64,000 nucleotides of DNA from Comamonas sp. B21-038 (GTDB lineage: Bacteria; Pseudomonadota; Gammaproteobacteria; Burkholderiales; Burkholderiaceae_C): contig NZ_CP092462.1 in NCBI RefSeq assembly GCF_022387135.1, positions 4,712,001 through 4,776,000 of the forward strand. Reading direction: 5' to 3'. The notes beneath the pieces are model-generated. The model searched no databases and had not been told where the DNA came from. It saw only the letters and a list, made by a program, of their open reading frames with translations. The translations under genes and the position numbers were made by a program. Position 1 is the stretch's first letter. Each line of letters opens with the position of its first letter. Shown here piece after piece: positions 1 through 64,000 of the stretch.

Positions 1-797
1 ACGCCAATGCGCAGGCCGGCCAGCGAGTCGTTCAGGTGAGCGCTGAAGTCTTCGGCCGGGTGGTCGAGGCTGGTGGAGTCGCGGTCCAGGTCGGGGCCGC
101 ACATCTCGCTGAGCAGCAGCGCGCAGTCCTCGGCGGTGCGCGCCATCGGGCCGGCCTGGTCCAGGCTGGAGGCAAAGGCGATCATGCCGTAGCGGCTGGC
201 GCGGCCATAAGTGGGCTTGATGCCGGTGATGCCGCAGAACGACGCGGGCTGGCGGATGGATCCGCCGGTATCGCTGCCGGTGGCTGCGGGCGCCAGGCGT
301 GCGGCCACGGCGGCTGCCGAGCCGCCGGACGAACCGCCAGGCACGCGGCTGGTATCCCAGGGGTTGCGCACCGGGCTGATGGCGCTGTTCTCGTTGGCCG
401 AGCCCATCGCGAACTCGTCCATGTTCAGCTTGCCCAGGGTCACGGCACCGGCAGCGGCCAGCTTGCTCACCATGGTGGCGTCAAACGGCGACTGGTAGCC
501 GGCCAGCATCTTGCTGCCTGCGGTGGTGGGGAAGTCCTGGGTGACGAACAGGTCCTTGTGGCCAATCGGCACACCGGCCAGCTTGCCGGCCGTGCCCGCT
601 GCAATGGCGGCATCGGCGGCACGGGCCTGAGCCAGGGTCACCTCCTCATCGATATGGACATAGGCGCCCAGGTCCTGGTGGGCCTTGGCGCGGGTGAGGA
701 AATGTTGCGCAGCCTCGACGGAGGACACTTCGCGGCTTTTGAGCTTGGCGGCCAGCTGGGCCACGCTCAAGTCATGCAATTCGGTAGGGATGCTCAT
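1..797 (-). CDS. gatA: Asp-tRNA(Asn)/Glu-tRNA(Gln) amidotransferase subunit A, partial (C-terminus beyond window)
   Basis: Amidase subunit of GatCAB, which frees ammonia from glutamine and feeds it to GatB to amidate mischarged Asp-tRNA(Asn) or Glu-tRNA(Gln). Reading leftward from the ATG at 797, the protein begins [15 protein letters not shown]. It shows the amidase-signature Lys (K81, in [11 protein letters not shown]) and the glycine/serine-rich catalytic stretch [13 protein letters not shown] that holds the cis-Ser and nucleophile Ser. About 265 codons are present of an expected 485-495, so the gene is cut by the window edge and not internally broken. It follows gatC after a 142-bp gap on the same strand. 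gatB presumably lies to the left, which I cannot see. Confidence 0.95.
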
Positions 798-939
798 GCA
801 AATCTCGCGATCTTGGCGATCTCGGTGAATGGGAAAGGGCGCTGCGCGCCGGTCTCAGGGCCGTGGTGCGGCCTGGTGCCGCCACCACGGCCGGGGGCCG
901 GTTGTTGCCAGGGCCCACCAGGCCTGAAGATGCTGTGAA

Positions 940-1239
940 TTACTCAATCACCTTGGGTACCAGGAAATAGCCTTTTTCCACGGCAGGGGCACTGCGCTGG
1001 TTGGCCTCCCGGTTATTGGGTTCGCTGATGACGTCATCACGCAAGCGCAGGCTGATTTCCTGGATCGCGGCCACGGGGTGTGACAGGGGCATGACACCGG
1101 AGGTATCCACAGCCTGCATCTTCTCCACAATGCCGAAAAAGTTATTCATCTGCGAGAGCATGCGCTCACTCTCGGTTCCGGATAATTCGAGCCGCGCCAG
1201 GTTGGCGATGCGGGCAATGTCATCTTTTGTCAGGGCCAT
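940..1239 (-). CDS. gatC: Asp-tRNA(Asn)/Glu-tRNA(Gln) amidotransferase subunit C
   Basis: The 99-aa belt subunit that wraps GatA and GatB and stabilises the amidotransferase. The N-terminus [19 protein letters not shown] is the family's characteristic opening helix. The C-terminal half carries the usual PLSHP and LRDD motifs, and the length is normal for GatC. It is the first gene of a leftward gatC-gatA unit and is divergent from mreB, an arrangement common in Burkholderiales. Start at the ATG whose reverse complement ends at 1239; the ribosome-binding site is weak. Confidence 0.95.
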
Positions 1240-2498
<1,259 letters not shown>

Positions 2499-2785
2499 CA
2501 GAGGCACCCTTCGCGGCGGTTACGCAATAATGGCGTGCGTCAGCGGCAATGCTTGCATCGCATGCTGCAGGCCCGCCCGACGTGTATCCGGCAGCTGGGC
2601 CGCTTGCCATGTGCAGGCAGCCTTGCTGGATGCTTCGCCGCTGTGATGCGCCCGTTTCTGATTTTTCGCCTTTCTCCGATGTCCCTGCCATTGCCTTTTG
2701 TCCACCGTGCTGACCGCCGACCGGCGGACCGGCACGCGTCCGGGCCGGGCGCTGGCCACCGGGCCCGGTCCTGCTGAGGCACCGC
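2499..2785 (+). other. mreB-mreC intergenic leader
   Basis: This 287-bp spacer contains no convincing gene; short frames on both strands lack ribosome-binding sites and homology. It is rich in GC dyads (for example around 2719-2740). It may carry a secondary promoter or processing site that lets mreB be expressed more highly than mreCD, but I see no clear -10/-35 pair. Confidence 0.3.
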
Positions 2786-3727
2786 ATGGCACGCAACGTC
2801 TTCTCCGGCGGTATCCCCACTTTCCGGCCCCAGGGCCCCAGCGCCAATGTGCGTCTGGCGCTGTGCGTAGCGCTGGCGGTGTTCCTGATGGTGGCGGACG
2901 TGCGCTTCAAGCTGACCGAGCCGCTGCGCAAGGCCGTCGCCACCGTGCTTTTTCCGCTGCAGTGGGTGATGCTGCAGCCGGTGCTGCTGGCCCAGGGCGG
3001 CGCCAAGTATTTCGAAGACCTGCATACCGCCCAGGCCGCCGCCGTCACGGCCGAGAAAAACGCCATTGCACTGACGCACCGTGCCAACCTGGTCGAGACC
3101 CTGGACCACGAGAACCAGCGCCTGCGCCAGCTGCTCAATCTGGTGCCCCGCCTCAAGACCGAGGGGCGCGCCGCCCAGGTGGTATACGAGACGGCAGACG
3201 CGTTCAACCGCCGTGTGGTGATCGACAAGGGGGAGGTTGCCGGCATTGCGCGTGGCTCCCCCGTGATGGATGAGATGGGTGTGCTGGGCCAGGTAACCCG
3301 GGTGTTTCCGATGTCCGCCGAGGTAACCTTGCTGACCGACCGGGAGCAGGCCATCCCCGTGCTCAACCCGCGCACCGGCGCCCGGGCTGTCGCCTATGGC
3401 GACCCGACCAATGCCTACGGTGGCGGCATGGAGCTGCGCTTCATGCCCAGCAATGCCGATATCCAGGAAGGCGATCTGCTGACCACCAGCGGTGTGGACG
3501 GCGTCTATGCGCCCGGCCTGCCGGTGGCGCGCATCGTCAAGATCGAGCGCCGCGCGGATTCGCCGTTCTCGCGCGTCTACTGCGAGCCGCTGGCACAGAT
3601 GTTCGGCACGCAGTTCGTGATGGTGATCAACCCGCTGCCCGAGGACGCGTTGCCGCCGCGCCCGCCGGCGGAGACCAAGACCCAAGAAGGTCCGGCCTCC
3701 ACCCCCCGCAAGGGCAAGCGCGGATGA
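2786..3727 (+). CDS. mreC: rod shape-determining protein MreC
   Basis: Bitopic inner-membrane scaffold of the elongasome that links MreB/MreD to PBP2 in the periplasm. The 313-aa product has a short cytoplasmic start, one membrane segment at about residues 18-38 (VRLALCVALAVFLMVADV), a predicted coiled coil at about 70-120, and the periplasmic beta-barrel core typical of MreC. It ends in a proline- and lysine-rich tail (PPRPPAETKTQEG). It starts at the ATG at 2786 after CTGAGG. mreD follows 37 bp later. Confidence 0.95.
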   Translation: MARNVFSGGIPTFRPQGPSANVRLALCVALAVFLMVADVRFKLTEPLRKAVATVLFPLQWVMLQPVLLAQGGAKYFEDLHTAQAAAVTAEKNAIALTHRANLVETLDHENQRLRQLLNLVPRLKTEGRAAQVVYETADAFNRRVVIDKGEVAGIARGSPVMDEMGVLGQVTRVFPMSAEVTLLTDREQAIPVLNPRTGARAVAYGDPTNAYGGGMELRFMPSNADIQEGDLLTTSGVDGVYAPGLPVARIVKIERRADSPFSRVYCEPLAQMFGTQFVMVINPLPEDALPPRPPAETKTQEGPASTPRKGKRG

Positions 3728-3764
3728 TGCCGGCTCCGATGAACCGAACCCCAGGAATGCAGCC

Positions 3765-4283
3765 ATGATCATGCCGCGTGGGCAGCCCTTGCTGCTCCCT
3801 GTTCCCCCAGGCTTTGTGGCGCTGACCCTGGTGCTGGCGCTGATGATCAACATGCTGCCGCTGGGCCGCGCGCTGTGGCTGCCCGACGTGCTGCTGCTGG
3901 TGCTCGTCTACTGGGGTGTGCATGAGCCCGGCAAGATCGGCATGGGCTGGGCCTTTGTGCTGGGCCTGTGCATGGATGTGCACCAGTCGTCCCTGCTGGG
4001 ACTGCATGCGCTGGTGTACTCGGGCGTGCTGTATGGCGTGGCGCTGCTGCGCCAGCGCATCACCTGGCTGAGCGTGATGGCCCAGGCGGTGCAGGTGATG
4101 CCGCTGTTCCTCGCCTCCGACGTGGTGCTGATGCTGTTGCGGCTGTTGCTGCGCGGCAGTTTTCCGGGCTGGGGCTTTCTGACGCCTGGCCTGTGGTGCG
4201 TGCTGCTGTGGCCGCTGGTCAGCTGGCTGCTGCAGCTGCCCCAGCGCCAGCCGCCCGACGATGACGAAAACCGCCCCTTGTAA
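3765..4283 (+). CDS. mreD: rod shape-determining protein MreD
   Basis: Small polytopic inner-membrane partner of MreC. The 172-aa product is almost entirely hydrophobic, with about five membrane segments separated by short loops. It opens with MIMPRGQPLLLPVPPGFV, and the family trait GLCMDVHQSSLLGLHAL is visible at about residues 65-81. The length is close to E. coli MreD (162 aa). It lies between mreC and mrdA. A second in-frame ATG two codons downstream is an equally possible start. Confidence 0.93.
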   Translation: MIMPRGQPLLLPVPPGFVALTLVLALMINMLPLGRALWLPDVLLLVLVYWGVHEPGKIGMGWAFVLGLCMDVHQSSLLGLHALVYSGVLYGVALLRQRITWLSVMAQAVQVMPLFLASDVVLMLLRLLLRGSFPGWGFLTPGLWCVLLWPLVSWLLQLPQRQPPDDDENRPL

Positions 4284-4303
4284 GCGGGGCGTTTGCGCAG
4301 ACC

Positions 4304-6256
4304 ATGACCGAGATCCAGAACTCAGACCGTGCCTTCAGCCGTTTTCGGCTGCGGGTGGTCGTCATCGGTCTGGTGGTCGTGCTGTGCTTCGGCATTCTGC
4401 TGTCACGCCTGTATGTGCTGCAGATCGAGCGCCATGATGACCTGCTGGCGCAGGCCGAGAGCAACCGCACGGCGGTGGTGCCCATCGTGCCCAACCGGGG
4501 CCAGATCTATGACCGCAATGGCGTGTTGCTGGCCACCAACTACTCGGCCTACACCTTGGAGATCACGCCCTACAAGGTGAGCGACGTGGAAGAGACCATC
4601 GATGCGCTGTCCGAGCTGATCGAGATCACGCCGCGTGACCGCCGCCGCTTCAAGCGCCTGCGTGAGGATTCGCGCAACTTCGACTCGCTGCCGATCCGCT
4701 CGCGCCTGACCGACCAGGAAGTGGCCAAGTTTGCCGCCCAGCGCTACCGCTTCCCCGGCGTCGATGTGAAGGCGCGTCTGTTTCGCTCCTACCCGATGGG
4801 GGAGACCGGTGCCCATCTGATCGGCTATATCGGCCGCATCAACCAGCGCGAGAAGGAGCGCATCGACGACTCCGACGAAGCGGCCAACTACCGGGGCACC
4901 GAATACATCGGCAAGACCGGCGTGGAGGCCAGCTACGAGAAGGAACTGCACGGCCACACCGGCGTCGAGCGCATGGAAACGTCGGCCGGCGGCCATGCAG
5001 TGCGCAAGCTCGACAGCTCTCCGGCCACCCCGGGCGAGAGCGTGGTGCTGTCGGTGGACATCAAGCTGCAGAAGATGGTCGAGGACCTGTATGGCGAGCG
5101 CCGGGGCGTGGCCATTGCGATCGACCCGCGCAGCGGCGAGCTGCTGGCCATGGTCAGCAAGCCCACCTTCGACCCCAATATCTTTGTCGAAGGCATTGAC
5201 CAGGAAAGCTGGAAGGCGCTGAACGAATCCATCGACCGGCCCCTGCTCAACCGGGCGATGCGCGGCACCTACCCGACCGGCTCGACCTACAAGCCCTTCA
5301 TGGGACTGGCCGGGCTGGAGACGGGCAAGCGCACCCCGTCGACCATCATCCAGGACGGCGGCAGCTGGACCTTTGGCGGCCACACCTTCCGCTCCGGCCA
5401 TGCGCTGGGCCCTGTCGATCTGAACCGCGCGATCCAGCATTCGAGCAATGTCTATTTCTACACCCTGGCCAATGAAATGGGTGTGGATGCGATCCATGAC
5501 TTCATGAAGCCGCTGGGCTTTGGCCAGATCACCGGTATCGACCTGCCCGGTGAAGTACGTGGCGTGCTGCCCAGCACCACCTGGAAGCGCGAAACCTACA
5601 AGCGTCCCGAGCAAAAGCGCTGGTATGCCGGTGAGACCATCTCGCTGGGCATTGGCCAGGGCTACAACAACTTCACGATTCTGCAGCTGACCCATGCGCT
5701 GGCGACGATCCTGGACAACGGCAACAGCCGGGTGCCGCATGTGGGCCGTTCGCTGATCGACCCGGTGACCGGCGAGCGCCGCCCGATCGAGCAGCCGCCG
5801 CCCGTGAACCTGGGCTACAAGCAAAGCAATATGGATGCAGTCAAGCGCGGCATGGTGTCGGTGGTGACGGGTGGCACCGGGCGCGGTTCCTTTGGCACGG
5901 CCCGCTACACGGCCGGCGGCAAGACCGGCACGGCCCAGGCCATCAGCATTGGCCAGAAGGAAAAGTACAATGCCGCGCGTCTGGCCGAGCGCCAGCGCGA
6001 CCATGCGCTGTACATCGCGTTTGCACCGGCCGAAGACCCGAAGATCGCCGTCGGCGTGATCGTGGAAAACGCTGGCTTTGGCGCCGGCTCGGCTGCTCCG
6101 ATTGCCCGCCGCATCATCGACTACTGGCTGCTGGGTGAATACCCCAGCGAGGCCGATATTGCCGCGATGCAGCGCGGCGATGGCCGTGCGCCGATGGGCA
6201 CGCCAAGGCGCGTCGAAGATATCCAGCTGAAGCCGCAGACCGAGCCACCGCAGTAA
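4304..6256 (+). CDS. mrdA: penicillin-binding protein 2 (peptidoglycan transpeptidase)
   Basis: Class B PBP that cross-links peptidoglycan during lateral growth. The 650-aa protein has one N-terminal membrane anchor (about residues 20-40), a pedestal/dimerisation domain (about 50-220) and a transpeptidase domain. All three catalytic motifs are intact: S327-T-Y-K with the nucleophile serine, S380-S-N, and K540-T-G-T. It is the last gene of the mre cluster. The SEDS partner gene rodA, which often follows mrdA, is not here; a convergent permease gene follows instead. Confidence 0.96.
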   Translation: MTEIQNSDRAFSRFRLRVVVIGLVVVLCFGILLSRLYVLQIERHDDLLAQAESNRTAVVPIVPNRGQIYDRNGVLLATNYSAYTLEITPYKVSDVEETIDALSELIEITPRDRRRFKRLREDSRNFDSLPIRSRLTDQEVAKFAAQRYRFPGVDVKARLFRSYPMGETGAHLIGYIGRINQREKERIDDSDEAANYRGTEYIGKTGVEASYEKELHGHTGVERMETSAGGHAVRKLDSSPATPGESVVLSVDIKLQKMVEDLYGERRGVAIAIDPRSGELLAMVSKPTFDPNIFVEGIDQESWKALNESIDRPLLNRAMRGTYPTGSTYKPFMGLAGLETGKRTPSTIIQDGGSWTFGGHTFRSGHALGPVDLNRAIQHSSNVYFYTLANEMGVDAIHDFMKPLGFGQITGIDLPGEVRGVLPSTTWKRETYKRPEQKRWYAGETISLGIGQGYNNFTILQLTHALATILDNGNSRVPHVGRSLIDPVTGERRPIEQPPPVNLGYKQSNMDAVKRGMVSVVTGGTGRGSFGTARYTAGGKTGTAQAISIGQKEKYNAARLAERQRDHALYIAFAPAEDPKIAVGVIVENAGFGAGSAAPIARRIIDYWLLGEYPSEADIAAMQRGDGRAPMGTPRRVEDIQLKPQTEPPQ

Positions 6257-6291
6257 GCCCGTGGGCCCGTGGCGGGGCAGCGCACCAGGCC

Positions 6292-6319
6292 ACAAAAAAC
6301 CGCCTCAGAACCAGGCGGT
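6292..6319 (-). terminator. rho-independent terminator of the TauE/SafE gene
   Basis: ACCGCCT (6299-6305) pairs with AGGCGGT (6313-6319) around a 7-nt loop. On the minus strand the stem is followed by TTTTTTG, so it stops leftward transcription about 60 bp after the permease stop codon. Confidence 0.8.
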
Positions 6320-6380
6320 GAAGGACGAAGGGCCATGCCCGGGCAGGGCTGGCCATGCAGGCCAGCACCCAGGCCGCCGT

Positions 6381-7139
6381 TCAGCGCAAAAAGGCGTCGT
6401 AACCGGTCTTGAGGATCAGCGCCGCCACGACGACGATGAACATGCCGCGCACAAAGCCCGAGCCCTTTTTCAAGGCCATCCAGGTGCCCAGCATGCTGCC
6501 CAGGATGTTGGCAGCGGCCAGCGGAACCGCAAAGTGCCACCAGACATGGCCCTTGGCGGTGAACAGGATCAGCGCTGCCACATTGGTGGCGATGTTCAGG
6601 ATCTTGGCACTGGCCGAAGCGTTCAGAAAGTCGTAGCCCAGCCAGCGCACCATCAAGAACACGAAGAAGCTGCCGGTGCCGGGGCCAAAGAAACCGTCGT
6701 AGAAGCCGATGGTGGCGCCAATCGCGCAGGCCACCCAGGCCTCGGCGCGGCCGCTGTAGCGCGGCGCATGGGTCTGGCCCAGCTGCTTTTTGTACAAGGT
6801 GTAGGCCAGCACGGCGATCAGGATGATCGGCAAGGCCTTGCGCAGCATGCTCGGATCGACCACGGTCACCGCCCAGGCGCCCAGCAGCGAGGCGACAAAA
6901 CCTGCGCCTGCCGCCGGTGCAATGGCTGCCCAGCGCATGTCCACGCGCCTGGCGTACTGGCGCGCCGAGATCAGCGTGCCCCAGACGCCGGCGCTCTTGT
7001 TGGTGCCCAGCAAGGTGGCCGGTGGTGCAGCGGGGAAAGCGCCAAACAGTGCGGGCACCAAAATGAGGCCGCCGCCACCGACGACCGCATCCACAAAGCC
7101 CGCGAACATGGACGCGAGCGTAACGAAGATCCATTCCAT
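6381..7139 (-). CDS. TauE/SafE (TSUP) family membrane permease
   Basis: Probable inner-membrane transporter for sulfite, sulfoacetate or another small organic anion; the substrate cannot be told from the sequence. The 252-aa product has about eight membrane segments and the family's opening FAGFVDAVVGGGGLILVPAL, with a second repeat half around GFYDGFFGPGTGSF. Those two glycine-rich repeats define TauE/SafE proteins. I chose the ATG at 7139; an in-frame TTG at 7163 is possible but lacks a better ribosome-binding site. It is convergent with mrdA and stands alone. Confidence 0.85.
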   Translation of the reverse strand: MEWIFVTLASMFAGFVDAVVGGGGLILVPALFGAFPAAPPATLLGTNKSAGVWGTLISARQYARRVDMRWAAIAPAAGAGFVASLLGAWAVTVVDPSMLRKALPIILIAVLAYTLYKKQLGQTHAPRYSGRAEAWVACAIGATIGFYDGFFGPGTGSFFVFLMVRWLGYDFLNASASAKILNIATNVAALILFTAKGHVWWHFAVPLAAANILGSMLGTWMALKKGSGFVRGMFIVVVAALILKTGYDAFLR

Positions 7140-7304
7140 GGGGCGAGATTGTCGCACCGCCAACGGGGGGCTGGCACCGTACCAGGGCGGCTAAATGCAA
7201 GGCCGCCAACGGAACAGCAGCGGTGTCGGACGGGGCAGGCGCGTGGCCTTGCCGGGTCGCGATGCAAGCCCTGGGACAGAGGAGGGATGGCGCATGGGAC
7301 GCCA

Positions 7305-7432
7305 GAAAAACAAAAGCGCCCGAAGGGCGCTTTGAAGGAGCATCTCGTTTTTATTGATGCCTTATATAAATGTTCGAATTGTTGAGATGTCTCCTCGGTC
7401 CTCTCGCAGAGCACTGTTTCAGTGCCTCGAGT
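7305..7432 (-). ncRNA. candidate small regulatory RNA, about 128 nt
   Basis: No protein is encoded here, but the minus strand forms three consecutive hairpins ending in a classical terminator. Hairpin 1 (7431-7403) starts exactly where transcription should begin and pairs GCACTG with CAGTGC plus CTCG with CGAG. Hairpin 2 pairs GAGGAG-A-CATCTC (7396-7384) with GAGATGCTCCTT (7346-7335). That is 12 pairs, one of them G-U, with a single bulged A, closing a 37-nt A/U-rich loop. Hairpin 3 (7333-7313) is a 9-bp stem followed by TTTTGTTTTT. A TATAGT -10 box (7444-7439) lies 7 nt before hairpin 1. Both arms of hairpin 2 carry SD-like or anti-SD-like sequence. The function is unknown and I do not recognise a named family. 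Confidence 0.55.
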
Positions 7433-7438
7433 GCCTCT

Positions 7439-7467
7439 ACTATAGGCCATCGCACCTGCATGGTGCA
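7439..7467 (-). promoter_or_regulatory. promoter and operator-like dyad for the small RNA candidate
   Basis: The minus-strand -10 is TATAGT (7444-7439). At the -35 position (7467-7462, 17-nt spacer) the hexamer TGCACC is a poor match. Instead a dyad GCACC-TGCAT-GGTGC (7452-7466) sits over it. The form is close to NtrC-type sites (TGCACY-N5-GGTGCA) and suggests a regulator-dependent promoter. A GGTGCA half-site lies at 7497-7502. The factor's identity is inference. Confidence 0.4.
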
Positions 7468-7674
7468 TTGGGATTTACCCCAAAGGTAACTGATTTGGTG
7501 CAGATTGCAGGATGGCGCCACTTTTTGCCCCATTCGTGCGCCCAGCCGCCCCGGAACAGCAAAAAATGAGACAAAACTGCCGTTTCAGCGCCTGTGAACC
7601 GGTCGGTAGCCCCTCAAGGGGACGTGGTCAGCGCAGCAGCGGCCGTAACCGCGCTGAAACTCTGTAGCGCACCA
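7468..7674. other. non-coding region after the GMC oxidoreductase gene
   Basis: I see no gene here. It contains an inverted repeat GTTTCAGCGC (7582-7591) / GCGCTGAAAC (7651-7660), 59 nt apart, and a small CCCC-TCAA-GGGG hairpin (7610-7621). These probably shape the 3' end of the leftward GMC transcript, but there is no U-tract. Confidence 0.35.
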
Positions 7675-9357
7675 TCATGGCCCATGGCTGGCGCGGATCC
7701 ACTCCGAAGCCCGCTCGGCCAGCATCAACGTGGGGGAGTTGGTGTTGCCACTGGTGATGGTGGGCATGGCGCCAGCGTCGACCACCCGCAGGCCGCGCAC
7801 GCCGCGCACGCGCAATTCGCTGTCGAGCACGGCCATTGGGTCGTGGTCCGCACCCATCTTGGTGGTGCCCACCGGGTGGAAGATGGTGGTGGCGATATCG
7901 CCGGCCAGGCGCGCCAGGTCCTCATCGCTCTGGTACTGCGCGCCGGGCTTCCATTCCACCGGCTGGTACTTGGCCAATGCGGGCTGGGCGGCAATGTTGC
8001 GGGTCACGCGCAGGCTGTCGGCTGCCACCTGGCGGTCCTCGGCGGTGGACAGGTAGTTGGGCGCAATCGCAGGGGCGCTGCGAAAGTCTGCGCTCTTGAT
8101 CTGCACGGTGCCACGGCTGGTGGGGTTGAGGTTGCAGACGCTGGCGGTGAAGGCCGGGAAGCTGTGCAGCGGCTGGCCAAAGGCATCGAGCGACAGCGGC
8201 TGCACGTGGTACTGGATGTTGGGATGGGGCTGGGTGGGGCTGCTGCGGGTGAAGGCCCCCAGTTGCGACGGTGCCATGCTCATCGGGCCGCTGCGCTTGA
8301 GCAGGTATTCCAGCCCGATCTGTGCCTTGCCCCACAGGTTGCTGGCCAGCACGTTCAACGTGGGCGCGCCATCGATCTTGAAGACCGAGCGGATCTGCAG
8401 ATGGTCCTGCAGGTTGGCGCCGACGCCGGGCAGGTCATGCTGCACGGCAATGCCATGCTGCTGCAGCAACGCGCCGGGGCCAATGCCCGAGAGCTGCAGG
8501 ATCTGCGGCGAGTTGATGGCGCCCGCGCTCAGCACCACCTCCTTGTCGGCCTTGACGATGGTCATCTCGGTGCCGGTCCAGACCTCCACCCCGGTGCAGG
8601 CGAGCTGGCCGTCGGCCTGGCGCTCCAGCACCAGGCGGCTGACCTGGGCATTGGTCCACATCTCGAAGTTCGAGCGCCCATAGCAGGTGGGCCGCAAAAA
8701 GGCCTTGGCGGTGTTCCAGCGCCAGCCGTTCTTCTGGTTGACCTCGAAGTAACCCACCCCTTCGTTGCTGCCCCGGTTGAAGTCATCGGTGGCGGGGATG
8801 CCGGCCTGCTGGGCCGCCTGCGCAAAGGCATCCAGAATGTCCCAGCGCAGGCGCTGTTTCTCGACCCGCCATTCGCCGGTGCTGCCAGTGCGGCGGTTGC
8901 CATGCCACTGCGCAAAGCTGGGGCTGGTCTCGCCCTCCTGGTCCAGGCGCCAATGGTCTTCATGGCGCTTGAAATAGTTGACCGTGTCGTTCCAGCGCCA
9001 GCGGGCGTCGCCGGTCAGCTCGGCCCACTGGTCGTAGTCGCGGGACTGGCCGCGCATATAGATCATGCCGTTGATGCTGGAGCAGCCGCCCAAGGTCTTG
9101 CCGCGCGGGTAGAGCAGGCTGCGGCCGTTGAGACCGGCATCGGGCTCGGTCTTGTAGAGCCAGTCGGTGCGCGGGTTGCCGATGCAGTACAAATAGCCGA
9201 CGGGGATGTGGATCCAGTGGTAGTCATCGCGCCGGCCCGCCTCGATCAGCAGCACCCGGTTATGGGTCTTGGCACTGAGGCGGTTGCACAGCAGTGCGCC
9301 CGCCGTGCCTCCACCGATGACGATGTAGTCGAAACTTGTGTTGTCTCCAGATTGCAT
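7675..9357 (-). CDS. GMC family FAD-dependent oxidoreductase (choline/alcohol dehydrogenase-like)
   Basis: Flavoenzyme of the glucose-methanol-choline family, oxidising an alcohol group. The 560-aa product has the N-terminal dinucleotide motif VIGGGTAGALLCNRLS, the GMC signature GKTLGGCSSINGMIYMRG, and the C-terminal active-site regions FHPVGTTKMG (catalytic His) and SGNTNSPTLMLAERAS. I placed the start at the ATG at 9357 (MQSGDNTSFDYIV); an upstream in-frame extension to 9474 has no homology. The neighbourhood gives no hint of substrate. Choline dehydrogenase (BetA) is the nearest named relative, but betB and betI are absent, so I give no symbol. Confidence 0.88.
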   Translation of the reverse strand: MQSGDNTSFDYIVIGGGTAGALLCNRLSAKTHNRVLLIEAGRRDDYHWIHIPVGYLYCIGNPRTDWLYKTEPDAGLNGRSLLYPRGKTLGGCSSINGMIYMRGQSRDYDQWAELTGDARWRWNDTVNYFKRHEDHWRLDQEGETSPSFAQWHGNRRTGSTGEWRVEKQRLRWDILDAFAQAAQQAGIPATDDFNRGSNEGVGYFEVNQKNGWRWNTAKAFLRPTCYGRSNFEMWTNAQVSRLVLERQADGQLACTGVEVWTGTEMTIVKADKEVVLSAGAINSPQILQLSGIGPGALLQQHGIAVQHDLPGVGANLQDHLQIRSVFKIDGAPTLNVLASNLWGKAQIGLEYLLKRSGPMSMAPSQLGAFTRSSPTQPHPNIQYHVQPLSLDAFGQPLHSFPAFTASVCNLNPTSRGTVQIKSADFRSAPAIAPNYLSTAEDRQVAADSLRVTRNIAAQPALAKYQPVEWKPGAQYQSDEDLARLAGDIATTIFHPVGTTKMGADHDPMAVLDSELRVRGVRGLRVVDAGAMPTITSGNTNSPTLMLAERASEWIRASHGP

Positions 9358-9605
9358 GTGCGGTCTTCTTATCAGGGGGAGCGCCGGGCGCCCACGGTCC
9401 ATCGAATGAATCGGCAAGTTTGTGGTCAGTATGCCGGGCTTGCCAAGCGGGAAAACCAATGTCCTGTCACCCACCGCGCCTACTGCCGGTCCCTGGCCGC
9501 CAAGCGTGGTGTAGATGCCGCAGTGCTGCGGCTCGGCGATACCTTCCTACAGAGGCACGCGCTGTGATCGCCAGCGCGCAGGGTGCGGCTGGGTAACAGA
9601 CCGGC

Positions 9606-9611
9606 TATAGT
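9606..9611 (+). promoter_or_regulatory. -10 element for the Mla-type operon
   Basis: TATAGT lies 45 bp before the permease ATG in the 298-bp divergent gap. The hexamer 17 bp upstream is not a good -35, so this is a weak call. Nothing else is recognisable in 9358-9655. Confidence 0.3.
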
Positions 9612-9655
9612 GCGAATGGCGTGCGCGCAGGGCGACACGCTTTGTTTTTAGACCC

Positions 9656-10780
9656 ATGGACGATACAGCCCCTCATCTACAGCAACACCAGGACGGCACG
9701 CAGCGCTGGGCGCAGCTGCGCGGACGCTGGGGCGCGGCTGAGCTGGGCCAGCGCTCGCTGTGGCGCGATCTGCGCCGCCAGCTCGATGGCGCGGCACCGG
9801 GCAAAGAACAGGGCTGGGACCTGTCCGAGGTGCAGTGGCTGGACCATGTGGGCGCGCAGCTCTTGTGGGACCACTGGGGCCAGCAGTGGCCTGCGCAATT
9901 GCGCACCACCGATCTGCAGCGCCAGATGCTGGAGCGGGTGGCCTCGTTGACGATGGGCTGCCCGCCGGAGACCCAGGTCAACTGGTGGGGCTGGCTGATC
10001 CAGTTGGGCCTGGTGCTGCTGGGCTTCATGGCCCATGTGCGCAGCATGGTCGAGATGGTCGGGCAGTTGCTGCTGGATGTGCTGCGCCTCATCAAGAACC
10101 CGCTGCGCGGCCCCTGGCGCGATGTGTCGGGCCATTTGTATGCGATGGGCGCCACGGCGCTGCCGATCACGGCCCTGGTGGGCTTCTTGATCGGTGTGGT
10201 GCTGGCCTATCTGATGTCGCTGCAGCTGCGCCAGTTCGGTGCCGATGCCTTCATCGTCAATATTCTGGGCATCTCGCTGGTGCGCGAGCTGGGACCGCTG
10301 CTGGGTGCGATCCTGGTCGCCGGCCGCACTGGCTCGGCCATCACTGCGCAGATCGGCGTGATGCGGGTCAACGAAGAGCTCGATGCGATGCAGGTGATGG
10401 GTATTGCGCAAGGCTACCGCCTGGTGATGCCGCGTGCACTGGCGCTGGCGCTGGCGATGCCGCTGGTGTCGATGTGGACCACGGTCTGCGCGCTGGTCGG
10501 CGGCATGATGGCGGCTGATGCCGCGATGGGCGTATCGCCTGCCTATTTCCTGCAGGCGATGCCCGGCGCGGTCGATATTGCGAACCTCTACCTGGCACTG
10601 GCCAAGTCGGTCACCTTTGGCGTGGCCATTGCGCTGATTGCCTGCCATTGGGGCCTGGAGGTCGAGCCCAACACCCAGAGCCTGGGCCGGGGCACGACTT
10701 CGTCGGTGGTGATCTCGATCACCGCAGTGATCGTGCTCGATGCGATCTTTGCGATTGCATTCCGCAAGGTGGGGTTCTAG
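9656..10780 (+). CDS. MlaE-type lipid ABC transporter permease with N-terminal STAS-like region
   Basis: Inner-membrane permease of an MCE/Mla-type phospholipid transporter that moves lipids between inner membrane and periplasmic carriers. Residues 1 to about 105 are soluble and resemble a STAS-like domain, ending near MLERVASLTMG. The MlaE domain follows with about five membrane segments and the family core ISLVRELGPLLGAILVAGRTG plus ELDAMQVMGI. The fused form (about 374 aa against 260 for E. coli MlaE) is common in beta- and alphaproteobacteria. The ATPase gene begins 2 nt after the stop, so translation is coupled. Confidence 0.88.
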   Translation: MDDTAPHLQQHQDGTQRWAQLRGRWGAAELGQRSLWRDLRRQLDGAAPGKEQGWDLSEVQWLDHVGAQLLWDHWGQQWPAQLRTTDLQRQMLERVASLTMGCPPETQVNWWGWLIQLGLVLLGFMAHVRSMVEMVGQLLLDVLRLIKNPLRGPWRDVSGHLYAMGATALPITALVGFLIGVVLAYLMSLQLRQFGADAFIVNILGISLVRELGPLLGAILVAGRTGSAITAQIGVMRVNEELDAMQVMGIAQGYRLVMPRALALALAMPLVSMWTTVCALVGGMMAADAAMGVSPAYFLQAMPGAVDIANLYLALAKSVTFGVAIALIACHWGLEVEPNTQSLGRGTTSSVVISITAVIVLDAIFAIAFRKVGF

Positions 10781-10782
10781 TG

Positions 10783-11610
10783 ATGGACAAGGCGGTATCT
10801 CCCCCACCCAACGCAGTGGCCAGCGATGAGAAGGTCGTTGATATCCGCAAGCTGTGGACCGTGTTCGGCCAGGGCGAGCGGGCCTTTGCGATCCACCAGG
10901 ATCTGGACATGTCCGTCTACCGGGGCGAGATCCTGACCCTGGTCGGCGGCTCGGGCACCGGCAAATCGGTGCTGTTGCGCCAGATGCTGGGGCTGCTGCA
11001 GCCCGCCAAGGGCGAGGTGCTGATCATGGGCCAGCCGGTCCGGGAGCTGAGCCTGCGGGGCGCGGCCTCGCGCATCGGCATGCTGTTCCAGCAAGGGGCG
11101 CTGTTCTCGGCTTTCAATGTGCTGGAGAACATCGCGTTTCCGCTCAGCGAGCAGGGAACCTTGCCCAAGGATGTGGTGCGTGATGCAGCCATGGTCAAGC
11201 TGCAGATGGTGGGCCTCAAGCCCGAGCATGCAACGCGGATGCCCTCCGACCTGTCGGGCGGCATGATCAAGCGCGTGGCACTGGCGCGCTCGCTGATCAT
11301 GGACCCGCCGCTGCTGCTGCTCGACGAGCCCACCGCCGGGCTCGACCCCAACAGCTCGGACGAGTTCTGCGATCTGCTCAAGGACCTGCATGCCGAGCTG
11401 GGGCTGACCGTGGTCATGGTCACCCATGACCTCGATACCTTGTTTGCGCTGTCCACCCGCGTGGCAGTGCTGGCCGAAAAAAGAGTGATTGTCTCGGGCA
11501 CACCGGCCGAAGTGGTGCAGTTCAAGCATCCGTTTATTGAACATTTCTTCCTGGGTGAGCGTGGACGCCGTGCAATGGCTCCGGTGGCGCTTGGTGGGGT
11601 GAAGGGATAG
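10783..11610 (+). CDS. MlaF-type ABC transporter ATP-binding protein
   Basis: ATPase of the lipid transporter. The 275-aa product shows Walker A GGSGTGKS, a Q-loop in MLFQQGALFS, ABC signature LSGGM, Walker B LLLLDEPTAGLD and the switch histidine in VTHDLDT. The signature LSGGM (not LSGGQ) is typical of MlaF-like ATPases. I chose the ATG at 10783, two nucleotides after the permease stop; the frame stays open further upstream but inside the permease gene. The MCE gene follows after 2 nt. Confidence 0.92.
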   Translation: MDKAVSPPPNAVASDEKVVDIRKLWTVFGQGERAFAIHQDLDMSVYRGEILTLVGGSGTGKSVLLRQMLGLLQPAKGEVLIMGQPVRELSLRGAASRIGMLFQQGALFSAFNVLENIAFPLSEQGTLPKDVVRDAAMVKLQMVGLKPEHATRMPSDLSGGMIKRVALARSLIMDPPLLLLDEPTAGLDPNSSDEFCDLLKDLHAELGLTVVMVTHDLDTLFALSTRVAVLAEKRVIVSGTPAEVVQFKHPFIEHFFLGERGRRAMAPVALGGVKG

Positions 11611-11612
11611 CT

Positions 11613-12578
11613 ATGGAAAACAAATCACACGCACTGGCGGCTGGATTGTTTGTGGTCTTGCTCACGGCGCTGGTCATCTTCCTGAGCCTGTGGATGGGCC
11701 GTGACAACACGAACTACACGCGCTATGAACTGTCCACCCGTGAGACCGTCAGCGGCCTGCAGCCGCAGGCCGCGGTGCGCTACAAGGGCGTGGCCGTAGG
11801 CCGCGTGACCAAGATCGAGTTCGACCCGGCCAAGGACGGCACGGTGCTGATCATCATCGCGGTCAACTCGGAAGCGCCCATCACCAAAACCACCTACGCG
11901 ATGCTGGGCTACCAGGGTGTCACGGGCCTGGCCCATATCCAGCTTGATGACGACAACACCGAAACCACGCCGCTGCCGCCCGGCCCCGATGGGATTCCGC
12001 GCCTGCGCGTCAAGCCTTCGCCCTTTGGCCAGATTGCCGAGCAGGGGCCAATCATCCTGCAGCAGGTGGAAGATGCGACCCGCAAGGTCAACGACCTGCT
12101 CAGCCCGGGCAACCAGCAGGTGCTGGTGGACAGCATGAAGAGCCTGGGCCAGGCGGCCCAGAGCCTGGACCAGCTGAGCAAGCGCCTGGTCGTCACCGTC
12201 GATACCAAGCTCGATCCGGCGCTCGACAGCCTGCCTGCCGTGGCCCAGGATGCGCGCAAGACGCTGGCCGGTATCCAGAAAACCTCGAACGACGTCAGCG
12301 CTGCAGTCGGCAGCCTGGCGGCCAAGGGTGGGGTTGTTGACCAGATGGGCCAGGCGGTCGAGAAGGTCAGCGACGCGGCCGACAACTTCAACCGCAGCAC
12401 CCTGCCCGCCATGGGCCGTACGATGCACGATGTGGGCGCCGCCGCGCGCCGCATGGGCGATACGGCCGATGCGTTCAAGAACAACCCGCAGTCTCTGATC
12501 TATGGCAGCTCCAATGCGCTGCCAGGCCCTGGCGAGCCAGGTTTTGTAGCCCCGCCCGCCGTGGGCAGCGGCCGATAG
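11613..12578 (+). CDS. MlaD/MCE family periplasmic lipid-binding subunit
   Basis: Membrane-anchored MCE protein forming the periplasmic ring of the transporter. The 321-aa product has an N-terminal membrane segment (about residues 8-28, HALAAGLFVVLLTALVIF). The MCE domain (about 38-115, with VSGLQPQAAVRYKGVAVGRV) follows, and then a long helical C-terminal region predicted to form a tube or coiled coil. It is longer than E. coli MlaD (183 aa), closer to the PqiB/YebT style tail. Spacings of 1-2 nt to both neighbours show a tightly coupled operon. Confidence 0.9.
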   Translation: MENKSHALAAGLFVVLLTALVIFLSLWMGRDNTNYTRYELSTRETVSGLQPQAAVRYKGVAVGRVTKIEFDPAKDGTVLIIIAVNSEAPITKTTYAMLGYQGVTGLAHIQLDDDNTETTPLPPGPDGIPRLRVKPSPFGQIAEQGPIILQQVEDATRKVNDLLSPGNQQVLVDSMKSLGQAAQSLDQLSKRLVVTVDTKLDPALDSLPAVAQDARKTLAGIQKTSNDVSAAVGSLAAKGGVVDQMGQAVEKVSDAADNFNRSTLPAMGRTMHDVGAAARRMGDTADAFKNNPQSLIYGSSNALPGPGEPGFVAPPAVGSGR

Positions 12579-12579
12579 G

Positions 12580-13260
12580 ATGGATGCCATGATTTCTACT
12601 TCCCTGCGTCGCCGCCTGCACGGCGCTGGCCGTGCCGCCCTGGTGGTGACGGCCGTGGCGGTGCTGGCCGCTTGCTCGGCACTGCCGCAAAAGCCCCAAC
12701 CGGTGGCACGCTATGACTTCGGACCGGCGCAGGCCCTGGCGGCACCGGCCACGTCTGCCGCGACGACCGAGCCCCTCGTTCTGGCCGACGTGCGCGCGGC
12801 CGGGGTACCCGATGCCAGCGCTTCCATCTACTACCGGCTGGCCTATGCGGATGCGCGCGAACTGCGGCCCTATACCCAGGCCAGCTGGGTGCTGCCGGCG
12901 ATGCAGCTGATCCAGCAGCGCATGCGCGATGTGCTCAGCGGCCAGCGGGCCGTCGTGCTCGATGACGATGGCGCCACGCCGCTGCTGCGCAATACTGCGT
13001 ACCCAGCGATGCTGCGCCTGGAGGTGGTCGATTTCAGCCAGGTATTTGACTCTGCCCAGTCCAGCCACGGCGTGCTGCGCATGCGCGCCACCTTGAGCGA
13101 GATCACGCCCAAGGGTGAGCGCTGGCTGGCCCAGCAGGTGTTCGATGCCCGCCAACCGGCCACCAGTGCAGATGCTGCGGGCGCTGCAGCATCGCTGGCG
13201 GCCGCCACCGACCAGGTTGCCCAGCAGCTCGATACCTGGCTGCGCCAACAGAACCGCTGA
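12580..13260 (+). CDS. ABC-type transport auxiliary lipoprotein (PqiC/YmbA-like)
   Basis: Probable outer-membrane lipoprotein that receives or hands over lipid for the Mla-type transporter. The 226-aa product has a signal peptide ending in lipobox L-A-A-C with Cys32. Its body, including YYRLAYADARELRPYTQASW, resembles the ABC_trans_aux domain found in PqiC. Starts at 12580 or 12589 are both possible; the second gives a more usual signal length. It begins 1 nt after the MCE gene and its stop overlaps the next start by 1 nt. Confidence 0.85.
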   Translation: MDAMISTSLRRRLHGAGRAALVVTAVAVLAACSALPQKPQPVARYDFGPAQALAAPATSAATTEPLVLADVRAAGVPDASASIYYRLAYADARELRPYTQASWVLPAMQLIQQRMRDVLSGQRAVVLDDDGATPLLRNTAYPAMLRLEVVDFSQVFDSAQSSHGVLRMRATLSEITPKGERWLAQQVFDARQPATSADAAGAAASLAAATDQVAQQLDTWLRQQNR

Positions 13261-13898
13261 TGCGCGCAGCATGGAGGCGCCCGCTGTGGCGCGCGGCGGC
13301 CGCCTGGATGCTGGGTGCCATGGCGGTGGTGCCGCTGTTGGCCGCAGAGATGGGCGACGATGCCTACCGGGAGGCGGTGGCGCAGCTCGATGCGCAGGCG
13401 GACCGGGCGCTGGCGCATTGCAAGCAGCTCGCTGGTGGCCCCAATGCCCAGCGCCGCTGCCTGCTGGAGGCAGAGACCCAGCACCAGGTCGATGCCGCTG
13501 CGCTGCAGGCGCGGCGCCACCCCAGCGGTAACAACCATTTCAAGGCGCTTGCGGCCCAGGTGGAACGGCGCCATGCGCTGGCCGCCGAGGACTGCAAGAG
13601 CCGCCATGCCGGCAACGACAAGGACAGCAAGAGCGCGCAGCAGGCATGCCTGCGTGAGGCCAAGCAAAAGCGCGCGGCCGGCATCCAGGATGCGCACCAG
13701 CAGGCGGCCAGCGAGGTTTCCATCTTCACGCCACCCAAGAGCCAGGCCGAACGCCAGCGCGAAGCCGACCTGGACACCGCCATCCGCAAGTGCGACAGCC
13801 TGCTGGGCGATGCCAATGTGCAGTGCGTGCGCGGCCTGTCTCCGGAGGCACGGTTGCGCGCGCTGAGCCGGGGCAGTGGCGCGCCGCCTGCCAAATAG
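13260..13898 (+). CDS. hypothetical secreted protein with three Cys-pair repeats
   Basis: I do not recognise this 212-aa protein. It has a signal peptide (basic MRAAWRRPLWR, then a hydrophobic stretch ending LLAA at about residue 28). A highly charged helical body follows. Three imperfect repeats each carry two cysteines: C-x12-C (HCKQL...RRCLLEA), C-x17-C (DCKSRH...ACLREA) and C-x10-C (KCDSLL...QCVRG). This suggests three periplasmic disulfide hairpins on helices. Its start overlaps the lipoprotein stop (TGATG), so it is translated with the Mla-type operon and may be an accessory factor; that role is inference. Confidence 0.7.
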   Translation: MRAAWRRPLWRAAAAWMLGAMAVVPLLAAEMGDDAYREAVAQLDAQADRALAHCKQLAGGPNAQRRCLLEAETQHQVDAAALQARRHPSGNNHFKALAAQVERRHALAAEDCKSRHAGNDKDSKSAQQACLREAKQKRAAGIQDAHQQAASEVSIFTPPKSQAERQREADLDTAIRKCDSLLGDANVQCVRGLSPEARLRALSRGSGAPPAK

Positions 13899-13915
13899 GC
13901 ACCCACCTTTGAAAC

Positions 13916-13947
13916 GCAACCAGGCGGCCCGAGGGCTGCCTGGTTGC
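13916..13947. terminator. shared hairpin between convergent genes
   Basis: GCAACCAGGC and GCCTGGTTGC form a 10-bp outer stem, extended inward by CCC/GGG across a 2-nt mismatch. There is no long U-run on either side. It lies between the rightward Mla-type operon and the leftward cre unit, so it could end both. Confidence 0.55.
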
Positions 13948-13965
13948 ATGGGGTGGTAGCGGCGC

Positions 13966-14163
13966 TCAGAACCGCTGCTGGGCCAGCAGCAGCGAGCAGC
14001 GCAGCCGCAGCCACATCAGGCGCCGGGCATTGGCCTGCAGCGGCAGCTGGCTGCCACGCTCCAGCCACTGGTCACGCAGCGCACGCAACTGGCTGCGGCT
14101 CATCTGGCGCTGGGCCAGGCGCCATTGCTGGCGCTGCTTTTCCATGCGGTGGTCGGTGTTCAT
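13966..14163 (-). CDS. small hypothetical protein coupled to creD
   Basis: A 65-aa, strongly basic protein (MNTDHRMEKQRQQWRLAQRQ start, then LRALRDQWLERGSQ) with no membrane segment and a probable long helix. Its ATG overlaps the creD stop codon by 4 nt (ATGA), the usual sign of translational coupling, so I accept it despite its size. I know of no named function. It may be a Comamonadaceae-specific addition to the CreBC regulon. Confidence 0.6.
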   Translation of the reverse strand: MNTDHRMEKQRQQWRLAQRQMSRSQLRALRDQWLERGSQLPLQANARRLMWLRLRCSLLLAQQRF

Positions 14164-15575
14164 GCGCGCTCCTGCAGGCCTTGGGCCCAGGCCTTCGGGG
14201 CGGGCTCGGGGTTGTCGCCTTTGCCAAACGCATACCAGTCAACCTTGCGCGTGGCCACCATCACGATCGCCAGCACGGCAAACAGTGCGAGCGAGCCGAC
14301 GGCCAGCGCCGTCTGCTCGAGCTGCAGCAGCACGAACAAGAGGCCATACATCACCGCAATCAGCGCCGCAAACGGCAGGCCGCGCCGCAGGCTGCCCAGG
14401 ATGTGGCTGGCGTAGTAGCCCAGCAGCAGCACGCAGGCGCCGGCGCCCATCGCATAGGCCTGTGTGAAGCCCAGATGCTCGGACAGGCTGATCAACAGCA
14501 GGAAGAAAATGCACAGCGCCGAGCCCACCAGCAGGTACTGCACCGGGTGCACGCGCAGCTTCTTGAGCACCTCGAACATGGCCACGGCCACGAAGGTCAG
14601 CACAACGAACAGCACCCCGTACTTGGTGGCGCGGTCGCTCAGGCTGTAAGGGTTGACCGGGTCGATGAAGCTGGTGCCGAACTGCTCCAGGCACTGGCTT
14701 TCTTCGGCCGCATAGGCGTAGCTGGTATCGGCGATGCCCAGGCTGCACAGCGAGCGCTCCTGGACAAAAGCCTGGCGTGCCGACGAGGCCAGCGCAGGAA
14801 TGCTCCAACTGGCGGTGAAGCCCTGTTCGCTGACCTCGCGGCCCAGCGGCAGGAAGTTGCCACCAAACGAGGGATGGGGCCAGTCGGCCTGCATGCTGAC
14901 CTGGTTGGTGCCGCCCAGCGGCACAAAGGCCACGCGCTCGGTGCCCATCAGCTGCAGCAGCACGACCACCTCCATCGTGGCGTTGCTGTCGCTGCCGCTG
15001 GCGCCGGCAGCCAGGGTCTTGGACTGCAGGCCCCGGGGGTAGACGCTGTGGCCGGTGCCCGGCTCCAGTGGCAGTGGCTTGCCATCGACCTGCAGGGTCG
15101 CGCTGCGGATGCCGCGCGGATCGCTCAGTGGCAGGACCAGACGCGGCGCATCGCAATGGCGCACGGCGCTGCCCTCAGGCTTGCCTTGCAACTGGTTGCC
15201 CGGCGCAAAGCGCGCCACCAGCTTGTCATGCATCAGGAAGGTGTTGACCTGGTAGAGGCCACGGGCGCGGGGCTGCATCTCGGCACGTGTCTGGTGGCTG
15301 AGCTCATCGGGCAACGCGTAGCGCTGAAAGCTGACCAGCCGCGTTTCCACGCGCCCTTCACTGTCCTTGCCGCTCACCTCACGGCTGCAGCGCTGGGCCA
15401 GCACCGGGCCGAACAATGTCTGCGGACCGGCGGTGCTGTTGACCACGCTTTGTACCGCGCGGTCGCGGTTGTAGATGCGGTCGCGCACCACATCGCTGAT
15501 CATCATCAGCGCCACCATCAAAAGCGCCATGGTGATGGCCAGGCTCAAGGCCTTTTGCACCAGTCTGTTTTTCAT
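14160..15575 (-). CDS. creD: CreD inner membrane protein
   Basis: Inner-membrane protein that is the best-known CreBC target and affects envelope stress and beta-lactam responses in other Gram-negatives. The 471-aa product has an N-terminal membrane segment (about residues 8-28), the family region around TLFGPVLAQRC, a large periplasmic part, then a cluster of about six membrane segments from about residue 320. The length is close to E. coli CreD (450 aa). It lies 110 nt downstream of creC with a CreB site between them. Confidence 0.9.
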   Translation of the reverse strand: MKNRLVQKALSLAITMALLMVALMMISDVVRDRIYNRDRAVQSVVNSTAGPQTLFGPVLAQRCSREVSGKDSEGRVETRLVSFQRYALPDELSHQTRAEMQPRARGLYQVNTFLMHDKLVARFAPGNQLQGKPEGSAVRHCDAPRLVLPLSDPRGIRSATLQVDGKPLPLEPGTGHSVYPRGLQSKTLAAGASGSDSNATMEVVVLLQLMGTERVAFVPLGGTNQVSMQADWPHPSFGGNFLPLGREVSEQGFTASWSIPALASSARQAFVQERSLCSLGIADTSYAYAAEESQCLEQFGTSFIDPVNPYSLSDRATKYGVLFVVLTFVAVAMFEVLKKLRVHPVQYLLVGSALCIFFLLLISLSEHLGFTQAYAMGAGACVLLLGYYASHILGSLRRGLPFAALIAVMYGLLFVLLQLEQTALAVGSLALFAVLAIVMVATRKVDWYAFGKGDNPEPAPKAWAQGLQERA

Positions 15576-15644
15576 GCATTCCTCGTTGCTCTGTGTATCG
15601 GTGCGGCGAGTGTCGGCGGCCCCGGTGAGCCGAGCATGAAGTCT

Positions 15645-15660
15645 GTGAAGGCAGCGTGAA
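15645..15660 (-). promoter_or_regulatory. CreB binding site (cre tag) upstream of creD
   Basis: On the minus strand TTCAC-GCTGCC-TTCAC is an exact match to the published cre tag TTCACNNNNNNTTCAC. It lies 70-85 nt before the creD ATG, between creC and creD, and is strong independent support for the CreBC assignment. Confidence 0.85.
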
Positions 15661-15685
15661 GTGGCGGCGATGGGCGATGAAATGC

Positions 15686-17152
15686 TCAGCCCTGGGCCGA
15701 GAAATCGAGGCTGGCGCGCAGGCCGGGATGGGTGTTGGCAAACTGCAGCCGGCCGCCATGCAGCAGCATGATGCGCTGCACGATGGACAGGCCCAGCCCG
15801 GTGCCGCTGCGCTCGCCATTGGGGCGCGGCGTGGTGAAGAAGCGCTCTCCCAGGCGGTGCAACAGGCTGTCGGGCACGCCCGGGCCGCTGTCCTGCACGC
15901 TCAGGCGCTGGGGCTCCAAGGTCAGCACGATCTGGCTGTGCGCCGGCGAGAAATCCAGGGCATTGGCCAGCAGGTTGCTGATGGCCAAGGTGACCAGCGC
16001 TGCATCCCAGGCGCCCTGGCTGTCGCCGCCCTGCAGCTGCAGCTGTATGCCTTTTTGTGCGGCGGTGGCCTGCAGCTGCGCGATGGCCTGCGCAGCACAG
16101 GCGCGCAGGCTGGTGGGGGTGCCTGCCTGGGCCAGCCCGTTGCGCTGCTCCAGCTGGCTCAGCTGCATCAGCTGGTCGATCAGGTTTTGCAGGCGCAGGC
16201 TTTGGTCCACCACCTGCTGGGCAAACATGGCGCGGTCGGCGGCGGGCAGATCGTCCTGCAGCAGCTCGCCTGCGCCCCGGATGGCGGCGACCGGGCTCTT
16301 GAGCTCATGCGTGAGGGCGCGCACATAGCCTTCGATGTAGTCGCGCCCTTCCAGCCGGCGGCGCATCGAATCCATGGCCTGGGCCAGGTCGCCCAGCTCG
16401 CCAGGAACATCGGGCACCTCGGGCGTCTTGTGCGGCAGCAGCTTGCCTTGCGCCTCCTGCAGGGTGGGGCCCTGCACATGCTGGGCATAGCTGCGCAGCT
16501 TGCGCACCTGCACCACCAGCCACCAGGTGATGGCAAAGCCGACGGCGGCCGACAGCAGCAGGAACAGCACGCCGCCGCGCAGCATCTTGCGCTCGCTGCT
16601 GTCGATGATGCTCTGCACCGCATTGGCCGGCTTGGAGACGGTGAGCACGCCGAGGATGGCGCCATCCCGCATGATGGGCGCGGAGACATACATGACGCTG
16701 GTGGCCTCGTCGGTGGCCACTTCGCGTGAGGTGCGGGCGCCGTACTCGCCGCGCAGGGTGAGGGCCACATTGCGCCAGCGCGCGTAGTCGGCCCCCACAT
16801 CCTGGCCGGCGGAATCGAACAGCACGCGGCCCTGGCCGTTGGTGACCGTCACGCGCAGGTCCAGCGCGGCTTTGCGCGTGTCCCAGATCCACACCCGCAG
16901 CGGCTGCTCGAAGGCGGCCTGCACATGCTGGGCAAAGCGGCTGTTGCTGCTGCCGCTACCGCTGCCCAGCTTGCCATCGGCCAGGTCATCGCTGGCCTGG
17001 GCGGCCAGCAGGTAGGCGGTCTCGACCAAGGTGTCTTCGGTCACCTTGCGCACGCTGGGCTTGATCTCGGCCATGAACACGCGCAGCACAAAGAAGGCGG
17101 CCAGCCCGTTGATCAGGAAGAAGGCAAACAGCAGGCGGATCCCCAGACGCAT
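15686..17152 (-). CDS. creC: sensor histidine kinase CreC
   Basis: Membrane sensor kinase that phosphorylates CreB. The 488-aa product has an N-terminal membrane segment (about residues 5-27), a periplasmic sensor region (about 28-190), a second membrane segment around VLFLLLSAAVGFAITWWLV and a HAMP-like linker. The phosphoacceptor is His282 (ALTHELKSPVAAIRG), and the ATPase domain has the N box ISNLLANALDF, G1 DSGPGVP and G2 GTGLGLSIV. The Ser-rich loop GSGSGSSNS in the sensor region is noteworthy. It starts 9 nt after creB stops. Confidence 0.92.
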   Translation of the reverse strand: MRLGIRLLFAFFLINGLAAFFVLRVFMAEIKPSVRKVTEDTLVETAYLLAAQASDDLADGKLGSGSGSSNSRFAQHVQAAFEQPLRVWIWDTRKAALDLRVTVTNGQGRVLFDSAGQDVGADYARWRNVALTLRGEYGARTSREVATDEATSVMYVSAPIMRDGAILGVLTVSKPANAVQSIIDSSERKMLRGGVLFLLLSAAVGFAITWWLVVQVRKLRSYAQHVQGPTLQEAQGKLLPHKTPEVPDVPGELGDLAQAMDSMRRRLEGRDYIEGYVRALTHELKSPVAAIRGAGELLQDDLPAADRAMFAQQVVDQSLRLQNLIDQLMQLSQLEQRNGLAQAGTPTSLRACAAQAIAQLQATAAQKGIQLQLQGGDSQGAWDAALVTLAISNLLANALDFSPAHSQIVLTLEPQRLSVQDSGPGVPDSLLHRLGERFFTTPRPNGERSGTGLGLSIVQRIMLLHGGRLQFANTHPGLRASLDFSAQG

Positions 17153-17161
17153 GGCCGGTCC

Positions 17162-17878
17162 TCAGCTGCCGTCGCGCAGGCTGTAGCCCATGCCCCGGTG
17201 CGTGGTGATGAAGTCCTGGTCAGCGACGACGGCGCGCAGCTTGGCGCGCAGGGTCTTGATGTGGGTGTCCACCGTGCGGTCGGTGCTGTCGCTGTGCAGG
17301 CCCCAGACGGCATCGAGCAAATGGTGGCGGCTGAGGATGCGGCCCTGCGCGGCCAGCAGGCTGCTGAGCAGCTGGAATTCGCGCCGCGTCAGATCCAGCA
17401 GCACGCCTTGCAGGCGCACGCACTGGCCGGCCTCGTCCACCTGGAACGCGTTGCGGGCGGCGTGGGGCGGGGCATGGCTGGCAGTGGCTGGCGGCGGTGA
17501 AAACTGCTGGGCACGGCGCAGCAGCGCGCGGGTGCGCGCCACCAGCTCGCGCGGGCTGAAGGGCTTGCTCAGGTAGTCATCGGCGCCCAGCTCCAGGCCC
17601 AGCACGCGGTCGACCTCTTCGCCCCGGGCGCTGAGCACCAGGATGGGCGCGGGCGAGCCGGCGGTGCGCAGCTGGCGGCACCAGTCCAGGCCATTGCCAT
17701 CGGGCAGGCCCACATCGAGCAGCAGCGCATCAAAGCGGCCGCTGGCCCACTGCGCGCGGGCATCGGCCATCAAGAGGCTGTGGGTGCAGCGGATGCCATC
17801 GCGCTCCAGCGCATAGCAGACGGTGCGGGCAATGGCTGGGTCGTCTTCCAGCAGCAGAACATGGGGGGTAGAGAGCAT
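17162..17878 (-). CDS. creB: response regulator CreB
   Basis: OmpR/PhoB-family transcription factor activated by CreC. The 238-aa product has a receiver domain with acidic pocket E11-D12-D13, phosphoacceptor D55 (LLLDVGLPDGNG) and the switch lysine in SKPF. A winged-helix DNA-binding domain (about residues 140-235) follows, with DSTDRTVDTHIKTLRAKL as recognition region. It is the first gene of creB-creC-creD. No cre tag is visible immediately upstream of creB itself. Confidence 0.92.
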   Translation of the reverse strand: MLSTPHVLLLEDDPAIARTVCYALERDGIRCTHSLLMADARAQWASGRFDALLLDVGLPDGNGLDWCRQLRTAGSPAPILVLSARGEEVDRVLGLELGADDYLSKPFSPRELVARTRALLRRAQQFSPPPATASHAPPHAARNAFQVDEAGQCVRLQGVLLDLTRREFQLLSSLLAAQGRILSRHHLLDAVWGLHSDSTDRTVDTHIKTLRAKLRAVVADQDFITTHRGMGYSLRDGS

Positions 17879-17902
17879 GTTGGCTTGGGTCTGAACGGCG
17901 GC

Positions 17903-18649
17903 CTAGCGCCCGCCACCGGCATCGATGAAGGAGCCGGTGCAGTAGCTGCTGTGCTCGGACATCAGCCAGTAGATGGCCTGCGCGATTTCGTCTGCGGTGC
18001 CGCCGCGCCCCAGCGGCACACCGGCCGACAGCCGCTGCACGCGGTCGGGCTGGCCGCCGCTGGCGTGGATGTCGGTCTCGATCAGGCCCGGGCGCACGCC
18101 GTTGACGCGGATGCCTTGCGCGGCCACTTCATGGGCCAGGCCCAGGGTCATCGTGTCGATGGCCGCCTTGGAGGCCGCATAGTCCACATACTGGTTGGCC
18201 GAGCCCAGGCAGGCGGCCCGGCTGGACACATTGACGATACTGCCACCGGCGCCCCCTTCGGCCGTGCTCATGCGGCGCACCGCTTCGCGGGCGCACAGAA
18301 AGCTGCCCAGGACATTGATGTCGAACATGCGGCGCCAGCGGGCCATGTCCATGTCCTGCAGGCGCTGGGCGCGGTCCACCACGCCCGCGTTGTTGACCAG
18401 GGCGCCCAGACGGCCCAGCTCGTTGTCGATGCGCGCAAACATCGGCAGCACCTGGGCCTCGTCGGCCACATCGGCCTGCACGGCGATGGCGCGGCGGCCC
18501 AGGGCCTGCACGGCCTGCACCACGGTCTGGGCTGCTGCTTCATTGCTGCTGTAGTTCACGGCCACATCCCAGCCATGGCGGGCGGCGAGCAGGGCGGTGG
18601 CGGCACCGATGCCACGGCTGGCACCGGTGATGAGGACGATAGAGGTCAT
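17903..18649 (-). CDS. SDR family NAD(P)-dependent oxidoreductase
   Basis: Short-chain dehydrogenase/reductase with a Rossmann fold; substrate unknown. The 248-aa product has the cofactor motif TGASRGIGAA, the structural NNAG motif, the catalytic serine in VNVSSRAA and the Tyr-Lys pair in YAASK. Asn-Tyr-Ser after the second strand (VAVNYSS) suggests NADP preference. I start it at the ATG at 18649; a GTG at 18664 is an alternative. It lies about 65 bp downstream of the XRE regulator gene on the same strand, so the regulator may control it. Confidence 0.85.
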   Translation of the reverse strand: MTSIVLITGASRGIGAATALLAARHGWDVAVNYSSNEAAAQTVVQAVQALGRRAIAVQADVADEAQVLPMFARIDNELGRLGALVNNAGVVDRAQRLQDMDMARWRRMFDINVLGSFLCAREAVRRMSTAEGGAGGSIVNVSSRAACLGSANQYVDYAASKAAIDTMTLGLAHEVAAQGIRVNGVRPGLIETDIHASGGQPDRVQRLSAGVPLGRGGTADEIAQAIYWLMSEHSSYCTGSFIDAGGGR

Positions 18650-18713
18650 GGCGTTGGGGCTCACAAAAGATGCACTATCTTAGGCGAGCTTGCGCCGCAT
18701 GCCCATGCCGCAT

Positions 18714-19589
18714 TCAAGGCGCAGGCAGCGCGGCCAGCCGGTCGAGCGCCTCGGCGTCCTGGTCGCTGACGGGCAGGTAGACCACCATGCGCATGCCGCT
18801 GCGCGGCGCCGACCACCAGTAGGTCTGGCGCAGATGGAGGATGCCGACCACCGGGTGGTCAAAGGTCTTTTCGTTGTTCTCCGGGCTGCGCACCTGGTAG
18901 CGCTCCCAGGCATTGCGGAAGACGGGCGAGTGCGCCAGAAAATAGTCCAGCCGCCGGGCAATCGCCGGGTCGCCGCTTTGCTGGGTGTAGGCGGCGCGGA
19001 ACATCGCCACCATGCGCTCGATGCTCTGCGGCTCATGGCGCACCACGCGCTGCCACTGCGGATTGAACAGGTTCATGTGCAGGCAGTTGCGCTCCAGCGC
19101 AGGCAACCGCTGCAGCGATACGCCCATCAGCCGCTCATAGGCGGCATTGGCGTCGAGCAGGTCAAACGCGGCGCTTTGCATCTGGGCGGGGTAGGGCAGC
19201 ATCTTGTCCAGCAATTGCCGGTGCAGGCAGCCCGGTGCTTCCTGCGATGCAACCGCGGGCTGGTCGAGCTTGATGCCCGCCAGCACGAGCAAGTGACGCA
19301 GCTCGTCGTCATTGCATTGCAGCGCCCGGGCGATGGCCTCCACTGCCTGGCGCGACGGCTGTACCTCACGGCCTTGCTCAAGCTTGGTGTACCAGGTCAC
19401 GCCAATACCGGCGAGCTGGGCGACCTCCTCGCGCCGCAAGCCGGGCGTGCGCACGCGGCCATGGCGCGCCAGGCCCATGGCGGCGGCCGACAGGCTCTCG
19501 CGCCGGGCGCGCAGAAAGTGGCCCAGCTCCTGCGCAGGGGCAGAGGCCGCAACGGCAGGCGGGGCATGGGTGGGGGTGGCTGCAAGCAT
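18714..19589 (-). CDS. XRE-family regulator with MmyB-like ligand-binding domain
   Basis: The 291-aa protein has an N-terminal helix-turn-helix of the XRE type (about residues 20-80, with RTPGLRREEVAQLAGIGVTW and YTKLEQG). A C-terminal domain of the MmyB type (about 110-285) follows, which in relatives binds fatty acids or other small ligands. Such regulators commonly repress an adjacent SDR or transporter gene. Here it is upstream of an SDR gene and divergent from an MFS efflux gene, so both are candidate targets. Confidence 0.87.
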   Translation of the reverse strand: MLAATPTHAPPAVAASAPAQELGHFLRARRESLSAAAMGLARHGRVRTPGLRREEVAQLAGIGVTWYTKLEQGREVQPSRQAVEAIARALQCNDDELRHLLVLAGIKLDQPAVASQEAPGCLHRQLLDKMLPYPAQMQSAAFDLLDANAAYERLMGVSLQRLPALERNCLHMNLFNPQWQRVVRHEPQSIERMVAMFRAAYTQQSGDPAIARRLDYFLAHSPVFRNAWERYQVRSPENNEKTFDHPVVGILHLRQTYWWSAPRSGMRMVVYLPVSDQDAEALDRLAALPAP

Positions 19590-19724
19590 GGTCTTGGGCG
19601 GTTAGGGTAGCGGCAATGGTGCAGTGCAGTATAGGCCTTCCAAGCCTAGGCTACGTAAGATCTTGTACCAGTCTAAAAAACATAACACACTGGCGCCCTG
19701 TTTTATTTTCAGGCGCAGACTCCC
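19590..19724. promoter_or_regulatory. divergent regulator / MFS promoter region
   Basis: A 135-bp gap between divergent genes contains an imperfect dyad TAGGC-N7-GCCTA (19632-19648) that could be the XRE operator. An A/T-rich run lies at 19675-19690. No -35/-10 pair is clear enough to assign. Confidence 0.35.
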
Positions 19725-20942
19725 ATGCGAAGAATCACTGCTGACAACGCCACCTTCGGCGTTTTTCTGGCCTTCCTGCTGATCCCGCTGTCGGGCATTG
19801 GCACCGATATCTACCTGCCCTCGATGCCCGCCATGGCGCAGAGCCTGGGCGGCACCGCGTCCCAGATCCAGCTGACCTTGACCTTGTTCATCGCCGGCTA
19901 TGGCCTGGGCCAGCTGGTGGTGGGCGTGCTGCTGGACCGCTTTGGCCGCTGGCGCCCCACGATGGTGGCGCTGGCGTTGTTTGCGCTGTCGAGCGCGGCC
20001 ATTGCCGTCAGCGACGACATCGTCGTCATCTGCGCGCTGCGCCTGCTGCAAGGCCTGCTGGGCGCGGTGGCCGTGGTCGGCAAGCGCACCTTTTTTGTCG
20101 ATGTGTTCCGGGGCCCGGCGCTGCAGCGCTACCTGACCTGGATGACCGTGGTCTGGTCGCTGGGGCCCATCTGCGCGCCCTTCATCGGCGGCTTTGTGCA
20201 GACCCACTGGGGCTGGCGTGCCAACTTTGTGGTGCTGGCCGCATTCTCGGTGGTTGCGCTGGTGCTGGAGCTGCTGGGCGGCGGCGAGACCTTGGCCCAG
20301 CCCCAGCCCATCCGGCCGCGTGAAGTGGCCAGCCGGGCCTGGGAGATCATGCGCAACCGCGCCTTTGCGCGGGGCGTGCTCTGCGTCAGCGCCGCGTATG
20401 CGATGGTGATGGGCTGGAGCATGGCCTCGCCCTTCATCGTCGAGACGGTGTACCACCGCCCACCGACCACCACGGGATCGCTGGCGCTGCTGATGGGCCT
20501 GGCCTGGATGGGGGGCGGCCTGATCGCCCGCGCAGCGATGGCGCGCTCGCTGGCGGCCAAGCACCAAGGTGCCTTGCTGGCCATGGCCGGCTTTATCGGG
20601 CTGCTGGCGCTGACGACCTGGCTGCCCGCGTCCTGGCCATCGCTGGAGGTGATGGCGGCCGTCGCCTTTTGCATCCATGTGGCGGCGGGACTGGTGTTCA
20701 ATATCCACTTCGCCCATGTGCTGTCGATGTTCCCCAAACACGCTGCCTTGTCGGGCGGCATTGCCGGCGGCCTGGCCTTCTTGCTGACCTCGCTGCTCGC
20801 GTCCTTGGGCATCCACCTGGTGAACCCGCAGACGGCGTTGGGCCTGGCGGCGGTGTATGGCGGGCTGGCCTTGCTGCTGGTGGCAGCCTGGCTGACGATG
20901 CTGGCGCGTCCGGCACCGGCAGCGGCCTGCGCCACGCCATAA
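19725..20942 (+). CDS. MFS transporter, Bcr/CflA drug-resistance family
   Basis: Proton-driven inner-membrane efflux pump with twelve predicted membrane segments in 405 aa. The Bcr/CflA family is indicated by GTDIYLPSMPAMAQSLG in the first helix region and by motif A, GQLVVGVLLDRFGRWRP, between helices 2 and 3. Members export bicyclomycin, chloramphenicol or small metabolites; the substrate cannot be read here. It is divergent from the XRE regulator, which probably controls it, and is followed 46 bp later by a dienelactone hydrolase gene. Confidence 0.88.
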   Translation: MRRITADNATFGVFLAFLLIPLSGIGTDIYLPSMPAMAQSLGGTASQIQLTLTLFIAGYGLGQLVVGVLLDRFGRWRPTMVALALFALSSAAIAVSDDIVVICALRLLQGLLGAVAVVGKRTFFVDVFRGPALQRYLTWMTVVWSLGPICAPFIGGFVQTHWGWRANFVVLAAFSVVALVLELLGGGETLAQPQPIRPREVASRAWEIMRNRAFARGVLCVSAAYAMVMGWSMASPFIVETVYHRPPTTTGSLALLMGLAWMGGGLIARAAMARSLAAKHQGALLAMAGFIGLLALTTWLPASWPSLEVMAAVAFCIHVAAGLVFNIHFAHVLSMFPKHAALSGGIAGGLAFLLTSLLASLGIHLVNPQTALGLAAVYGGLALLLVAAWLTMLARPAPAAACATP

Positions 20943-20988
20943 TCAGCGAGGCCCGAATCTTGAATCTGTTGAGCAAGGAGTGATCGCG

Positions 20989-21681
20989 ATGGGAAATTTT
21001 GTAGATCTGAAGTCGGCCGACGGCCAGGTGTTTCCGGCCTACATCGCCGAGCCAGAAGGCCAGGCGCGTGGCGCCATCGTCGTGGTGCAGGAGATCTTTG
21101 GCGTCAACTCGCACATCCGCTCGGTGGCGGACCGCATTGCGCAAAGCGGCTATGTGGCGATTGCGCCGGCCACGTTCGCCCGCATCAAGCCCGGCGTGGA
21201 CCTGGGCTACAGCGATGCCGACATGCAAGCCGGCGTAGCGTTGAAGGCCGCTGCCGAAGCGCCCGCCGTGGCCCCTGGCGTGATGCTGGACCTGCAGACC
21301 GCGATTGACGAAGGCGCACGGCGCAGCGGCGGCAAGGTCGGCATCACCGGCTTTTGCTGGGGTGGCCTGCTGGCCTGGCGCGCAGCCTGCGAGCTCCAGG
21401 GGCTGTCGGCATCGGTGCCTTACTACGGCGGCGGCATGACCACTGGCGACGAGATCGCGCGCCAGCCCCGGTGCCCGGTGATGGCCCATTTTGGCGACAA
21501 GGACCACTGGATCCCGCTGGCGTCGGTGGACGCCTTCCGCACCGCCCACCCCGAGGCCGAGGTCTATGTCTACGCGGCCGACCACGGCTTCAACTGCGAC
21601 CAGCGCGGCTCGTATGACGCAGCAGCATCGGCCGCCGCACGGGCCCGCAGCATGGCCTTTTTTGCCAAACATGTAGGCTGA
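20989..21681 (+). CDS. dienelactone hydrolase family protein
   Basis: Alpha/beta hydrolase of the carboxymethylenebutenolidase family, which opens dienelactones in chlorocatechol breakdown or acts on related esters. The 230-aa product has the nucleophile Cys123 in GFCWGG, aspartate in HFGDKDHWIP and histidine in AADHGFNCD, the full Cys-Asp-His triad. I chose the ATG at 20989, eight bases after AAGGAG, over the GTG at 20980 inside that site. No other ortho-cleavage genes are nearby, so a housekeeping or detoxifying role is as likely as aromatic catabolism. Confidence 0.88.
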   Translation: MGNFVDLKSADGQVFPAYIAEPEGQARGAIVVVQEIFGVNSHIRSVADRIAQSGYVAIAPATFARIKPGVDLGYSDADMQAGVALKAAAEAPAVAPGVMLDLQTAIDEGARRSGGKVGITGFCWGGLLAWRAACELQGLSASVPYYGGGMTTGDEIARQPRCPVMAHFGDKDHWIPLASVDAFRTAHPEAEVYVYAADHGFNCDQRGSYDAAASAAARARSMAFFAKHVG

Positions 21682-21708
21682 GCGGTCACTCCCGCCCAGC
21701 GCTGCACG

Positions 21709-21757
21709 AAGCCTTGCAGGCTTTGAGAACCCTGTTCTCAGCCTGCAAGGCTTTGTT
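21709..21757 (+). terminator. long perfect hairpin, probable terminator
   Basis: AAGCCTTGCAGGC plus TGAGAAC (21709-21730) pairs with GTTCTCA plus GCCTGCAAGGCTT (21734-21753). That gives 20 base pairs with only a 2-nt bulge and a 3-nt loop. It is followed by TGTTGCATTTT. It ends the dienelactone hydrolase transcript before the nucleotidase gene. Confidence 0.7.
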
Positions 21758-21840
21758 GCATTTTCGGGGGCCGTTCGTAACACCGTCGTCATACCGCCTG
21801 CTGATGATGCGCGCATCGCTCACTTTCAACGATAACCACG

Positions 21841-23892
21841 ATGCGCACCCCTTTTCCCCCTGCCTGCGACTTCCGGACCGCAGCGCTCACGCTGACCACG
21901 CTGGCCGCTGCGGCCCTGCTGACGGCCTGCGGCGGTGGCGGCTCCAGCAGCCCCACATCGGCGACCGCCACCTTGGCGGTGCTCGAGACCACCGACCTGC
22001 ACTTCAACATCCGCAGCTACGACTACTTCAAGCTGGCCGATGATCCCTCGTATGGCTTTGAGCGCACAGCCACGTTGATCCGCCAGGCGCGCAGCGACTT
22101 TGCCAACACCTTGCTGGTGGACAACGGCGACACCATCCAGGGCACGGCGCTGGCCGACTACGAGGCGCAGGTGGCGCCGATCGCCTGCGACCAGCAGCTG
22201 TCCATGTACAAGGCCATGGGCGTGTTCAAGTTCGATGCCGGCACCCTGGGCAACCATGAGTTCAACTACGGCCTGCCCTTTCTCAACCAGGTGCTGGGTG
22301 GCGGCCTCCAGGTCGATGGCGTCGATGCCAGCAAGAAGTGCGCAGGCCCGGGCTACCCGATGGCACTGGCCAATGTGATCAGCAGCAAAACCAATGCGCC
22401 GCTGGTGCCGCCCTATCTGGTGCTCGAGCGCGAGATCAGCGGCACCGACAGCGACGGCAAGGCCGTCAAGCTGCCGATCAAGATCGGGGTGATCGGCTTT
22501 ACCACGCCCGGCATCATGGGCTGGGACAAGCGCCATCTGGAAGGCAAGGTACAGGTGACGGGTGCGGTCGAGGCCGCACAAAAGTATGTGCCTGAGCTGC
22601 GCAGCAAGGGCGCTGACGTCGTCGTGGCGCTGCTGCATGGCGGGCTCGACGCCTCGGAATACCGTGCCGACATGGAGAACCCGGGCCTGTACCTGAGCAA
22701 GGTGGCGGGCATCGACGCGATGGTGATGGGCCACCAGCACGGCGTCTTCCCCGACACGGCCGCGCAACCGGCCTTCAGCATGGCCGGAGTCGACCACCAG
22801 GCTGGCACGGTCAACGGCGTGCCGGCGGTGATGGCCAGCAGCTGGGGCAAGGCGCTGGGCGTGGTGGCGCTGTCGCTGAAGTGGGATGGCAAGGCCTGGA
22901 GTGTGGACAGGACCCAGAGCAAGTCGGCGCTGCGCAGCACGGCCACCGGCAAGGATGCCGCAGGCAAGACCACCTATGTGGCCGTTGACAGCAGCATTGC
23001 ACCGGTGGTGGAGCGCCAGCACCAGGCGGCCATCAGCTATGTGAAGACGCCCGTGGGCCAGACCGACTTCCGCATGGGCACGCAGTTTGCCGATGTGGGC
23101 GACCCCGGCGCGATCCAGCTGGTCAACCAGGCGCAGCAGGACTATGTGCAGCGCTATGTGCAGGCGAATCTGCCGCAGTATGCGCAGCTGCCGGTGCTGT
23201 CGGTGAGCGCGCCTTTCAAGTCGGGCTTCCAGGGCGGTGCGGACTACACCGATGTGGCCGCCGGTCCGCTGGCGATCTACAACGCGGCCGACCTCTACCT
23301 CTACCCCAACACCGTCTATGCGGTGAAGGTGAACGGCGCGCAGATCAAGCGCTGGCTGGAGGCCGCTGCCCAGCGCTTCAACCGCATCGACCCGGCTGCG
23401 ACTGCAGACCAGTGGCTGATCAGCAGCTTTCCCGGCTACAACTTCGACATGTTCACCAGCGCCGACATGCAGTACCAGATCGATGTGACCCAGCCCGTCG
23501 GCAGCCGCATCGTGGACCTGCAGTACAAGGGCGCGCCCATCGACCCGGCGCAGGACTTTGTGATCGCCACCAACAACTACCGTGCCACCAGCGGCAAGAG
23601 CTTCCTGCCCGAGCTCGACGGCCGCGCCACCATCTATGCCTCGCCCGATGCGAACCGCGATGTGGTGATCGCGTACATCAAGGACCACCCGCAGGTGACC
23701 CGTTCGGCCAATGGTGCTGCCCACAGCTGGCGCTTTGCCAAGACGCCGACGGCCGGCAAGGTGTTGTTCACGTCGGCGGCCAATGCGCTGCCGGTGGCGC
23801 AGGCAGCGGGCCTGGACCATGTCTCGCTGGACAAGGCGGATGATGGGACGGGCACGCAGCGCGCGGTCTACCGCATTGATCTGGGCCGGTAA
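21841..23892 (+). CDS. CpdB-like 2',3'-cyclic-nucleotide phosphodiesterase / 3'-nucleotidase lipoprotein
   Basis: Periplasmic metallophosphoesterase that dephosphorylates external nucleotides for uptake. The 683-aa product has a lipoprotein signal ending LLTAC followed by a GGGGSSS spacer. Its metal ligands are D-L-H in ETTDLHFN, DNGDTIQG, GNHEFNYG and GHQHGVFP. A C-terminal 5'-nucleotidase domain (about residues 400-620, with DLYLYPNTVYAVKV) binds substrate. ETTDLH..YDY is closer to CpdB than to UshA. The lipidated N-terminus differs from E. coli CpdB, which is soluble. Confidence 0.85.
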   Translation: MRTPFPPACDFRTAALTLTTLAAAALLTACGGGGSSSPTSATATLAVLETTDLHFNIRSYDYFKLADDPSYGFERTATLIRQARSDFANTLLVDNGDTIQGTALADYEAQVAPIACDQQLSMYKAMGVFKFDAGTLGNHEFNYGLPFLNQVLGGGLQVDGVDASKKCAGPGYPMALANVISSKTNAPLVPPYLVLEREISGTDSDGKAVKLPIKIGVIGFTTPGIMGWDKRHLEGKVQVTGAVEAAQKYVPELRSKGADVVVALLHGGLDASEYRADMENPGLYLSKVAGIDAMVMGHQHGVFPDTAAQPAFSMAGVDHQAGTVNGVPAVMASSWGKALGVVALSLKWDGKAWSVDRTQSKSALRSTATGKDAAGKTTYVAVDSSIAPVVERQHQAAISYVKTPVGQTDFRMGTQFADVGDPGAIQLVNQAQQDYVQRYVQANLPQYAQLPVLSVSAPFKSGFQGGADYTDVAAGPLAIYNAADLYLYPNTVYAVKVNGAQIKRWLEAAAQRFNRIDPAATADQWLISSFPGYNFDMFTSADMQYQIDVTQPVGSRIVDLQYKGAPIDPAQDFVIATNNYRATSGKSFLPELDGRATIYASPDANRDVVIAYIKDHPQVTRSANGAAHSWRFAKTPTAGKVLFTSAANALPVAQAAGLDHVSLDKADDGTGTQRAVYRIDLGR

Positions 23893-23943
23893 GCCGTCCA
23901 GCAGTGGCGCGCCGTGCGCCGCTGGCTGGAGGACGGGTAAGCG

Positions 23944-25182
23944 CTATCTGCCAGTGCGGGTCAGGTAGCGCTTGTACGAGAAAAAGCCGATCAGCGCCAC
24001 GGTGATGAAGGCCATCACGCCCATGGCCCACCAGAAGCCGTCTTCCTTGTGGATAAGGGGGATGAACTCAAAGTTCATGCCGAAGATCGCGGCAATCAGG
24101 TTGAGCGGCAGGAAGATGGCGGTGATCGTGGTGAGCGTGCGCATGATGTCGTTGGCGCGGTTGCTCTGTACCGAAAAATGCATCTGCACGGCCGTCTCGG
24201 TGCTTTGTTCGAGCCGGCGCACATGGTGCACCACGCGCTCGATGTGTTCGAGCACATCGCGGCTGCGCACCTTGAGCGCTTCGAGCTCGCGCTGGGCACC
24301 GGGGGCCTCCGGCTGAGGCCAGGTCTCCAGCGCGTCCACCCAGTCCTGCACGGCAGCGCGCTGGTCTTCGCAGATTTCGTCGAGCTGGTGCAGGGTCAGC
24401 CGCGCCTCCAGCAGCGCCTGCCAGTTGGCAATGCGCTTGCGCGGCGACAGCAGCGCGCTTTGCCACTGGTCCAGGTGGCGCGAGAGCTCACGGCGCAGGT
24501 CCAGGTAGTTGTCCACGATGATGTTGACCACACGCATCATCAGGTCAGCCGGGGACAACGGCAGGCGGATGGGCTGGAGGCCGCCCGGCGTGGGGCTGCT
24601 GCCGGGGTTGCGGAAGGCCTTGTCCTCGCGTGCCAGGCGCTCTTGCGTGGCATCCGATATCTGGCCCAGGTCGGGCGCCTCGGCAGCCAGCGGCGGCGTG
24701 CCGGTCTTGGCAAATTGCAGCAGGCGCCGTGCATAGCCATCACGCACCGTGCAGTCCTCGGGGTGTACCGACAGCAGCACCCGCTCCCACGCGGCAAAGC
24801 CCACCGGCGTGGTGCTGATGCGCGGTGCCTCATTGAGGGGTTTGGCCGCGGCGGTGCGCCGCGCCGCTGCCAGCGCAGCGGTGCCCACCTGGGATGGCGT
24901 GCTGGCCAGACGGCGTATCACCAGCAGGTCGTATTGCGAGGTGTAGTCATAGTGGGAAGGGAGCTGGGCGTTGAGCAGGTCGGAGACATGCAGGTCGACC
25001 AGCGGCGCGCCACTGAGCTTTTGCAGTGCCAGCTGCAGGCTGCCCAGCTGCTCGCTGAAATAGCTGCGGGTGCAGGCCAGCCACAGGAAGCCTTTGGCAG
25101 GGAGCTCGAAAGGCACCGAGGCCAGCTCGCTGGTCTCGTTGCCGATGATGTGAAAGATGCGGATGCTGCTGGGTGTACTCAC
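23944..25182 (-). CDS. CorA family magnesium/divalent cation transporter
   Basis: Homopentameric inner-membrane channel for Mg2+ or Zn2+. The 412-aa product has a large cytoplasmic domain (to about residue 345) with long helices, then two C-terminal membrane segments separated by the selectivity motif G-M-N (IFGMNFEFIPL) and ending in the basic KRYLTRTGR. It is longer than E. coli CorA (316 aa) mainly in the N-terminal domain. It is transcribed leftward downstream of hemB, from which it is separated by a terminator. Confidence 0.88.
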   Translation of the reverse strand: MSTPSSIRIFHIIGNETSELASVPFELPAKGFLWLACTRSYFSEQLGSLQLALQKLSGAPLVDLHVSDLLNAQLPSHYDYTSQYDLLVIRRLASTPSQVGTAALAAARRTAAAKPLNEAPRISTTPVGFAAWERVLLSVHPEDCTVRDGYARRLLQFAKTGTPPLAAEAPDLGQISDATQERLAREDKAFRNPGSSPTPGGLQPIRLPLSPADLMMRVVNIIVDNYLDLRRELSRHLDQWQSALLSPRKRIANWQALLEARLTLHQLDEICEDQRAAVQDWVDALETWPQPEAPGAQRELEALKVRSRDVLEHIERVVHHVRRLEQSTETAVQMHFSVQSNRANDIMRTLTTITAIFLPLNLIAAIFGMNFEFIPLIHKEDGFWWAMGVMAFITVALIGFFSYKRYLTRTGR

Positions 25183-25216
25183 CGGGATTCCTCGGTCGCT
25201 TCAGGCGCAGCATGGC

Positions 25217-25242
25217 AAAAAAAACGGGCCTGTGCAAGCCCG
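25217..25242 (-). terminator. rho-independent terminator of hemB
   Basis: On the minus strand CGGGC and GCCCG form a stem around an 8-nt loop and are followed by eight U residues (A-run 25217-25224 on the plus strand). It separates hemB from the corA-like gene. Confidence 0.7.
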
Positions 25243-25259
25243 CTCTGGTATTTTTGCTA

Positions 25260-26348
<1,089 letters not shown>

Positions 26349-26465
26349 CTACCCGGCGGGCCACTGCTTGCGCCAGATCAAGGCCGCGCCGGTGCGCCCG
26401 GTGGCCCCCGTTTTATAGCCGGGGTCCTGTGCTGGGCCATCGCCCGAGCCACTACACTGTGGCGC

Positions 26466-26891
26466 ATGCTCATGCTGTGGATCAAAGCCTTTCATATCGT
26501 ATTTGTGGCCAGCTGGTTTGCGGGCCTGTTTTACCTGCCCCGGATCTTCGTGAACCTGGCCATGGTGCCGGCCGGCTCGCAGGCCGAGCGCGAGCGCCTG
26601 CTGCTGATGGCGCGCAAGCTGTTGCGCTTCATGACGATGATTGCCGTGCTGGCGCTGGGCCTGGGCCTGTGGCTGTGGCTGGGCTGGTGGCGCGGGGCCG
26701 GGGGCTGGCTGCATGCCAAGCTGTTCTTTGTGCTGCTGGTCGTCGGCTACCACCATGCCTGTGCGGTGCTGCTGCGCAAGATCGCCAATGGCACGGACCG
26801 GCATTCGCATGTCTGGTACCGCTGGTTCAACGAGGTGCCGGTCGTGGCCATGGTCATCATCGTGGTGCTGGTGGTGGTCAAACCCTTTTAA
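26466..26891 (+). CDS. hemJ: protoporphyrinogen oxidase HemJ (UPF0093/TIGR00701)
   Basis: Membrane enzyme for the penultimate heme step in bacteria lacking HemG or HemY. The 141-aa product has about four membrane segments and the family's opening WIKAFHIVFVASWFAGLFYL with its conserved histidine; a second His lies in YHHACAVLLRK. The length is that of HemJ (about 140 aa). The start is the ATG at 26466, with a second ATG two codons later. Its divergent pairing with hemB supports the heme role. Confidence 0.85.
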   Translation: MLMLWIKAFHIVFVASWFAGLFYLPRIFVNLAMVPAGSQAERERLLLMARKLLRFMTMIAVLALGLGLWLWLGWWRGAGGWLHAKLFFVLLVVGYHHACAVLLRKIANGTDRHSHVWYRWFNEVPVVAMVIIVVLVVVKPF

Positions 26892-26951
26892 TCCGCGCAC
26901 ACTTCGGTACCCCACCCCGCACTACGATCGGCGCACCCGGGCCCACGCACC

Positions 26952-28151
26952 ATGCCTGATAGCAGTCCCGTCCCCTCCCACCCGCCGGCGCCTGCCGCAT
27001 CCGGCGAACACCGCACCATTGCCTGGCCGCTGGTGCCGGTGTATGTGGCGCTGATCGTCTTTGCCAGCCTTTTCCCGTTTACGGGCTGGCGCACCCAGGG
27101 CATCTCGCCGGCAGAATTTTTGCTGGCCCGCATTCCGCCGCCGTACTGGACCTGGTTCGATGTCTGGATCAATGTGGCGGGCTATGCGCCGCTGGGCCTG
27201 TTGCTGAGCCTGGGCTGGTGGCGCCATGGCTGGTTCAGGACGGGCTGGTTCTGGGCCCTGTGCGTGGGCAGCCTGCTGTCGCTGTCGATGGAGTTCTTGC
27301 AGATTTTTCTGCCGCTTCGGGTCTCCAGCAACATGGACTGGCTGCTCAACAGCATCGGCACCTTGCTCGGGGCCCTGATGGTGCCCTTGCTGGCCTGGAT
27401 GGGCATTCTGCGGCGCTGGCGCGATGTGCGGGCACGCTGGTTCGACGCTGATGCGCGTGGCGCGATCGTGCTGCTGATGCTGTGGCCTCTGGCGCTGCTG
27501 TTCCCGGCTGCGCAGCCCTTTGGCCTCGGGCAGGTGTTTGACCGGCTGGAGATGTGGCTGGTCGACATGCTCGAGAACTCGGCCTTCGAGCACTGGATGC
27601 CCAACTTCATGCAGGCCACCGAGCCGCTGTCGCCCATCGGGCAGCTGATGGCCGTGCTGCTGGGCCTGCTGATTCCCTGTTGGCTGGCCTTCAGCGTGAT
27701 GGGCAGCGTGACGCGTCGCATGATCATGGTGGCGCTGGTGGTGTTGGCCGGGATAGGCTTTTCGGCGCTGTCGTCGTCGCTGAGCTATGGGCCAGCCTAT
27801 GCCTGGGATTGGCTGGACCAGACCACGCGCCTGGGCATAGCACTGGCGGTGTCGCTGGCGCTGCTGCAAGTGGGCTTGCCACGCCGCTATTGCGTGCTGC
27901 TGCTGCTGATGGGGCTGATGATCGATGTCAACCTGCTCAACCAGGCTCCGCCCAACCCCTACTATGCCGATGCCCTGCAGTCCTGGGAGCAGGGGCGCTT
28001 CATCCGCTTTTTTGGCCTGGGCCAGTGGCTCAGCTGGCTGTGGCCGTTTGCGGTGATCGCCTATGTGCTGCTGCGCCTGGGCCGGCTGCCTGCGGTGGTG
28101 GCGGCCCGCCGGCGCCAGCGGGTGACGGCCAGCCCGCCCGAGCAGCGCTAA
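26952..28151 (+). CDS. VanZ family membrane protein
   Basis: Polytopic inner-membrane protein of 399 aa. The N-terminal half resembles the VanZ domain, with VYVALIVFASLFPFTGWR, WFDVWINVAGYAPLGLLL and SLLSLSMEFLQIFLPLR, ending in the typical NMDWLLNSIGTLLG. The C-terminal half adds about five more membrane segments. VanZ gives low-level teicoplanin resistance in Gram-positives. Its role in Gram-negatives is unknown, and here it is not near any resistance gene. It follows hemJ by 60 bp. Confidence 0.85.
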   Translation: MPDSSPVPSHPPAPAASGEHRTIAWPLVPVYVALIVFASLFPFTGWRTQGISPAEFLLARIPPPYWTWFDVWINVAGYAPLGLLLSLGWWRHGWFRTGWFWALCVGSLLSLSMEFLQIFLPLRVSSNMDWLLNSIGTLLGALMVPLLAWMGILRRWRDVRARWFDADARGAIVLLMLWPLALLFPAAQPFGLGQVFDRLEMWLVDMLENSAFEHWMPNFMQATEPLSPIGQLMAVLLGLLIPCWLAFSVMGSVTRRMIMVALVVLAGIGFSALSSSLSYGPAYAWDWLDQTTRLGIALAVSLALLQVGLPRRYCVLLLLMGLMIDVNLLNQAPPNPYYADALQSWEQGRFIRFFGLGQWLSWLWPFAVIAYVLLRLGRLPAVVAARRRQRVTASPPEQR

Positions 28152-28242
28152 ACGCAGTAGCCCGTGGCGGTATTGCGGCCCGTGGGCGCCGCGCGGGCGC
28201 CAAGCTGCCACAATGGGGGATCGCATTCGAAGAGAGCTTGGC

Positions 28243-28596
28243 ATGAGCGAGCAAAAACCTGGCAACGACGCCCCGTACTACCAGCACCACGTGTTCTTCT
28301 GCCTGAATGACCGCGTCAATGGCGAAGACAGCTGTGCCCACCATGGCGCCAAGGAGATGTTTGACCACTGCAAGGCCCGCGTCAAAGCGGAGGGCTTGAG
28401 CGGACCGGGCAAGGTGCGGGTCAACAAGGCAGGCTGTCTCGACCGCTGTGCCGGCGGCCCCATCATGGCGGTCTATCCCGAAGGCGTCTGGTACACCTAT
28501 ATCGACAATGACGATATCGACGAAATCGTCGAGTCGCATCTGAAGAATGGCAAGGTGGTCGAACGCCTGCTGACGCCGCCCGACGTGGGCCGCTGA
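28243..28596 (+). CDS. (2Fe-2S) ferredoxin, thioredoxin-like
   Basis: Small 117-aa electron carrier of the thioredoxin-fold 2Fe-2S type. Cluster ligands are visible in HHVFFCLNDR, EDSCAHHG and KAGCLDRCAGGP. The last gives the C-x3-C pair, after a first cysteine and a second nine residues on. The start at the ATG at 28243 (MSEQKPGND) is preferred to an upstream frame opening at 28213. The next gene downstream is an alpha/beta hydrolase; no obvious redox partner is encoded nearby. Confidence 0.87.
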   Translation: MSEQKPGNDAPYYQHHVFFCLNDRVNGEDSCAHHGAKEMFDHCKARVKAEGLSGPGKVRVNKAGCLDRCAGGPIMAVYPEGVWYTYIDNDDIDEIVESHLKNGKVVERLLTPPDVGR

Positions 28597-28705
28597 GCGC
28601 CTGCCTGTTCTCCTTCGCCTTCACCACCACCGAATTTCCCGCCTAGATACAGGGCGCCGCTGCCGCTGCCGCCGGTGTGCGGCCCGCCATGGAGTTGACC
28701 GCAGC

Positions 28706-29347
28706 ATGAACGCGCAAACCGAACGTTTCACCATCACCGGGCCTGCCGGCATTCTGGAAGTGGCCCGCGACCTCGCGGCCGGCGCTGACGGCGTGCAGCG
28801 CGGCACGGCCATCATTGCCCACCCCCATCCGCTGTTCGCCGGCACGATGGACAACAAGGTCGTGCAGACCTTGGCGCGCGCCTTTGTCGCCAGCGGCTGG
28901 ACGGCGCTGCGCTTCAACTTTCGTGGTGTCGGCCAGTCGGCGGGCAGCTATGACGAGGGACGGGGCGAGCGCGATGATTTTCTGGCCGTGGTCGAGCAGT
29001 TGGCGCCCCAGGGCGCGCTGGCACTGGCGGGCTTCTCGTTCGGCTCTTTTGTGATGAGCCATGCGCTGACGGAACTTTGGTCCAGGCGCCAGATCGACAA
29101 GGCGGTGTTCGTCGGCACGGCGGCATCCCGCTTTACCGTGGCGACCTTGCCGCCTGAGGCGCATGAGCGCACCCTGGTGGTGCATGGCGAAGCCGATGAC
29201 ACGGTACCGCTGTCGGCGGTGATGGACTGGGCCCGGCCTCAGATACTACCGGTTACGGTTGTGCCCGGAGGCGGGCATTTTTTCCACGGACAATTGCCGC
29301 TTCTCAAAGGCCTGGTCACGCGCCACCTGCTCGCCCCCGCACTGTGA
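28706..29347 (+). CDS. alpha/beta hydrolase
   Basis: The 213-aa protein has an alpha/beta-hydrolase fold with early strand AIIAHPHPLFAGTMDNKV, nucleophile serine in AGFSFGSF, acid in HGEADDTVPL and histidine in PGGGHFFHG. It belongs to the group of short dienelactone-hydrolase-like or CocE-like enzymes common in Burkholderiales; the substrate is unknown. It starts at the ATG at 28706 and ends 85 bp before the carboxypeptidase gene. Confidence 0.82.
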   Translation: MNAQTERFTITGPAGILEVARDLAAGADGVQRGTAIIAHPHPLFAGTMDNKVVQTLARAFVASGWTALRFNFRGVGQSAGSYDEGRGERDDFLAVVEQLAPQGALALAGFSFGSFVMSHALTELWSRRQIDKAVFVGTAASRFTVATLPPEAHERTLVVHGEADDTVPLSAVMDWARPQILPVTVVPGGGHFFHGQLPLLKGLVTRHLLAPAL

Positions 29348-29432
29348 CGGTGGTGTAGTATTGCTATTGTTTTTGATAGTCTGCAGCCTGCCATGCTGCG
29401 CTGCAGGCACCTGTTTCTAAGAGTTGTACGAC

Positions 29433-30605
29433 ATGAAATCGAGCTTGATGCCCACCCTGCGTAACTGGGCTGCAGCAGCGCTGCTGGCGCCCACCCTGGC
29501 CTTTGCACAACTGGCTGCGCCCCAGCCGCCCGAGATCGCGGCGCGCAACTACCTGTTGTTCGACGTGACCACCGGCCAGATCCTGGCTTCCAAGGATGTG
29601 GATGCGCCGGTCGAGCAGGCGTCGCTGACCAAGCTGATGACGGGTTACGTGGTGTTCGATGCGCTGCGCAACAAGAAGATCAGCCTGGAGCAGACCATGC
29701 CGGTGAGCGAGCGCGCCTGGAAGATGCCCGGCTCGCGCATGTTCATCGATCCCAAGATGCAGGTGAAGGTGGACGACCTGCTGCACGGCATGATTGTGCA
29801 GTCCGGCAACGACGCGACGATGGCGCTGGCCGAAGCGGTGGGCGGCACCGCCGAGAATTTTGTGCGCCTGATGAACGAGCAGGCCAAGGCGCTGGGCATG
29901 ACCAACACGGCCTACAAGAACCCCGAAGGGCTGACCGAGCCCGGCCACACGACGACGGCCAAGGACCTGAGCATTCTGGCCAGCCGCCTGATCAAGGACT
30001 TCCCCGAGTACATGCACTACTACGCGACCAAGCAGTGGTACTACCCCGGCACACCCAAGTCCAACGGCACCAATCGTAATACTTTGTTGTTCCGTGACCC
30101 GACGGTCGATGGCCTGAAGACCGGCCACACCAATGCTGCCGGCTACTGCCTGGTGTCCACGGCCAAGCGCCAGGTGCCCAATGCCGGCGAGCGCCGCCTG
30201 ATCTCCATCCTTCTGGGTGCCGCCAGCGACAAGGACCGTGCCAACGAAAGCCAGAAGCTGTTGAACTGGGGCTATACCGCTTTCGATACCGTCAAGCTGT
30301 TTGACGGCGGCCAGGCCGTGGCCACCCCCAAGGCCTGGAAGGGCGCGCAAGACACCGTCAAGATCGGTAGCGTCACTCCCATCGTCGTGAATGTGCCAGC
30401 GGGCACGGGCGGCAAGCTCGAGACCCAGGTGGTGAGCCAGGAGCCGCTGATTGCCCCTTTCACCAAGGGCCAGAAGCTGGGTACCCTGAAGGTGATGGCT
30501 GGCGGCCAGCAAGTGGCCGAGGTGCCGCTGGTGGCGCTCGATGATGTGGCAGAAGCCGGCATCTTTGGCCGCGCCTGGGACGCCATCCGTCTGTGGATCA
30601 AGTAA
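29433..30605 (+). CDS. dacC: D-alanyl-D-alanine carboxypeptidase (PBP5/6 type)
   Basis: Low-molecular-weight PBP that trims the terminal D-Ala from peptidoglycan stems. The 390-aa product has a signal peptide cleaved after A-F-A25. Its catalytic motifs are S64-L-T-K, S-G-N (QSGNDATMAL) and K-T-G (DGLKTGHTNAAG). A C-terminal beta domain ends in the amphipathic anchor IFGRAWDAIRLWIK. The start is the ATG at 29433, not the upstream TTG. The symbol is by similarity; dacA would be equally acceptable. Confidence 0.9.
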   Translation: MKSSLMPTLRNWAAAALLAPTLAFAQLAAPQPPEIAARNYLLFDVTTGQILASKDVDAPVEQASLTKLMTGYVVFDALRNKKISLEQTMPVSERAWKMPGSRMFIDPKMQVKVDDLLHGMIVQSGNDATMALAEAVGGTAENFVRLMNEQAKALGMTNTAYKNPEGLTEPGHTTTAKDLSILASRLIKDFPEYMHYYATKQWYYPGTPKSNGTNRNTLLFRDPTVDGLKTGHTNAAGYCLVSTAKRQVPNAGERRLISILLGAASDKDRANESQKLLNWGYTAFDTVKLFDGGQAVATPKAWKGAQDTVKIGSVTPIVVNVPAGTGGKLETQVVSQEPLIAPFTKGQKLGTLKVMAGGQQVAEVPLVALDDVAEAGIFGRAWDAIRLWIK

Positions 30606-30660
30606 AGCGGTGCTGATGCCGAGGCTTTAACGCCTGGCAGAGGCCCGTTCCTCCCCCTGC

Positions 30661-30683
30661 AAAGCGTGCCCCTGGCACGCTTT
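30661..30683 (+). terminator. terminator of dacC
   Basis: AAAGCGTGCC and GGCACGCTTT form a 10-bp perfect stem with loop CCT, followed by GTGGTTT. It lies 55 bp after the carboxypeptidase stop codon. Confidence 0.7.
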
Positions 30684-30794
30684 GTGGTTTCCAGGCTTGC
30701 AAAAATGAGAGCGGCTCGGGCAGATGGGTCGGCCTTTTGTGCCGGAAAGTAGCGAGATGCGGACCGCTGTGCGGCGGGCTTGCGCGTAAACCAT

Positions 30795-30823
30795 TTGCTC
30801 AATTTGGAGTCAGGTGGTACATT
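30795..30823 (+). promoter_or_regulatory. sigma70-type promoter of rpsL operon
   Basis: TTGCTC and TACATT separated by 17 bp match the -35 and -10 consensus well enough for a strong ribosomal promoter. Transcription should start near 30830, about 105 nt before rpsL. Confidence 0.6.
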
Positions 30824-30934
30824 AGAGGGCTTTTCGGAATTTCCGAAGGGGCTGCCGTCTTTGCCTTTGGGGCAAGGGACTGGCAGCGAATCACGATAAG
30901 TTCACGGTAATTTCACGTTTAGGGACGTTTATTA

Positions 30935-31312
30935 ATGCCAACCATTAACCAACTCGTGCGTCAGGGCCGCACGGTAGAAGTTGTTAAATCCAAGAGCCCT
31001 GCTATGGAAAACTGCCCCCAGCGCCGCGGCGTGTGCACCCGTGTGTACACCACGACGCCTAAGAAGCCTAACTCGGCTTTGCGTAAGGTGGCCAAGGTTC
31101 GTCTGACCAACGGTTTCGAAGTCATTTCGTACATCGGCGGTGAAGGCCACAACCTGCAAGAGCACAGCGTTGTGCTGGTGCGCGGTGGCCGTGTGAAGGA
31201 CTTGCCAGGTGTGCGTTACCACATCGTGCGCGGTTCGCTTGACCTGCAAGGCGTCAAGGACCGTAAGCAGTCCCGTTCGAAGTACGGTGCCAAGAAGCCT
31301 AAGGCCAAGTAA
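30935..31312 (+). CDS. rpsL: 30S ribosomal protein S12
   Basis: Decoding-centre protein of the small subunit, 125 aa, with the invariant [19 protein letters not shown]. Lys43 and Lys88, the usual streptomycin-resistance positions, are both wild type, so this sequence predicts sensitivity. First gene of the str operon (rpsL-rpsG-fusA-tuf); rpsG follows 169 bp later, a rather long gap without a clear second promoter. Confidence 0.98.
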
Positions 31313-31481
31313 GCCCTGGTTTTTTGAACGAATACAAAGGTGCTGTGTCCCGCGTGGCGCGAGATCCAGCGTAGTGACCCCAAGCGCAAGTGTTTTGTGT
31401 GGGTCGAGTAAGTGGGAGTCCTTGATTGGCTCTCGCGGTGTCTGAAAAGATGCCAACTGAAGCAAAGATAGAGGTAAAGAA

Positions 31482-31955
31482 ATGCCACGTCGTCGCGAAG
31501 TCCCCAAACGTGAAATTCTGCCGGATCCAAAGTTCGGCAATGTAGAGCTGTCCAAATTCATGAACGTGATCATGGAAGGCGGCAAGAAGGCAGTTGCTGA
31601 GCGCATCATTTACGGCGCTCTGGAACTGATCGAGAAGAAGCACCCTGACAAAGACCCGCTGGAAGCTTTCGTTGTTGCCATCAACAACGTCAAGCCCATG
31701 GTCGAAGTGAAGTCCCGCCGTGTTGGCGGTGCCAACTACCAGGTGCCAGTTGAAGTGCGTCCTGTCCGTCGTCTGGCTCTGTCCATGCGCTGGATCAAGG
31801 AAGCTGCTCGCAAGCGCGGTGAAAAGTCCATGGCCCAACGCCTGGCCAACGAACTGCTGGAAGCTACGGAAGGCCGTGGCGGCGCGATGAAGCGTCGTGA
31901 CGAAGTGCACCGTATGGCCGAAGCCAACAAGGCATTCAGCCACTTCCGCTTCTAA
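31482..31955 (+). CDS. rpsG: 30S ribosomal protein S7
   Basis: Head-assembly protein that binds the 3' major domain of 16S rRNA, and the autoregulator of the str operon in E. coli. The 157-aa product starts [19 protein letters not shown] and ends NKAFSHFRF, both typical. It has a good ribosome-binding site (AGAGGTAAAGAA). It sits between rpsL and fusA. Confidence 0.98.
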
Positions 31956-31980
31956 GCTGCGCGAGATCTGTCTCGATATT

Positions 31981-32019
31981 GCAAAGGCCGCATGCAACAA
32001 TTTTTGCCTGCGGCCTTGC
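31981..32019 (+). promoter_or_regulatory. rpsG-fusA intergenic hairpin
   Basis: GCAA-A-GGCCGCA (31981-31992) pairs with TGCGGCC-TTGC (32009-32019) around a 16-nt loop containing TTTTT. A smaller CGAGA/TCTCG hairpin precedes it (31962-31975). The position matches the S7-regulated rpsG spacer of enteric str operons, so an attenuation or processing role is plausible. Confidence 0.45.
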
Positions 32020-32112
32020 TCGGATTGAGACTGCCCTCACATCGAAGGCTGATGCCTGCGCAATCCGCCAGTCCGCATCGCCCCACACTTACTGATCAAC
32101 AAAGGATCAACC

Positions 32113-34224
32113 ATGGCTCGCAAGACCCCCATCGAGCGCTACCGCAATATCGGTATTTCTGCGCACATCGACGCAGGTAAAACCACCACGACCGAACGTA
32201 TCCTGTTTTACACCGGCGTGACCCACAAGCTGGGCGAAGTGCACGACGGCGCTGCTACCACCGACTGGATGGAGCAAGAGCAAGAGCGTGGCATCACCAT
32301 CACTTCCGCTGCAGTGACCTGCTTCTGGAAGGGTATGGACATGTCCTACCCAGAACACCGCTTCAACATCATCGACACCCCCGGCCACGTGGACTTCACG
32401 ATTGAAGTGGAACGTTCCATGCGCGTGCTCGACGGTGCTTGCATGGTGTACTGCGCTGTGGGTGGCGTGCAGCCCCAGTCCGAAACCGTGTGGCGTCAAG
32501 CCAACAAGTACAAGGTGCCACGTCTGGCCTTTGTGAACAAGATGGACCGTACCGGTGCCAACTTCTACAAGGTCTACGACCAGATGAAGCTGCGCCTGAA
32601 GGCCAACCCTGTGCCCGTGGTGATCCCTATCGGCGCTGAAGACAACTTCAAGGGCGTGGTCGATCTGGTCAAGATGAAGGCCATCATCTGGGACGAAGCA
32701 TCCCAGGGCATGAAGTTCGAATACGAAGATATTCCTGCAGACCTGGTGGAAACCGCCAACAAGTGGCGTGAAAACCTCGTGGAATCGGCAGCCGAAGCTT
32801 CGGAAGACCTGATGAACAAGTACCTGGAAGAAGGTACCTTGTCCGAAGAAGACGTGAAGGCCGGTATCCGCGCCCGCACGCTGTCGACCGAAATCCAGCC
32901 TATGCTGTGCGGCACCGCGTTCAAGAACAAGGGTGTGCAGCGCATGCTGGACGCCGTGATCGACTACCTGCCTTCGCCAGTGGACATCCCTGACGTTGCC
33001 GGTACCGACCCAGAAGACGAAGAAAAGAAGCTGACCCGCAAGGCGGACGACGGCGAGAAGTTCTCCGCTCTGGCGTTCAAGCTGATGACCGACCCGTTCG
33101 TGGGCCAGTTGACCTTCGTGCGTGTGTACTCCGGCGTTCTGTCCAAGGGCGACACCGTGTACAACTCGGTCAAGGGCAAGAAAGAGCGTATCGGCCGTAT
33201 CGTGCAGATGATGGCGAACGATCGTATCGAAGTGGACGAAATCCGCGCCGGTGACATCGCCGCTTGCGTGGGCCTGAAGGACGTGACCACCGGTGAAACC
33301 CTGTGCGACGTGGCTTCGCCCATCGTGCTGGAACGCATGGTGTTCCCAGAGCCCGTGATTGCACAGGCTGTGGAACCCAAGTCGAAGGCCGACCAGGAAA
33401 AGATGGGTATCGCTCTGTCGCGTCTGGCTGCAGAAGATCCATCGTTCCGCGTGCGCTCCGACGAAGAATCGGGTCAGACCATCATCGCCGGTATGGGCGA
33501 GCTGCACCTGGAAATTATCGTTGACCGCATGAAGCGTGAATTCAACGTGGAAGCCAACGTGGGCAAGCCCCAAGTGGCCTACCGCGAAACGATTCGCCAA
33601 AAGGTCGTGGACGTGGACGGCAAGTTCGTTCGCCAGTCCGGCGGTAAGGGCCAGTACGGTCACGTGGTGTTCACGGTTGAGCCGCAAGAGCCAGGCAAGG
33701 GCTTCGAGTTCGTCGACGCCATCAAGGGCGGTGTGGTTCCTCGCGAATACATCCCTGCGGTGGAAAAGGGCGTGATCGAAGCGCTGACCTCCGGCGTGCT
33801 GGCTGGCTACCCTGTGGTGGACGTCAAAGTGACGCTGACCTTCGGTTCGTACCACGATGTGGACTCGAACGAAATGGCGTTCAAGATGGCCGCTATCTTC
33901 GGTTTCAAGGAAGCTGCCCGCAAGGCCAGCCCCGTGATCCTCGAGCCAATGATGGCCGTGGAAGTGGAAACGCCTGAAGACTACGCCGGTACCGTGATGG
34001 GTGACTTGTCTTCCCGCCGCGGTATGGTGCAGGGCATGGACGACATGGTGGGTGGCGGCAAGGCCATCAAGGCAGAAGTGCCCCTGTCCGAAATGTTCGG
34101 CTACGCCACGTCGCTGCGTTCGCAAACGCAAGGCCGTGCTACGTACACGATGGAGTTCAAGCACTACGCTGAAGCCCCACGCAACGTGGCTGAGGCTATT
34201 GTCGCTTCCCGCGCAAAGGCCTAA
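32113..34224 (+). CDS. fusA: elongation factor G
   Basis: GTPase that drives ribosome translocation and, with RRF, recycling. The 703-aa protein has G1 A17-H-I-D-A-G-K-T, G2 in [11 protein letters not shown]3 DTPGHVDF and G4 NKMD, then the usual domains II-V ending [19 protein letters not shown]. The length equals E. coli EF-G within one residue. It lies in the str operon after rpsG and before tuf, with a terminator-like hairpin immediately downstream. Confidence 0.98.
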
Positions 34225-34231
34225 AATATGC

Positions 34232-34266
34232 GCCCGCGCCTGGCTTGCCAGGTGCGGGCTGCTTTT
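34232..34266 (+). terminator. hairpin with U-tract between fusA and tuf
   Basis: GCCCGC-G-CCTGG (34232-34243) pairs with CCAGG-T-GCGGGC (34248-34259) around CTTG, followed by TGCTTTTTG. It looks like a rho-independent terminator or attenuator. If so, tuf and rpsJ need read-through or their own start in the 100 bp that follow. Confidence 0.65.
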
Positions 34267-34370
34267 TGTCTACGACCGGGTGCCGCTTTGTTTCCTGTGC
34301 GAAGCGACCCAGCAATTCGGTGTAGACGTTAAACCCAACACAGGTTTTGCTCTTTATTTGGAGAATTCTC

Positions 34371-35561
34371 ATGGCAAAAGGAAAATTCGAGCGCACCAAG
34401 CCGCACGTGAACGTGGGCACCATTGGTCACGTGGACCACGGCAAGACCACGCTGACGGCTGCTATCGCAACCGTGCTGTCTGCCAAGTTCGGCGGCGAAG
34501 CCAAGAAGTACGACGAAATCGACGCTGCTCCTGAAGAAAAGGCTCGCGGCATTACCATCAATACCGCACACGTTGAGTACGAAACGGCTAACCGCCACTA
34601 CGCTCACGTGGACTGCCCTGGCCACGCCGACTATGTGAAGAACATGATCACCGGCGCTGCTCAGATGGACGGCGCTATCCTGGTTTGCTCGGCTGCTGAC
34701 GGCCCCATGCCCCAGACCCGTGAACACATCCTGCTGGCTCGCCAGGTGGGCGTGCCTTACATCATCGTGTTCCTGAACAAGTGCGACATGGTTGATGATG
34801 AAGAGCTGCTGGAGCTGGTGGAAATGGAAGTCCGCGAACTGCTGGACAAGTACGATTTCCCAGGTGACGACACCCCAATCATCCGCGGCTCGGCTAAGCT
34901 GGCTCTGGAAGGCGACCAATCCGACAAGGGTGAGCCCGCAATCCTGCGTCTGGCTGAAGCTCTGGACACCTACATCCCAACGCCAGAGCGCGCTGTGGAC
35001 GGTGCTTTCCTGATGCCCGTGGAAGACGTGTTCTCCATCTCCGGTCGTGGTACCGTGGTGACCGGCCGTATCGAGCGCGGTATCATCAAGGTCGGCGAAG
35101 AAATCGAAATCGTCGGTATCAAGGACACCGTCAAGACCACCGTTACCGGCGTGGAAATGTTCCGCAAGCTGCTGGACCAAGGTCAAGCTGGTGACAACGT
35201 TGGCCTGCTGCTGCGCGGCACCAAGCGTGAAGACGTGGAGCGTGGCCAAGTGCTGTGCAAGCCTAACTCGATCAAGCCACACACCCACTTCACCGCTGAA
35301 GTGTATGTGCTGAGCAAGGACGAAGGCGGCCGCCACACCCCATTCTTCAACAACTACCGTCCTCAGTTCTACTTCCGTACCACGGACGTGACCGGCGCCA
35401 TCGAGCTGCCAGCTGACAAGGAAATGGTTATGCCTGGCGACAACGTGTCGATCACCGTCAAGCTGATCAACCCCATCGCTATGGAAGAAGGTCTGCGTTT
35501 CGCTATCCGCGAAGGCGGCCGTACCGTGGGCGCTGGCGTGGTTGCCAAGATCATTGCTTAA
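34371..35561 (+). CDS. tuf: elongation factor Tu
   Basis: GTPase that delivers aminoacyl-tRNA to the ribosome. The 396-aa protein has G1 G19-H-V-D-H-G-K-T, effector region [21 protein letters not shown] and NKCDMVDD. It starts at the ATG at 34371 after TTTGGAG; an upstream frame opening at 34347 is not part of the protein. Beta-proteobacteria usually carry a second tuf copy near rRNA or secE genes; this is the str-operon copy, 25 bp before rpsJ. Confidence 0.98.
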
Positions 35562-35586
35562 TTCTTAGAACAACTGGGAATTAACC

Positions 35587-35897
35587 ATGTCCAAGCAAAA
35601 ATCCGCATCCGCCTGAAGGCTTTCGATTACAAGTTGATCGACCAGTCCGCTGCTGAAATCGTTGAAACCGCCAAGCGCACCGGCGCGATTGTCAAGGGTC
35701 CCGTGCCCCTGCCAACCCGCATGAAGCGTTTCGACATTCTGCGTTCGCCCCACGTGAACAAGACCTCGCGTGACCAGCTGGAAATCCGCACCCACCAACG
35801 CCTGATGGACATTGTCGATCCTACCGACAAGACCGTTGACGCGCTGATGAAGCTGGACCTGGCTGCCGGCGTGGACGTCGAAATCAAACTGCAATAA
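35587..35897 (+). CDS. rpsJ: 30S ribosomal protein S10, frame broken by a 1-nt deletion near the start
   Basis: S10 binds 16S rRNA in the 30S head and works with NusB in antitermination. From about codon 6 the sequence is a normal S10 ([20 protein letters not shown] through [14 protein letters not shown]). But the only plausible ATG (35587, MSKQK) is in another frame: after ATG-TCC-AAG-CAA there are five A residues (35597-35601) where six are needed. As written, translation stops at TGA 35614-35616 after nine codons. One more A, or a -1 slip of tRNA-Lys on AAA, restores the 103-aa protein. The gene is essential and is not obviously duplicated in this window, so a sequence error or fresh mutation is likelier than decay. 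The in-frame TTG at 35634 would remove the first 16 residues. Confidence 0.9.
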
Positions 35898-35905
35898 GGC
35901 CTTAA

Positions 35906-35940
35906 AGCCACACCTCCGGGTGTGGCTGCTTGTCCTTTCT
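35906..35940 (+). terminator. hairpin after rpsJ
   Basis: AGCCACACC (35906-35914) pairs perfectly with GGTGTGGCT (35919-35927), loop TCCG, followed by GCTTGTCCTTTCT. A moderate terminator that separates tuf-rpsJ from the rplC unit. Confidence 0.6.
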
Positions 35941-35978
35941 AACGCGAACTTGCCTATTTGGGAAGTTCGCGTTAGAAT
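35941..35978 (+). promoter_or_regulatory. palindromic promoter of the rplC-rpsQ unit
   Basis: TTGCCT (35950-35955) and TAGAAT (35973-35978) are 17 bp apart, a good sigma70 promoter. It is embedded in an 11-bp perfect inverted repeat, AACGCGAACTT (35941-35951) and AAGTTCGCGTT (35963-35973), whose right arm ends on the first base of the -10. The dyad could be an operator. The transcript would start near 35985 and have a 145-nt leader. Confidence 0.6.
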
Positions 35979-36130
35979 TTATGGCTTCGTGATCTATACA
36001 TCCAATTTGCCTGGCATTTTGGTGGTAAGAGGCGAAGTTTTTATTAACCTTCTTTCGTGCCGATGGCGTCAAACCCAGGGGCAACACCGAGCCAATTGCA
36101 GTTTCGGTGGCGGAAGTTTTGGAGCAACAA
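35979..36130 (+). other. rplC leader
   Basis: A leader of about 150 nt before rplC. It contains a CACCGA/TCGGTG pairing (about 36088-36112) close to the ribosome-binding site TTGGAGCAACAA. In E. coli the S10 leader mediates L4 autoregulation. Whether this shorter leader does so is not evident. Confidence 0.4.
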
Positions 36131-36802
36131 ATGAGTCAAAGCAACTCCCTCGGGTTGCTGGGCCGTAAGGTAGGCATGATGCGCCTGTTCACGGATGACG
36201 GCGATGCAGTGCCTGTCACCGTGGTGGATGTGTCTAACAACCGCGTGACCCAGGTCAAAACCCAAGAGAACGACGGCTACGTGGCCCTGCAGGTCACCTT
36301 TGGTCAACGCCGCGCTTCGCGCGTGACCAAGCCAGCCGCTGGCCACCTGGCCAAGGCAGGCGTGGAAGCTGGTGAAATCACCCAGGAATTCCGCGTTGAA
36401 GCTGACACCGCCGGCAAGTACGCCGCAGGTGCATCCTTGCCAGTGACCGAGATCTTCGCAGTGGGCCAAAAGGTCGACGTGCAAGGTACCTCGATCGGTA
36501 AGGGCTACGCCGGTACCATCAAGCGTCACAACTTTAAGTCGCAACGTGCTTCTCACGGTAACAGCCGTTCGCACAATGTTCCCGGCTCGATCGGTATGGC
36601 ACAAGACCCAGGTCGCGTGTTCCCCGGCAAGCGCATGACCGGTCACATGGGCGATGAGACCGTGACTACCCAGAATCTCGACGTGGTTCGCATCGACGAA
36701 GCCCGTCAACTGCTGCTGATCAAGGGCGCAATCCCCGGTTCGAAGAATGGCTTCGTGACCGTGCGTCCTGCTGTCAAGGCAGCTGCTAAAGGAGCGAACT
36801 AA
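36131..36802 (+). CDS. rplC: 50S ribosomal protein L3
   Basis: Early-assembly 23S rRNA-binding protein with an extension reaching the peptidyl-transferase centre. The 223-aa product starts [20 protein letters not shown] at the ATG at 36131 (the frame opens earlier at 36107 without homology). It has the central [20 protein letters not shown] with the glutamine that PrmB methylates in relatives, and [11 protein letters not shown]. First gene after the rplC promoter; its stop overlaps the rplD start by one base. Confidence 0.97.
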
Positions 36803-37422
36803 TGAAGCTCGAACTCCTGAACGAACAAGGTAAGGCAGCCTCCCAAGTGGACGCTCCTGAGACCGTGTTTGGTCGCGATTTCAATGAAGACCTGATTCAC
36901 CAGATCATCGTTGCTTACCGCGCCAACGGCCGTCAAGGCACACGCGCTCAAAAGGACCGCGAACAAGTCCGTCACACCACCGCCAAGCCTTTCAAACAAA
37001 AGGGTACTGGCCGTGCACGTGCTGGTATGTCGTCTTCGCCTCTGTGGCGTGGCGGCGGTCGCATCTTCCCGAATCTGCCTGATGAAAACTTCACGCAGAA
37101 GATCAACAAGAAGATGTACCGTGCCGGTATGGCATCCATCTTCTCGCAGCTGGCCCGTGAAGGCCGCCTGGCTGTGGTTGATTCGCTGACGGTTGATTCG
37201 CCCAAGACCAAGGTACTGGCTGACAAGTTCAAGTCCATGAACCTGGACTCGGTGATGGTGATCGCCGACGAAGTGGACGAAAACCTGTACCTCGCTTCGC
37301 GCAATCTGAAGAATGTGTTCGTGGTCGAGCCACGTTACGCTGATCCAGTGTCGCTGGTGCAATTCAAGAAAGTGCTCGTTACCAAGGGCGCTCTCGACAA
37401 ACTCAAGGAGATGTTCGCATGA
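36802..37422 (+). CDS. rplD: 50S ribosomal protein L4
   Basis: Binds 23S rRNA and lines the exit tunnel; in E. coli it also represses its own operon. The 206-aa protein has the loop [20 protein letters not shown], wild type for macrolide sensitivity positions. It overlaps rplC by 1 nt (TAATG) and rplW by 4 nt (ATGA), so the three are translationally coupled. Confidence 0.97.
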
Positions 37423-37754
37423 GCCGTGTGAACCCTACTCCCGCCGAACGCAAGTTCGACGAAGGTCGTCTGATGCAAGTGCTGGTTGCTCCTATCGTGT
37501 CCGAAAAGGCCACGCTGGTTGCTGAAAAGTCCAACGCTGTGACATTCAAGGTGCTGCAGAACGCCACCAAGCCCGAGATCAAGGCCGCTGTTGAGCTGCT
37601 GTTCAAGGTCGAAGTGAAGGGCGTGTCTGTGGTGAACACCAAGGGCAAGACCAAGCGCTTTGGCAAGACCATTGGCCGCCGCGACAACGTTCGCAAGGCT
37701 TATGTGCTGCTCAAGCCAGGTCAAGAGCTGAACCTCTCTGGGGAGGCTGCGTAA
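37419..37754 (+). CDS. rplW: 50S ribosomal protein L23
   Basis: Exit-tunnel protein that docks SRP and trigger factor. The 111-aa product has an unusual polar start ([20 protein letters not shown]) before the conserved core [17 protein letters not shown]; the extra residues are normal for Comamonadaceae. It overlaps rplD by 4 nt and ends 2 nt before rplB. Confidence 0.96.
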
Positions 37755-37756
37755 TC

Positions 37757-38581
37757 ATGGCTGTTATTAAGCTCAAACCAACTTCGCCCGGCCAACGCCA
37801 TGTGGTGAAGGTGACCCGTGGCCATCTGCACAAGGGCGAAGGTTTCGCTCCTCTGCTGGAACCTCAGTTCCAAAAGGCAGGCCGCAACAACAACGGTCAC
37901 ATCACTACCCGTCACAAGGGCGGTGGTCACAAGCACCACTACCGTGTGGTGGACTTCAAGCGCACCAAGGACGGTATCCCCGCCAAGGTTGAGCGTATTG
38001 AATACGATCCAAACCGTACCGCTCACATCGCTCTGGTGTGCTACGCAGACGGCGAGCGTCGCTATGTGATCGCTCCGCGTAACCTGGAAGTGGGCGCAAC
38101 CATCATCAGTGGCTCTGAAGCACCGATCCGCGTGGGTAACACCCTGCCGATCCGCAACATCCCTGTGGGTTCGACCATTCACTGCATCGAGCTGAAGATC
38201 GGCGCTGGCGCACAAATCGCCCGTTCCGCTGGTACCTCGGCTACCCTGCTGGCTCGCGAAGGCGTTTACGCCCAAGTGCGTATGCGTTCGGGCGAAGTTC
38301 GCAAGATCCATATCGAATGCCGTGCAACCATCGGTGAAGTCGCCAACGAAGAACACAGCCTGCGCCAACTGGGCAAGGCCGGTGTCAAGCGTTGGATGGG
38401 TATTCGTCCTACCGTCCGCGGTGTGGTGATGAACCCTGTCGATCACCCACACGGTGGTGGTGAAGGCAAGACCGGTGAAGGCCGTCACGCAGTTGACCCA
38501 TGGGGCAATCTGACGAAGGGCTACCGTACCCGTAACAACAAGCGCACACAGACCATGATCGTGTCGCGCCGTAAGAAGTAA
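37757..38581 (+). CDS. rplB: 50S ribosomal protein L2
   Basis: Highly conserved protein near the peptidyl-transferase centre, needed for subunit joining. The 274-aa product contains the invariant [20 protein letters not shown] with the functionally important histidines, and the basic C-terminus [14 protein letters not shown]. It is immediately followed by rpsS (10-bp gap). Confidence 0.98.
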
Positions 38582-38591
38582 GGGGTAGCAA

Positions 38592-38867
38592 ATGACTCGT
38601 TCTCTTAAAAAGGGTCCGTTTGTTGACCATCACTTGCTGGCAAAGGTCGAAAAGGCCATCGCCACCAAGGACAAGAAACCAGTGAAGACCTGGTCGCGTC
38701 GCTCCATGGTTCTGCCCGATTTCATCGGTCTGACCATCGCCGTGCACAACGGCAAGCAACACGTACCGGTATATGTAACCGACCAGATGGTGGGCCACAA
38801 GCTCGGCGAATTCGCCCTGACGCGCACCTTCAAGGGTCACCCCGCTGATAAAAAAGCGAAACGATAA
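38592..38867 (+). CDS. rpsS: 30S ribosomal protein S19
   Basis: Head protein that pairs with S13 and contacts the A-site finger. The 91-aa product starts [20 protein letters not shown] and contains [20 protein letters not shown], both typical. It lies in the S10 cluster between rplB and rplV, with a normal ribosome-binding site (AGGGGTAGCAA). Confidence 0.97.
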
Positions 38868-38877
38868 GGAGTAGACC

Positions 38878-39210
38878 ATGTCTGAAACACGTGCAGTCCT
38901 CCGCGGCGTTCGCCTGTCGGTTGACAAAGGCCGTCTGGTTGCGGATCTGATTCGCGGCAAGAAGGTTGACCAAGCTCTGAACATTCTCGAATTCACGCAG
39001 AAAAAAGCTGCTGTGATCGTCAAGAAGGTTCTGGAGTCCGCTATCGCCAACGCTGAGCACAACGACGGCGCTGACATCGACGAACTGAAGGTCAAGACCA
39101 TCTTCGTTGAGCAAGGCACCACGCTCAAGCGTTTTACCGCTCGCGCCAAGGGCCGCGGCAACCGCATCAGCAAGCCTACCTGCCACATTTATGTGACCGT
39201 GGGTAACTGA
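38878..39210 (+). CDS. rplV: 50S ribosomal protein L22
   Basis: Exit-tunnel protein with a beta-hairpin that, with L4, forms the constriction. The 110-aa product has [20 protein letters not shown], and the hairpin tip [20 protein letters not shown] is intact, as expected for macrolide-sensitive ribosomes. Preceded by AAGGAG; rpsC follows 16 bp later. Confidence 0.97.
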
Positions 39211-39226
39211 GGCCTAAAGGAAGAAC

Positions 39227-40090
39227 ATGGGACAAAAAATCCATCCTACCGGCTTCCGTCTGGCGGTCAGCCGTAACTGGTCTAGCCGCTGGTACGCAAG
39301 CAACCGTGATTTCGCCGGCATGCTGGCCGAAGACATCAAGGTTCGTGAGTACCTGAAAGAGAAGCTGAAGAACGCTGCCGTGGCACGCGTTCTGATCGAG
39401 CGTCCTGCCAAGAACGCCCGTATCACCATTTACTCGGCTCGTCCTGGTGTGGTGATCGGCAAGAAGGGTGAAGACATCGAGGCCCTGAAGAAGGAACTCG
39501 CTGCTCGCCTGGGCGTGCCAGTCGCTGTGAACATCGAAGAAGTGCGCAAGCCTGAAATCGATGCCCAGCTGATCGCTGACTCGATCACCCAGCAGCTCGA
39601 AAAGCGTATCCAGTTCCGCCGCGCCATGAAGCGTGCGATGCAGAACGCGATGCGTCTGGGCGCTCAAGGTATCAAGATCATGTCGTCGGGCCGTCTGAAC
39701 GGTATCGAAATCGCACGTACCGAGTGGTACCGCGAAGGCCGTGTGCCACTGCACACTCTGCGCGCCGACATCGATTACGGCACCTCCGAAGCCAAGACCA
39801 CCTACGGTGTGATCGGCGTGAAGGTGTGGGTCTACAAGGGTGACACTCTGGGTCGTAACGATCTGCCAGCCGCAGAAACGCCACGTCCTGAAGAAGAGCG
39901 TCGTCCACGTGGTCCTCGTCGTGACAACCGCAATGGCGATCGTCCATCGCGTGGCCCTCGCCGCCCCGCTGGTGGTAACACGGCTCCTGCAGACGGTAGC
40001 GACAAGCCCGCCGGCGCTGGTGCTGATTCCGTTAAGCGCGTTCGCAAGACTGACGCGCCCGCTACAGCAGCGGACGGTAAAGGAGAATAA
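39227..40090 (+). CDS. rpsC: 30S ribosomal protein S3
   Basis: mRNA-entry protein with a KH domain (about residues 40-110, containing [18 protein letters not shown]) and a C-terminal S3 domain ending near [12 protein letters not shown]. At 287 aa it is about 55 residues longer than E. coli S3. The extra part is a low-complexity basic tail ([20 protein letters not shown] and on), a feature shared by Comamonadaceae S3 proteins. It is followed 2 nt later by rplP. Confidence 0.97.
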
Positions 40091-40092
40091 CT

Positions 40093-40509
40093 ATGCTGCA
40101 ACCTGCTCGCCGCAAATACCGCAAGGAGCAAAAGGGTCGCAACACTGGTATCGCAACCCGTGGCAACACGGTAGCGTTCGGTGATTTCGGCCTGAAATGC
40201 ACGGACCGTGGCCGCCTGACGGCCCGCCAGATCGAGGCTGCACGTCGTGCAATCTCCCGTCACGTCAAGCGTGGCGGCCGTATCTGGATCCGCGTGTTCC
40301 CTGACAAGCCAATCTCGACCAAGCCAGCCGAAGTCCGTATGGGTAACGGTAAGGGCAACCCAGAGTACTACGTGGCTGAAATTCAGCCCGGTAAGATGGT
40401 GTTCGAAATCGTTGGCGTGCCCGAAGAACTGGCCCGCGAAGCGTTCCGCCTGGCTGCTGCCAAGCTGCCGCTGCGCACCACGTTCGTTACCCGTCAGCTT
40501 GGCGCTTAA
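40093..40509 (+). CDS. rplP: 50S ribosomal protein L16
   Basis: A-site-proximal 23S rRNA-binding protein. The 138-aa product starts [20 protein letters not shown] and contains the arginine-bearing loop [20 protein letters not shown] that is hydroxylated in E. coli. The ribosome-binding site AAAGGAG overlaps the end of rpsC. Confidence 0.97.
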
Positions 40510-40526
40510 ATTCAGGAGAAATCGAT

Positions 40527-40724
40527 ATGACGAAAGCTGCTGAACTGCGCCAAAAAGACGTTGCTGGCCTGGAAGCCGAGATCAAGTCCTTGCAAAAGGC
40601 CCACTTTGGTCTGCGCATGCAAAAGGCAACGCAACAACTGGGTAACACCGCCACCATCAAGGCTACCCGCCGCGATGTGGCACGTGCCAAGACCATTCTT
40701 GCTGAAAAGCAAGCCGCCAAGTAA
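40527..40724 (+). CDS. rpmC: 50S ribosomal protein L29
   Basis: Small exit-tunnel protein near L23. The 65-aa product begins [20 protein letters not shown] and has the [20 protein letters not shown] motif. Preceded by TCAGGAG. It lies between rplP and rpsQ. Confidence 0.96.
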
Positions 40725-40735
40725 TAGGAGCCGAC

Positions 40736-41005
40736 ATGACGGAAGCTAAAAAATCCCTCAAGCGCACCTTGATTGGCAAGGTGGTCAGCGATAAGCGTGA
40801 AAAGACCGTGACCGTTCTGGTAGAACGCCGCGTGAAGCACCCCATCTACGACAAGATCATGATCAAGTCCAGCAAGTACCACGCCCACGACGAAAAGGGC
40901 GAGTACAACACGGGCGATACCATCGAGATCACCGAGAGCCGTCCGCTCTCCAAGACCAAGAACTGGGTCGCTACCCGCTTGGTGCAAAAGGCTGCTTTGG
41001 TTTAA
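40736..41005 (+). CDS. rpsQ: 30S ribosomal protein S17
   Basis: Early-assembly 16S rRNA-binding protein. The 89-aa product has [20 protein letters not shown] and [15 protein letters not shown], both conserved. It is the last ribosomal gene here: a strong terminator follows. rplN and the rest of the spc cluster, contiguous with rpsQ in E. coli-like order, must therefore be separately transcribed elsewhere. Confidence 0.97.
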
Positions 41006-41035
41006 GTCTTTTGCGACTTGTACCAACGTAACTTC

Positions 41036-41068
41036 AAAAACGACCCACAATCTGTGGGTCGTTTTTTT
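41036..41068 (+). terminator. terminator of the rplC-rpsQ unit
   Basis: ACGACCCACA (41040-41049) and TGTGGGTCGT (41053-41062) form a perfect 10-bp stem with loop ATC, flanked by A5 and T7. A textbook rho-independent terminator 35 bp after rpsQ. Confidence 0.92.
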
Positions 41069-41133
41069 ATGCCCGTTTTGGCCGCCCGGCCTGCGGGTTC
41101 TCTGCCTGATGGGCAATTTTCAAGGAGTACACC

Positions 41134-41643
41134 ATGATCAAAGTTGGCGATTCGCTTCCCGCTGCAACCCTGAGCGAGTTTGTGGCCGTGGAAGGCAATG
41201 GCTGCAGCCTGGGCCCCAATGCCTTTGATGTGACCAAGGAAGCGGCTGGCAAGACCATCGCTTTGTTTGCGGTGCCCGGTGCATTCACGCCGACCTGCTC
41301 TGCCAAGCATTTGCCCGGTTACGTGGAAAAGGCCGAGGCCTTCAAGGCCGCCGGCGTGGACGAAATCTGGTGCCTGTCGGTCAACGACGCCTTTGTGATG
41401 GGCGCCTGGGGCAAGGACCAGCACACCGAAGGCAAGGTGCGCATGATTGGCGACGGCGATGCCGCCTTTGCCAAGGCCACCGGCCTGACCCTGGACCTGA
41501 ACGGCAAGGGCCTGGGCCTGCGCAGCAACCGCTACTCGATGCTGGTCAAGGACGGCAAGGTCGTGCAGCTGAACGTGGAAGCCCCTGGCCAGTTCACGGT
41601 CAGCGATGCCGACACCATCCTGGCCCAAGCCAAGCAGGCTTGA
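41134..41643 (+). CDS. peroxiredoxin (Prx5/AhpE-like, thiol peroxidase)
   Basis: Cysteine peroxidase that reduces hydrogen peroxide and alkyl hydroperoxides using thioredoxin or glutathione. The 169-aa product has the peroxidatic Cys55 in PGAFTPTCSAKHLPGYV and the family sequence EIWCLSVNDAFVMGAWGKDQ. The PGAFTPTCS form is typical of Prx5. It starts at 41134 after AAGGAG and is a single-gene unit between two terminators. Confidence 0.92.
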   Translation: MIKVGDSLPAATLSEFVAVEGNGCSLGPNAFDVTKEAAGKTIALFAVPGAFTPTCSAKHLPGYVEKAEAFKAAGVDEIWCLSVNDAFVMGAWGKDQHTEGKVRMIGDGDAAFAKATGLTLDLNGKGLGLRSNRYSMLVKDGKVVQLNVEAPGQFTVSDADTILAQAKQA

Positions 41644-41699
41644 GCCCCATCCGGGCCGCTGCGTTGCCGCAAGGCGCTGCAGGGCCGGGTCTGAACGCA

Positions 41700-41728
41700 C
41701 AAAAGCACGCCCAGGCGTGCTTTTTTTA
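41700..41728 (+). terminator. terminator of the peroxiredoxin gene
   Basis: AAAAGCACGC (41701-41710) pairs with GCGTGCTTTT (41715-41724), loop CCAG, followed by further T residues. Strong rho-independent terminator. Confidence 0.9.
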
Positions 41729-41781
41729 TGACCGCTGGCCCATCGCGCAGCCTGCGCTGCGGTGCGGCGCGCGCACGGTCG

Positions 41782-42276
41782 TCAGGGGTGGACGTCCGCC
41801 TTCAGGTAATGCGTGCCAGCGACGGGGTTGTGGTAGTAGGGCGGAATCTCTTCAAAGCCGAAATCGGCGTAGAGCGCGCGCGCCGACTCCATGCTGTCCA
41901 GCGTATCGAGCAGGATGCAGTCATAGCCCAGCCGGATGGCGCTGGCCATCGTGTAGTCAACCAGCTGGCGGCCCAGGCCAAAGCCGCGGAAGGCCTTGCG
42001 CACGTAGAGGCGCTTCATCTCGCAGGCATTGCTGTAGTCCACATCATCCAGCGGCCGCAGTGCGCAGCAACCGGCGACGGAACCCTCGACCAGGGCGAGT
42101 ACGAGATCGCCCCGGGGCTCGCCATATTCGCCGGGCAAGTCGGCCAGTTCATCCTCAAAACCCTGGAAACCCAGATCAATATCCAGTGATTGGGCATATT
42201 CCCGGAAGATCTCGCGGGTCACCGCAAGCTCTTCCGGTGTGGTGGGGTGCAGGAGCGTTATCTCAGGTCTGTCCAC
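41782..42276 (-). CDS. GNAT family N-acetyltransferase
   Basis: Acetyl-CoA-dependent acyltransferase of unknown substrate. The 164-aa product has the acetyl-CoA pyrophosphate loop in VRKAFRGFGLGRQLVD (R-x-x-G-x-G-x-x-L), preceded by the strand EMKRLYV and followed by DTLDSMESARALYADFGFEE. It appears to start at a GTG (42276); no ATG is available upstream before an in-frame stop. It is transcribed leftward. Confidence 0.82.
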   Translation of the reverse strand: MDRPEITLLHPTTPEELAVTREIFREYAQSLDIDLGFQGFEDELADLPGEYGEPRGDLVLALVEGSVAGCCALRPLDDVDYSNACEMKRLYVRKAFRGFGLGRQLVDYTMASAIRLGYDCILLDTLDSMESARALYADFGFEEIPPYYHNPVAGTHYLKADVHP

Positions 42277-42334
42277 AGCGGCGGCGCTTAGTCAAGGAAT
42301 GCGCAGTGTAGCGCCCGCGCCCTCACAGTCACCA

Positions 42335-42363
42335 TCGAAAAACCGCCTGTCGAAGGCGGTTTT
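42335..42363 (-). terminator. terminator of the TlpA-like gene
   Basis: AAAACCGCCT (42339-42348) pairs with AGGCGGTTTT (42354-42363), loop GTCGA. On the minus strand it ends in five U residues, 30 bp after the thioredoxin-like stop codon. Confidence 0.85.
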
Positions 42364-42393
42364 CCCGGTGGCAGGCAGCGGGCTGGCACTGGT

Positions 42394-42906
42394 TCAGGTC
42401 TCGGCCAGCAGCTTGTCGATCAGCTTGTGCAGCTCGTCGAAGTTGGGCGCACCCACATAGCGTTTGACCACCTGGCCCTGCTTGTTGACGACAAAGGTCG
42501 TCGGGGTGAGCTGGATGTCGCCCCAGTCCTTCGCAATCTGGCCGGTGTTGTCGATCGCGACCTTGAACGGCAGCTTGCGCGACTGGGCAAAGTTGACGAC
42601 ATAGCTCGGTGGGTCGTAATGCATGGCCACCGCCAGCGTGTCGTAGCCCCGGTCCTTGTACTTGTCGTAGGTCTTGACGATCTCGGGCATCTCCGCGACG
42701 CAAGTGGTGCAGCTGGTGGCCCAGAAGTTCACCAGGGTGACCTTGCCCTTCATGTCAGCGGTGGTCTGGGTGCTGCCGTTGAGCAGCACAAAGCGGCTCT
42801 CGGGTGCGGCCGCCTTCCCGGTGCCCTGGTAGACAAAGGCACCGATGCCCAGCGCCGCAGCGATGGCCAGCGCGGTAAAGACGGTGGTGGTGGTTTTTCT
42901 GGACAT
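42394..42906 (-). CDS. TlpA/ResA-like thioredoxin-fold disulfide reductase
   Basis: Membrane-anchored periplasmic thiol-disulfide oxidoreductase. The 170-aa product has an uncleaved or cleaved N-terminal hydrophobic segment (about residues 7-27) and the active site C-T-T-C in VNFWATSCTTCVAEMPEI. The cis-proline is in LTPTTFVVNKQG. Start is the ATG at 42906 (MSRKTTTTVF). Relatives reduce apocytochrome c or other periplasmic targets. No cytochrome maturation gene is nearby. Confidence 0.87.
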   Translation of the reverse strand: MSRKTTTTVFTALAIAAALGIGAFVYQGTGKAAAPESRFVLLNGSTQTTADMKGKVTLVNFWATSCTTCVAEMPEIVKTYDKYKDRGYDTLAVAMHYDPPSYVVNFAQSRKLPFKVAIDNTGQIAKDWGDIQLTPTTFVVNKQGQVVKRYVGAPNFDELHKLIDKLLAET

Positions 42907-43042
42907 GGTGCTCGGAGTCAAAGCCGTGCCGAAAGTTCGGCGTTGTGGCCATTATGCGACCCTGGCTGCGGGCAGGCGCAGCGCAACGGCCCTACCTGCG
43001 CGTCTGGCTTGACCATCGCAGTGCCGTGCCCATAATGGCCGG

Positions 43043-43588
43043 ATGCCCCTGGCCCGCTGCCTGATCCTCTCCACCGCGTTGCTGCTGGCCGCCTGCAGCC
43101 CGGCGCTGAACTGGCGCGTCGTGGCCCTGGCCGATGCGCCGCTGGACCTGCTGCTGCCCTGCAAGCCTGACCGTGCAGTGCGCGATGTGGTCTGGGGCAC
43201 ACAGACCTTGGCGGTGTCGATGGTGGGCTGCCAGGCCGAGGGGGCGACCTATGCACTGGCCCATGTGGCCCTGGCACTGCCGCAGGATGCAGCCGCGGTG
43301 ATGGCGGACTGGCAAAAGGCGTTGCACCAGCAGCTGCAGATGGCCGATGCCTGGCAGCCGCTGCCGGGACAGAACCTGGTGTTGCCCGGTACGTTGGAGC
43401 TGCCCCAGGCACGCCAGGTGCAGTGGCAGGGCCGCAACGGCACGGGCCAGGCGGTGTATGCGAATGCGCGCTGGTTTGCGCGCACCGAAGGGCCGCAGGT
43501 GCGGGTCTACCAGGCCCTGGTGCTGTCCGCTGCGCCCTTGGCGGACGGGGCGCTGCAGAGCTTTGTCAAAGGGCTGCAACTGCGTTAG
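43043..43588 (+). CDS. hypothetical lipoprotein
   Basis: I do not recognise this 181-aa protein. It has a lipoprotein signal with lipobox L-A-A-C (MPLARCLILSTALLLAACSP) and then a compact domain with two further cysteines (LLPCKPDRAV and VGCQAEG) that may pair. Most of the rest is alternating hydrophobic strand-like sequence. It is divergent from the TlpA-like gene (136-bp gap), which could provide a disulfide link between them; that is only a guess. Confidence 0.72.
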   Translation: MPLARCLILSTALLLAACSPALNWRVVALADAPLDLLLPCKPDRAVRDVVWGTQTLAVSMVGCQAEGATYALAHVALALPQDAAAVMADWQKALHQQLQMADAWQPLPGQNLVLPGTLELPQARQVQWQGRNGTGQAVYANARWFARTEGPQVRVYQALVLSAAPLADGALQSFVKGLQLR

Positions 43589-43736
43589 GGTAGGAGCGCG
43601 CCAGCCCGGGCGTTGGGCTAAGCAACACTACCAATGTTGCAGTGCCGCAAAATCGCTACACTGGCAGAGGGCGCGGCTGGGCCGGTATCGCCGCCAGTGG
43701 GGCGCCTCTTCACAGAACTTCTTGTATTTTGATTTG

Positions 43737-44186
43737 ATGAGCAACCGGATACTGTTGATCGCCCATGCACCGCTGGCCCAGGCGCTGGCGCAATGCGCCG
43801 CGCATGTGTTCCCCGACAGCGGCGAGCACCTGATGGCGCTGGATGTGCCTGCCAGCGCCGATCCAGTGGCCTGCCTGGAGGAGGCGCAGGCCATGCTCGA
43901 CCACAGCCACAGCGGCCCGGTGCTGGTGCTGAGCGACGTGTTCGGTGCGACCCCGCATAATATTGCCCAGGAACTGGCCAAGCGCCGTGCATCCACCCGG
44001 CTGGTGGCCGGTGTCAACCTGCCGATGCTGCTGCGCGCGCTGTGCTATCGCCAGGAAGCGCTCGACAGCCTCGTGGCCCGGGCCATCGCAGGGGGCAGCC
44101 AGGGCATCATGCAGGTGACGCAGACCACGCCACAGAACCAGAATATCCGAGCACATGATCAAGACCGCAGTCACCATCAGCAATAA
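43737..44186 (+). CDS. PTS system mannose-type EIIA component
   Basis: Phosphoryl acceptor from HPr of the EIIA-Man family. The 149-aa product has its phosphorylatable His10 in ILLIAHAPLAQ and the family sequence VLVLSDVFGATPHNIAQ and LVAGVNLPMLLRAL. No EIIB, EIIC or EIID genes are present, as in many beta-proteobacteria where EIIA-Man, HPr and EI form a regulatory chain and not a sugar transporter. Its end overlaps the HPr gene by 32 nt. Confidence 0.9.
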   Translation: MSNRILLIAHAPLAQALAQCAAHVFPDSGEHLMALDVPASADPVACLEEAQAMLDHSHSGPVLVLSDVFGATPHNIAQELAKRRASTRLVAGVNLPMLLRALCYRQEALDSLVARAIAGGSQGIMQVTQTTPQNQNIRAHDQDRSHHQQ

Positions 44187-44424
44187 ACTGGGCCTGCACG
44201 CCCGCGCGTCGGCCAAGCTCACCAAGCTCGCCGGCAGCTTTGCCTGCGAGGTCTGGATCACGCGGGGCGAACGCCGCGTCAACGCCAAAAGCATCATGGG
44301 TGTGATGATGCTGGCCGCCGGTATCGGCACCGAGGTGACCATCGAAACCGATGGCGCCGATGAGCAGCAGGCAATGGATGCGCTGCTGGCCCTCATCAAC
44401 GACAAGTTCGGCGAAGGCGAATAA
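44155..44424 (+). CDS. ptsH: phosphocarrier protein HPr
   Basis: Central phosphocarrier that takes phosphate from EI-His and passes it to EIIA. The 89-aa protein has His15 in KLGLHARAS and Ser46 in NAKSIMGVMML, the position HPr kinase (hprK) modifies. hprK is not in this window. It begins 32 nt inside the end of the EIIA gene, so expression is coupled. ptsI follows after 227 bp with its own promoter. Confidence 0.93.
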   Translation: MIKTAVTISNKLGLHARASAKLTKLAGSFACEVWITRGERRVNAKSIMGVMMLAAGIGTEVTIETDGADEQQAMDALLALINDKFGEGE

Positions 44425-44579
44425 GGCGCCGCCCGGCGTCTGCCGCGGCGCAGCGCAGGCTTGCTTGTCGCGCCAGGCGCTCTGCTGCCTGCCCATGCCG
44501 GGCTGCGGCCCGCGTTGCACAGGTAGGCCCCGCGCTTTGCCTGAACGCCTACCTTTCCCCCGCTTTACCGGCCCCGTGC

Positions 44580-44609
44580 TTGTACAGTCTTCTGAGACAG
44601 GCGTATAAA
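44580..44609 (+). promoter_or_regulatory. promoter of ptsI
   Basis: TTGTAC (44580-44585) and TATAAA (44604-44609), 18 bp apart, give a good sigma70 promoter 43 bp before the ptsI ATG. The rest of the 44425-44651 gap contains nothing I can assign. Confidence 0.55.
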
Positions 44610-44651
44610 TCAGCTTGGCGCACCAGCGCGCCAGCGAAGAGGAAGTTCCGC

Positions 44652-46412
44652 ATGACATTTGCCATCCATGGAATCGCAGTGGCCCGGGGGATTGCCATTG
44701 GCAGGGCAGTCATGGCAGCGTCCAGCCACCTGGAGGTCACCCATTACCTGATCGAGCCCGACCAGGTGGCGCGCGAGATCGAGCGCGTGCGCAAGGGACG
44801 GCTGGCGGTGATCGAAGAGCTGCAGCGCCTGCGCGGCGACCTGGGCGTCGATGCCCCGCAGGAGCTGGAGCCGCTCTTGGATGTGCACCTGATGCTGGTG
44901 CAGGATGACATGCTGTCCTCGGGCGTGCGCCAGCTGATCAGCGAACGCCTCTACAACGCCGAATGGGCGCTGACCGCGCAGCTGGAGCTGCTGTGCCGCC
45001 AGTTCGACGAGATGGACGACGAGTACCTGCGTGAGCGCAAAGGCGACCTGGAACAGGTGGTGGAGCGGGTGCTGCGCCATATGCGCGGTGTCTCCAGCCC
45101 GGTGGCCGCACCGGTCAGCACGCCGCCGGGCGGGCAGGCGGGGCAGCACGACTGGGTGACCGATGAGCGCGATGCGCCGATGGTGCTGATCGCCAATGAC
45201 CTCTCGCCCGCCGACATGCTGCAGTTCAAGCAAAGCGTGTTTGCCGGCTTTGTCACGGCGGTGGGCGGCAAGACCAGCCATACCGCCATTGTTGCCCGCA
45301 GCATGGACATTCCGGCCGTCGTGGGTGCACGCACGGCCAGCCAGCTCATCCGCGCCGACGACTGGGTCATCATCGACGGCGATGCCGGTGAGGTGATTGT
45401 CGACCCGTCGCCCATCCTGCTGGAGGAGTACCGCTTCAAGCAGCGCCAGATGCGGCTGGAGCGCGAGCGCCTCTCGCGCCTGCGCGATACGCCGTCGATC
45501 ACCCTCGATGGTGAGCGCGTCGAGCTGCTGGCCAACATCGAGCAGCCCGGTGATGGCCCGGCCGCCGTGAAGGCCGGCGCCGTGGGCGTGGGGTTGTTCC
45601 GTACCGAATTTCTCTTCATGGGGCGCAGTGGCAAGGTACCCGATGAAGAAGAACAGTACCGCGCCTACCGCGAGGCGCTCGAAGGCATGCAGGGCATGCC
45701 GGTCACGATCCGCACCTTGGACGTGGGTGCCGACAAGCCGCTGGACAAGGCCCAGCCCAAGGACTACTACCTCAACCCGGCGCTGGGCCTGCGCGCCATC
45801 CGCTTCAGCCTGGCCGACCCGGACATGTTCCGCACGCAGTTGCGTGCCATCCTTCGCGCGGCGGCCCATGGACCGGTGCAGTTGCTGTTCCCGATGCTGG
45901 CCCATGTGAGCGAGATCAAGCAGACCCTGGCACTGGTGGAGCAGGCCTCGCAGGAGCTGCGCGAGCGCCAAGTGCCCCAGGGCATGGTCAAGCTGGGCGC
46001 GATGATCGAGATACCGGCTGCGGCGCTGACGGTGCGCACCTTTTTGAAGTACTTCGATTTCCTGTCGATCGGCACGAATGACCTGATCCAGTACACCTTG
46101 GCCATTGACCGGGCCGACGAGGCGGTATCGCAGCTCTACGACCCCTTCCACCCCGCGGTGCTGCGCCTGGTGGCCGAGGTCATCCAGGCGGCCAATGCGG
46201 CGGGCAAGGATGTCTGCGTCTGCGGTGAAATGGCGGGCGATACCGCCATGACCCGCCTGCTGCTGGGCCTGGGGCTGCGCAGCTTCTCGATGCAGCCCGC
46301 GCAGATCCTGGCCATCAAGCAGCAGGTGCTGCGCGCCGACACGCGGCGCCTGGTGGGCTGGGCCCAGCAGGTGGTGGATGCCGAGAACCCGGCGGATTTG
46401 CTGGAGAGCTGA
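44652..46412 (+). CDS. ptsI: phosphoenolpyruvate-protein phosphotransferase (PTS enzyme I)
   Basis: Uses PEP to phosphorylate HPr. The 586-aa protein starts MTFAIHGIAVARGIAIGRAV at 44652. It has the phosphohistidine His210 in GGKTSHTAIVARS, a PEP-binding domain with GVGLFRTEFLFMG, TLDVGADKPL and Cys524 in VCGEMAGD. A proline/glycine-rich insert (about residues 155-175, around VSTPPGGQAGQHD) lies in the N-terminal half where E. coli EI is shorter. The upstream in-frame extension to 44580 is promoter sequence. Confidence 0.95.
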   Translation: MTFAIHGIAVARGIAIGRAVMAASSHLEVTHYLIEPDQVAREIERVRKGRLAVIEELQRLRGDLGVDAPQELEPLLDVHLMLVQDDMLSSGVRQLISERLYNAEWALTAQLELLCRQFDEMDDEYLRERKGDLEQVVERVLRHMRGVSSPVAAPVSTPPGGQAGQHDWVTDERDAPMVLIANDLSPADMLQFKQSVFAGFVTAVGGKTSHTAIVARSMDIPAVVGARTASQLIRADDWVIIDGDAGEVIVDPSPILLEEYRFKQRQMRLERERLSRLRDTPSITLDGERVELLANIEQPGDGPAAVKAGAVGVGLFRTEFLFMGRSGKVPDEEEQYRAYREALEGMQGMPVTIRTLDVGADKPLDKAQPKDYYLNPALGLRAIRFSLADPDMFRTQLRAILRAAAHGPVQLLFPMLAHVSEIKQTLALVEQASQELRERQVPQGMVKLGAMIEIPAAALTVRTFLKYFDFLSIGTNDLIQYTLAIDRADEAVSQLYDPFHPAVLRLVAEVIQAANAAGKDVCVCGEMAGDTAMTRLLLGLGLRSFSMQPAQILAIKQQVLRADTRRLVGWAQQVVDAENPADLLES

Positions 46413-46426
46413 AGCCTTCGCAGCGC

Positions 46427-47419
46427 TTACTCTGCCGGCGTGCGAAAGCGGCTGCGGTACTGGCCCGGCGTGGTGCCCAGCTGGCGGCGAAAAGCGCGGT
46501 GCAGCGTATCGGTGGTCTTGAAGCCGCAGGTCCCGGCCACCTGCTCCAGGGAGGCATCGGTGGCCTCCAGCTGCTGGCGGGCCGCCTCCACCCGCGCAGC
46601 TTCCAGGTAGGCCGCCGGTGTCATGCCTAGCTCGGTCTTGAAAATGCGGGCCAGCTGCCGGTCGCTCACATGCATCTGCTCAGCCAGGTCCGCCATCGAC
46701 AGCGGCTGGCCGAGGTTCTGCGCAATGAACTGGCGCAGGTCTTCCATGCGGCGGGTGCTCGACAGCGGCTCGAGCATCACGCTGAACTGGCTTTGGCCGC
46801 CAGTGCGTCTCAGGAACATCACCAGCTGGCGCGCCACGCGCATGGCCAAGGGATTGCCAAAATCCTCGGCCACCAGCGCCAGCGCCAGGTCCAGGCAGGT
46901 GGTCAGGCCGGCGCCGGTCCAGATGCGGCCCTGCTGGATGTAGATGCGGTCGGCATCGACACGGATGCCGGGGTGGTCCTGGGCCAGTTGCGCAGCGGTG
47001 GACCAGTGCGTCGTGGCCTCCTTGCCCTCCAGCAGGCCGGCAGCCGCCAGGATATGGGCGCCCACACAGACCGAGGCCACGCGCCGGGACTGCGCCGACA
47101 GGGTCTGCACCCACCGCACCACGGCCGGATCGGCCAATGCCTGCACGCGGCCCTGGGCGTCGGTCTCGACCGAGCCGGGCACGATCAAGGTATCAATCGC
47201 CTGGTGCTGCAGGCTGTCCAGGCGAATGTCGGGCAGCACGCGCACGCCAGCGGCCGTGGTCACCGGCTCCAGCGACTCTGCCGCCAGCAGCACCTGGTAG
47301 CCGCAGGGCAGCTCCATCTCGCGCTGCAGCAGCGCAAACACCTCGGGCGGACCGGTGATGTCCAGCAGGTCCACCCGGTCAAACAACACGATCACGATCA
47401 GGCGTTCTGGATGCGGCAT
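46427..47419 (-). CDS. GlxA-type transcriptional regulator (DJ-1/PfpI plus AraC)
   Basis: The 330-aa protein fuses an N-terminal DJ-1/PfpI amidotransferase-like domain (about residues 8-190, with FDRVDLLDITGPPEVFALL and the nucleophile-elbow cysteine in VASVCVGAHILAAAG) to a C-terminal AraC pair of helix-turn-helices (about 215-325). The latter contains SDRQLARIFKTELGMTPAAY and FKTTDTLHRAFRRQLGTTPG. Such regulators usually control a nearby amidase or hydrolase gene; here the divergent isochorismatase-fold gene. Start at the ATG at 47419, not the upstream frame opening. Confidence 0.9.
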   Translation of the reverse strand: MPHPERLIVIVLFDRVDLLDITGPPEVFALLQREMELPCGYQVLLAAESLEPVTTAAGVRVLPDIRLDSLQHQAIDTLIVPGSVETDAQGRVQALADPAVVRWVQTLSAQSRRVASVCVGAHILAAAGLLEGKEATTHWSTAAQLAQDHPGIRVDADRIYIQQGRIWTGAGLTTCLDLALALVAEDFGNPLAMRVARQLVMFLRRTGGQSQFSVMLEPLSSTRRMEDLRQFIAQNLGQPLSMADLAEQMHVSDRQLARIFKTELGMTPAAYLEAARVEAARQQLEATDASLEQVAGTCGFKTTDTLHRAFRRQLGTTPGQYRSRFRTPAE

Positions 47420-47467
47420 GCGGTCTCTCGTTCGGGGCGGGTGTCGGTTTTTGCGGCTAAGACGGCA

Positions 47468-47496
47468 TTGTCCGCCGCAGGGGCTGTGCCTAAGAT
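47468..47496 (+). promoter_or_regulatory. promoter of the isochorismatase-fold hydrolase gene
   Basis: TTGTCC (47468-47473) and TAAGAT (47491-47496) are 17 bp apart. The gap to the divergent regulator is short, so the GlxA-type protein probably binds here. Confidence 0.5.
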
Positions 47497-47553
47497 GCAT
47501 CCATGGCGCCACCATTGCGGGTGGCGGTCTCCCAACTCCACAAGGCAACCACC

Positions 47554-48144
47554 ATGCACACCAGCACTTTACGCGAACTCAACCAACTCGATGCCAAGCC
47601 AGCCGTTCTGGCCCAGTCGACCCTGATTCTGGTCGACTACCAGAACACCTACACCCGTGGCGTCATGGAACTCGAGGGCTGGCAAGCCGCACTCGATGCC
47701 GCATCGCGGCTGCTGGCCCAGGCCCGCGCTGCAGGCGCCAAGGTGATCCATGTGATGCACGACGGCGGCGAGGGCTCGCCTTATGACATCCGCGCCGAGA
47801 TCGGCCAGATCCATGCCAGCGTTGCGCCGTTGGCCGGTGAGCCGGTTGTCGTCAAGAAGGCTCCCAACTCCTTCCACAACACCGACCTGGCCCAGCATGT
47901 GGAAGCGGCAGGCAACGAGCAGCTGGTGATCATCGGCTTCATGAGCCATATGTGCGTCACCTTCACCGCCGAAGGTGCCTTCCTGCGCGGCAAGCGCGCC
48001 ACCGTTGTCGCCAATGCCTGCGCCACCCGTCCGCTGCAATCGGCCGCCGGCGCAGTCTCTGCCGCGCAACTGCACCAGGGCGCAATGGCCACCATTGGTG
48101 ACCTGTATGCGGTGGTGGTGGGCAGCAGCGCGGCGCTGGGTTAA
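47554..48144 (+). CDS. isochorismatase-fold cysteine hydrolase
   Basis: The 196-aa enzyme has the cysteine-hydrolase triad of this family: Asp in LILVDYQNTYTRG, Lys in VVVKKAPNSF and Cys in FMSHMCVT. Relatives include nicotinamidase, N-carbamoylsarcosine amidase and isochorismatase; substrate unknown. It starts at the ATG at 47554 after AAGGCAACC; the upstream in-frame ATG at 47503 lies at the expected transcription start. The divergent GlxA-type regulator suggests inducible amide or amine metabolism. Confidence 0.87.
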   Translation: MHTSTLRELNQLDAKPAVLAQSTLILVDYQNTYTRGVMELEGWQAALDAASRLLAQARAAGAKVIHVMHDGGEGSPYDIRAEIGQIHASVAPLAGEPVVVKKAPNSFHNTDLAQHVEAAGNEQLVIIGFMSHMCVTFTAEGAFLRGKRATVVANACATRPLQSAAGAVSAAQLHQGAMATIGDLYAVVVGSSAALG

Positions 48145-48174
48145 GGCTGCGCTCCGGTAGCGTGCTCCAAAGCA

Positions 48175-48210
48175 AAGAGGCTGCCCCTGTGTTGCCAGGG
48201 GCAGCCTCTT
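48175..48210. terminator. bidirectional hairpin between convergent genes
   Basis: AAGAGGCTGCCCCTG (48175-48189) pairs perfectly over 15 bp with CAGGGGCAGCCTCTT (48196-48210), loop of 6 nt. It separates the hydrolase gene from lipA and could end both transcripts. U-runs are short. Confidence 0.65.
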
Positions 48211-48229
48211 GGTGGAGAGCGCTCGGGGT

Positions 48230-49210
48230 TTAGACGCCTGCAGCGTGTGCCTGCTGGTCGGCATGGTAGCTGGAGCGCACCATCGCACCGACGGCGGCGT
48301 GGGTGAAGCCCATCTTGTAGGCCTCTTCTTCAAACATCTTGAAGGTGTCGGGGTGCACATAGCGGCGCACCGGCAAGTGGCTGTTCGACGGGGCCAGGTA
48401 CTGGCCGATGGTCAGCATGTCGATGTTGTGGGCGCGCATGTCGCGCATCACCTGCAGGATCTCCTCGTCCGTCTCGCCCAGGCCCACCATGATGCCGCTC
48501 TTGGTCGGCACCGTGGGGTGCAGTTCCTTGAACTTCTTGAGCAGGTTCAGGCTGAACTGATAGTCGGAGCCGGGGCGCGCCTCCTTGTACAGGCGCGGTG
48601 CGGTCTCCAGGTTGTGGTTCATCACATCGGGCGGCGCAGCCTTCAGGATCTCCAGCGCGCGGTCGTCACGGCCCCGGAAGTCCGGCACCAGGATCTCGAT
48701 CTGGGTCGTGGGCGAGAGCTCGCGGATGTTCTTGATGCACTCGACAAAGTGGCCCGAGCCGCCATCGCGCAGGTCATCGCGGTCCACGCTGGTGATCACC
48801 ACATACTTGAGGCGCAAAGCTGCAATGGTGCGTGCCAGGTTCAGCGGCTCGTTCAGATCCAGCGGGTCGGGGCGGCCATGGCCCACGTCACAGAACGGGC
48901 AGCGGCGCGTGCACTTGTCGCCCATGATCATGAAGGTCGCCGTGCCCTTGCCAAAGCACTCACCGATGTTGGGGCAGCTGGCCTCTTCACAGACGGTGTG
49001 CAGATTGTTCTGGCGCAGGATGTCCTTGATCTCGTAGAAGCGGGTCGTGGGGCTGCCCGCCTTGACGCGGATCCACTCCGGCTTTTTCAGCACCTCGGCT
49101 TGCTGGACCTTCACGGGGATGCGCGCCAGTTTGGCGGCAGCCTTTTGCTTGGCCAGCGGGTTGTAGGTGGCAGCGGACTGTGCTTCGCGCACGACTTCAT
49201 TGGTGCTCAT
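48230..49210 (-). CDS. lipA: lipoyl synthase
   Basis: Radical-SAM enzyme that inserts two sulfurs into protein-bound octanoyl groups. The 326-aa protein has both cluster motifs: the auxiliary 4Fe-4S ligands in [12 protein letters not shown] and the radical-SAM C-x3-C-x2-C in [12 protein letters not shown]. The RSSYHADQQ end with its cluster-ligand serine (VRSSYHA) is also present. I start it at the ATG at 49210 (MSTNEVV); an extension to 49258 is possible. Last gene of ybeD-lipB-lipA. Confidence 0.96.
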
Positions 49211-49351
49211 GTTGCTCACTTTAGTTGTTTCACCGCGTTCTGTGCGACAGGCACGCACAAAACCGGAGGGGCCGTAGGCTCAGAGCAAGAACGGCCCGAG
49301 GCTGCTGCGCCGCCCCTTGGTGGGGAACAGGGCGTGCGCTGCGGCACCAGG

Positions 49352-50056
49352 TTATGCAGAACCGGCAGGCGCCAAGCGGGCGGAAAGCTCTTGCGCCAAG
49401 GTCTTGGCGACGTCCTCCCAGTCGGCGTTAACCCCGATTGTAGAAAGATCGACGGTTTGCAGCCCGGCATAACCGCAAGGGTTGATGCGGTGGTAGGGTT
49501 CCAGATCCATCTTTACATTCAGCGCGACGCCGTGGTAGCTGCAGTGCCGGCTGATCTTGATGCCCAGGGCGGCGATCTTGCCCAGGCCTTCAAACACCGG
49601 CTCGGGTGCGGGGCTGCCGGCATCGCGCTGCATCGGGCGCTGGGCCAGCATTGCGTGGGAGAAGGGGTCATCCAGGCGCACGTAGATGCCCGGAGCGCCT
49701 GCTACGCGGTGGCCGGTCACACCCAAGGTGGCCAGGGTGCGGATCACGGCTTCCTCAATGCGGAACACATACTCCTTGACGAAGTAGCCCGCGCGCTGCA
49801 GATCAATCAGAGGGTAAGCGACCACTTGCCCCGGACCGTGGTAGGTGACCTGGCCGCCCCGGTTAGTCTGCACCACTGGAATGTCGCCTGTATGCAACAA
49901 ATGGCTGGGCAGGCCGGCAATGCCCTGCGTGAAAGTGGCCGCATGCTCACACATCCACAGCTCATCGGGCGTCTGCGGCGAACGCTGGGCAGTGAATTGC
50001 TGCATGGCTTGCAGCGTGGGCGCGTAATCGGCCTGGCCAAGAAAGCGGGTGTACAT
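49352..50056 (-). CDS. lipB: octanoyl-[acyl carrier protein]-protein transferase
   Basis: Transfers octanoate from ACP to lipoyl domains, the step before LipA. The 234-aa protein has the family core [20 protein letters not shown] and the catalytic lysine region [14 protein letters not shown]. The catalytic cysteine is in [10 protein letters not shown]. Start at the ATG at 50056 ([11 protein letters not shown]); an upstream TTG at 50086 is less likely. It lies between the DUF493 gene and lipA. Confidence 0.94.
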
Positions 50057-50114
50057 CGCAAAAAATCGGCCACCAAGGGCCGGCAAGGTTCACAAAGGTG
50101 ACAACAAGGCCCGC

Positions 50115-50426
50115 TTACAGTACGACCTTGACCATGGGGCTGGAGGTGAGCGCCCGGTAGAGGTTGTCCAGCTGTTCGCGGCTGGTGGCCGTCACGGTGA
50201 TCGTGACGCCCAGGTACTTGTCGCCGCTGCTGGGGCGCAGCTCTACCGAGCTGGCGTCGAAGAAGGGGTCGTGTTCCTTGGCGATGGCGGTGACCGCGTG
50301 GACAAAGCCGTCCTGGTTGAGACCCATCACTTTAATCGGGAAGTCTGAGGGGTATTCGATCAGGGAATCTTTGCGGGGATCGGCGCCGGAAGCGACAGGG
50401 TCAACAGGAGGTGTAGTGGTGGTCAT
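50115..50426 (-). CDS. ybeD: DUF493 family protein (YbeD)
   Basis: Small ACT-like fold protein (103 aa), widely found just upstream of lipB. It ends in the conserved TATSREQLDNLYRALTSSP and contains YPSDFPIKVMGLNQDGF. Its function is not established; the constant link to lipB suggests a role in lipoate synthesis. It starts at the ATG at 50426 (MTTTTPPVDP). Confidence 0.88.
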   Translation of the reverse strand: MTTTTPPVDPVASGADPRKDSLIEYPSDFPIKVMGLNQDGFVHAVTAIAKEHDPFFDASSVELRPSSGDKYLGVTITVTATSREQLDNLYRALTSSPMVKVVL

Positions 50427-50447
50427 TTTGCTATTAAAACAGAAGCT

Positions 50448-50463
50448 TGCAAGTGATGTGCCA
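50448..50463 (-). promoter_or_regulatory. sigma54-like element before ybeD-lipB-lipA
   Basis: On the minus strand TGGCAC-ATCAC-TTGCA has GG and GC exactly 10 nt apart and fits the sigma54 consensus TGGCACG-N4-TTGC except at one position. Start would be near 50437, only about 11 nt before the ATG, and no upstream activator site is evident, so it may be chance. Confidence 0.3.
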
Positions 50464-50576
50464 TCAGCTGATAAGCCATCTTCCTGGTGTGGAATTTGTC
50501 GGATGCAACTGACGTGAAAAGAGGCGCAATGGGGGCTGGTGTGCCGCAAAAAAACAGACGCGCAACAAAACGCTTC

Positions 50577-50604
50577 CCGTTTGCAACGGGTTTATCCTTA
50601 TAAT
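50577..50604 (+). promoter_or_regulatory. atp operon promoter with palindrome
   Basis: A consensus -10 TATAAT (50599-50604) stands 42 bp before atpI. No good -35 is present; instead the palindrome CCCGTT-TGC-AACGGG (50577-50591) covers the -35/spacer region, possibly an operator or activator site. Confidence 0.5.
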
Positions 50605-50645
50605 CGCAGGCTTTGGCTAGGTTGTTCTGCCCGGGAGCCAACACT

Positions 50646-51119
50646 ATGACAACAGATGCTCCACAAGAAGAACATGTGGCCGAAGAGCCGGACTTCAAGC
50701 CCCTGACTGCGCAAGAAGCAGCAGAGTGGCGCCAGCGCCATCCGCCGGTATCGGTGGTGCGTGTGGTGAAGTGGCAGCTGGTCGTCGGGGTGGTGCTCAC
50801 GGTGTTGGTGGGTCTGGTGACGCAGCGGGCCGGATGGATGTGGTCGGTGGCATACGGTGCGGCGGCGGTGGTGATTCCTGCTGCCTTTTTTGCACGTGGG
50901 TTGCGGCTGCATCTGGGGGCTGGGCAAGAGAATCTTGCGATGGTCCGGTTCTTTGGTTTGGAGATCGCAAAATTGGTTTTGACCGTGGTGCTGCTGCTGC
51001 TGGCGCCTCTGGTTGTGCCGGGACTCAACTGGTTGGCGCTGGTGTTGGGTCTGGTTGTGGTGATGAAGACGTACTGGTTGGCGCTTTGGCTGCTGACCAG
51101 ATCTGCAAAAATTTTGTAA
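50646..51119 (+). CDS. atpI: ATP synthase subunit I
   Basis: Small membrane protein encoded first in many atp operons, thought to help c-ring assembly. The 157-aa product has a polar N-terminus (MTTDAPQEEHVAEEPDFKPL) and about four membrane segments, with KWQLVVGVVLTVLVGLV and AYGAAAVVIPAAFFARGL. It starts at the ATG at 50646; a GTG/TTG-type start at 50613 has no support. atpB follows 20 bp later. Confidence 0.85.
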   Translation: MTTDAPQEEHVAEEPDFKPLTAQEAAEWRQRHPPVSVVRVVKWQLVVGVVLTVLVGLVTQRAGWMWSVAYGAAAVVIPAAFFARGLRLHLGAGQENLAMVRFFGLEIAKLVLTVVLLLLAPLVVPGLNWLALVLGLVVVMKTYWLALWLLTRSAKIL

Positions 51120-51139
51120 TTGAGAAGAAGAGTTGTCCG

Positions 51140-52003
51140 ATGGCCGCAGAAGCGAATGCACCCACTGCAAGTGAATACATCGTTCACCACTTGCAGCATC
51201 TTCAGAATATCAAGCAAAAGTCGATCATCGATTTCTCGGTGGTCAACCTTGATTCGATCTCAGTGAGCGTGATCCTGGGCCTGCTGGGCATCTTCGTGAT
51301 GTGGCTGGCAGCCCGTTCGGCCACCTCCGGCGTCCCTGGTCGTTTCCAGGCGGCTGTCGAGATGCTGGTCGAGATGGTGGACAACCAGGCCAAGGCCAAT
51401 ATCCACAACGCCCAATCGCGCAAGTTCATTGCCCCGCTGGCCCTGACCGTCTTCGTCTGGATTTTCCTGATGAACGCGATGGACATGCTGCCGGTCGATC
51501 TGCTGCCGGTGCTGTGGCAAGGTGCCACCGGTGACCACCACGCTTATCTGCGTGTCGTGCCCACCGCCGATCTGTCGACCACGCTGGGTCTGTCGACTGC
51601 CGTGCTGGTCCTGTGCCTGTACTACAGCGTCAAGATCAAGGGCCTGGGCGGCTGGGCGCACGAACTGGTGTCCGCTCCCTTTGGTACCAGCAAGAATCCT
51701 GTCTTTGCCGTGATCCTCGGCATTGTCAATCTGCTGATGCAGATTATTGAATACGTTGCCAAGACGGTGTCGCACGGCATGCGACTGTTCGGCAACATGT
51801 ACGCTGGTGAGTTGGTGTTCATGCTGATTGCCCTGATGGGTGGCGCAGCCGCTATGTCGCTCTCTGGTGTGTTGCTCCCCGTGGGGCACATCATTGCAGG
51901 CACGATCTGGGCGATCTTCCACATTCTGGTGATTACTCTGCAAGCCTTCATTTTCATGATGCTGACGCTGATTTACCTCGGCCAGGCACATGAAGCTCAC
52001 TAA
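51140..52003 (+). CDS. atpB: ATP synthase F0 subunit a
   Basis: Stator channel subunit that leads protons to the c-ring. The 287-aa protein has about five or six membrane segments. The key arginine lies in helix 5 (VSHGMRLFGNMYAGELV), and the last helix includes FHILVITLQAFIFMMLTLIY with its conserved glutamine. Start at the ATG at 51140 (MAAEANAPTASEY). Second gene of the atp operon. Confidence 0.96.
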   Translation: MAAEANAPTASEYIVHHLQHLQNIKQKSIIDFSVVNLDSISVSVILGLLGIFVMWLAARSATSGVPGRFQAAVEMLVEMVDNQAKANIHNAQSRKFIAPLALTVFVWIFLMNAMDMLPVDLLPVLWQGATGDHHAYLRVVPTADLSTTLGLSTAVLVLCLYYSVKIKGLGGWAHELVSAPFGTSKNPVFAVILGIVNLLMQIIEYVAKTVSHGMRLFGNMYAGELVFMLIALMGGAAAMSLSGVLLPVGHIIAGTIWAIFHILVITLQAFIFMMLTLIYLGQAHEAH

Positions 52004-52028
52004 CTGTTCCCTTTCCTTTTTCTCTTAA

Positions 52029-52304
<276 letters not shown>

Positions 52305-52339
52305 GCTCCGATCAACGCCGTAGATAGAAAGGTGTTGCC

Positions 52340-52810
52340 GTGAGTATTAACGCGACCCTGTTCGTTCAGGCCATTGTCTTCTTGATTCTGGTGCTCTTCA
52401 CGATGAAATTCGTGTGGCCACCTATTGCCAAGGCGTTGGATGAGCGAGCAAAGAAAATCGCCGATGGTCTTGCTGCTGCCGATAAGGCAAAGTCCGAGTT
52501 GACAGCTGTGAACAAGCGCGTTGAGGAAGAACTTTCCGCAACCCGCAATGAGACAGCGTCGCGTATCGCGGACGCAGACCGTCGTGCCCAAGCAATCGTA
52601 GAAGAGGCCAAGGCCCGTGCTACCGAAGAAGGCAACAAGATCATTGCCGCCGCCCGTGCAGACGCCGAGCAGCAAGTGATCCAGGCGCGCGAATCGCTGC
52701 GCGAGCAAGTTGCAGCTTTGGCTGTCAAGGGTGCTGAGCAGATTCTCCGCAAGGAAGTCAATCCTGCGGTACACAGTGATTTGCTCAATCGCCTGAAGAC
52801 TGAGCTGTAA
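52340..52810 (+). CDS. atpF: ATP synthase F0 subunit b
   Basis: Stator stalk: one N-terminal membrane helix (about residues 5-25, with [20 protein letters not shown]) and a long helical, highly charged coiled-coil arm to residue 156. The length matches E. coli b (156 aa). It starts with GTG at 52340 after AGAAAGG; this start keeps the conserved MSINATL opening. Confidence 0.95.
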
Positions 52811-52822
52811 GGAAGCAACGAA

Positions 52823-53371
52823 ATGGCAGAACTCGCCACCATTGCCCGTCCTTACGCTGAAGCCTTGTTCAAGGCCTGCACCGACAAGGGTGCCGGCTTG
52901 AGCGACGCCCTGTCTTGGACGGACGAACTGGCGGCGATTGCCGCCGATCCGGAAATGCGCCAACTGGCCGACAATCCCAACGTCACCAACGAACAGGTGA
53001 TCGAGGTGATGGCCGGTGTGACGCTGGCACGCGGTTGGGCCTTGTCAGACCTGGCGCGCAACTTCCTGCGCACGGTGGTGGAAAACCGCCGTCTGGATGC
53101 GCTGCCTGAAGTGGCCTCGCAATTTCGCGCGCTGGTGAACCGTAACAACGGTTCGTCCGATGCGCTGGTGTACAGCGCCTTCCCCATGGATGACTCCGCA
53201 TTGAATGCGCTGGGCACCGTGCTGGAAAAACGCTTTGGCCGCCCACTGAATCTGAGCACCACCGTGGACGAGTCGCTGATTGGCGGCGTTCGCGTTGTGG
53301 TGGGTGACGAGGTGCTTGACACCTCGGTCAAGGCCCGTCTGGAACAAATGAAAGCAACCCTCACTGCGTAA
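52823..53371 (+). CDS. atpH: ATP synthase F1 subunit delta
   Basis: Connects the b stalk to the top of F1. The 182-aa protein starts [19 protein letters not shown] and ends in the family's beta region, [20 protein letters not shown]. It follows atpF by 12 bp and precedes atpA by 42 bp. Confidence 0.95.
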
Positions 53372-53413
53372 TGCAGTTCGAGGATTCGGCTAAACCATGA
53401 AAAGGAGTGAGTA

Positions 53414-54973
53414 ATGCAACTCAATCCCGCAGAAATTTCTGAACTGATCAAGAGCCGCATTGAGGGTCTGTCAGGCAATTCCGATATCCGTAACCAAGGT
53501 ACGGTGGTGTCGGTGACCGACGGTATCGTGCGCGTGCACGGCCTGTCCGATGTGATGGCCGGTGAAATGCTGGAATTCCCAGCCACCGCCGACGGTCAAC
53601 CTTCCTTCGGTCTGGCTCTGAACCTGGAGCGTGACTCTGTTGGCGCCGTGATTCTGGGTGAATACACCCACATCTCGGAAGGCGACATCGTCAAGTGCAC
53701 CGGCCGTATTCTGGAAGTGCCCGTGGGCCCAGAACTGGTGGGTCGCGTCGTGAACGCACTGGGCCAGCCTATCGACGGCAAGGGTCCTATCAACGCCAAG
53801 ATGACCGACGTGATCGAAAAGGTTGCGCCTGGTGTTATCGCCCGTCAATCCGTGGACCAGCCGCTGCAGTCGGGTATCAAGTCCATCGACGCGATGGTGC
53901 CCGTGGGCCGTGGCCAGCGCGAGCTGATCATTGGTGACCGCCAGACCGGCAAGACCGCTGTCGCTATCGACGCCATCATCAACCAAAAGGGCCAAGGCGT
54001 TACCTGCGTGTACGTGGCCATTGGTCAGAAGGCTTCGTCGGTCAAGAACGTGGTGCGTGCTCTGGAGCAAGCCGGCGCGATGGAATACACCATCGTCGTG
54101 GCCGCTACCGCGTCCGAATCCGCTGCGATGCAGTACGTGTCGGCCTACTCGGGTTGCACGATGGGTGAGTACTTCCGCGACCGTGGCCAAGACGCCTTGA
54201 TCGTGTATGACGACCTGTCCAAGCAAGCCGTGGCTTACCGCCAAGTGTCGCTGCTGCTGCGCCGTCCACCAGGCCGCGAAGCGTTCCCTGGCGACGTGTT
54301 CTATCTCCACAGCCGCCTGCTCGAGCGCGCAGCCCGCGTGAACGCGGACTACGTGGAAGCCTTCACCAAGGGTGAAGTCAAGGGTAAGACGGGTTCGCTG
54401 ACGGCTCTGCCCATCATCGAAACCCAAGCCGGTGACGTGTCGGCCTTCGTGCCTACCAACGTGATCTCGATCACCGACGGCCAGATCTTCCTGGAAACCA
54501 GCCTGTTCAACGCCGGTATCCGTCCCGCTATCAACGCCGGTATCTCGGTGTCCCGCGTGGGTGGTTCCGCTCAGACCAAGCTGATCAAGGGCCTGTCCGG
54601 CGGTATCCGTACCGACCTGGCACAGTACCGTGAACTGGCTGCTTTCGCACAGTTCGCCTCTGACCTGGACGATGCAACCCGCAAGCAACTGGACCGCGGT
54701 GCCCGTGTGACCGAGCTGCTCAAGCAAGCCCAGTACAGCCCGCTGCCCGTCGCTCTGATGGCCGCTTCGCTGTTTGCCGTGAACAAGGGTTTCATGGACG
54801 ACATCGAAGTCAAGAAGGTTCTGTCCTTTGAATCGGGTCTGCACCAGTTCCTCAAGACCAGCTACGGCGCCTTGGTGGACCGTCTGAACGAGAAGAAGGC
54901 TTTCGACAAGGAAGGCAAGGACGAAGCTGAACTGACTGCAGCCATCACTGCATTCAAGAAGTCCTTCGCTTAA
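53414..54973 (+). CDS. atpA: ATP synthase F1 subunit alpha
   Basis: Non-catalytic nucleotide-binding subunit. The 519-aa protein has Walker A G174-D-R-Q-T-G-K-T and the family's [16 protein letters not shown]. The signature [17 protein letters not shown] and the alpha arginine finger (ISVSRVG) are intact. It starts [18 protein letters not shown] after AAGGAG. Confidence 0.98.
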
Positions 54974-54991
54974 TCCGGTCGAGGAGTCATC

Positions 54992-57302
<2,311 letters not shown>

Positions 57303-57373
57303 GCTTTGCAGAACGGGCTGCAGCACGCAGCCCTTCTCGCGAACTAGTTTCTTTTTCACTCTGAGGATCCAAG

Positions 57374-57790
57374 ATGAACACCTTCCACGTTGATGTGGTC
57401 AGTGCTGAAGAATCCATCTTCTCCGGCGAAGCCCGCTTTGTGGCTTTGCCTGGTGAAATGGGCGAACTCGGTATCTACGCCCGCCACACGCCGTTGATCA
57501 CCCGCATCAAGCCGGGTTCGGTGCGCATTGAGAAGGCCGACGGCGGCGAAGAGTTCATCTTCGTGGCTGGTGGCATTCTCGAAGTGCAACCCGACTGCGT
57601 GACCGTGCTGTCCGACACCGCTGTGCGCGGCAAGGACCTGGACGAGCAAAAAGCGGTTGAAGCCAAGCAAAAGGCCGAAGAAGCCCTCAAGAACGCCAAG
57701 GGCGAGCTTGACCTGGCCAAGGCCCAATCCGAGCTGTCCGTCATGGCAGCCCAGATTGCCGCCCTGCAAAAATACCGCAAGAAGCGCTGA
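57374..57790 (+). CDS. atpC: ATP synthase F1 subunit epsilon
   Basis: Rotor subunit that couples F1 to the c-ring and inhibits hydrolysis. The 138-aa protein has an N-terminal beta sandwich ([20 protein letters not shown], with [19 protein letters not shown]) and a C-terminal helical hairpin rich in alanine and lysine. Last gene of the atp operon; the terminator follows 27 bp later. Confidence 0.96.
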
Positions 57791-57816
57791 TCCGCTGTCT
57801 GCGCAACTGCCACAGA

Positions 57817-57844
57817 AAAAACCACCGCATGCGGTGGTTTTTTT
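57817..57844 (+). terminator. atp operon terminator
   Basis: The palindrome ACCACCGC-AT-GCGGTGGT (57821-57838) is preceded by A residues and followed by a T-run to 57844. A strong rho-independent terminator. Confidence 0.9.
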
Positions 57845-58031
57845 ATGCCGGTGCTGGATGGCTTGCTACGGCGGGCCGGCATCCTGGTACAAGGTGGGCG
57901 ATACGCCGCTGTCCGGCACGCCGCTGTCCGCGGAGGTACCAAAGCGCGCGCAGCATCACTTCACGGCTATCGTCAGCCGCGCCTGGGCGCCACGGCTGAA
58001 CGGCCACCGCAATTTTCAGCGACACAAGACA

Positions 58032-59366
58032 ATGACCTATTTCAAATGGATGGCGCGCAGCGGCGGCCTGGCGGTGTTGGCCGTGGCCGCAGGCCATGCG
58101 CAGGCGGGCGCGCAGGACGAGGCCAAGGGCCTGGTCGAGGGCGCGAGCCTGGGCATGGTCAACCGCATGGTGTATGAGCAGCTGGATTACCGGCGTGGCG
58201 ACAGCACCCGCGTGGTGTCCGGCGGCGCGCGTTCGGACAAGGCCGCCGAAGCCGCCTATGGACTGATGCTGAACTTCAGCTCGGGCTACACGCAGGGGCT
58301 GATCGGCCTGGGGCTGGATGCACATGCCTATGGCGGCATCAACCTGGGCTCGGAGGCGGACAAGGTGCGCAGCAATCCGCGCTATATCGCCAAGGACGGC
58401 AGCGACCTCCAGGACAGCTTTGGCCGCGCCGGTGCCGCACTCAAGCTGCGCTGGTCGTCCACCGAGCTGAAAGTGGGCGAGATGCGCACCAAGAACCCGA
58501 TCTTTCACTCGTCCGACACCCGCCTGCTGCCCGAGACCAACCGGGGCTGGCTGATCAGCAGCAACGATATTCCGCAGCTGAGCCTGCAGGCCGGCCGCTT
58601 TACCGGCTGGGCCGACCGCAATGCGCGCAAGAATGGCCAGCCGCTGCTGGCCAATTACGCGGGTGTGCAAGGCGATGCCTTCAGCTTTGCCGGCGGCAGC
58701 TGGGCCACGCCCTGGAGCGGGCTGAGCCTGTCGAGCTATATGGGCCAATACGAGGATGTCTGGAATACCTGGTACCTGGGCGGCTTCTACAAAAAGGCGC
58801 TGGCCGATAAGCAAAGCCTCTCGCTGAGCCTGAACCTGTACCGCAACCAAGACACCGGTGCCGCCAAGGCCGGCAAGGTCGACAACCTGACCTGGAGCCT
58901 GATGGCCACCTATTCGGCCGGCATGCACCAGTTGGGCCTGGGCTACCAGAAGGTGGATGGCGACACGCCGTTCGACTATGTGAACCGGGGCTCCATCTGG
59001 TTGGAAAACGCGATGCAGCTGTCGGACTTCAATGCGCCGCACGAGGCCTCGTGGCAGCTCAAGTACGAGGCCGATCTGGGCCAGTGGCTGACACCGGGCC
59101 TGCGCGCTGGCGTGGCCTATACACGCGGCTCGGGCATTGACTACAGCCGTGCCGGCAGCGTGTATACCAACTACCTGGGCGCCACCGGCAGTGGCGGTCG
59201 CCACTGGGAGCGCGACATGCTGCTGCGCTACACCGTGCAGCAGGGCCAGGCCAAGGGGCTGGCGCTGCAGCTGCGCTATGGCGTGCACCGGGCCAACCAA
59301 ACCCAGGGCGAGCTGAATGTGAACCAGGTGCGCCTGCTGGCCGAGATGCCCTTGCAGATTTTCTGA
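58032..59366 (+). CDS. OprD-type outer-membrane porin
   Basis: Substrate-selective porin of the outer membrane, probably for small carboxylates, amino acids or aromatics. The 444-aa product has a signal peptide (MTYFKWMARSGGLAVLAVAA, cleaved near HAQA). Alternating amphipathic strands make about 18 beta segments, with the OprD-like WLISSNDIPQLSLQAGRFTG, and the protein ends in a C-terminal phenylalanine needed for BAM insertion. The 241-bp gap after the atp terminator shows no clear promoter. Confidence 0.85.
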   Translation: MTYFKWMARSGGLAVLAVAAGHAQAGAQDEAKGLVEGASLGMVNRMVYEQLDYRRGDSTRVVSGGARSDKAAEAAYGLMLNFSSGYTQGLIGLGLDAHAYGGINLGSEADKVRSNPRYIAKDGSDLQDSFGRAGAALKLRWSSTELKVGEMRTKNPIFHSSDTRLLPETNRGWLISSNDIPQLSLQAGRFTGWADRNARKNGQPLLANYAGVQGDAFSFAGGSWATPWSGLSLSSYMGQYEDVWNTWYLGGFYKKALADKQSLSLSLNLYRNQDTGAAKAGKVDNLTWSLMATYSAGMHQLGLGYQKVDGDTPFDYVNRGSIWLENAMQLSDFNAPHEASWQLKYEADLGQWLTPGLRAGVAYTRGSGIDYSRAGSVYTNYLGATGSGGRHWERDMLLRYTVQQGQAKGLALQLRYGVHRANQTQGELNVNQVRLLAEMPLQIF

Positions 59367-59483
59367 CGCGCACGGTAGGGGAGCGCCAGCCCGCCGGCGC
59401 TGCCTGCAGGCGGCGGCCTGAGCGGCTATGATGGGCGCACCCTCGATTGCCTTAGCCGTTCCCCAGAACGCCCCTGTCAGACC

Positions 59484-59873
59484 ATGCAACGTCCTACCCG
59501 CCAGCGCGCCGCCATCGCCGATGCCTTTGCATCGCAAGGCCGTCCTCTCTCCCCCCAAGAGGTGCTGGAGATTGCGGGTGCGGCGCTGCCGGCGCTGGGC
59601 ATTGCCACCGTCTACCGCAACCTCAAGTCAATGACGGAAGAAGGCCTGCTGCGCGTGGTGACCTTGCCCGGTGGCCTGCCGCTCTACGAGCCGGCCACGC
59701 ATGACCACCACCACCACTTCCAGTGCAACAGCTGCCGCCGGGTGTTTGATATCCCCGCCTGCCCGGGCGATCTCAAGGGCATGGCGCCGCCGGGCTTTCT
59801 GGTCGAGGACCATGAGATCACCTTGTACGGCCAGTGCAAGGACTGCCTCAGCGGTGCAGGGCCTGCAGCCTGA
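59484..59873 (+). CDS. Fur family transcriptional regulator
   Basis: Metal-dependent repressor of 129 aa, shorter than typical Fur (about 148). The winged helix includes QRAAIADAFASQGRPLSP and GIATVYRNLKSMTEEGLL. The regulatory site is the histidine run DHHHHF, and the structural zinc site is made of two pairs, C-N-S-C and C-K-D-C. Whether it senses iron, zinc or peroxide cannot be told. The nearby Fur-like box before the DUF1624 gene is a candidate target. Confidence 0.87.
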   Translation: MQRPTRQRAAIADAFASQGRPLSPQEVLEIAGAALPALGIATVYRNLKSMTEEGLLRVVTLPGGLPLYEPATHDHHHHFQCNSCRRVFDIPACPGDLKGMAPPGFLVEDHEITLYGQCKDCLSGAGPAA

Positions 59874-59904
59874 GGCCGCGTAAAAAACGGCTTTGAACAG
59901 GTTC

Positions 59905-61092
59905 TTAGAGGTACTTGAGCCAGGTGATATCGCGCCTGCGGGCCTTGAAGGCGGCAAAGGCCTTTACCGCCGGGTACAGCGCAAAACCCATGGCCACCGT
60001 GGTGATCCACACCATCCAGATCGCATCAAAGCCAAATACCTCCCCCTGGTTGTTGCCCCAGATCGCCTGCGCGCCCAGGTAGAGGAACTTGAGCACATAG
60101 AGGTGCAGCACATAGAAGAACATGGGCACGGCGCCAAACACGGTTAGCGGTGCCAGCCAGCGCATCTGTGGCCGGCGCTCGAAAGCGCGCAGCAGGAGCA
60201 GGCCGATGCCCAGGGTCAGCGCCAGAAACAGCAGCGAGGGCGGGTACTTGGTGATGTTCAAAAAGCCCATCAGGCTGACCATCAGCGAGTCGCCCACCGC
60301 CCAAGGCTTGTCGCCATATACATTGGCGGCACGCAGCAGCACAAAGCCCACCAGCAGGCCCAGGCCCCAGGTCAGCAGGCGGCGCTGGCGCTGCAGCGCA
60401 TCGGCACCCTTGGCAAACCACGGGCCCATCGCATAGCCCAGCGCAATCACGCCAATCCAGGGCAGCAGCGGGTAGGAGGTGCGCAGGCGCAGGCTGCTGC
60501 TCACATCGATCCAGCCCCGGTCATGCAGCACGGCCCAGAGCGTGTGCAACGCATGGTCGGGCGCAAAGTGCAGGTGGTCGAGCAGGTTGTGGCCGGCGAC
60601 GAGCAGCAGGCCCAGCGGAATGATCACGCGCCGGGGCAGCCACACCAATGCCGACAGCATCAGCATCGACAGGCCAATGGCCCAGATCACCTGCAAGAAG
60701 ATCTTGGTGGGCGGGAACTGGAAGGTCCAGGCAAAGTTGACCACGGTCACTTCCAGCAGCACCAGAAACAGCCCGCGCTTAAAGAGAAAGCCCGAAGCCG
60801 CAGCGCGCCCATCTTCGTACTTGCTGCCGTACAAAAAAGCCGACAGGCCCGTGAGCAGCACAAACACCGGTGCGCACAGGTGGGCGAGCAAGCGGCTGAA
60901 GAACAGCTCCGGCGCGGTGGCGGAGACATCCATCGGGTCCGGCACCTGGTGGTGCAGGTAGAAGGTCTCGCGCACATGGTCGATCAGCATGAAGAGGATG
61001 ACCAGGCCGCGCAGCGCGTCGATGGATTGCAGGCGGCTGGCGCCCGGCAAGGCAGCAGGGCTGCGGGGGAGGATGGGGGCGTCGGAGGACAT
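59905..61092 (-). CDS. DUF1624 / heparan-alpha-glucosaminide N-acetyltransferase-like membrane protein
   Basis: Polytopic inner-membrane acyltransferase-like protein of 395 aa with about ten membrane segments. The DUF1624 features are RLQSIDALRGLVILFMLIDH, with the conserved arginine and the histidine of IDHVRETFY, and the last segments around VPMFFYVLHLYVLKFLY. It probably acetylates a periplasmic sugar; substrate unknown. It starts at the ATG at 61092. A Fur-like box lies 43-62 bp upstream, so iron control is plausible. Confidence 0.82.
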   Translation of the reverse strand: MSSDAPILPRSPAALPGASRLQSIDALRGLVILFMLIDHVRETFYLHHQVPDPMDVSATAPELFFSRLLAHLCAPVFVLLTGLSAFLYGSKYEDGRAAASGFLFKRGLFLVLLEVTVVNFAWTFQFPPTKIFLQVIWAIGLSMLMLSALVWLPRRVIIPLGLLLVAGHNLLDHLHFAPDHALHTLWAVLHDRGWIDVSSSLRLRTSYPLLPWIGVIALGYAMGPWFAKGADALQRQRRLLTWGLGLLVGFVLLRAANVYGDKPWAVGDSLMVSLMGFLNITKYPPSLLFLALTLGIGLLLLRAFERRPQMRWLAPLTVFGAVPMFFYVLHLYVLKFLYLGAQAIWGNNQGEVFGFDAIWMVWITTVAMGFALYPAVKAFAAFKARRRDITWLKYL

Positions 61093-61130
61093 GGAAGCAG
61101 GCGGACGAGATGGGCGATGAAATGCGCATC

Positions 61131-61158
61131 AAATGATATTGATTACGCATTATCATTT
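61131..61158 (-). promoter_or_regulatory. Fur-like box before the DUF1624 gene
   Basis: The plus strand at 61135-61154 reads GATATTGATTACGCATTATC. It matches the 19-bp Fur consensus GATAATGATAATCATTATC at most positions if one base is inserted. Perfect 8-bp arms AAATGATA and TATCATTT flank it (61131-61138 and 61151-61158). AT content here is far above its surroundings. Confidence 0.5.
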
Positions 61159-61213
61159 ATATCCGCTGCCTGATCGGGCGGGGAGGCCGAAATTCGCCCC
61201 TCGTGCGCCGTGC

Positions 61214-61732
61214 TCAGCCGATCAACGGCTGGTCATCCAGTTCATTGTCTGGCGCTGTAGGCGCGGCGCCGCGCGGAAACTGCTGCTCCAGATGGCGCGA
61301 TACCTGGCCGATGGCCGCCAGCAGGGCTTTTTCATACTGTCCGCTGCGCAGGTCAGCGGCCAGGCTGTCGACCATCGCCTGCCATTGCGGGCCGCTCACG
61401 CAGCGCGATACCGCGCGGTCGGCAACGATCTCGATCGCATGGTCGGTCAGCAGCAGGTAGATGAGCACGCCATTGTTGTGCTCGGTATCCCAGACGCGCT
61501 GCTTGCCAAACTGCATCACCGCGCGCTCGCGCGCTGGCGCATCGCGGCGGATGTAGCTCCAGGGCAGGGCACTTTCCACATAGACGCGGATCTGGCCGCT
61601 GTGCCTGGCCTCCGAGGCCGCGATGGCATGGGCCAGGCGCTGCCGGGCGTCGTCAGGCAAGGCATGGGAGGCATCGCGCTCCAGAAAGCGGTGGCGCAGT
61701 TGCCTGCCCCAGCGTTGCAACCAATGGCCCAT
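61214..61732 (-). CDS. TPM domain protein (YgcG/phosphatase-like)
   Basis: Soluble 172-aa TPM-domain protein. It opens with the basic helix MGHWLQRWGRQLRHRFLERD, and the TPM domain includes SEARHSGQIRVYVESALPWS, RVWDTEHNNGVLIYLLLTDH and EIVADRAVS. TPM proteins were first described in photosystem II repair; in bacteria they occur beside LemA, with unknown function. Its ATG overlaps the stop of the preceding TPM gene (TGATG), so the two are co-translated. No signal peptide is seen. Confidence 0.83.
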   Translation of the reverse strand: MGHWLQRWGRQLRHRFLERDASHALPDDARQRLAHAIAASEARHSGQIRVYVESALPWSYIRRDAPARERAVMQFGKQRVWDTEHNNGVLIYLLLTDHAIEIVADRAVSRCVSGPQWQAMVDSLAADLRSGQYEKALLAAIGQVSRHLEQQFPRGAAPTAPDNELDDQPLIG

Positions 61733-62670
61733 CACCAACTCCCCGAGGCGCCACCGCCCCCAAAATTGCCGCCGCCGCCGGAGCTGAATCCGCCGCCCCC
61801 ACCGCCGCCGCCACCAAATCCACCCCCGCCAAAGCCGCCTCCGCCGCCAAAGCCTCCGCCACCCCCGCCAATCGAGCTGCCTCCGCGCATCGTGCCGGCC
61901 AACAGCACCACAAAGAGGGCGGCAACGCCAGCGCCAATGCCCAGCAGCACGCTCGATGTCAGCCATGCCGCTACCAGGCCTGCGGCACCACCGGTGGCGA
62001 GCGAGCCCAGCGCACGGCCCAGCATGCTGCGCAACACGCTGCCGCCCACCATCACGAAGATGAAGAAGAACAGCAGCAGCTGCGCCGGGTCATCGGGCAA
62101 GGCCGATGACGCCTGGTTGCGGCTTGGGGCGGTGGTGCGGGGTGGCGGCAGCGCCTCGCCCTTGATCAGCGCGCTGATCTGGGCCACGCTGTCGCCAATG
62201 CCCACGGCAAACTTGCCAGCCTGGAAGGCCGGCTTCATCGTCTCGTCAATGATGCGCGCGGCGCGCAGATCGGGGATTGCGCCTTCCAGGGTTTTGGCGA
62301 CCTCGATGCGCATGCGCCGGTCGTCCTTGGCCACCAGCACCAGCAGGCCATCGCCCACGTCCTTGCGGCCAATCATCCAGGTGCTGGCCACACGGTGCGC
62401 ATAGGCAGCAATGTCTTCGGGACTGGTGCTGACGACCATCAGCACCACCACCTGCGCGCCGGTATCACGCTCCAGCGCCGTGAGCTGGGCTTCCAGCTGA
62501 GCCTGCTCCTGCGCGCTCAACGTGGCAGTCTGGTCGATCACATGGGCGCTGAGCGCTGGCACCGGCTGCACGGCAGCCCGTGCCGGCGTGCTGAACCAGG
62601 GCAGCAACAGGGCCGCCACCAGGGCCAGCAGCCAGGCCAGCCGGGGGCGCCAGGCGGGCATCGACGCCAT
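61732..62670 (-). CDS. TPM domain membrane protein with Gly-rich C-terminus
   Basis: The 312-aa protein has a signal peptide (about residues 1-32, ending PARAA) and a periplasmic TPM domain (about 35-165, with VIDQTATLSAQEQAQLEAQL and MIGRKDVGDGLLVLVAKDD). One or two membrane segments follow. The C-terminus of about 50 residues is almost only glycine, phenylalanine and serine (repeats of GGGGFGGGG). Such tails are typical of YgcG-type proteins next to LemA. It starts at the ATG at 62670, 4 nt after lemA stops; a later ATG at 62661 is possible. Confidence 0.87.
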   Translation of the reverse strand: MASMPAWRPRLAWLLALVAALLLPWFSTPARAAVQPVPALSAHVIDQTATLSAQEQAQLEAQLTALERDTGAQVVVLMVVSTSPEDIAAYAHRVASTWMIGRKDVGDGLLVLVAKDDRRMRIEVAKTLEGAIPDLRAARIIDETMKPAFQAGKFAVGIGDSVAQISALIKGEALPPPRTTAPSRNQASSALPDDPAQLLLFFFIFVMVGGSVLRSMLGRALGSLATGGAAGLVAAWLTSSVLLGIGAGVAALFVVLLAGTMRGGSSIGGGGGGFGGGGGFGGGGFGGGGGGGGGFSSGGGGNFGGGGASGSW

Positions 62671-62674
62671 GCGC

Positions 62675-63277
62675 TTACTTCCGCTCAGACGAGAAGTCCA
62701 CGGTAGGCGGCTGGGAGATCTGGGCCTCGTTCTGCACCGTGAAATTGGCCTTGGGCTGGTAGCCAAAGACCTTGGCGGTCAAGTTGGTCGGGAACTGGCG
62801 GGCCTTGATGTTGTAGGCCTTGACGGTGCCGATATAACGGTCACGCGCCACGGCGATGCGGTTTTCCGTGCCCTCCAGGGTCACGCGCAGATCGCGGAAA
62901 GCCTGGTTGGCCTTGAGCTCGGGGTAGCGCTCCGACACCACCATCAGGCGCGACAGCGCGCTGGACAGCTCGCCCTGGGCCTGCTGGAACTTGTTGAAAG
63001 CCTCGGGGTTGTTCACCAGCTCGGGCGTCGCCTGGATCGAGGTGGCCTTGGCCCGCGCCTCGATCACCTTGGTCAACGTGTCTTGCTCGAAGTTGGCCTC
63101 ACCCTTGACGGAGGCCACGATGTTGGGCACCAGATCCGCACGGCGCTGATACTGGCTCAACACCTCGCTCCAGGCGGCTGTTGACTCTTCGTCCAAACGT
63201 TGGAAATCGTTGTAGCCGCAGCCCGTCAGTGCCAGCGCCGCCGTTGCCACCACCAGAAATCTTTTCCATGCGTTCAT
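62675..63277 (-). CDS. lemA: LemA family protein
   Basis: Membrane-associated helical protein of 200 aa. The N-terminus is lipoprotein-like: MNAWKRFLVVATAALALTGC, with the acylation cysteine at position 20. The LemA body contains YQRRADLVPNIVASVKGEAN and FNKFQQAQGELSSALSRLM. First gene of lemA-TPM-TPM. LemA function is not settled; it is linked to envelope stress and cyclic-di-GMP-dependent traits in some species. The name is the family name, distinct from the Pseudomonas kinase once called LemA. Confidence 0.9.
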   Translation of the reverse strand: MNAWKRFLVVATAALALTGCGYNDFQRLDEESTAAWSEVLSQYQRRADLVPNIVASVKGEANFEQDTLTKVIEARAKATSIQATPELVNNPEAFNKFQQAQGELSSALSRLMVVSERYPELKANQAFRDLRVTLEGTENRIAVARDRYIGTVKAYNIKARQFPTNLTAKVFGYQPKANFTVQNEAQISQPPTVDFSSERK

Positions 63278-63407
63278 GAGGGCTCCTTGCCATTTCAGAG
63301 CCGCCATTGTTACCCATCTGGCAGCGGTCCATTGTCAGCGATTATTGACGGTGAGGCGGCCCAGGCGCTGGCATGGCGGGCGGTGGGGCATGCAGTACGA
63401 TGCGCGG

Positions 63408-63977
63408 ATGGACGATATCGTGAAACAAGCCATGGCCAAATGGCCAAACGTGCCCGCCTGCTGGGGCTGGCTGGCGCTGGACGCGCGCGGCAACTGGTGG
63501 CTGCGTGATGCACAGGCGCAGGCCGCCGGGACGTTTACCAGCGGCCTGCCAGGCGCCAAGGGATCGCGGGTGGAGCATGACAAGCTCGCGCAGTTCATTG
63601 CGCGCAACTACCTGGCCGATGCCCAGGGCTGCTGGTATTTCCAGAATGGCCCGCAGCAGGTGTTTGTGGAGCTGGAGGCGACCCCCTGGGTCTGGCGCGC
63701 GCAGTGGCGCGACGAGACCCTGCATCTGCATGCCCATACCGGCGCGGTACTGGCCCCTGCGCAGGTGCAGGCGGTGCTGGCCGATGAACAAGGTGCCGTC
63801 TATCTGCACACCGGCCAGGGTCTGGGCATCGTGCATACACAGGATGTGTTGGATGTGTCGCAGGCGCTGGAGCAGGGCCTGCTGCCTGAGCCGACCGAGG
63901 TGGCCAGCGTGCTGCTGGAAAAGCGCTATGGCTTTGTGCGCTCACCGGCCGCGCAGAAGGCGGCGGGCCAGGCTTGA
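63408..63977 (+). CDS. conserved hypothetical protein (possibly DUF2946 family)
   Basis: The 189-aa protein begins MDDIVKQAMAKWPNVPACWG, a start I associate with a family conserved across Burkholderiales, probably the one labelled DUF2946. The body includes GWLALDARGNWWLRD and WYFQNGPQQVFVELEATPWV, suggesting a soluble cytoplasmic beta-rich fold. No catalytic motif is visible and the function is unknown. It is divergent from lemA with a 130-bp gap and ends 23 bp before the window edge. Confidence 0.75.
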   Translation: MDDIVKQAMAKWPNVPACWGWLALDARGNWWLRDAQAQAAGTFTSGLPGAKGSRVEHDKLAQFIARNYLADAQGCWYFQNGPQQVFVELEATPWVWRAQWRDETLHLHAHTGAVLAPAQVQAVLADEQGAVYLHTGQGLGIVHTQDVLDVSQALEQGLLPEPTEVASVLLEKRYGFVRSPAAQKAAGQA

Positions 63978-64000
63978 TCGTTTAAGGTGCGCGGTGGGCT

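Follow-up and report, generated by a model that had tools for sequence, protein, structure and literature searches.

A conserved small-RNA gene of Comamonas and its relatives as a candidate sponge of RF02278-type small RNAs

The family RF02278 comprises short intergenic small RNAs (sRNAs) of Betaproteobacteria. The kinds described as S17S, bdhR1 and ncS27 are double-hairpin RNAs; S17S comes from Bordetella, and ncS27 and others come from Burkholderia. In the passages of the Bordetella study that concern it, S17 is Hfq-dependent, has a 5' part conserved through the Betaproteobacteria, and is encoded beside coq7 (PMC11722255). The same passages describe pairing of S17 with ribosome-binding sites, with about 70 candidate targets having matching ribosome-site regions, and report that S17S overexpression barely slowed the growth of E. 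coli (PMC11722255). Overexpression of ncS27 slowed the planktonic growth of B. cenocepacia, according to another report, in which expression of an artificial ncS27 silencing RNA gave the inverse growth effect (PMC5688073).

That silencing RNA is a laboratory construct for Burkholderia cenocepacia, whereas the RNA discussed here is encoded by a natural gene. Natural RNAs that pair with an sRNA and lift its repression, known as sponges or anti-sRNAs, include SroC, a sponge of GcvB that is mRNA-derived according to a title cited in the source (PMC9973317). The locus RNA would likewise pair with an sRNA and lift repression but, unlike SroC, it has a putative -10 box of its own and a regulator-like site. 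It would also resemble the anti-sRNA AgvB, which pairs with another sRNA and lifts its repression. The word 'sponge' is absent from PMC5688073 and PMC11722255, and none of the literature matches listed names a sponge of RF02278-type RNAs. A natural antagonist would reveal what fixes the level of free RF02278 RNA and would open that circuit to testing in harmless Comamonas strains.

The locus lies in a window of 64,000 nucleotides from Comamonas sp. B21-038, the whole stretch of DNA that was analyzed, and coordinates are counted from its first letter unless a genome position is given. By Pfam, the surrounding genes encode a penicillin-binding protein 2 (PBP2), a TauE/SafE protein, a GMC oxidoreductase, and MlaE. 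The elements of the locus, its neighbors, and the partner gene considered below are as follows.

7305 to 7432, minus strand: candidate sRNA unit of about 128 nt, with a predicted RNA start at about 7432
7470 to 7480, minus strand: palindromic element GGGTAAATCCC, centered at about -43, a candidate regulator site
7452 to 7466, minus strand: inverted repeat GCACC-ATGCA-GGTGC over the -35 region, seen in the sequence
7439 to 7444, minus strand: putative -10 box TATAGT, conserved among loci
7403 to 7431, minus strand: P1, the 5' hairpin (hairpin 1 of an earlier, sequence-only reading), closed by CUCG/CGAG
7400 to 7405, minus strand: purine block GAGAGG upstream of the core; its complement CCUCUC occurs in the RF02278 RNA of the same genome
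7388 to 7396, minus strand: core GAGGAGACA, a ribosome-site look-alike and the exact complement of UGUCUCCUC, an RF02278-type 5' end
7362 to 7387, minus strand: linker, A/C-rich in the family, with unpaired probability taken from folds
7339 to 7361, minus strand: P2, a local hairpin (GGCATC/GATGCT here) indicated by covariation, which replaces hairpin 2 in the family
7335 to 7396, minus strand: hairpin 2 of the earlier reading (GAGGAG-A-CATCTC with GAGATGCTCCTT), a clade-specific alternative fold that hides the core
7305 to 7333, minus strand: intrinsic terminator, a 9-bp stem with a U-rich tail; a terminator, called by a loose pattern, is found in all 76 loci
6381 to 7163, minus strand: TauE/SafE gene (PF01925, 168 bits), downstream on the same strand, adjoining the RNA in 52 of 77 loci
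7675 to 9474, minus strand: GMC oxidoreductase gene (PF00732/PF05199), upstream and in the orientation of the RNA; detected at 38 of 77 loci
4304 to 6256, plus strand: PBP2-like gene (PF00905/PF03717), convergent, in 23 of 77 loci
Genome position G000:3,509,543-3,509,605, plus strand: RF02278 sRNA of the same genome (52.2 bits, cut-off 50)

Neighbor counts come from tblastn searches of the window proteins against the 77 loci, with 1.5-2 kb searched. This set comprises the matched loci after removal of the second copy of one locus; removal of a false match (L107) leaves the 76 loci used for most comparisons.

The sequence-only reading had proposed an sRNA gene of about 128 nt belonging to no family that it recognized, and both claims are supported. 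Every element it named is present: TATAGT at 7444-7439, the first base of the first hairpin at 7431, the stem at 7396-7335, and the terminator at 7333-7313. The gene is further supported by its conservation, its single copy, its own -10 box and terminator, and its persistence in loci that lack tauE. The 128-nt minus strand folds with a minimum free energy (MFE) of -43.7 kcal/mol (z -4.7), which none of 200 shuffles equaled; over the 76 loci the fold z averages -2.9 and falls below -2 in 51. For P1 alone the mean z is -2.1 (below -2 in 34 of 76 loci), and in most loci the CUC(G)/(C)GAG closure is kept while the letters within it vary. The homologues share the promoter, the 5' hairpin, the core, and the terminator at like spacing, which goes beyond chance. 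Judged by its sequence, the Comamonas locus is a stand-alone, conserved small-RNA gene. A scan against Rfam (Rfam 15) gave nothing above cut-off; the best match, rnk_pseudo (RF01772), reached 18.8 bits against a cut-off of 55 (E 1.1), aligned mainly through the terminator, and is attributed to chance. No literature on the unit appeared among the matches listed (titles and abstract openings), and a search by sequence letters returned no bacterial sRNA among the matches listed. The locus represents a widespread RNA gene family, absent from Rfam 15, with a testable structure, partner, and promoter.

The distribution of this family was traced with BLAST and with covariance models, which are centered on the core and favor core-bearing loci. 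BLAST against 200 genomes of the family matched 13, including the own genome. Eight of these share CCGAGGAGACA, and the other five were dropped, their match lying outside the core, in the terminator alone. Within the genus, 22 of 53 genomes matched and the core was present in 8; a contig of one genome (G214) is 98% identical at the locus. At E<=0.01, model R1, built from 8 sequences, found the RNA in at least 117 of 399 genomes of the family. Model R2 (63 loci) found it in at least 40 of 41 genus genomes, with one strong match in each except for two in G201, and at E<=1e-6 in at least 119 of 399 family genomes and 47 of 141 genera, almost always as a single copy. These genome counts are lower bounds because scoring in the large searches was confined to the 12 top candidates of each genome. 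The alignment A5 holds 63 of 78 matched loci, excluding near-duplicates and L105, which has no clear P2 and was also left out of the promoter count. In a draw of 399 genomes from the order, strong matches occurred in 10 of the 12 same-family genomes (one further match was weak and one genome had none); outside the family this draw gave weak matches only, at 16.8-23.9 bits. Twenty weak-match loci were inspected (L155-L174, of which L161 is same-family), and none was accepted. Of 31 stretches from a pattern scan, 26 reached at least 38 bits with R1; five, including Nocardia and an Acidobacteria bin, stayed at 24 bits or below and were treated as chance or unclear.

The region upstream of the predicted RNA start is conserved as well. 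A loose -10 pattern, TAnRDT, lies 45-64 nt 5' of the core in 76 of 76 loci. A consensus promoter scan gave no sigma-70 site at the locus because the -35 is poor, and the -10 box is called, as a putative element, only from its conservation. Counted by a strict pattern, the palindrome GGGnAAnCCC stands 35 or 36 bp 5' of the -10 start in 59 of 75 loci, and near-versions of it are visible in the remaining 16. By the one pattern searched, its fuller form, GGGWAANYCCYNATG, occurs in the own genome once, at the sRNA locus. The inverted-repeat motif ATGCAC...GTGC is common, though not universal, among the relatives.

The core is the most conserved segment of the RNA. GGAGAC is present in 76 of 76 loci with nearly invariant flanking letters, and the segment resembles a ribosome-binding site without a start codon. 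ATG, GTG, or TTG follows the ribosome-site-like core within 16 nt in one of 76 loci; by this start-codon test the locus appears to be non-coding, and a short ORF was rejected. In 464 kb of own-genome sequence, 10 of 36 occurrences of GGAGACA have an ATG no more than 10 nt away, against an average of 5.3 of 39 for 40 permuted control heptamers. The sequence-only reading had suggested that the GGAG and CTCC segments could pair with ribosome-binding sites. GGAG is indeed invariant across loci, but it resembles such a site rather than pairing with one, and the ribosome-site-like letters could be conserved for another reason. Over the 9-nt core in 76 loci, six of seven deviating cells are A-to-G changes opposite a U, which keep the pair. 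Folding of single sequences predicts that the core's two G's are paired for the most part (mean unpaired probability 0.13 and 0.22), with varying partners: the P1 side, the linker or P2, and the spacer. In the own RNA, GAGGAG is predicted to be unpaired at about 0-0.14. Such occlusion speaks against a core that is free to bind another RNA.

The structure downstream of the core differs from that drawn in the sequence-only reading. Hairpin 2, a 12-pair stem with one bulged A and a 37-nt loop, is the predicted MFE fold of the Comamonas sequence and its nearest relatives. As a conserved fold it fails the very alignment check for compensatory changes that the reading had proposed: its covariation is 0.132 versus 0.130 for shuffled alignments, with 153 of 500 shuffles doing as well. 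Its CTCC arm is clade-specific and reads CCCC in two close relatives. The local hairpin P2, by contrast, has both-sided changes at six of six pairs (30 cells) and a covariation of 0.324 versus 0.215 shuffled (0 of 500), in an alignment that had been fitted to the P2 helix. The compensatory types in the raw sequences are CATC/GATG, CGTC/GACG, CACC/GGTG, CGCC/GGCG, TATC/GATA, and CTTC/GAAG. Masking of the core by the spacer is not convincing as a family feature, complementarity being 4.94 versus 4.59 for shuffled spacers in 64 loci. The linker has a mean unpaired probability of mostly 0.65-0.83 (13 to 33 nt past the A of the core) and is a possible candidate Hfq site. The spacer is 78% C/U and, together with the U-rich terminator tail, is at most compatible with Hfq binding.

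The candidate partner emerged from the weak matches of R2, a model built without knowledge of RF02278. At 7 of the 20 weak-match loci inspected, the antisense strand carries an RF02278-like RNA, with TTGTCTCCTCCATCCTCC and a terminator. Five of these seven were scanned with Rfam; L174 passes the RF02278 cut-off with 64.1 bits and the other four fall below it. By Pfam, the own-genome RF02278 gene is flanked by genes for OsmC and threonine dehydratase, and COQ7 is close by, just as Bordetella S17 adjoins coq7 (PMC11722255). This gene (L331:9543-9605) is a Comamonas member of RF02278, the 'Betaproteobacteria toxic small RNA' family. The candidate sRNA unit has no match to RF02278 in Rfam or to the partner model R3. 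Both are short intergenic betaproteobacterial sRNAs, but RF02278 has a CU-rich 5' end that covers ribosome-binding sites whereas the locus RNA has the purine-rich opposite; RF02278 is thus a complement of the locus RNA and not its relative.

Partner genes are widespread in the family. When no more than one mismatch was allowed, a partner pattern was found in 23 of 150 genomes of the family, at 24 loci, of which 23 look like sRNA genes by eye and one (L242) does not. At E<=0.01, R3, built from 22 sequences, matches at least 272 of 328 genomes of the family, among them the own genome with 2.9e-8. In this shared set of 328 genomes, scored by the best candidates per genome, 91 of the 97 genomes that have the RNA also have the partner, as do 181 of the 231 that lack the RNA (Fisher p 0.0004, kinship ignored). 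The wider spread of the partner would agree with an antagonist that arose later. In six genomes (G025, G095, G134, G191, G196, and G320) the RNA is present but no partner match reaches E<=0.01. Three of them (G095, G196, and G320) belong to one genus, g96, in which the missing match may reflect loss, divergence, or filter loss.

Predicted pairing between the two RNAs centers on the core. When the first 24 nt of the partner were set against the whole locus RNA, the best duplex fell at the core in 16 of 16 genomes, at -24 to -31 kcal/mol, and was equaled by none of 100 shuffles in 14 genomes, by two in G042, and by one in G105. All 52 partner sequences compared start with TTGTCTCCTC. The cores facing them read exactly GAGGAGACA in 46 of 52 cases and GGGGAGACA, with G-U for A-U, in four; the cores of G023 (GAGGAGACT) and G044 (TAGGAGACA) lose one pair each. 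G008, whose partner sequence is truncated by a contig end, was excluded from the pair test. The rare core variants GAGACG (L092, L093, and L099) and GGGGAGACA (L088, L074, and L096) keep a G-U pair with the partner.

Joint folding, in which internal structure is permitted, predicts 8-9 pairs at the core in 32 of 32 genomes. The median ddG is -8.8, versus -3.6 for scrambled cores and -4.2 for scrambled partner ends. Scrambling either one weakens pairing on average in all 32 genomes, and single scrambles sometimes match; in G187, 11 of 20 scrambled partner ends equal its ddG. The own-genome value, -5.7, is among the weaker because hairpin 2 competes; of 20 scrambles each, two of the core and one of the partner's end match it. 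In its joint fold hairpin 2 opens, P2 forms, and the purine block GAGAGG (7400 to 7405) is unused, while in many species this block is predicted to extend the pairing to the partner's loop. Specificity within the genome was gauged on 464 kb of own sequence, both strands, about 9% of the genome. With the partner's unpaired letters only, the RNA site scores -16.8 and two other non-self sites match it; once the partner's stem letters may pair too, nine other sites equal or surpass it. The locus RNA is predicted by these measures to pair with the active region of an sRNA from the same genome, as a sponge should.

Co-variation between the two RNAs is modest and depends on the measure. Cognate pairs score slightly better than swapped ones by two measures, and a third shows no or nearly no difference, kinship being ignored in all of them. 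With RNAduplex, p is 0.014 over 51 pairs and 0.041-0.074 in three draws of one pair per genus; once the own pair is added, it is 0.008 over 52 pairs and 0.014-0.044 in five draws. A helix score, chosen after the first result was seen, gives p 0.006 and 0.002-0.005. The energy of the variable block alone gives p 0.28-0.39, or 0.08 with one per loop type. Among 52, the own genome's cognate core ranks 26th and its cognate partner 12th.

We regard it as somewhat probable, from modeled pairing, that the locus encodes a single-copy, independently transcribed sponge, or anti-sRNA, of RF02278. That the RNA is expressed, uses Hfq, and acts as a sponge in this direction is what we infer from these comparisons. 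In the proposed mechanism, the core GGnCCGAGGAGACA would imitate the ribosome-binding sites that RF02278-type RNAs cover, and so would bind their CU-rich 5' end. The 9-bp core pairing, extended in many species by pairing of the purine block with the loop, would lower the level of free RF02278 RNA and relieve its mRNA targets. Where RF02278 is present, the sponge would thus raise the output of AGGAGACA-type targets. In the Comamonas clade, hairpin 2 is predicted to conceal nearly all of the core, so that pairing would require it to open. A regulator at the GGGnAAnCCC site would set the timing of sponge action. More tentatively, and with chances we put a little short of even, the RNA may be a core-genome, separately regulated RF02278 antagonist, forming a two-sRNA switch over transporter and catabolic genes under a dedicated transcription factor at GGGnAAnCCC.

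Other functions have been weighed against the sponge. The sequence-only reading favored a trans-acting sRNA that could work through ribosome-binding sites; the best-supported partner is RF02278, an RNA that itself binds such sites. A related possibility is an ordinary trans-acting Hfq sRNA in which GGnCCGAGGAGACA is the seed for C/U-rich mRNA sites and the fit to RF02278 is incidental. This would suit the architecture, which is that of a classic Hfq sRNA, and the invariant CC beside the core, which RF02278 pairing neither needs nor explains. No repeated sense-strand target was seen, however, at the 30 of 42 places read by eye that hold the exact complement TGTCTCCTCGG in 21 genomes; these places belong to the RNA itself, lie antisense to ribosome-binding sites, or are scattered. 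In six genomes a 19-mer, with as many as three mismatches allowed, likewise gave no repeated sense-strand target by eye. The searches covered the exact complement and this 19-mer, as distinct from shorter or interrupted sites, and we hold the ordinary Hfq sRNA to be unlikely, though deserving some weight. Less likely still, the RNA could be a target that RF02278 silences or destabilizes, with its own work done elsewhere, in P2 or the linker. The same pairing evidence and the conservation of P2 would agree with this, but the core is the most conserved segment, and no sign of another active part was found.

The remaining alternatives do without RF02278. A decoy for a protein or the ribosome, binding CsrA or the 30S subunit through GGAG, would draw on the GGA and the SD-like AGGAG within the core; it appears very improbable, since one GGA alone is kept throughout, L038 and L040 having lost the first one, and near-invariance extends through ACA, past any SD pairing. 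Sponges of CsrA carry several conserved GGA motifs, mostly in hairpin loops. The locus RNA has a single conserved GGA, which lies outside any conserved loop, and was rejected as such a sponge. Least credible of all is a role as 5' leader or attenuator for tauE/safE, although this gene does follow the RNA in the same orientation in 52 of 77 loci. A terminator closes the RNA in 76 of 76 loci, and none of the four neighbors was found in 10 of 77 loci (1.5-2 kb searched). The RNA is not a TauE leader because seven loci hold PBP2 without TauE being found; in these, PBP2 starts 213-281 nt past the core.

One further element was noticed outside the family. In another Burkholderiales family, L160 has AGAGGAGACA near position 1501 (minus-strand count), followed by terminator-like sequence, and may be a distant or convergent analogue.
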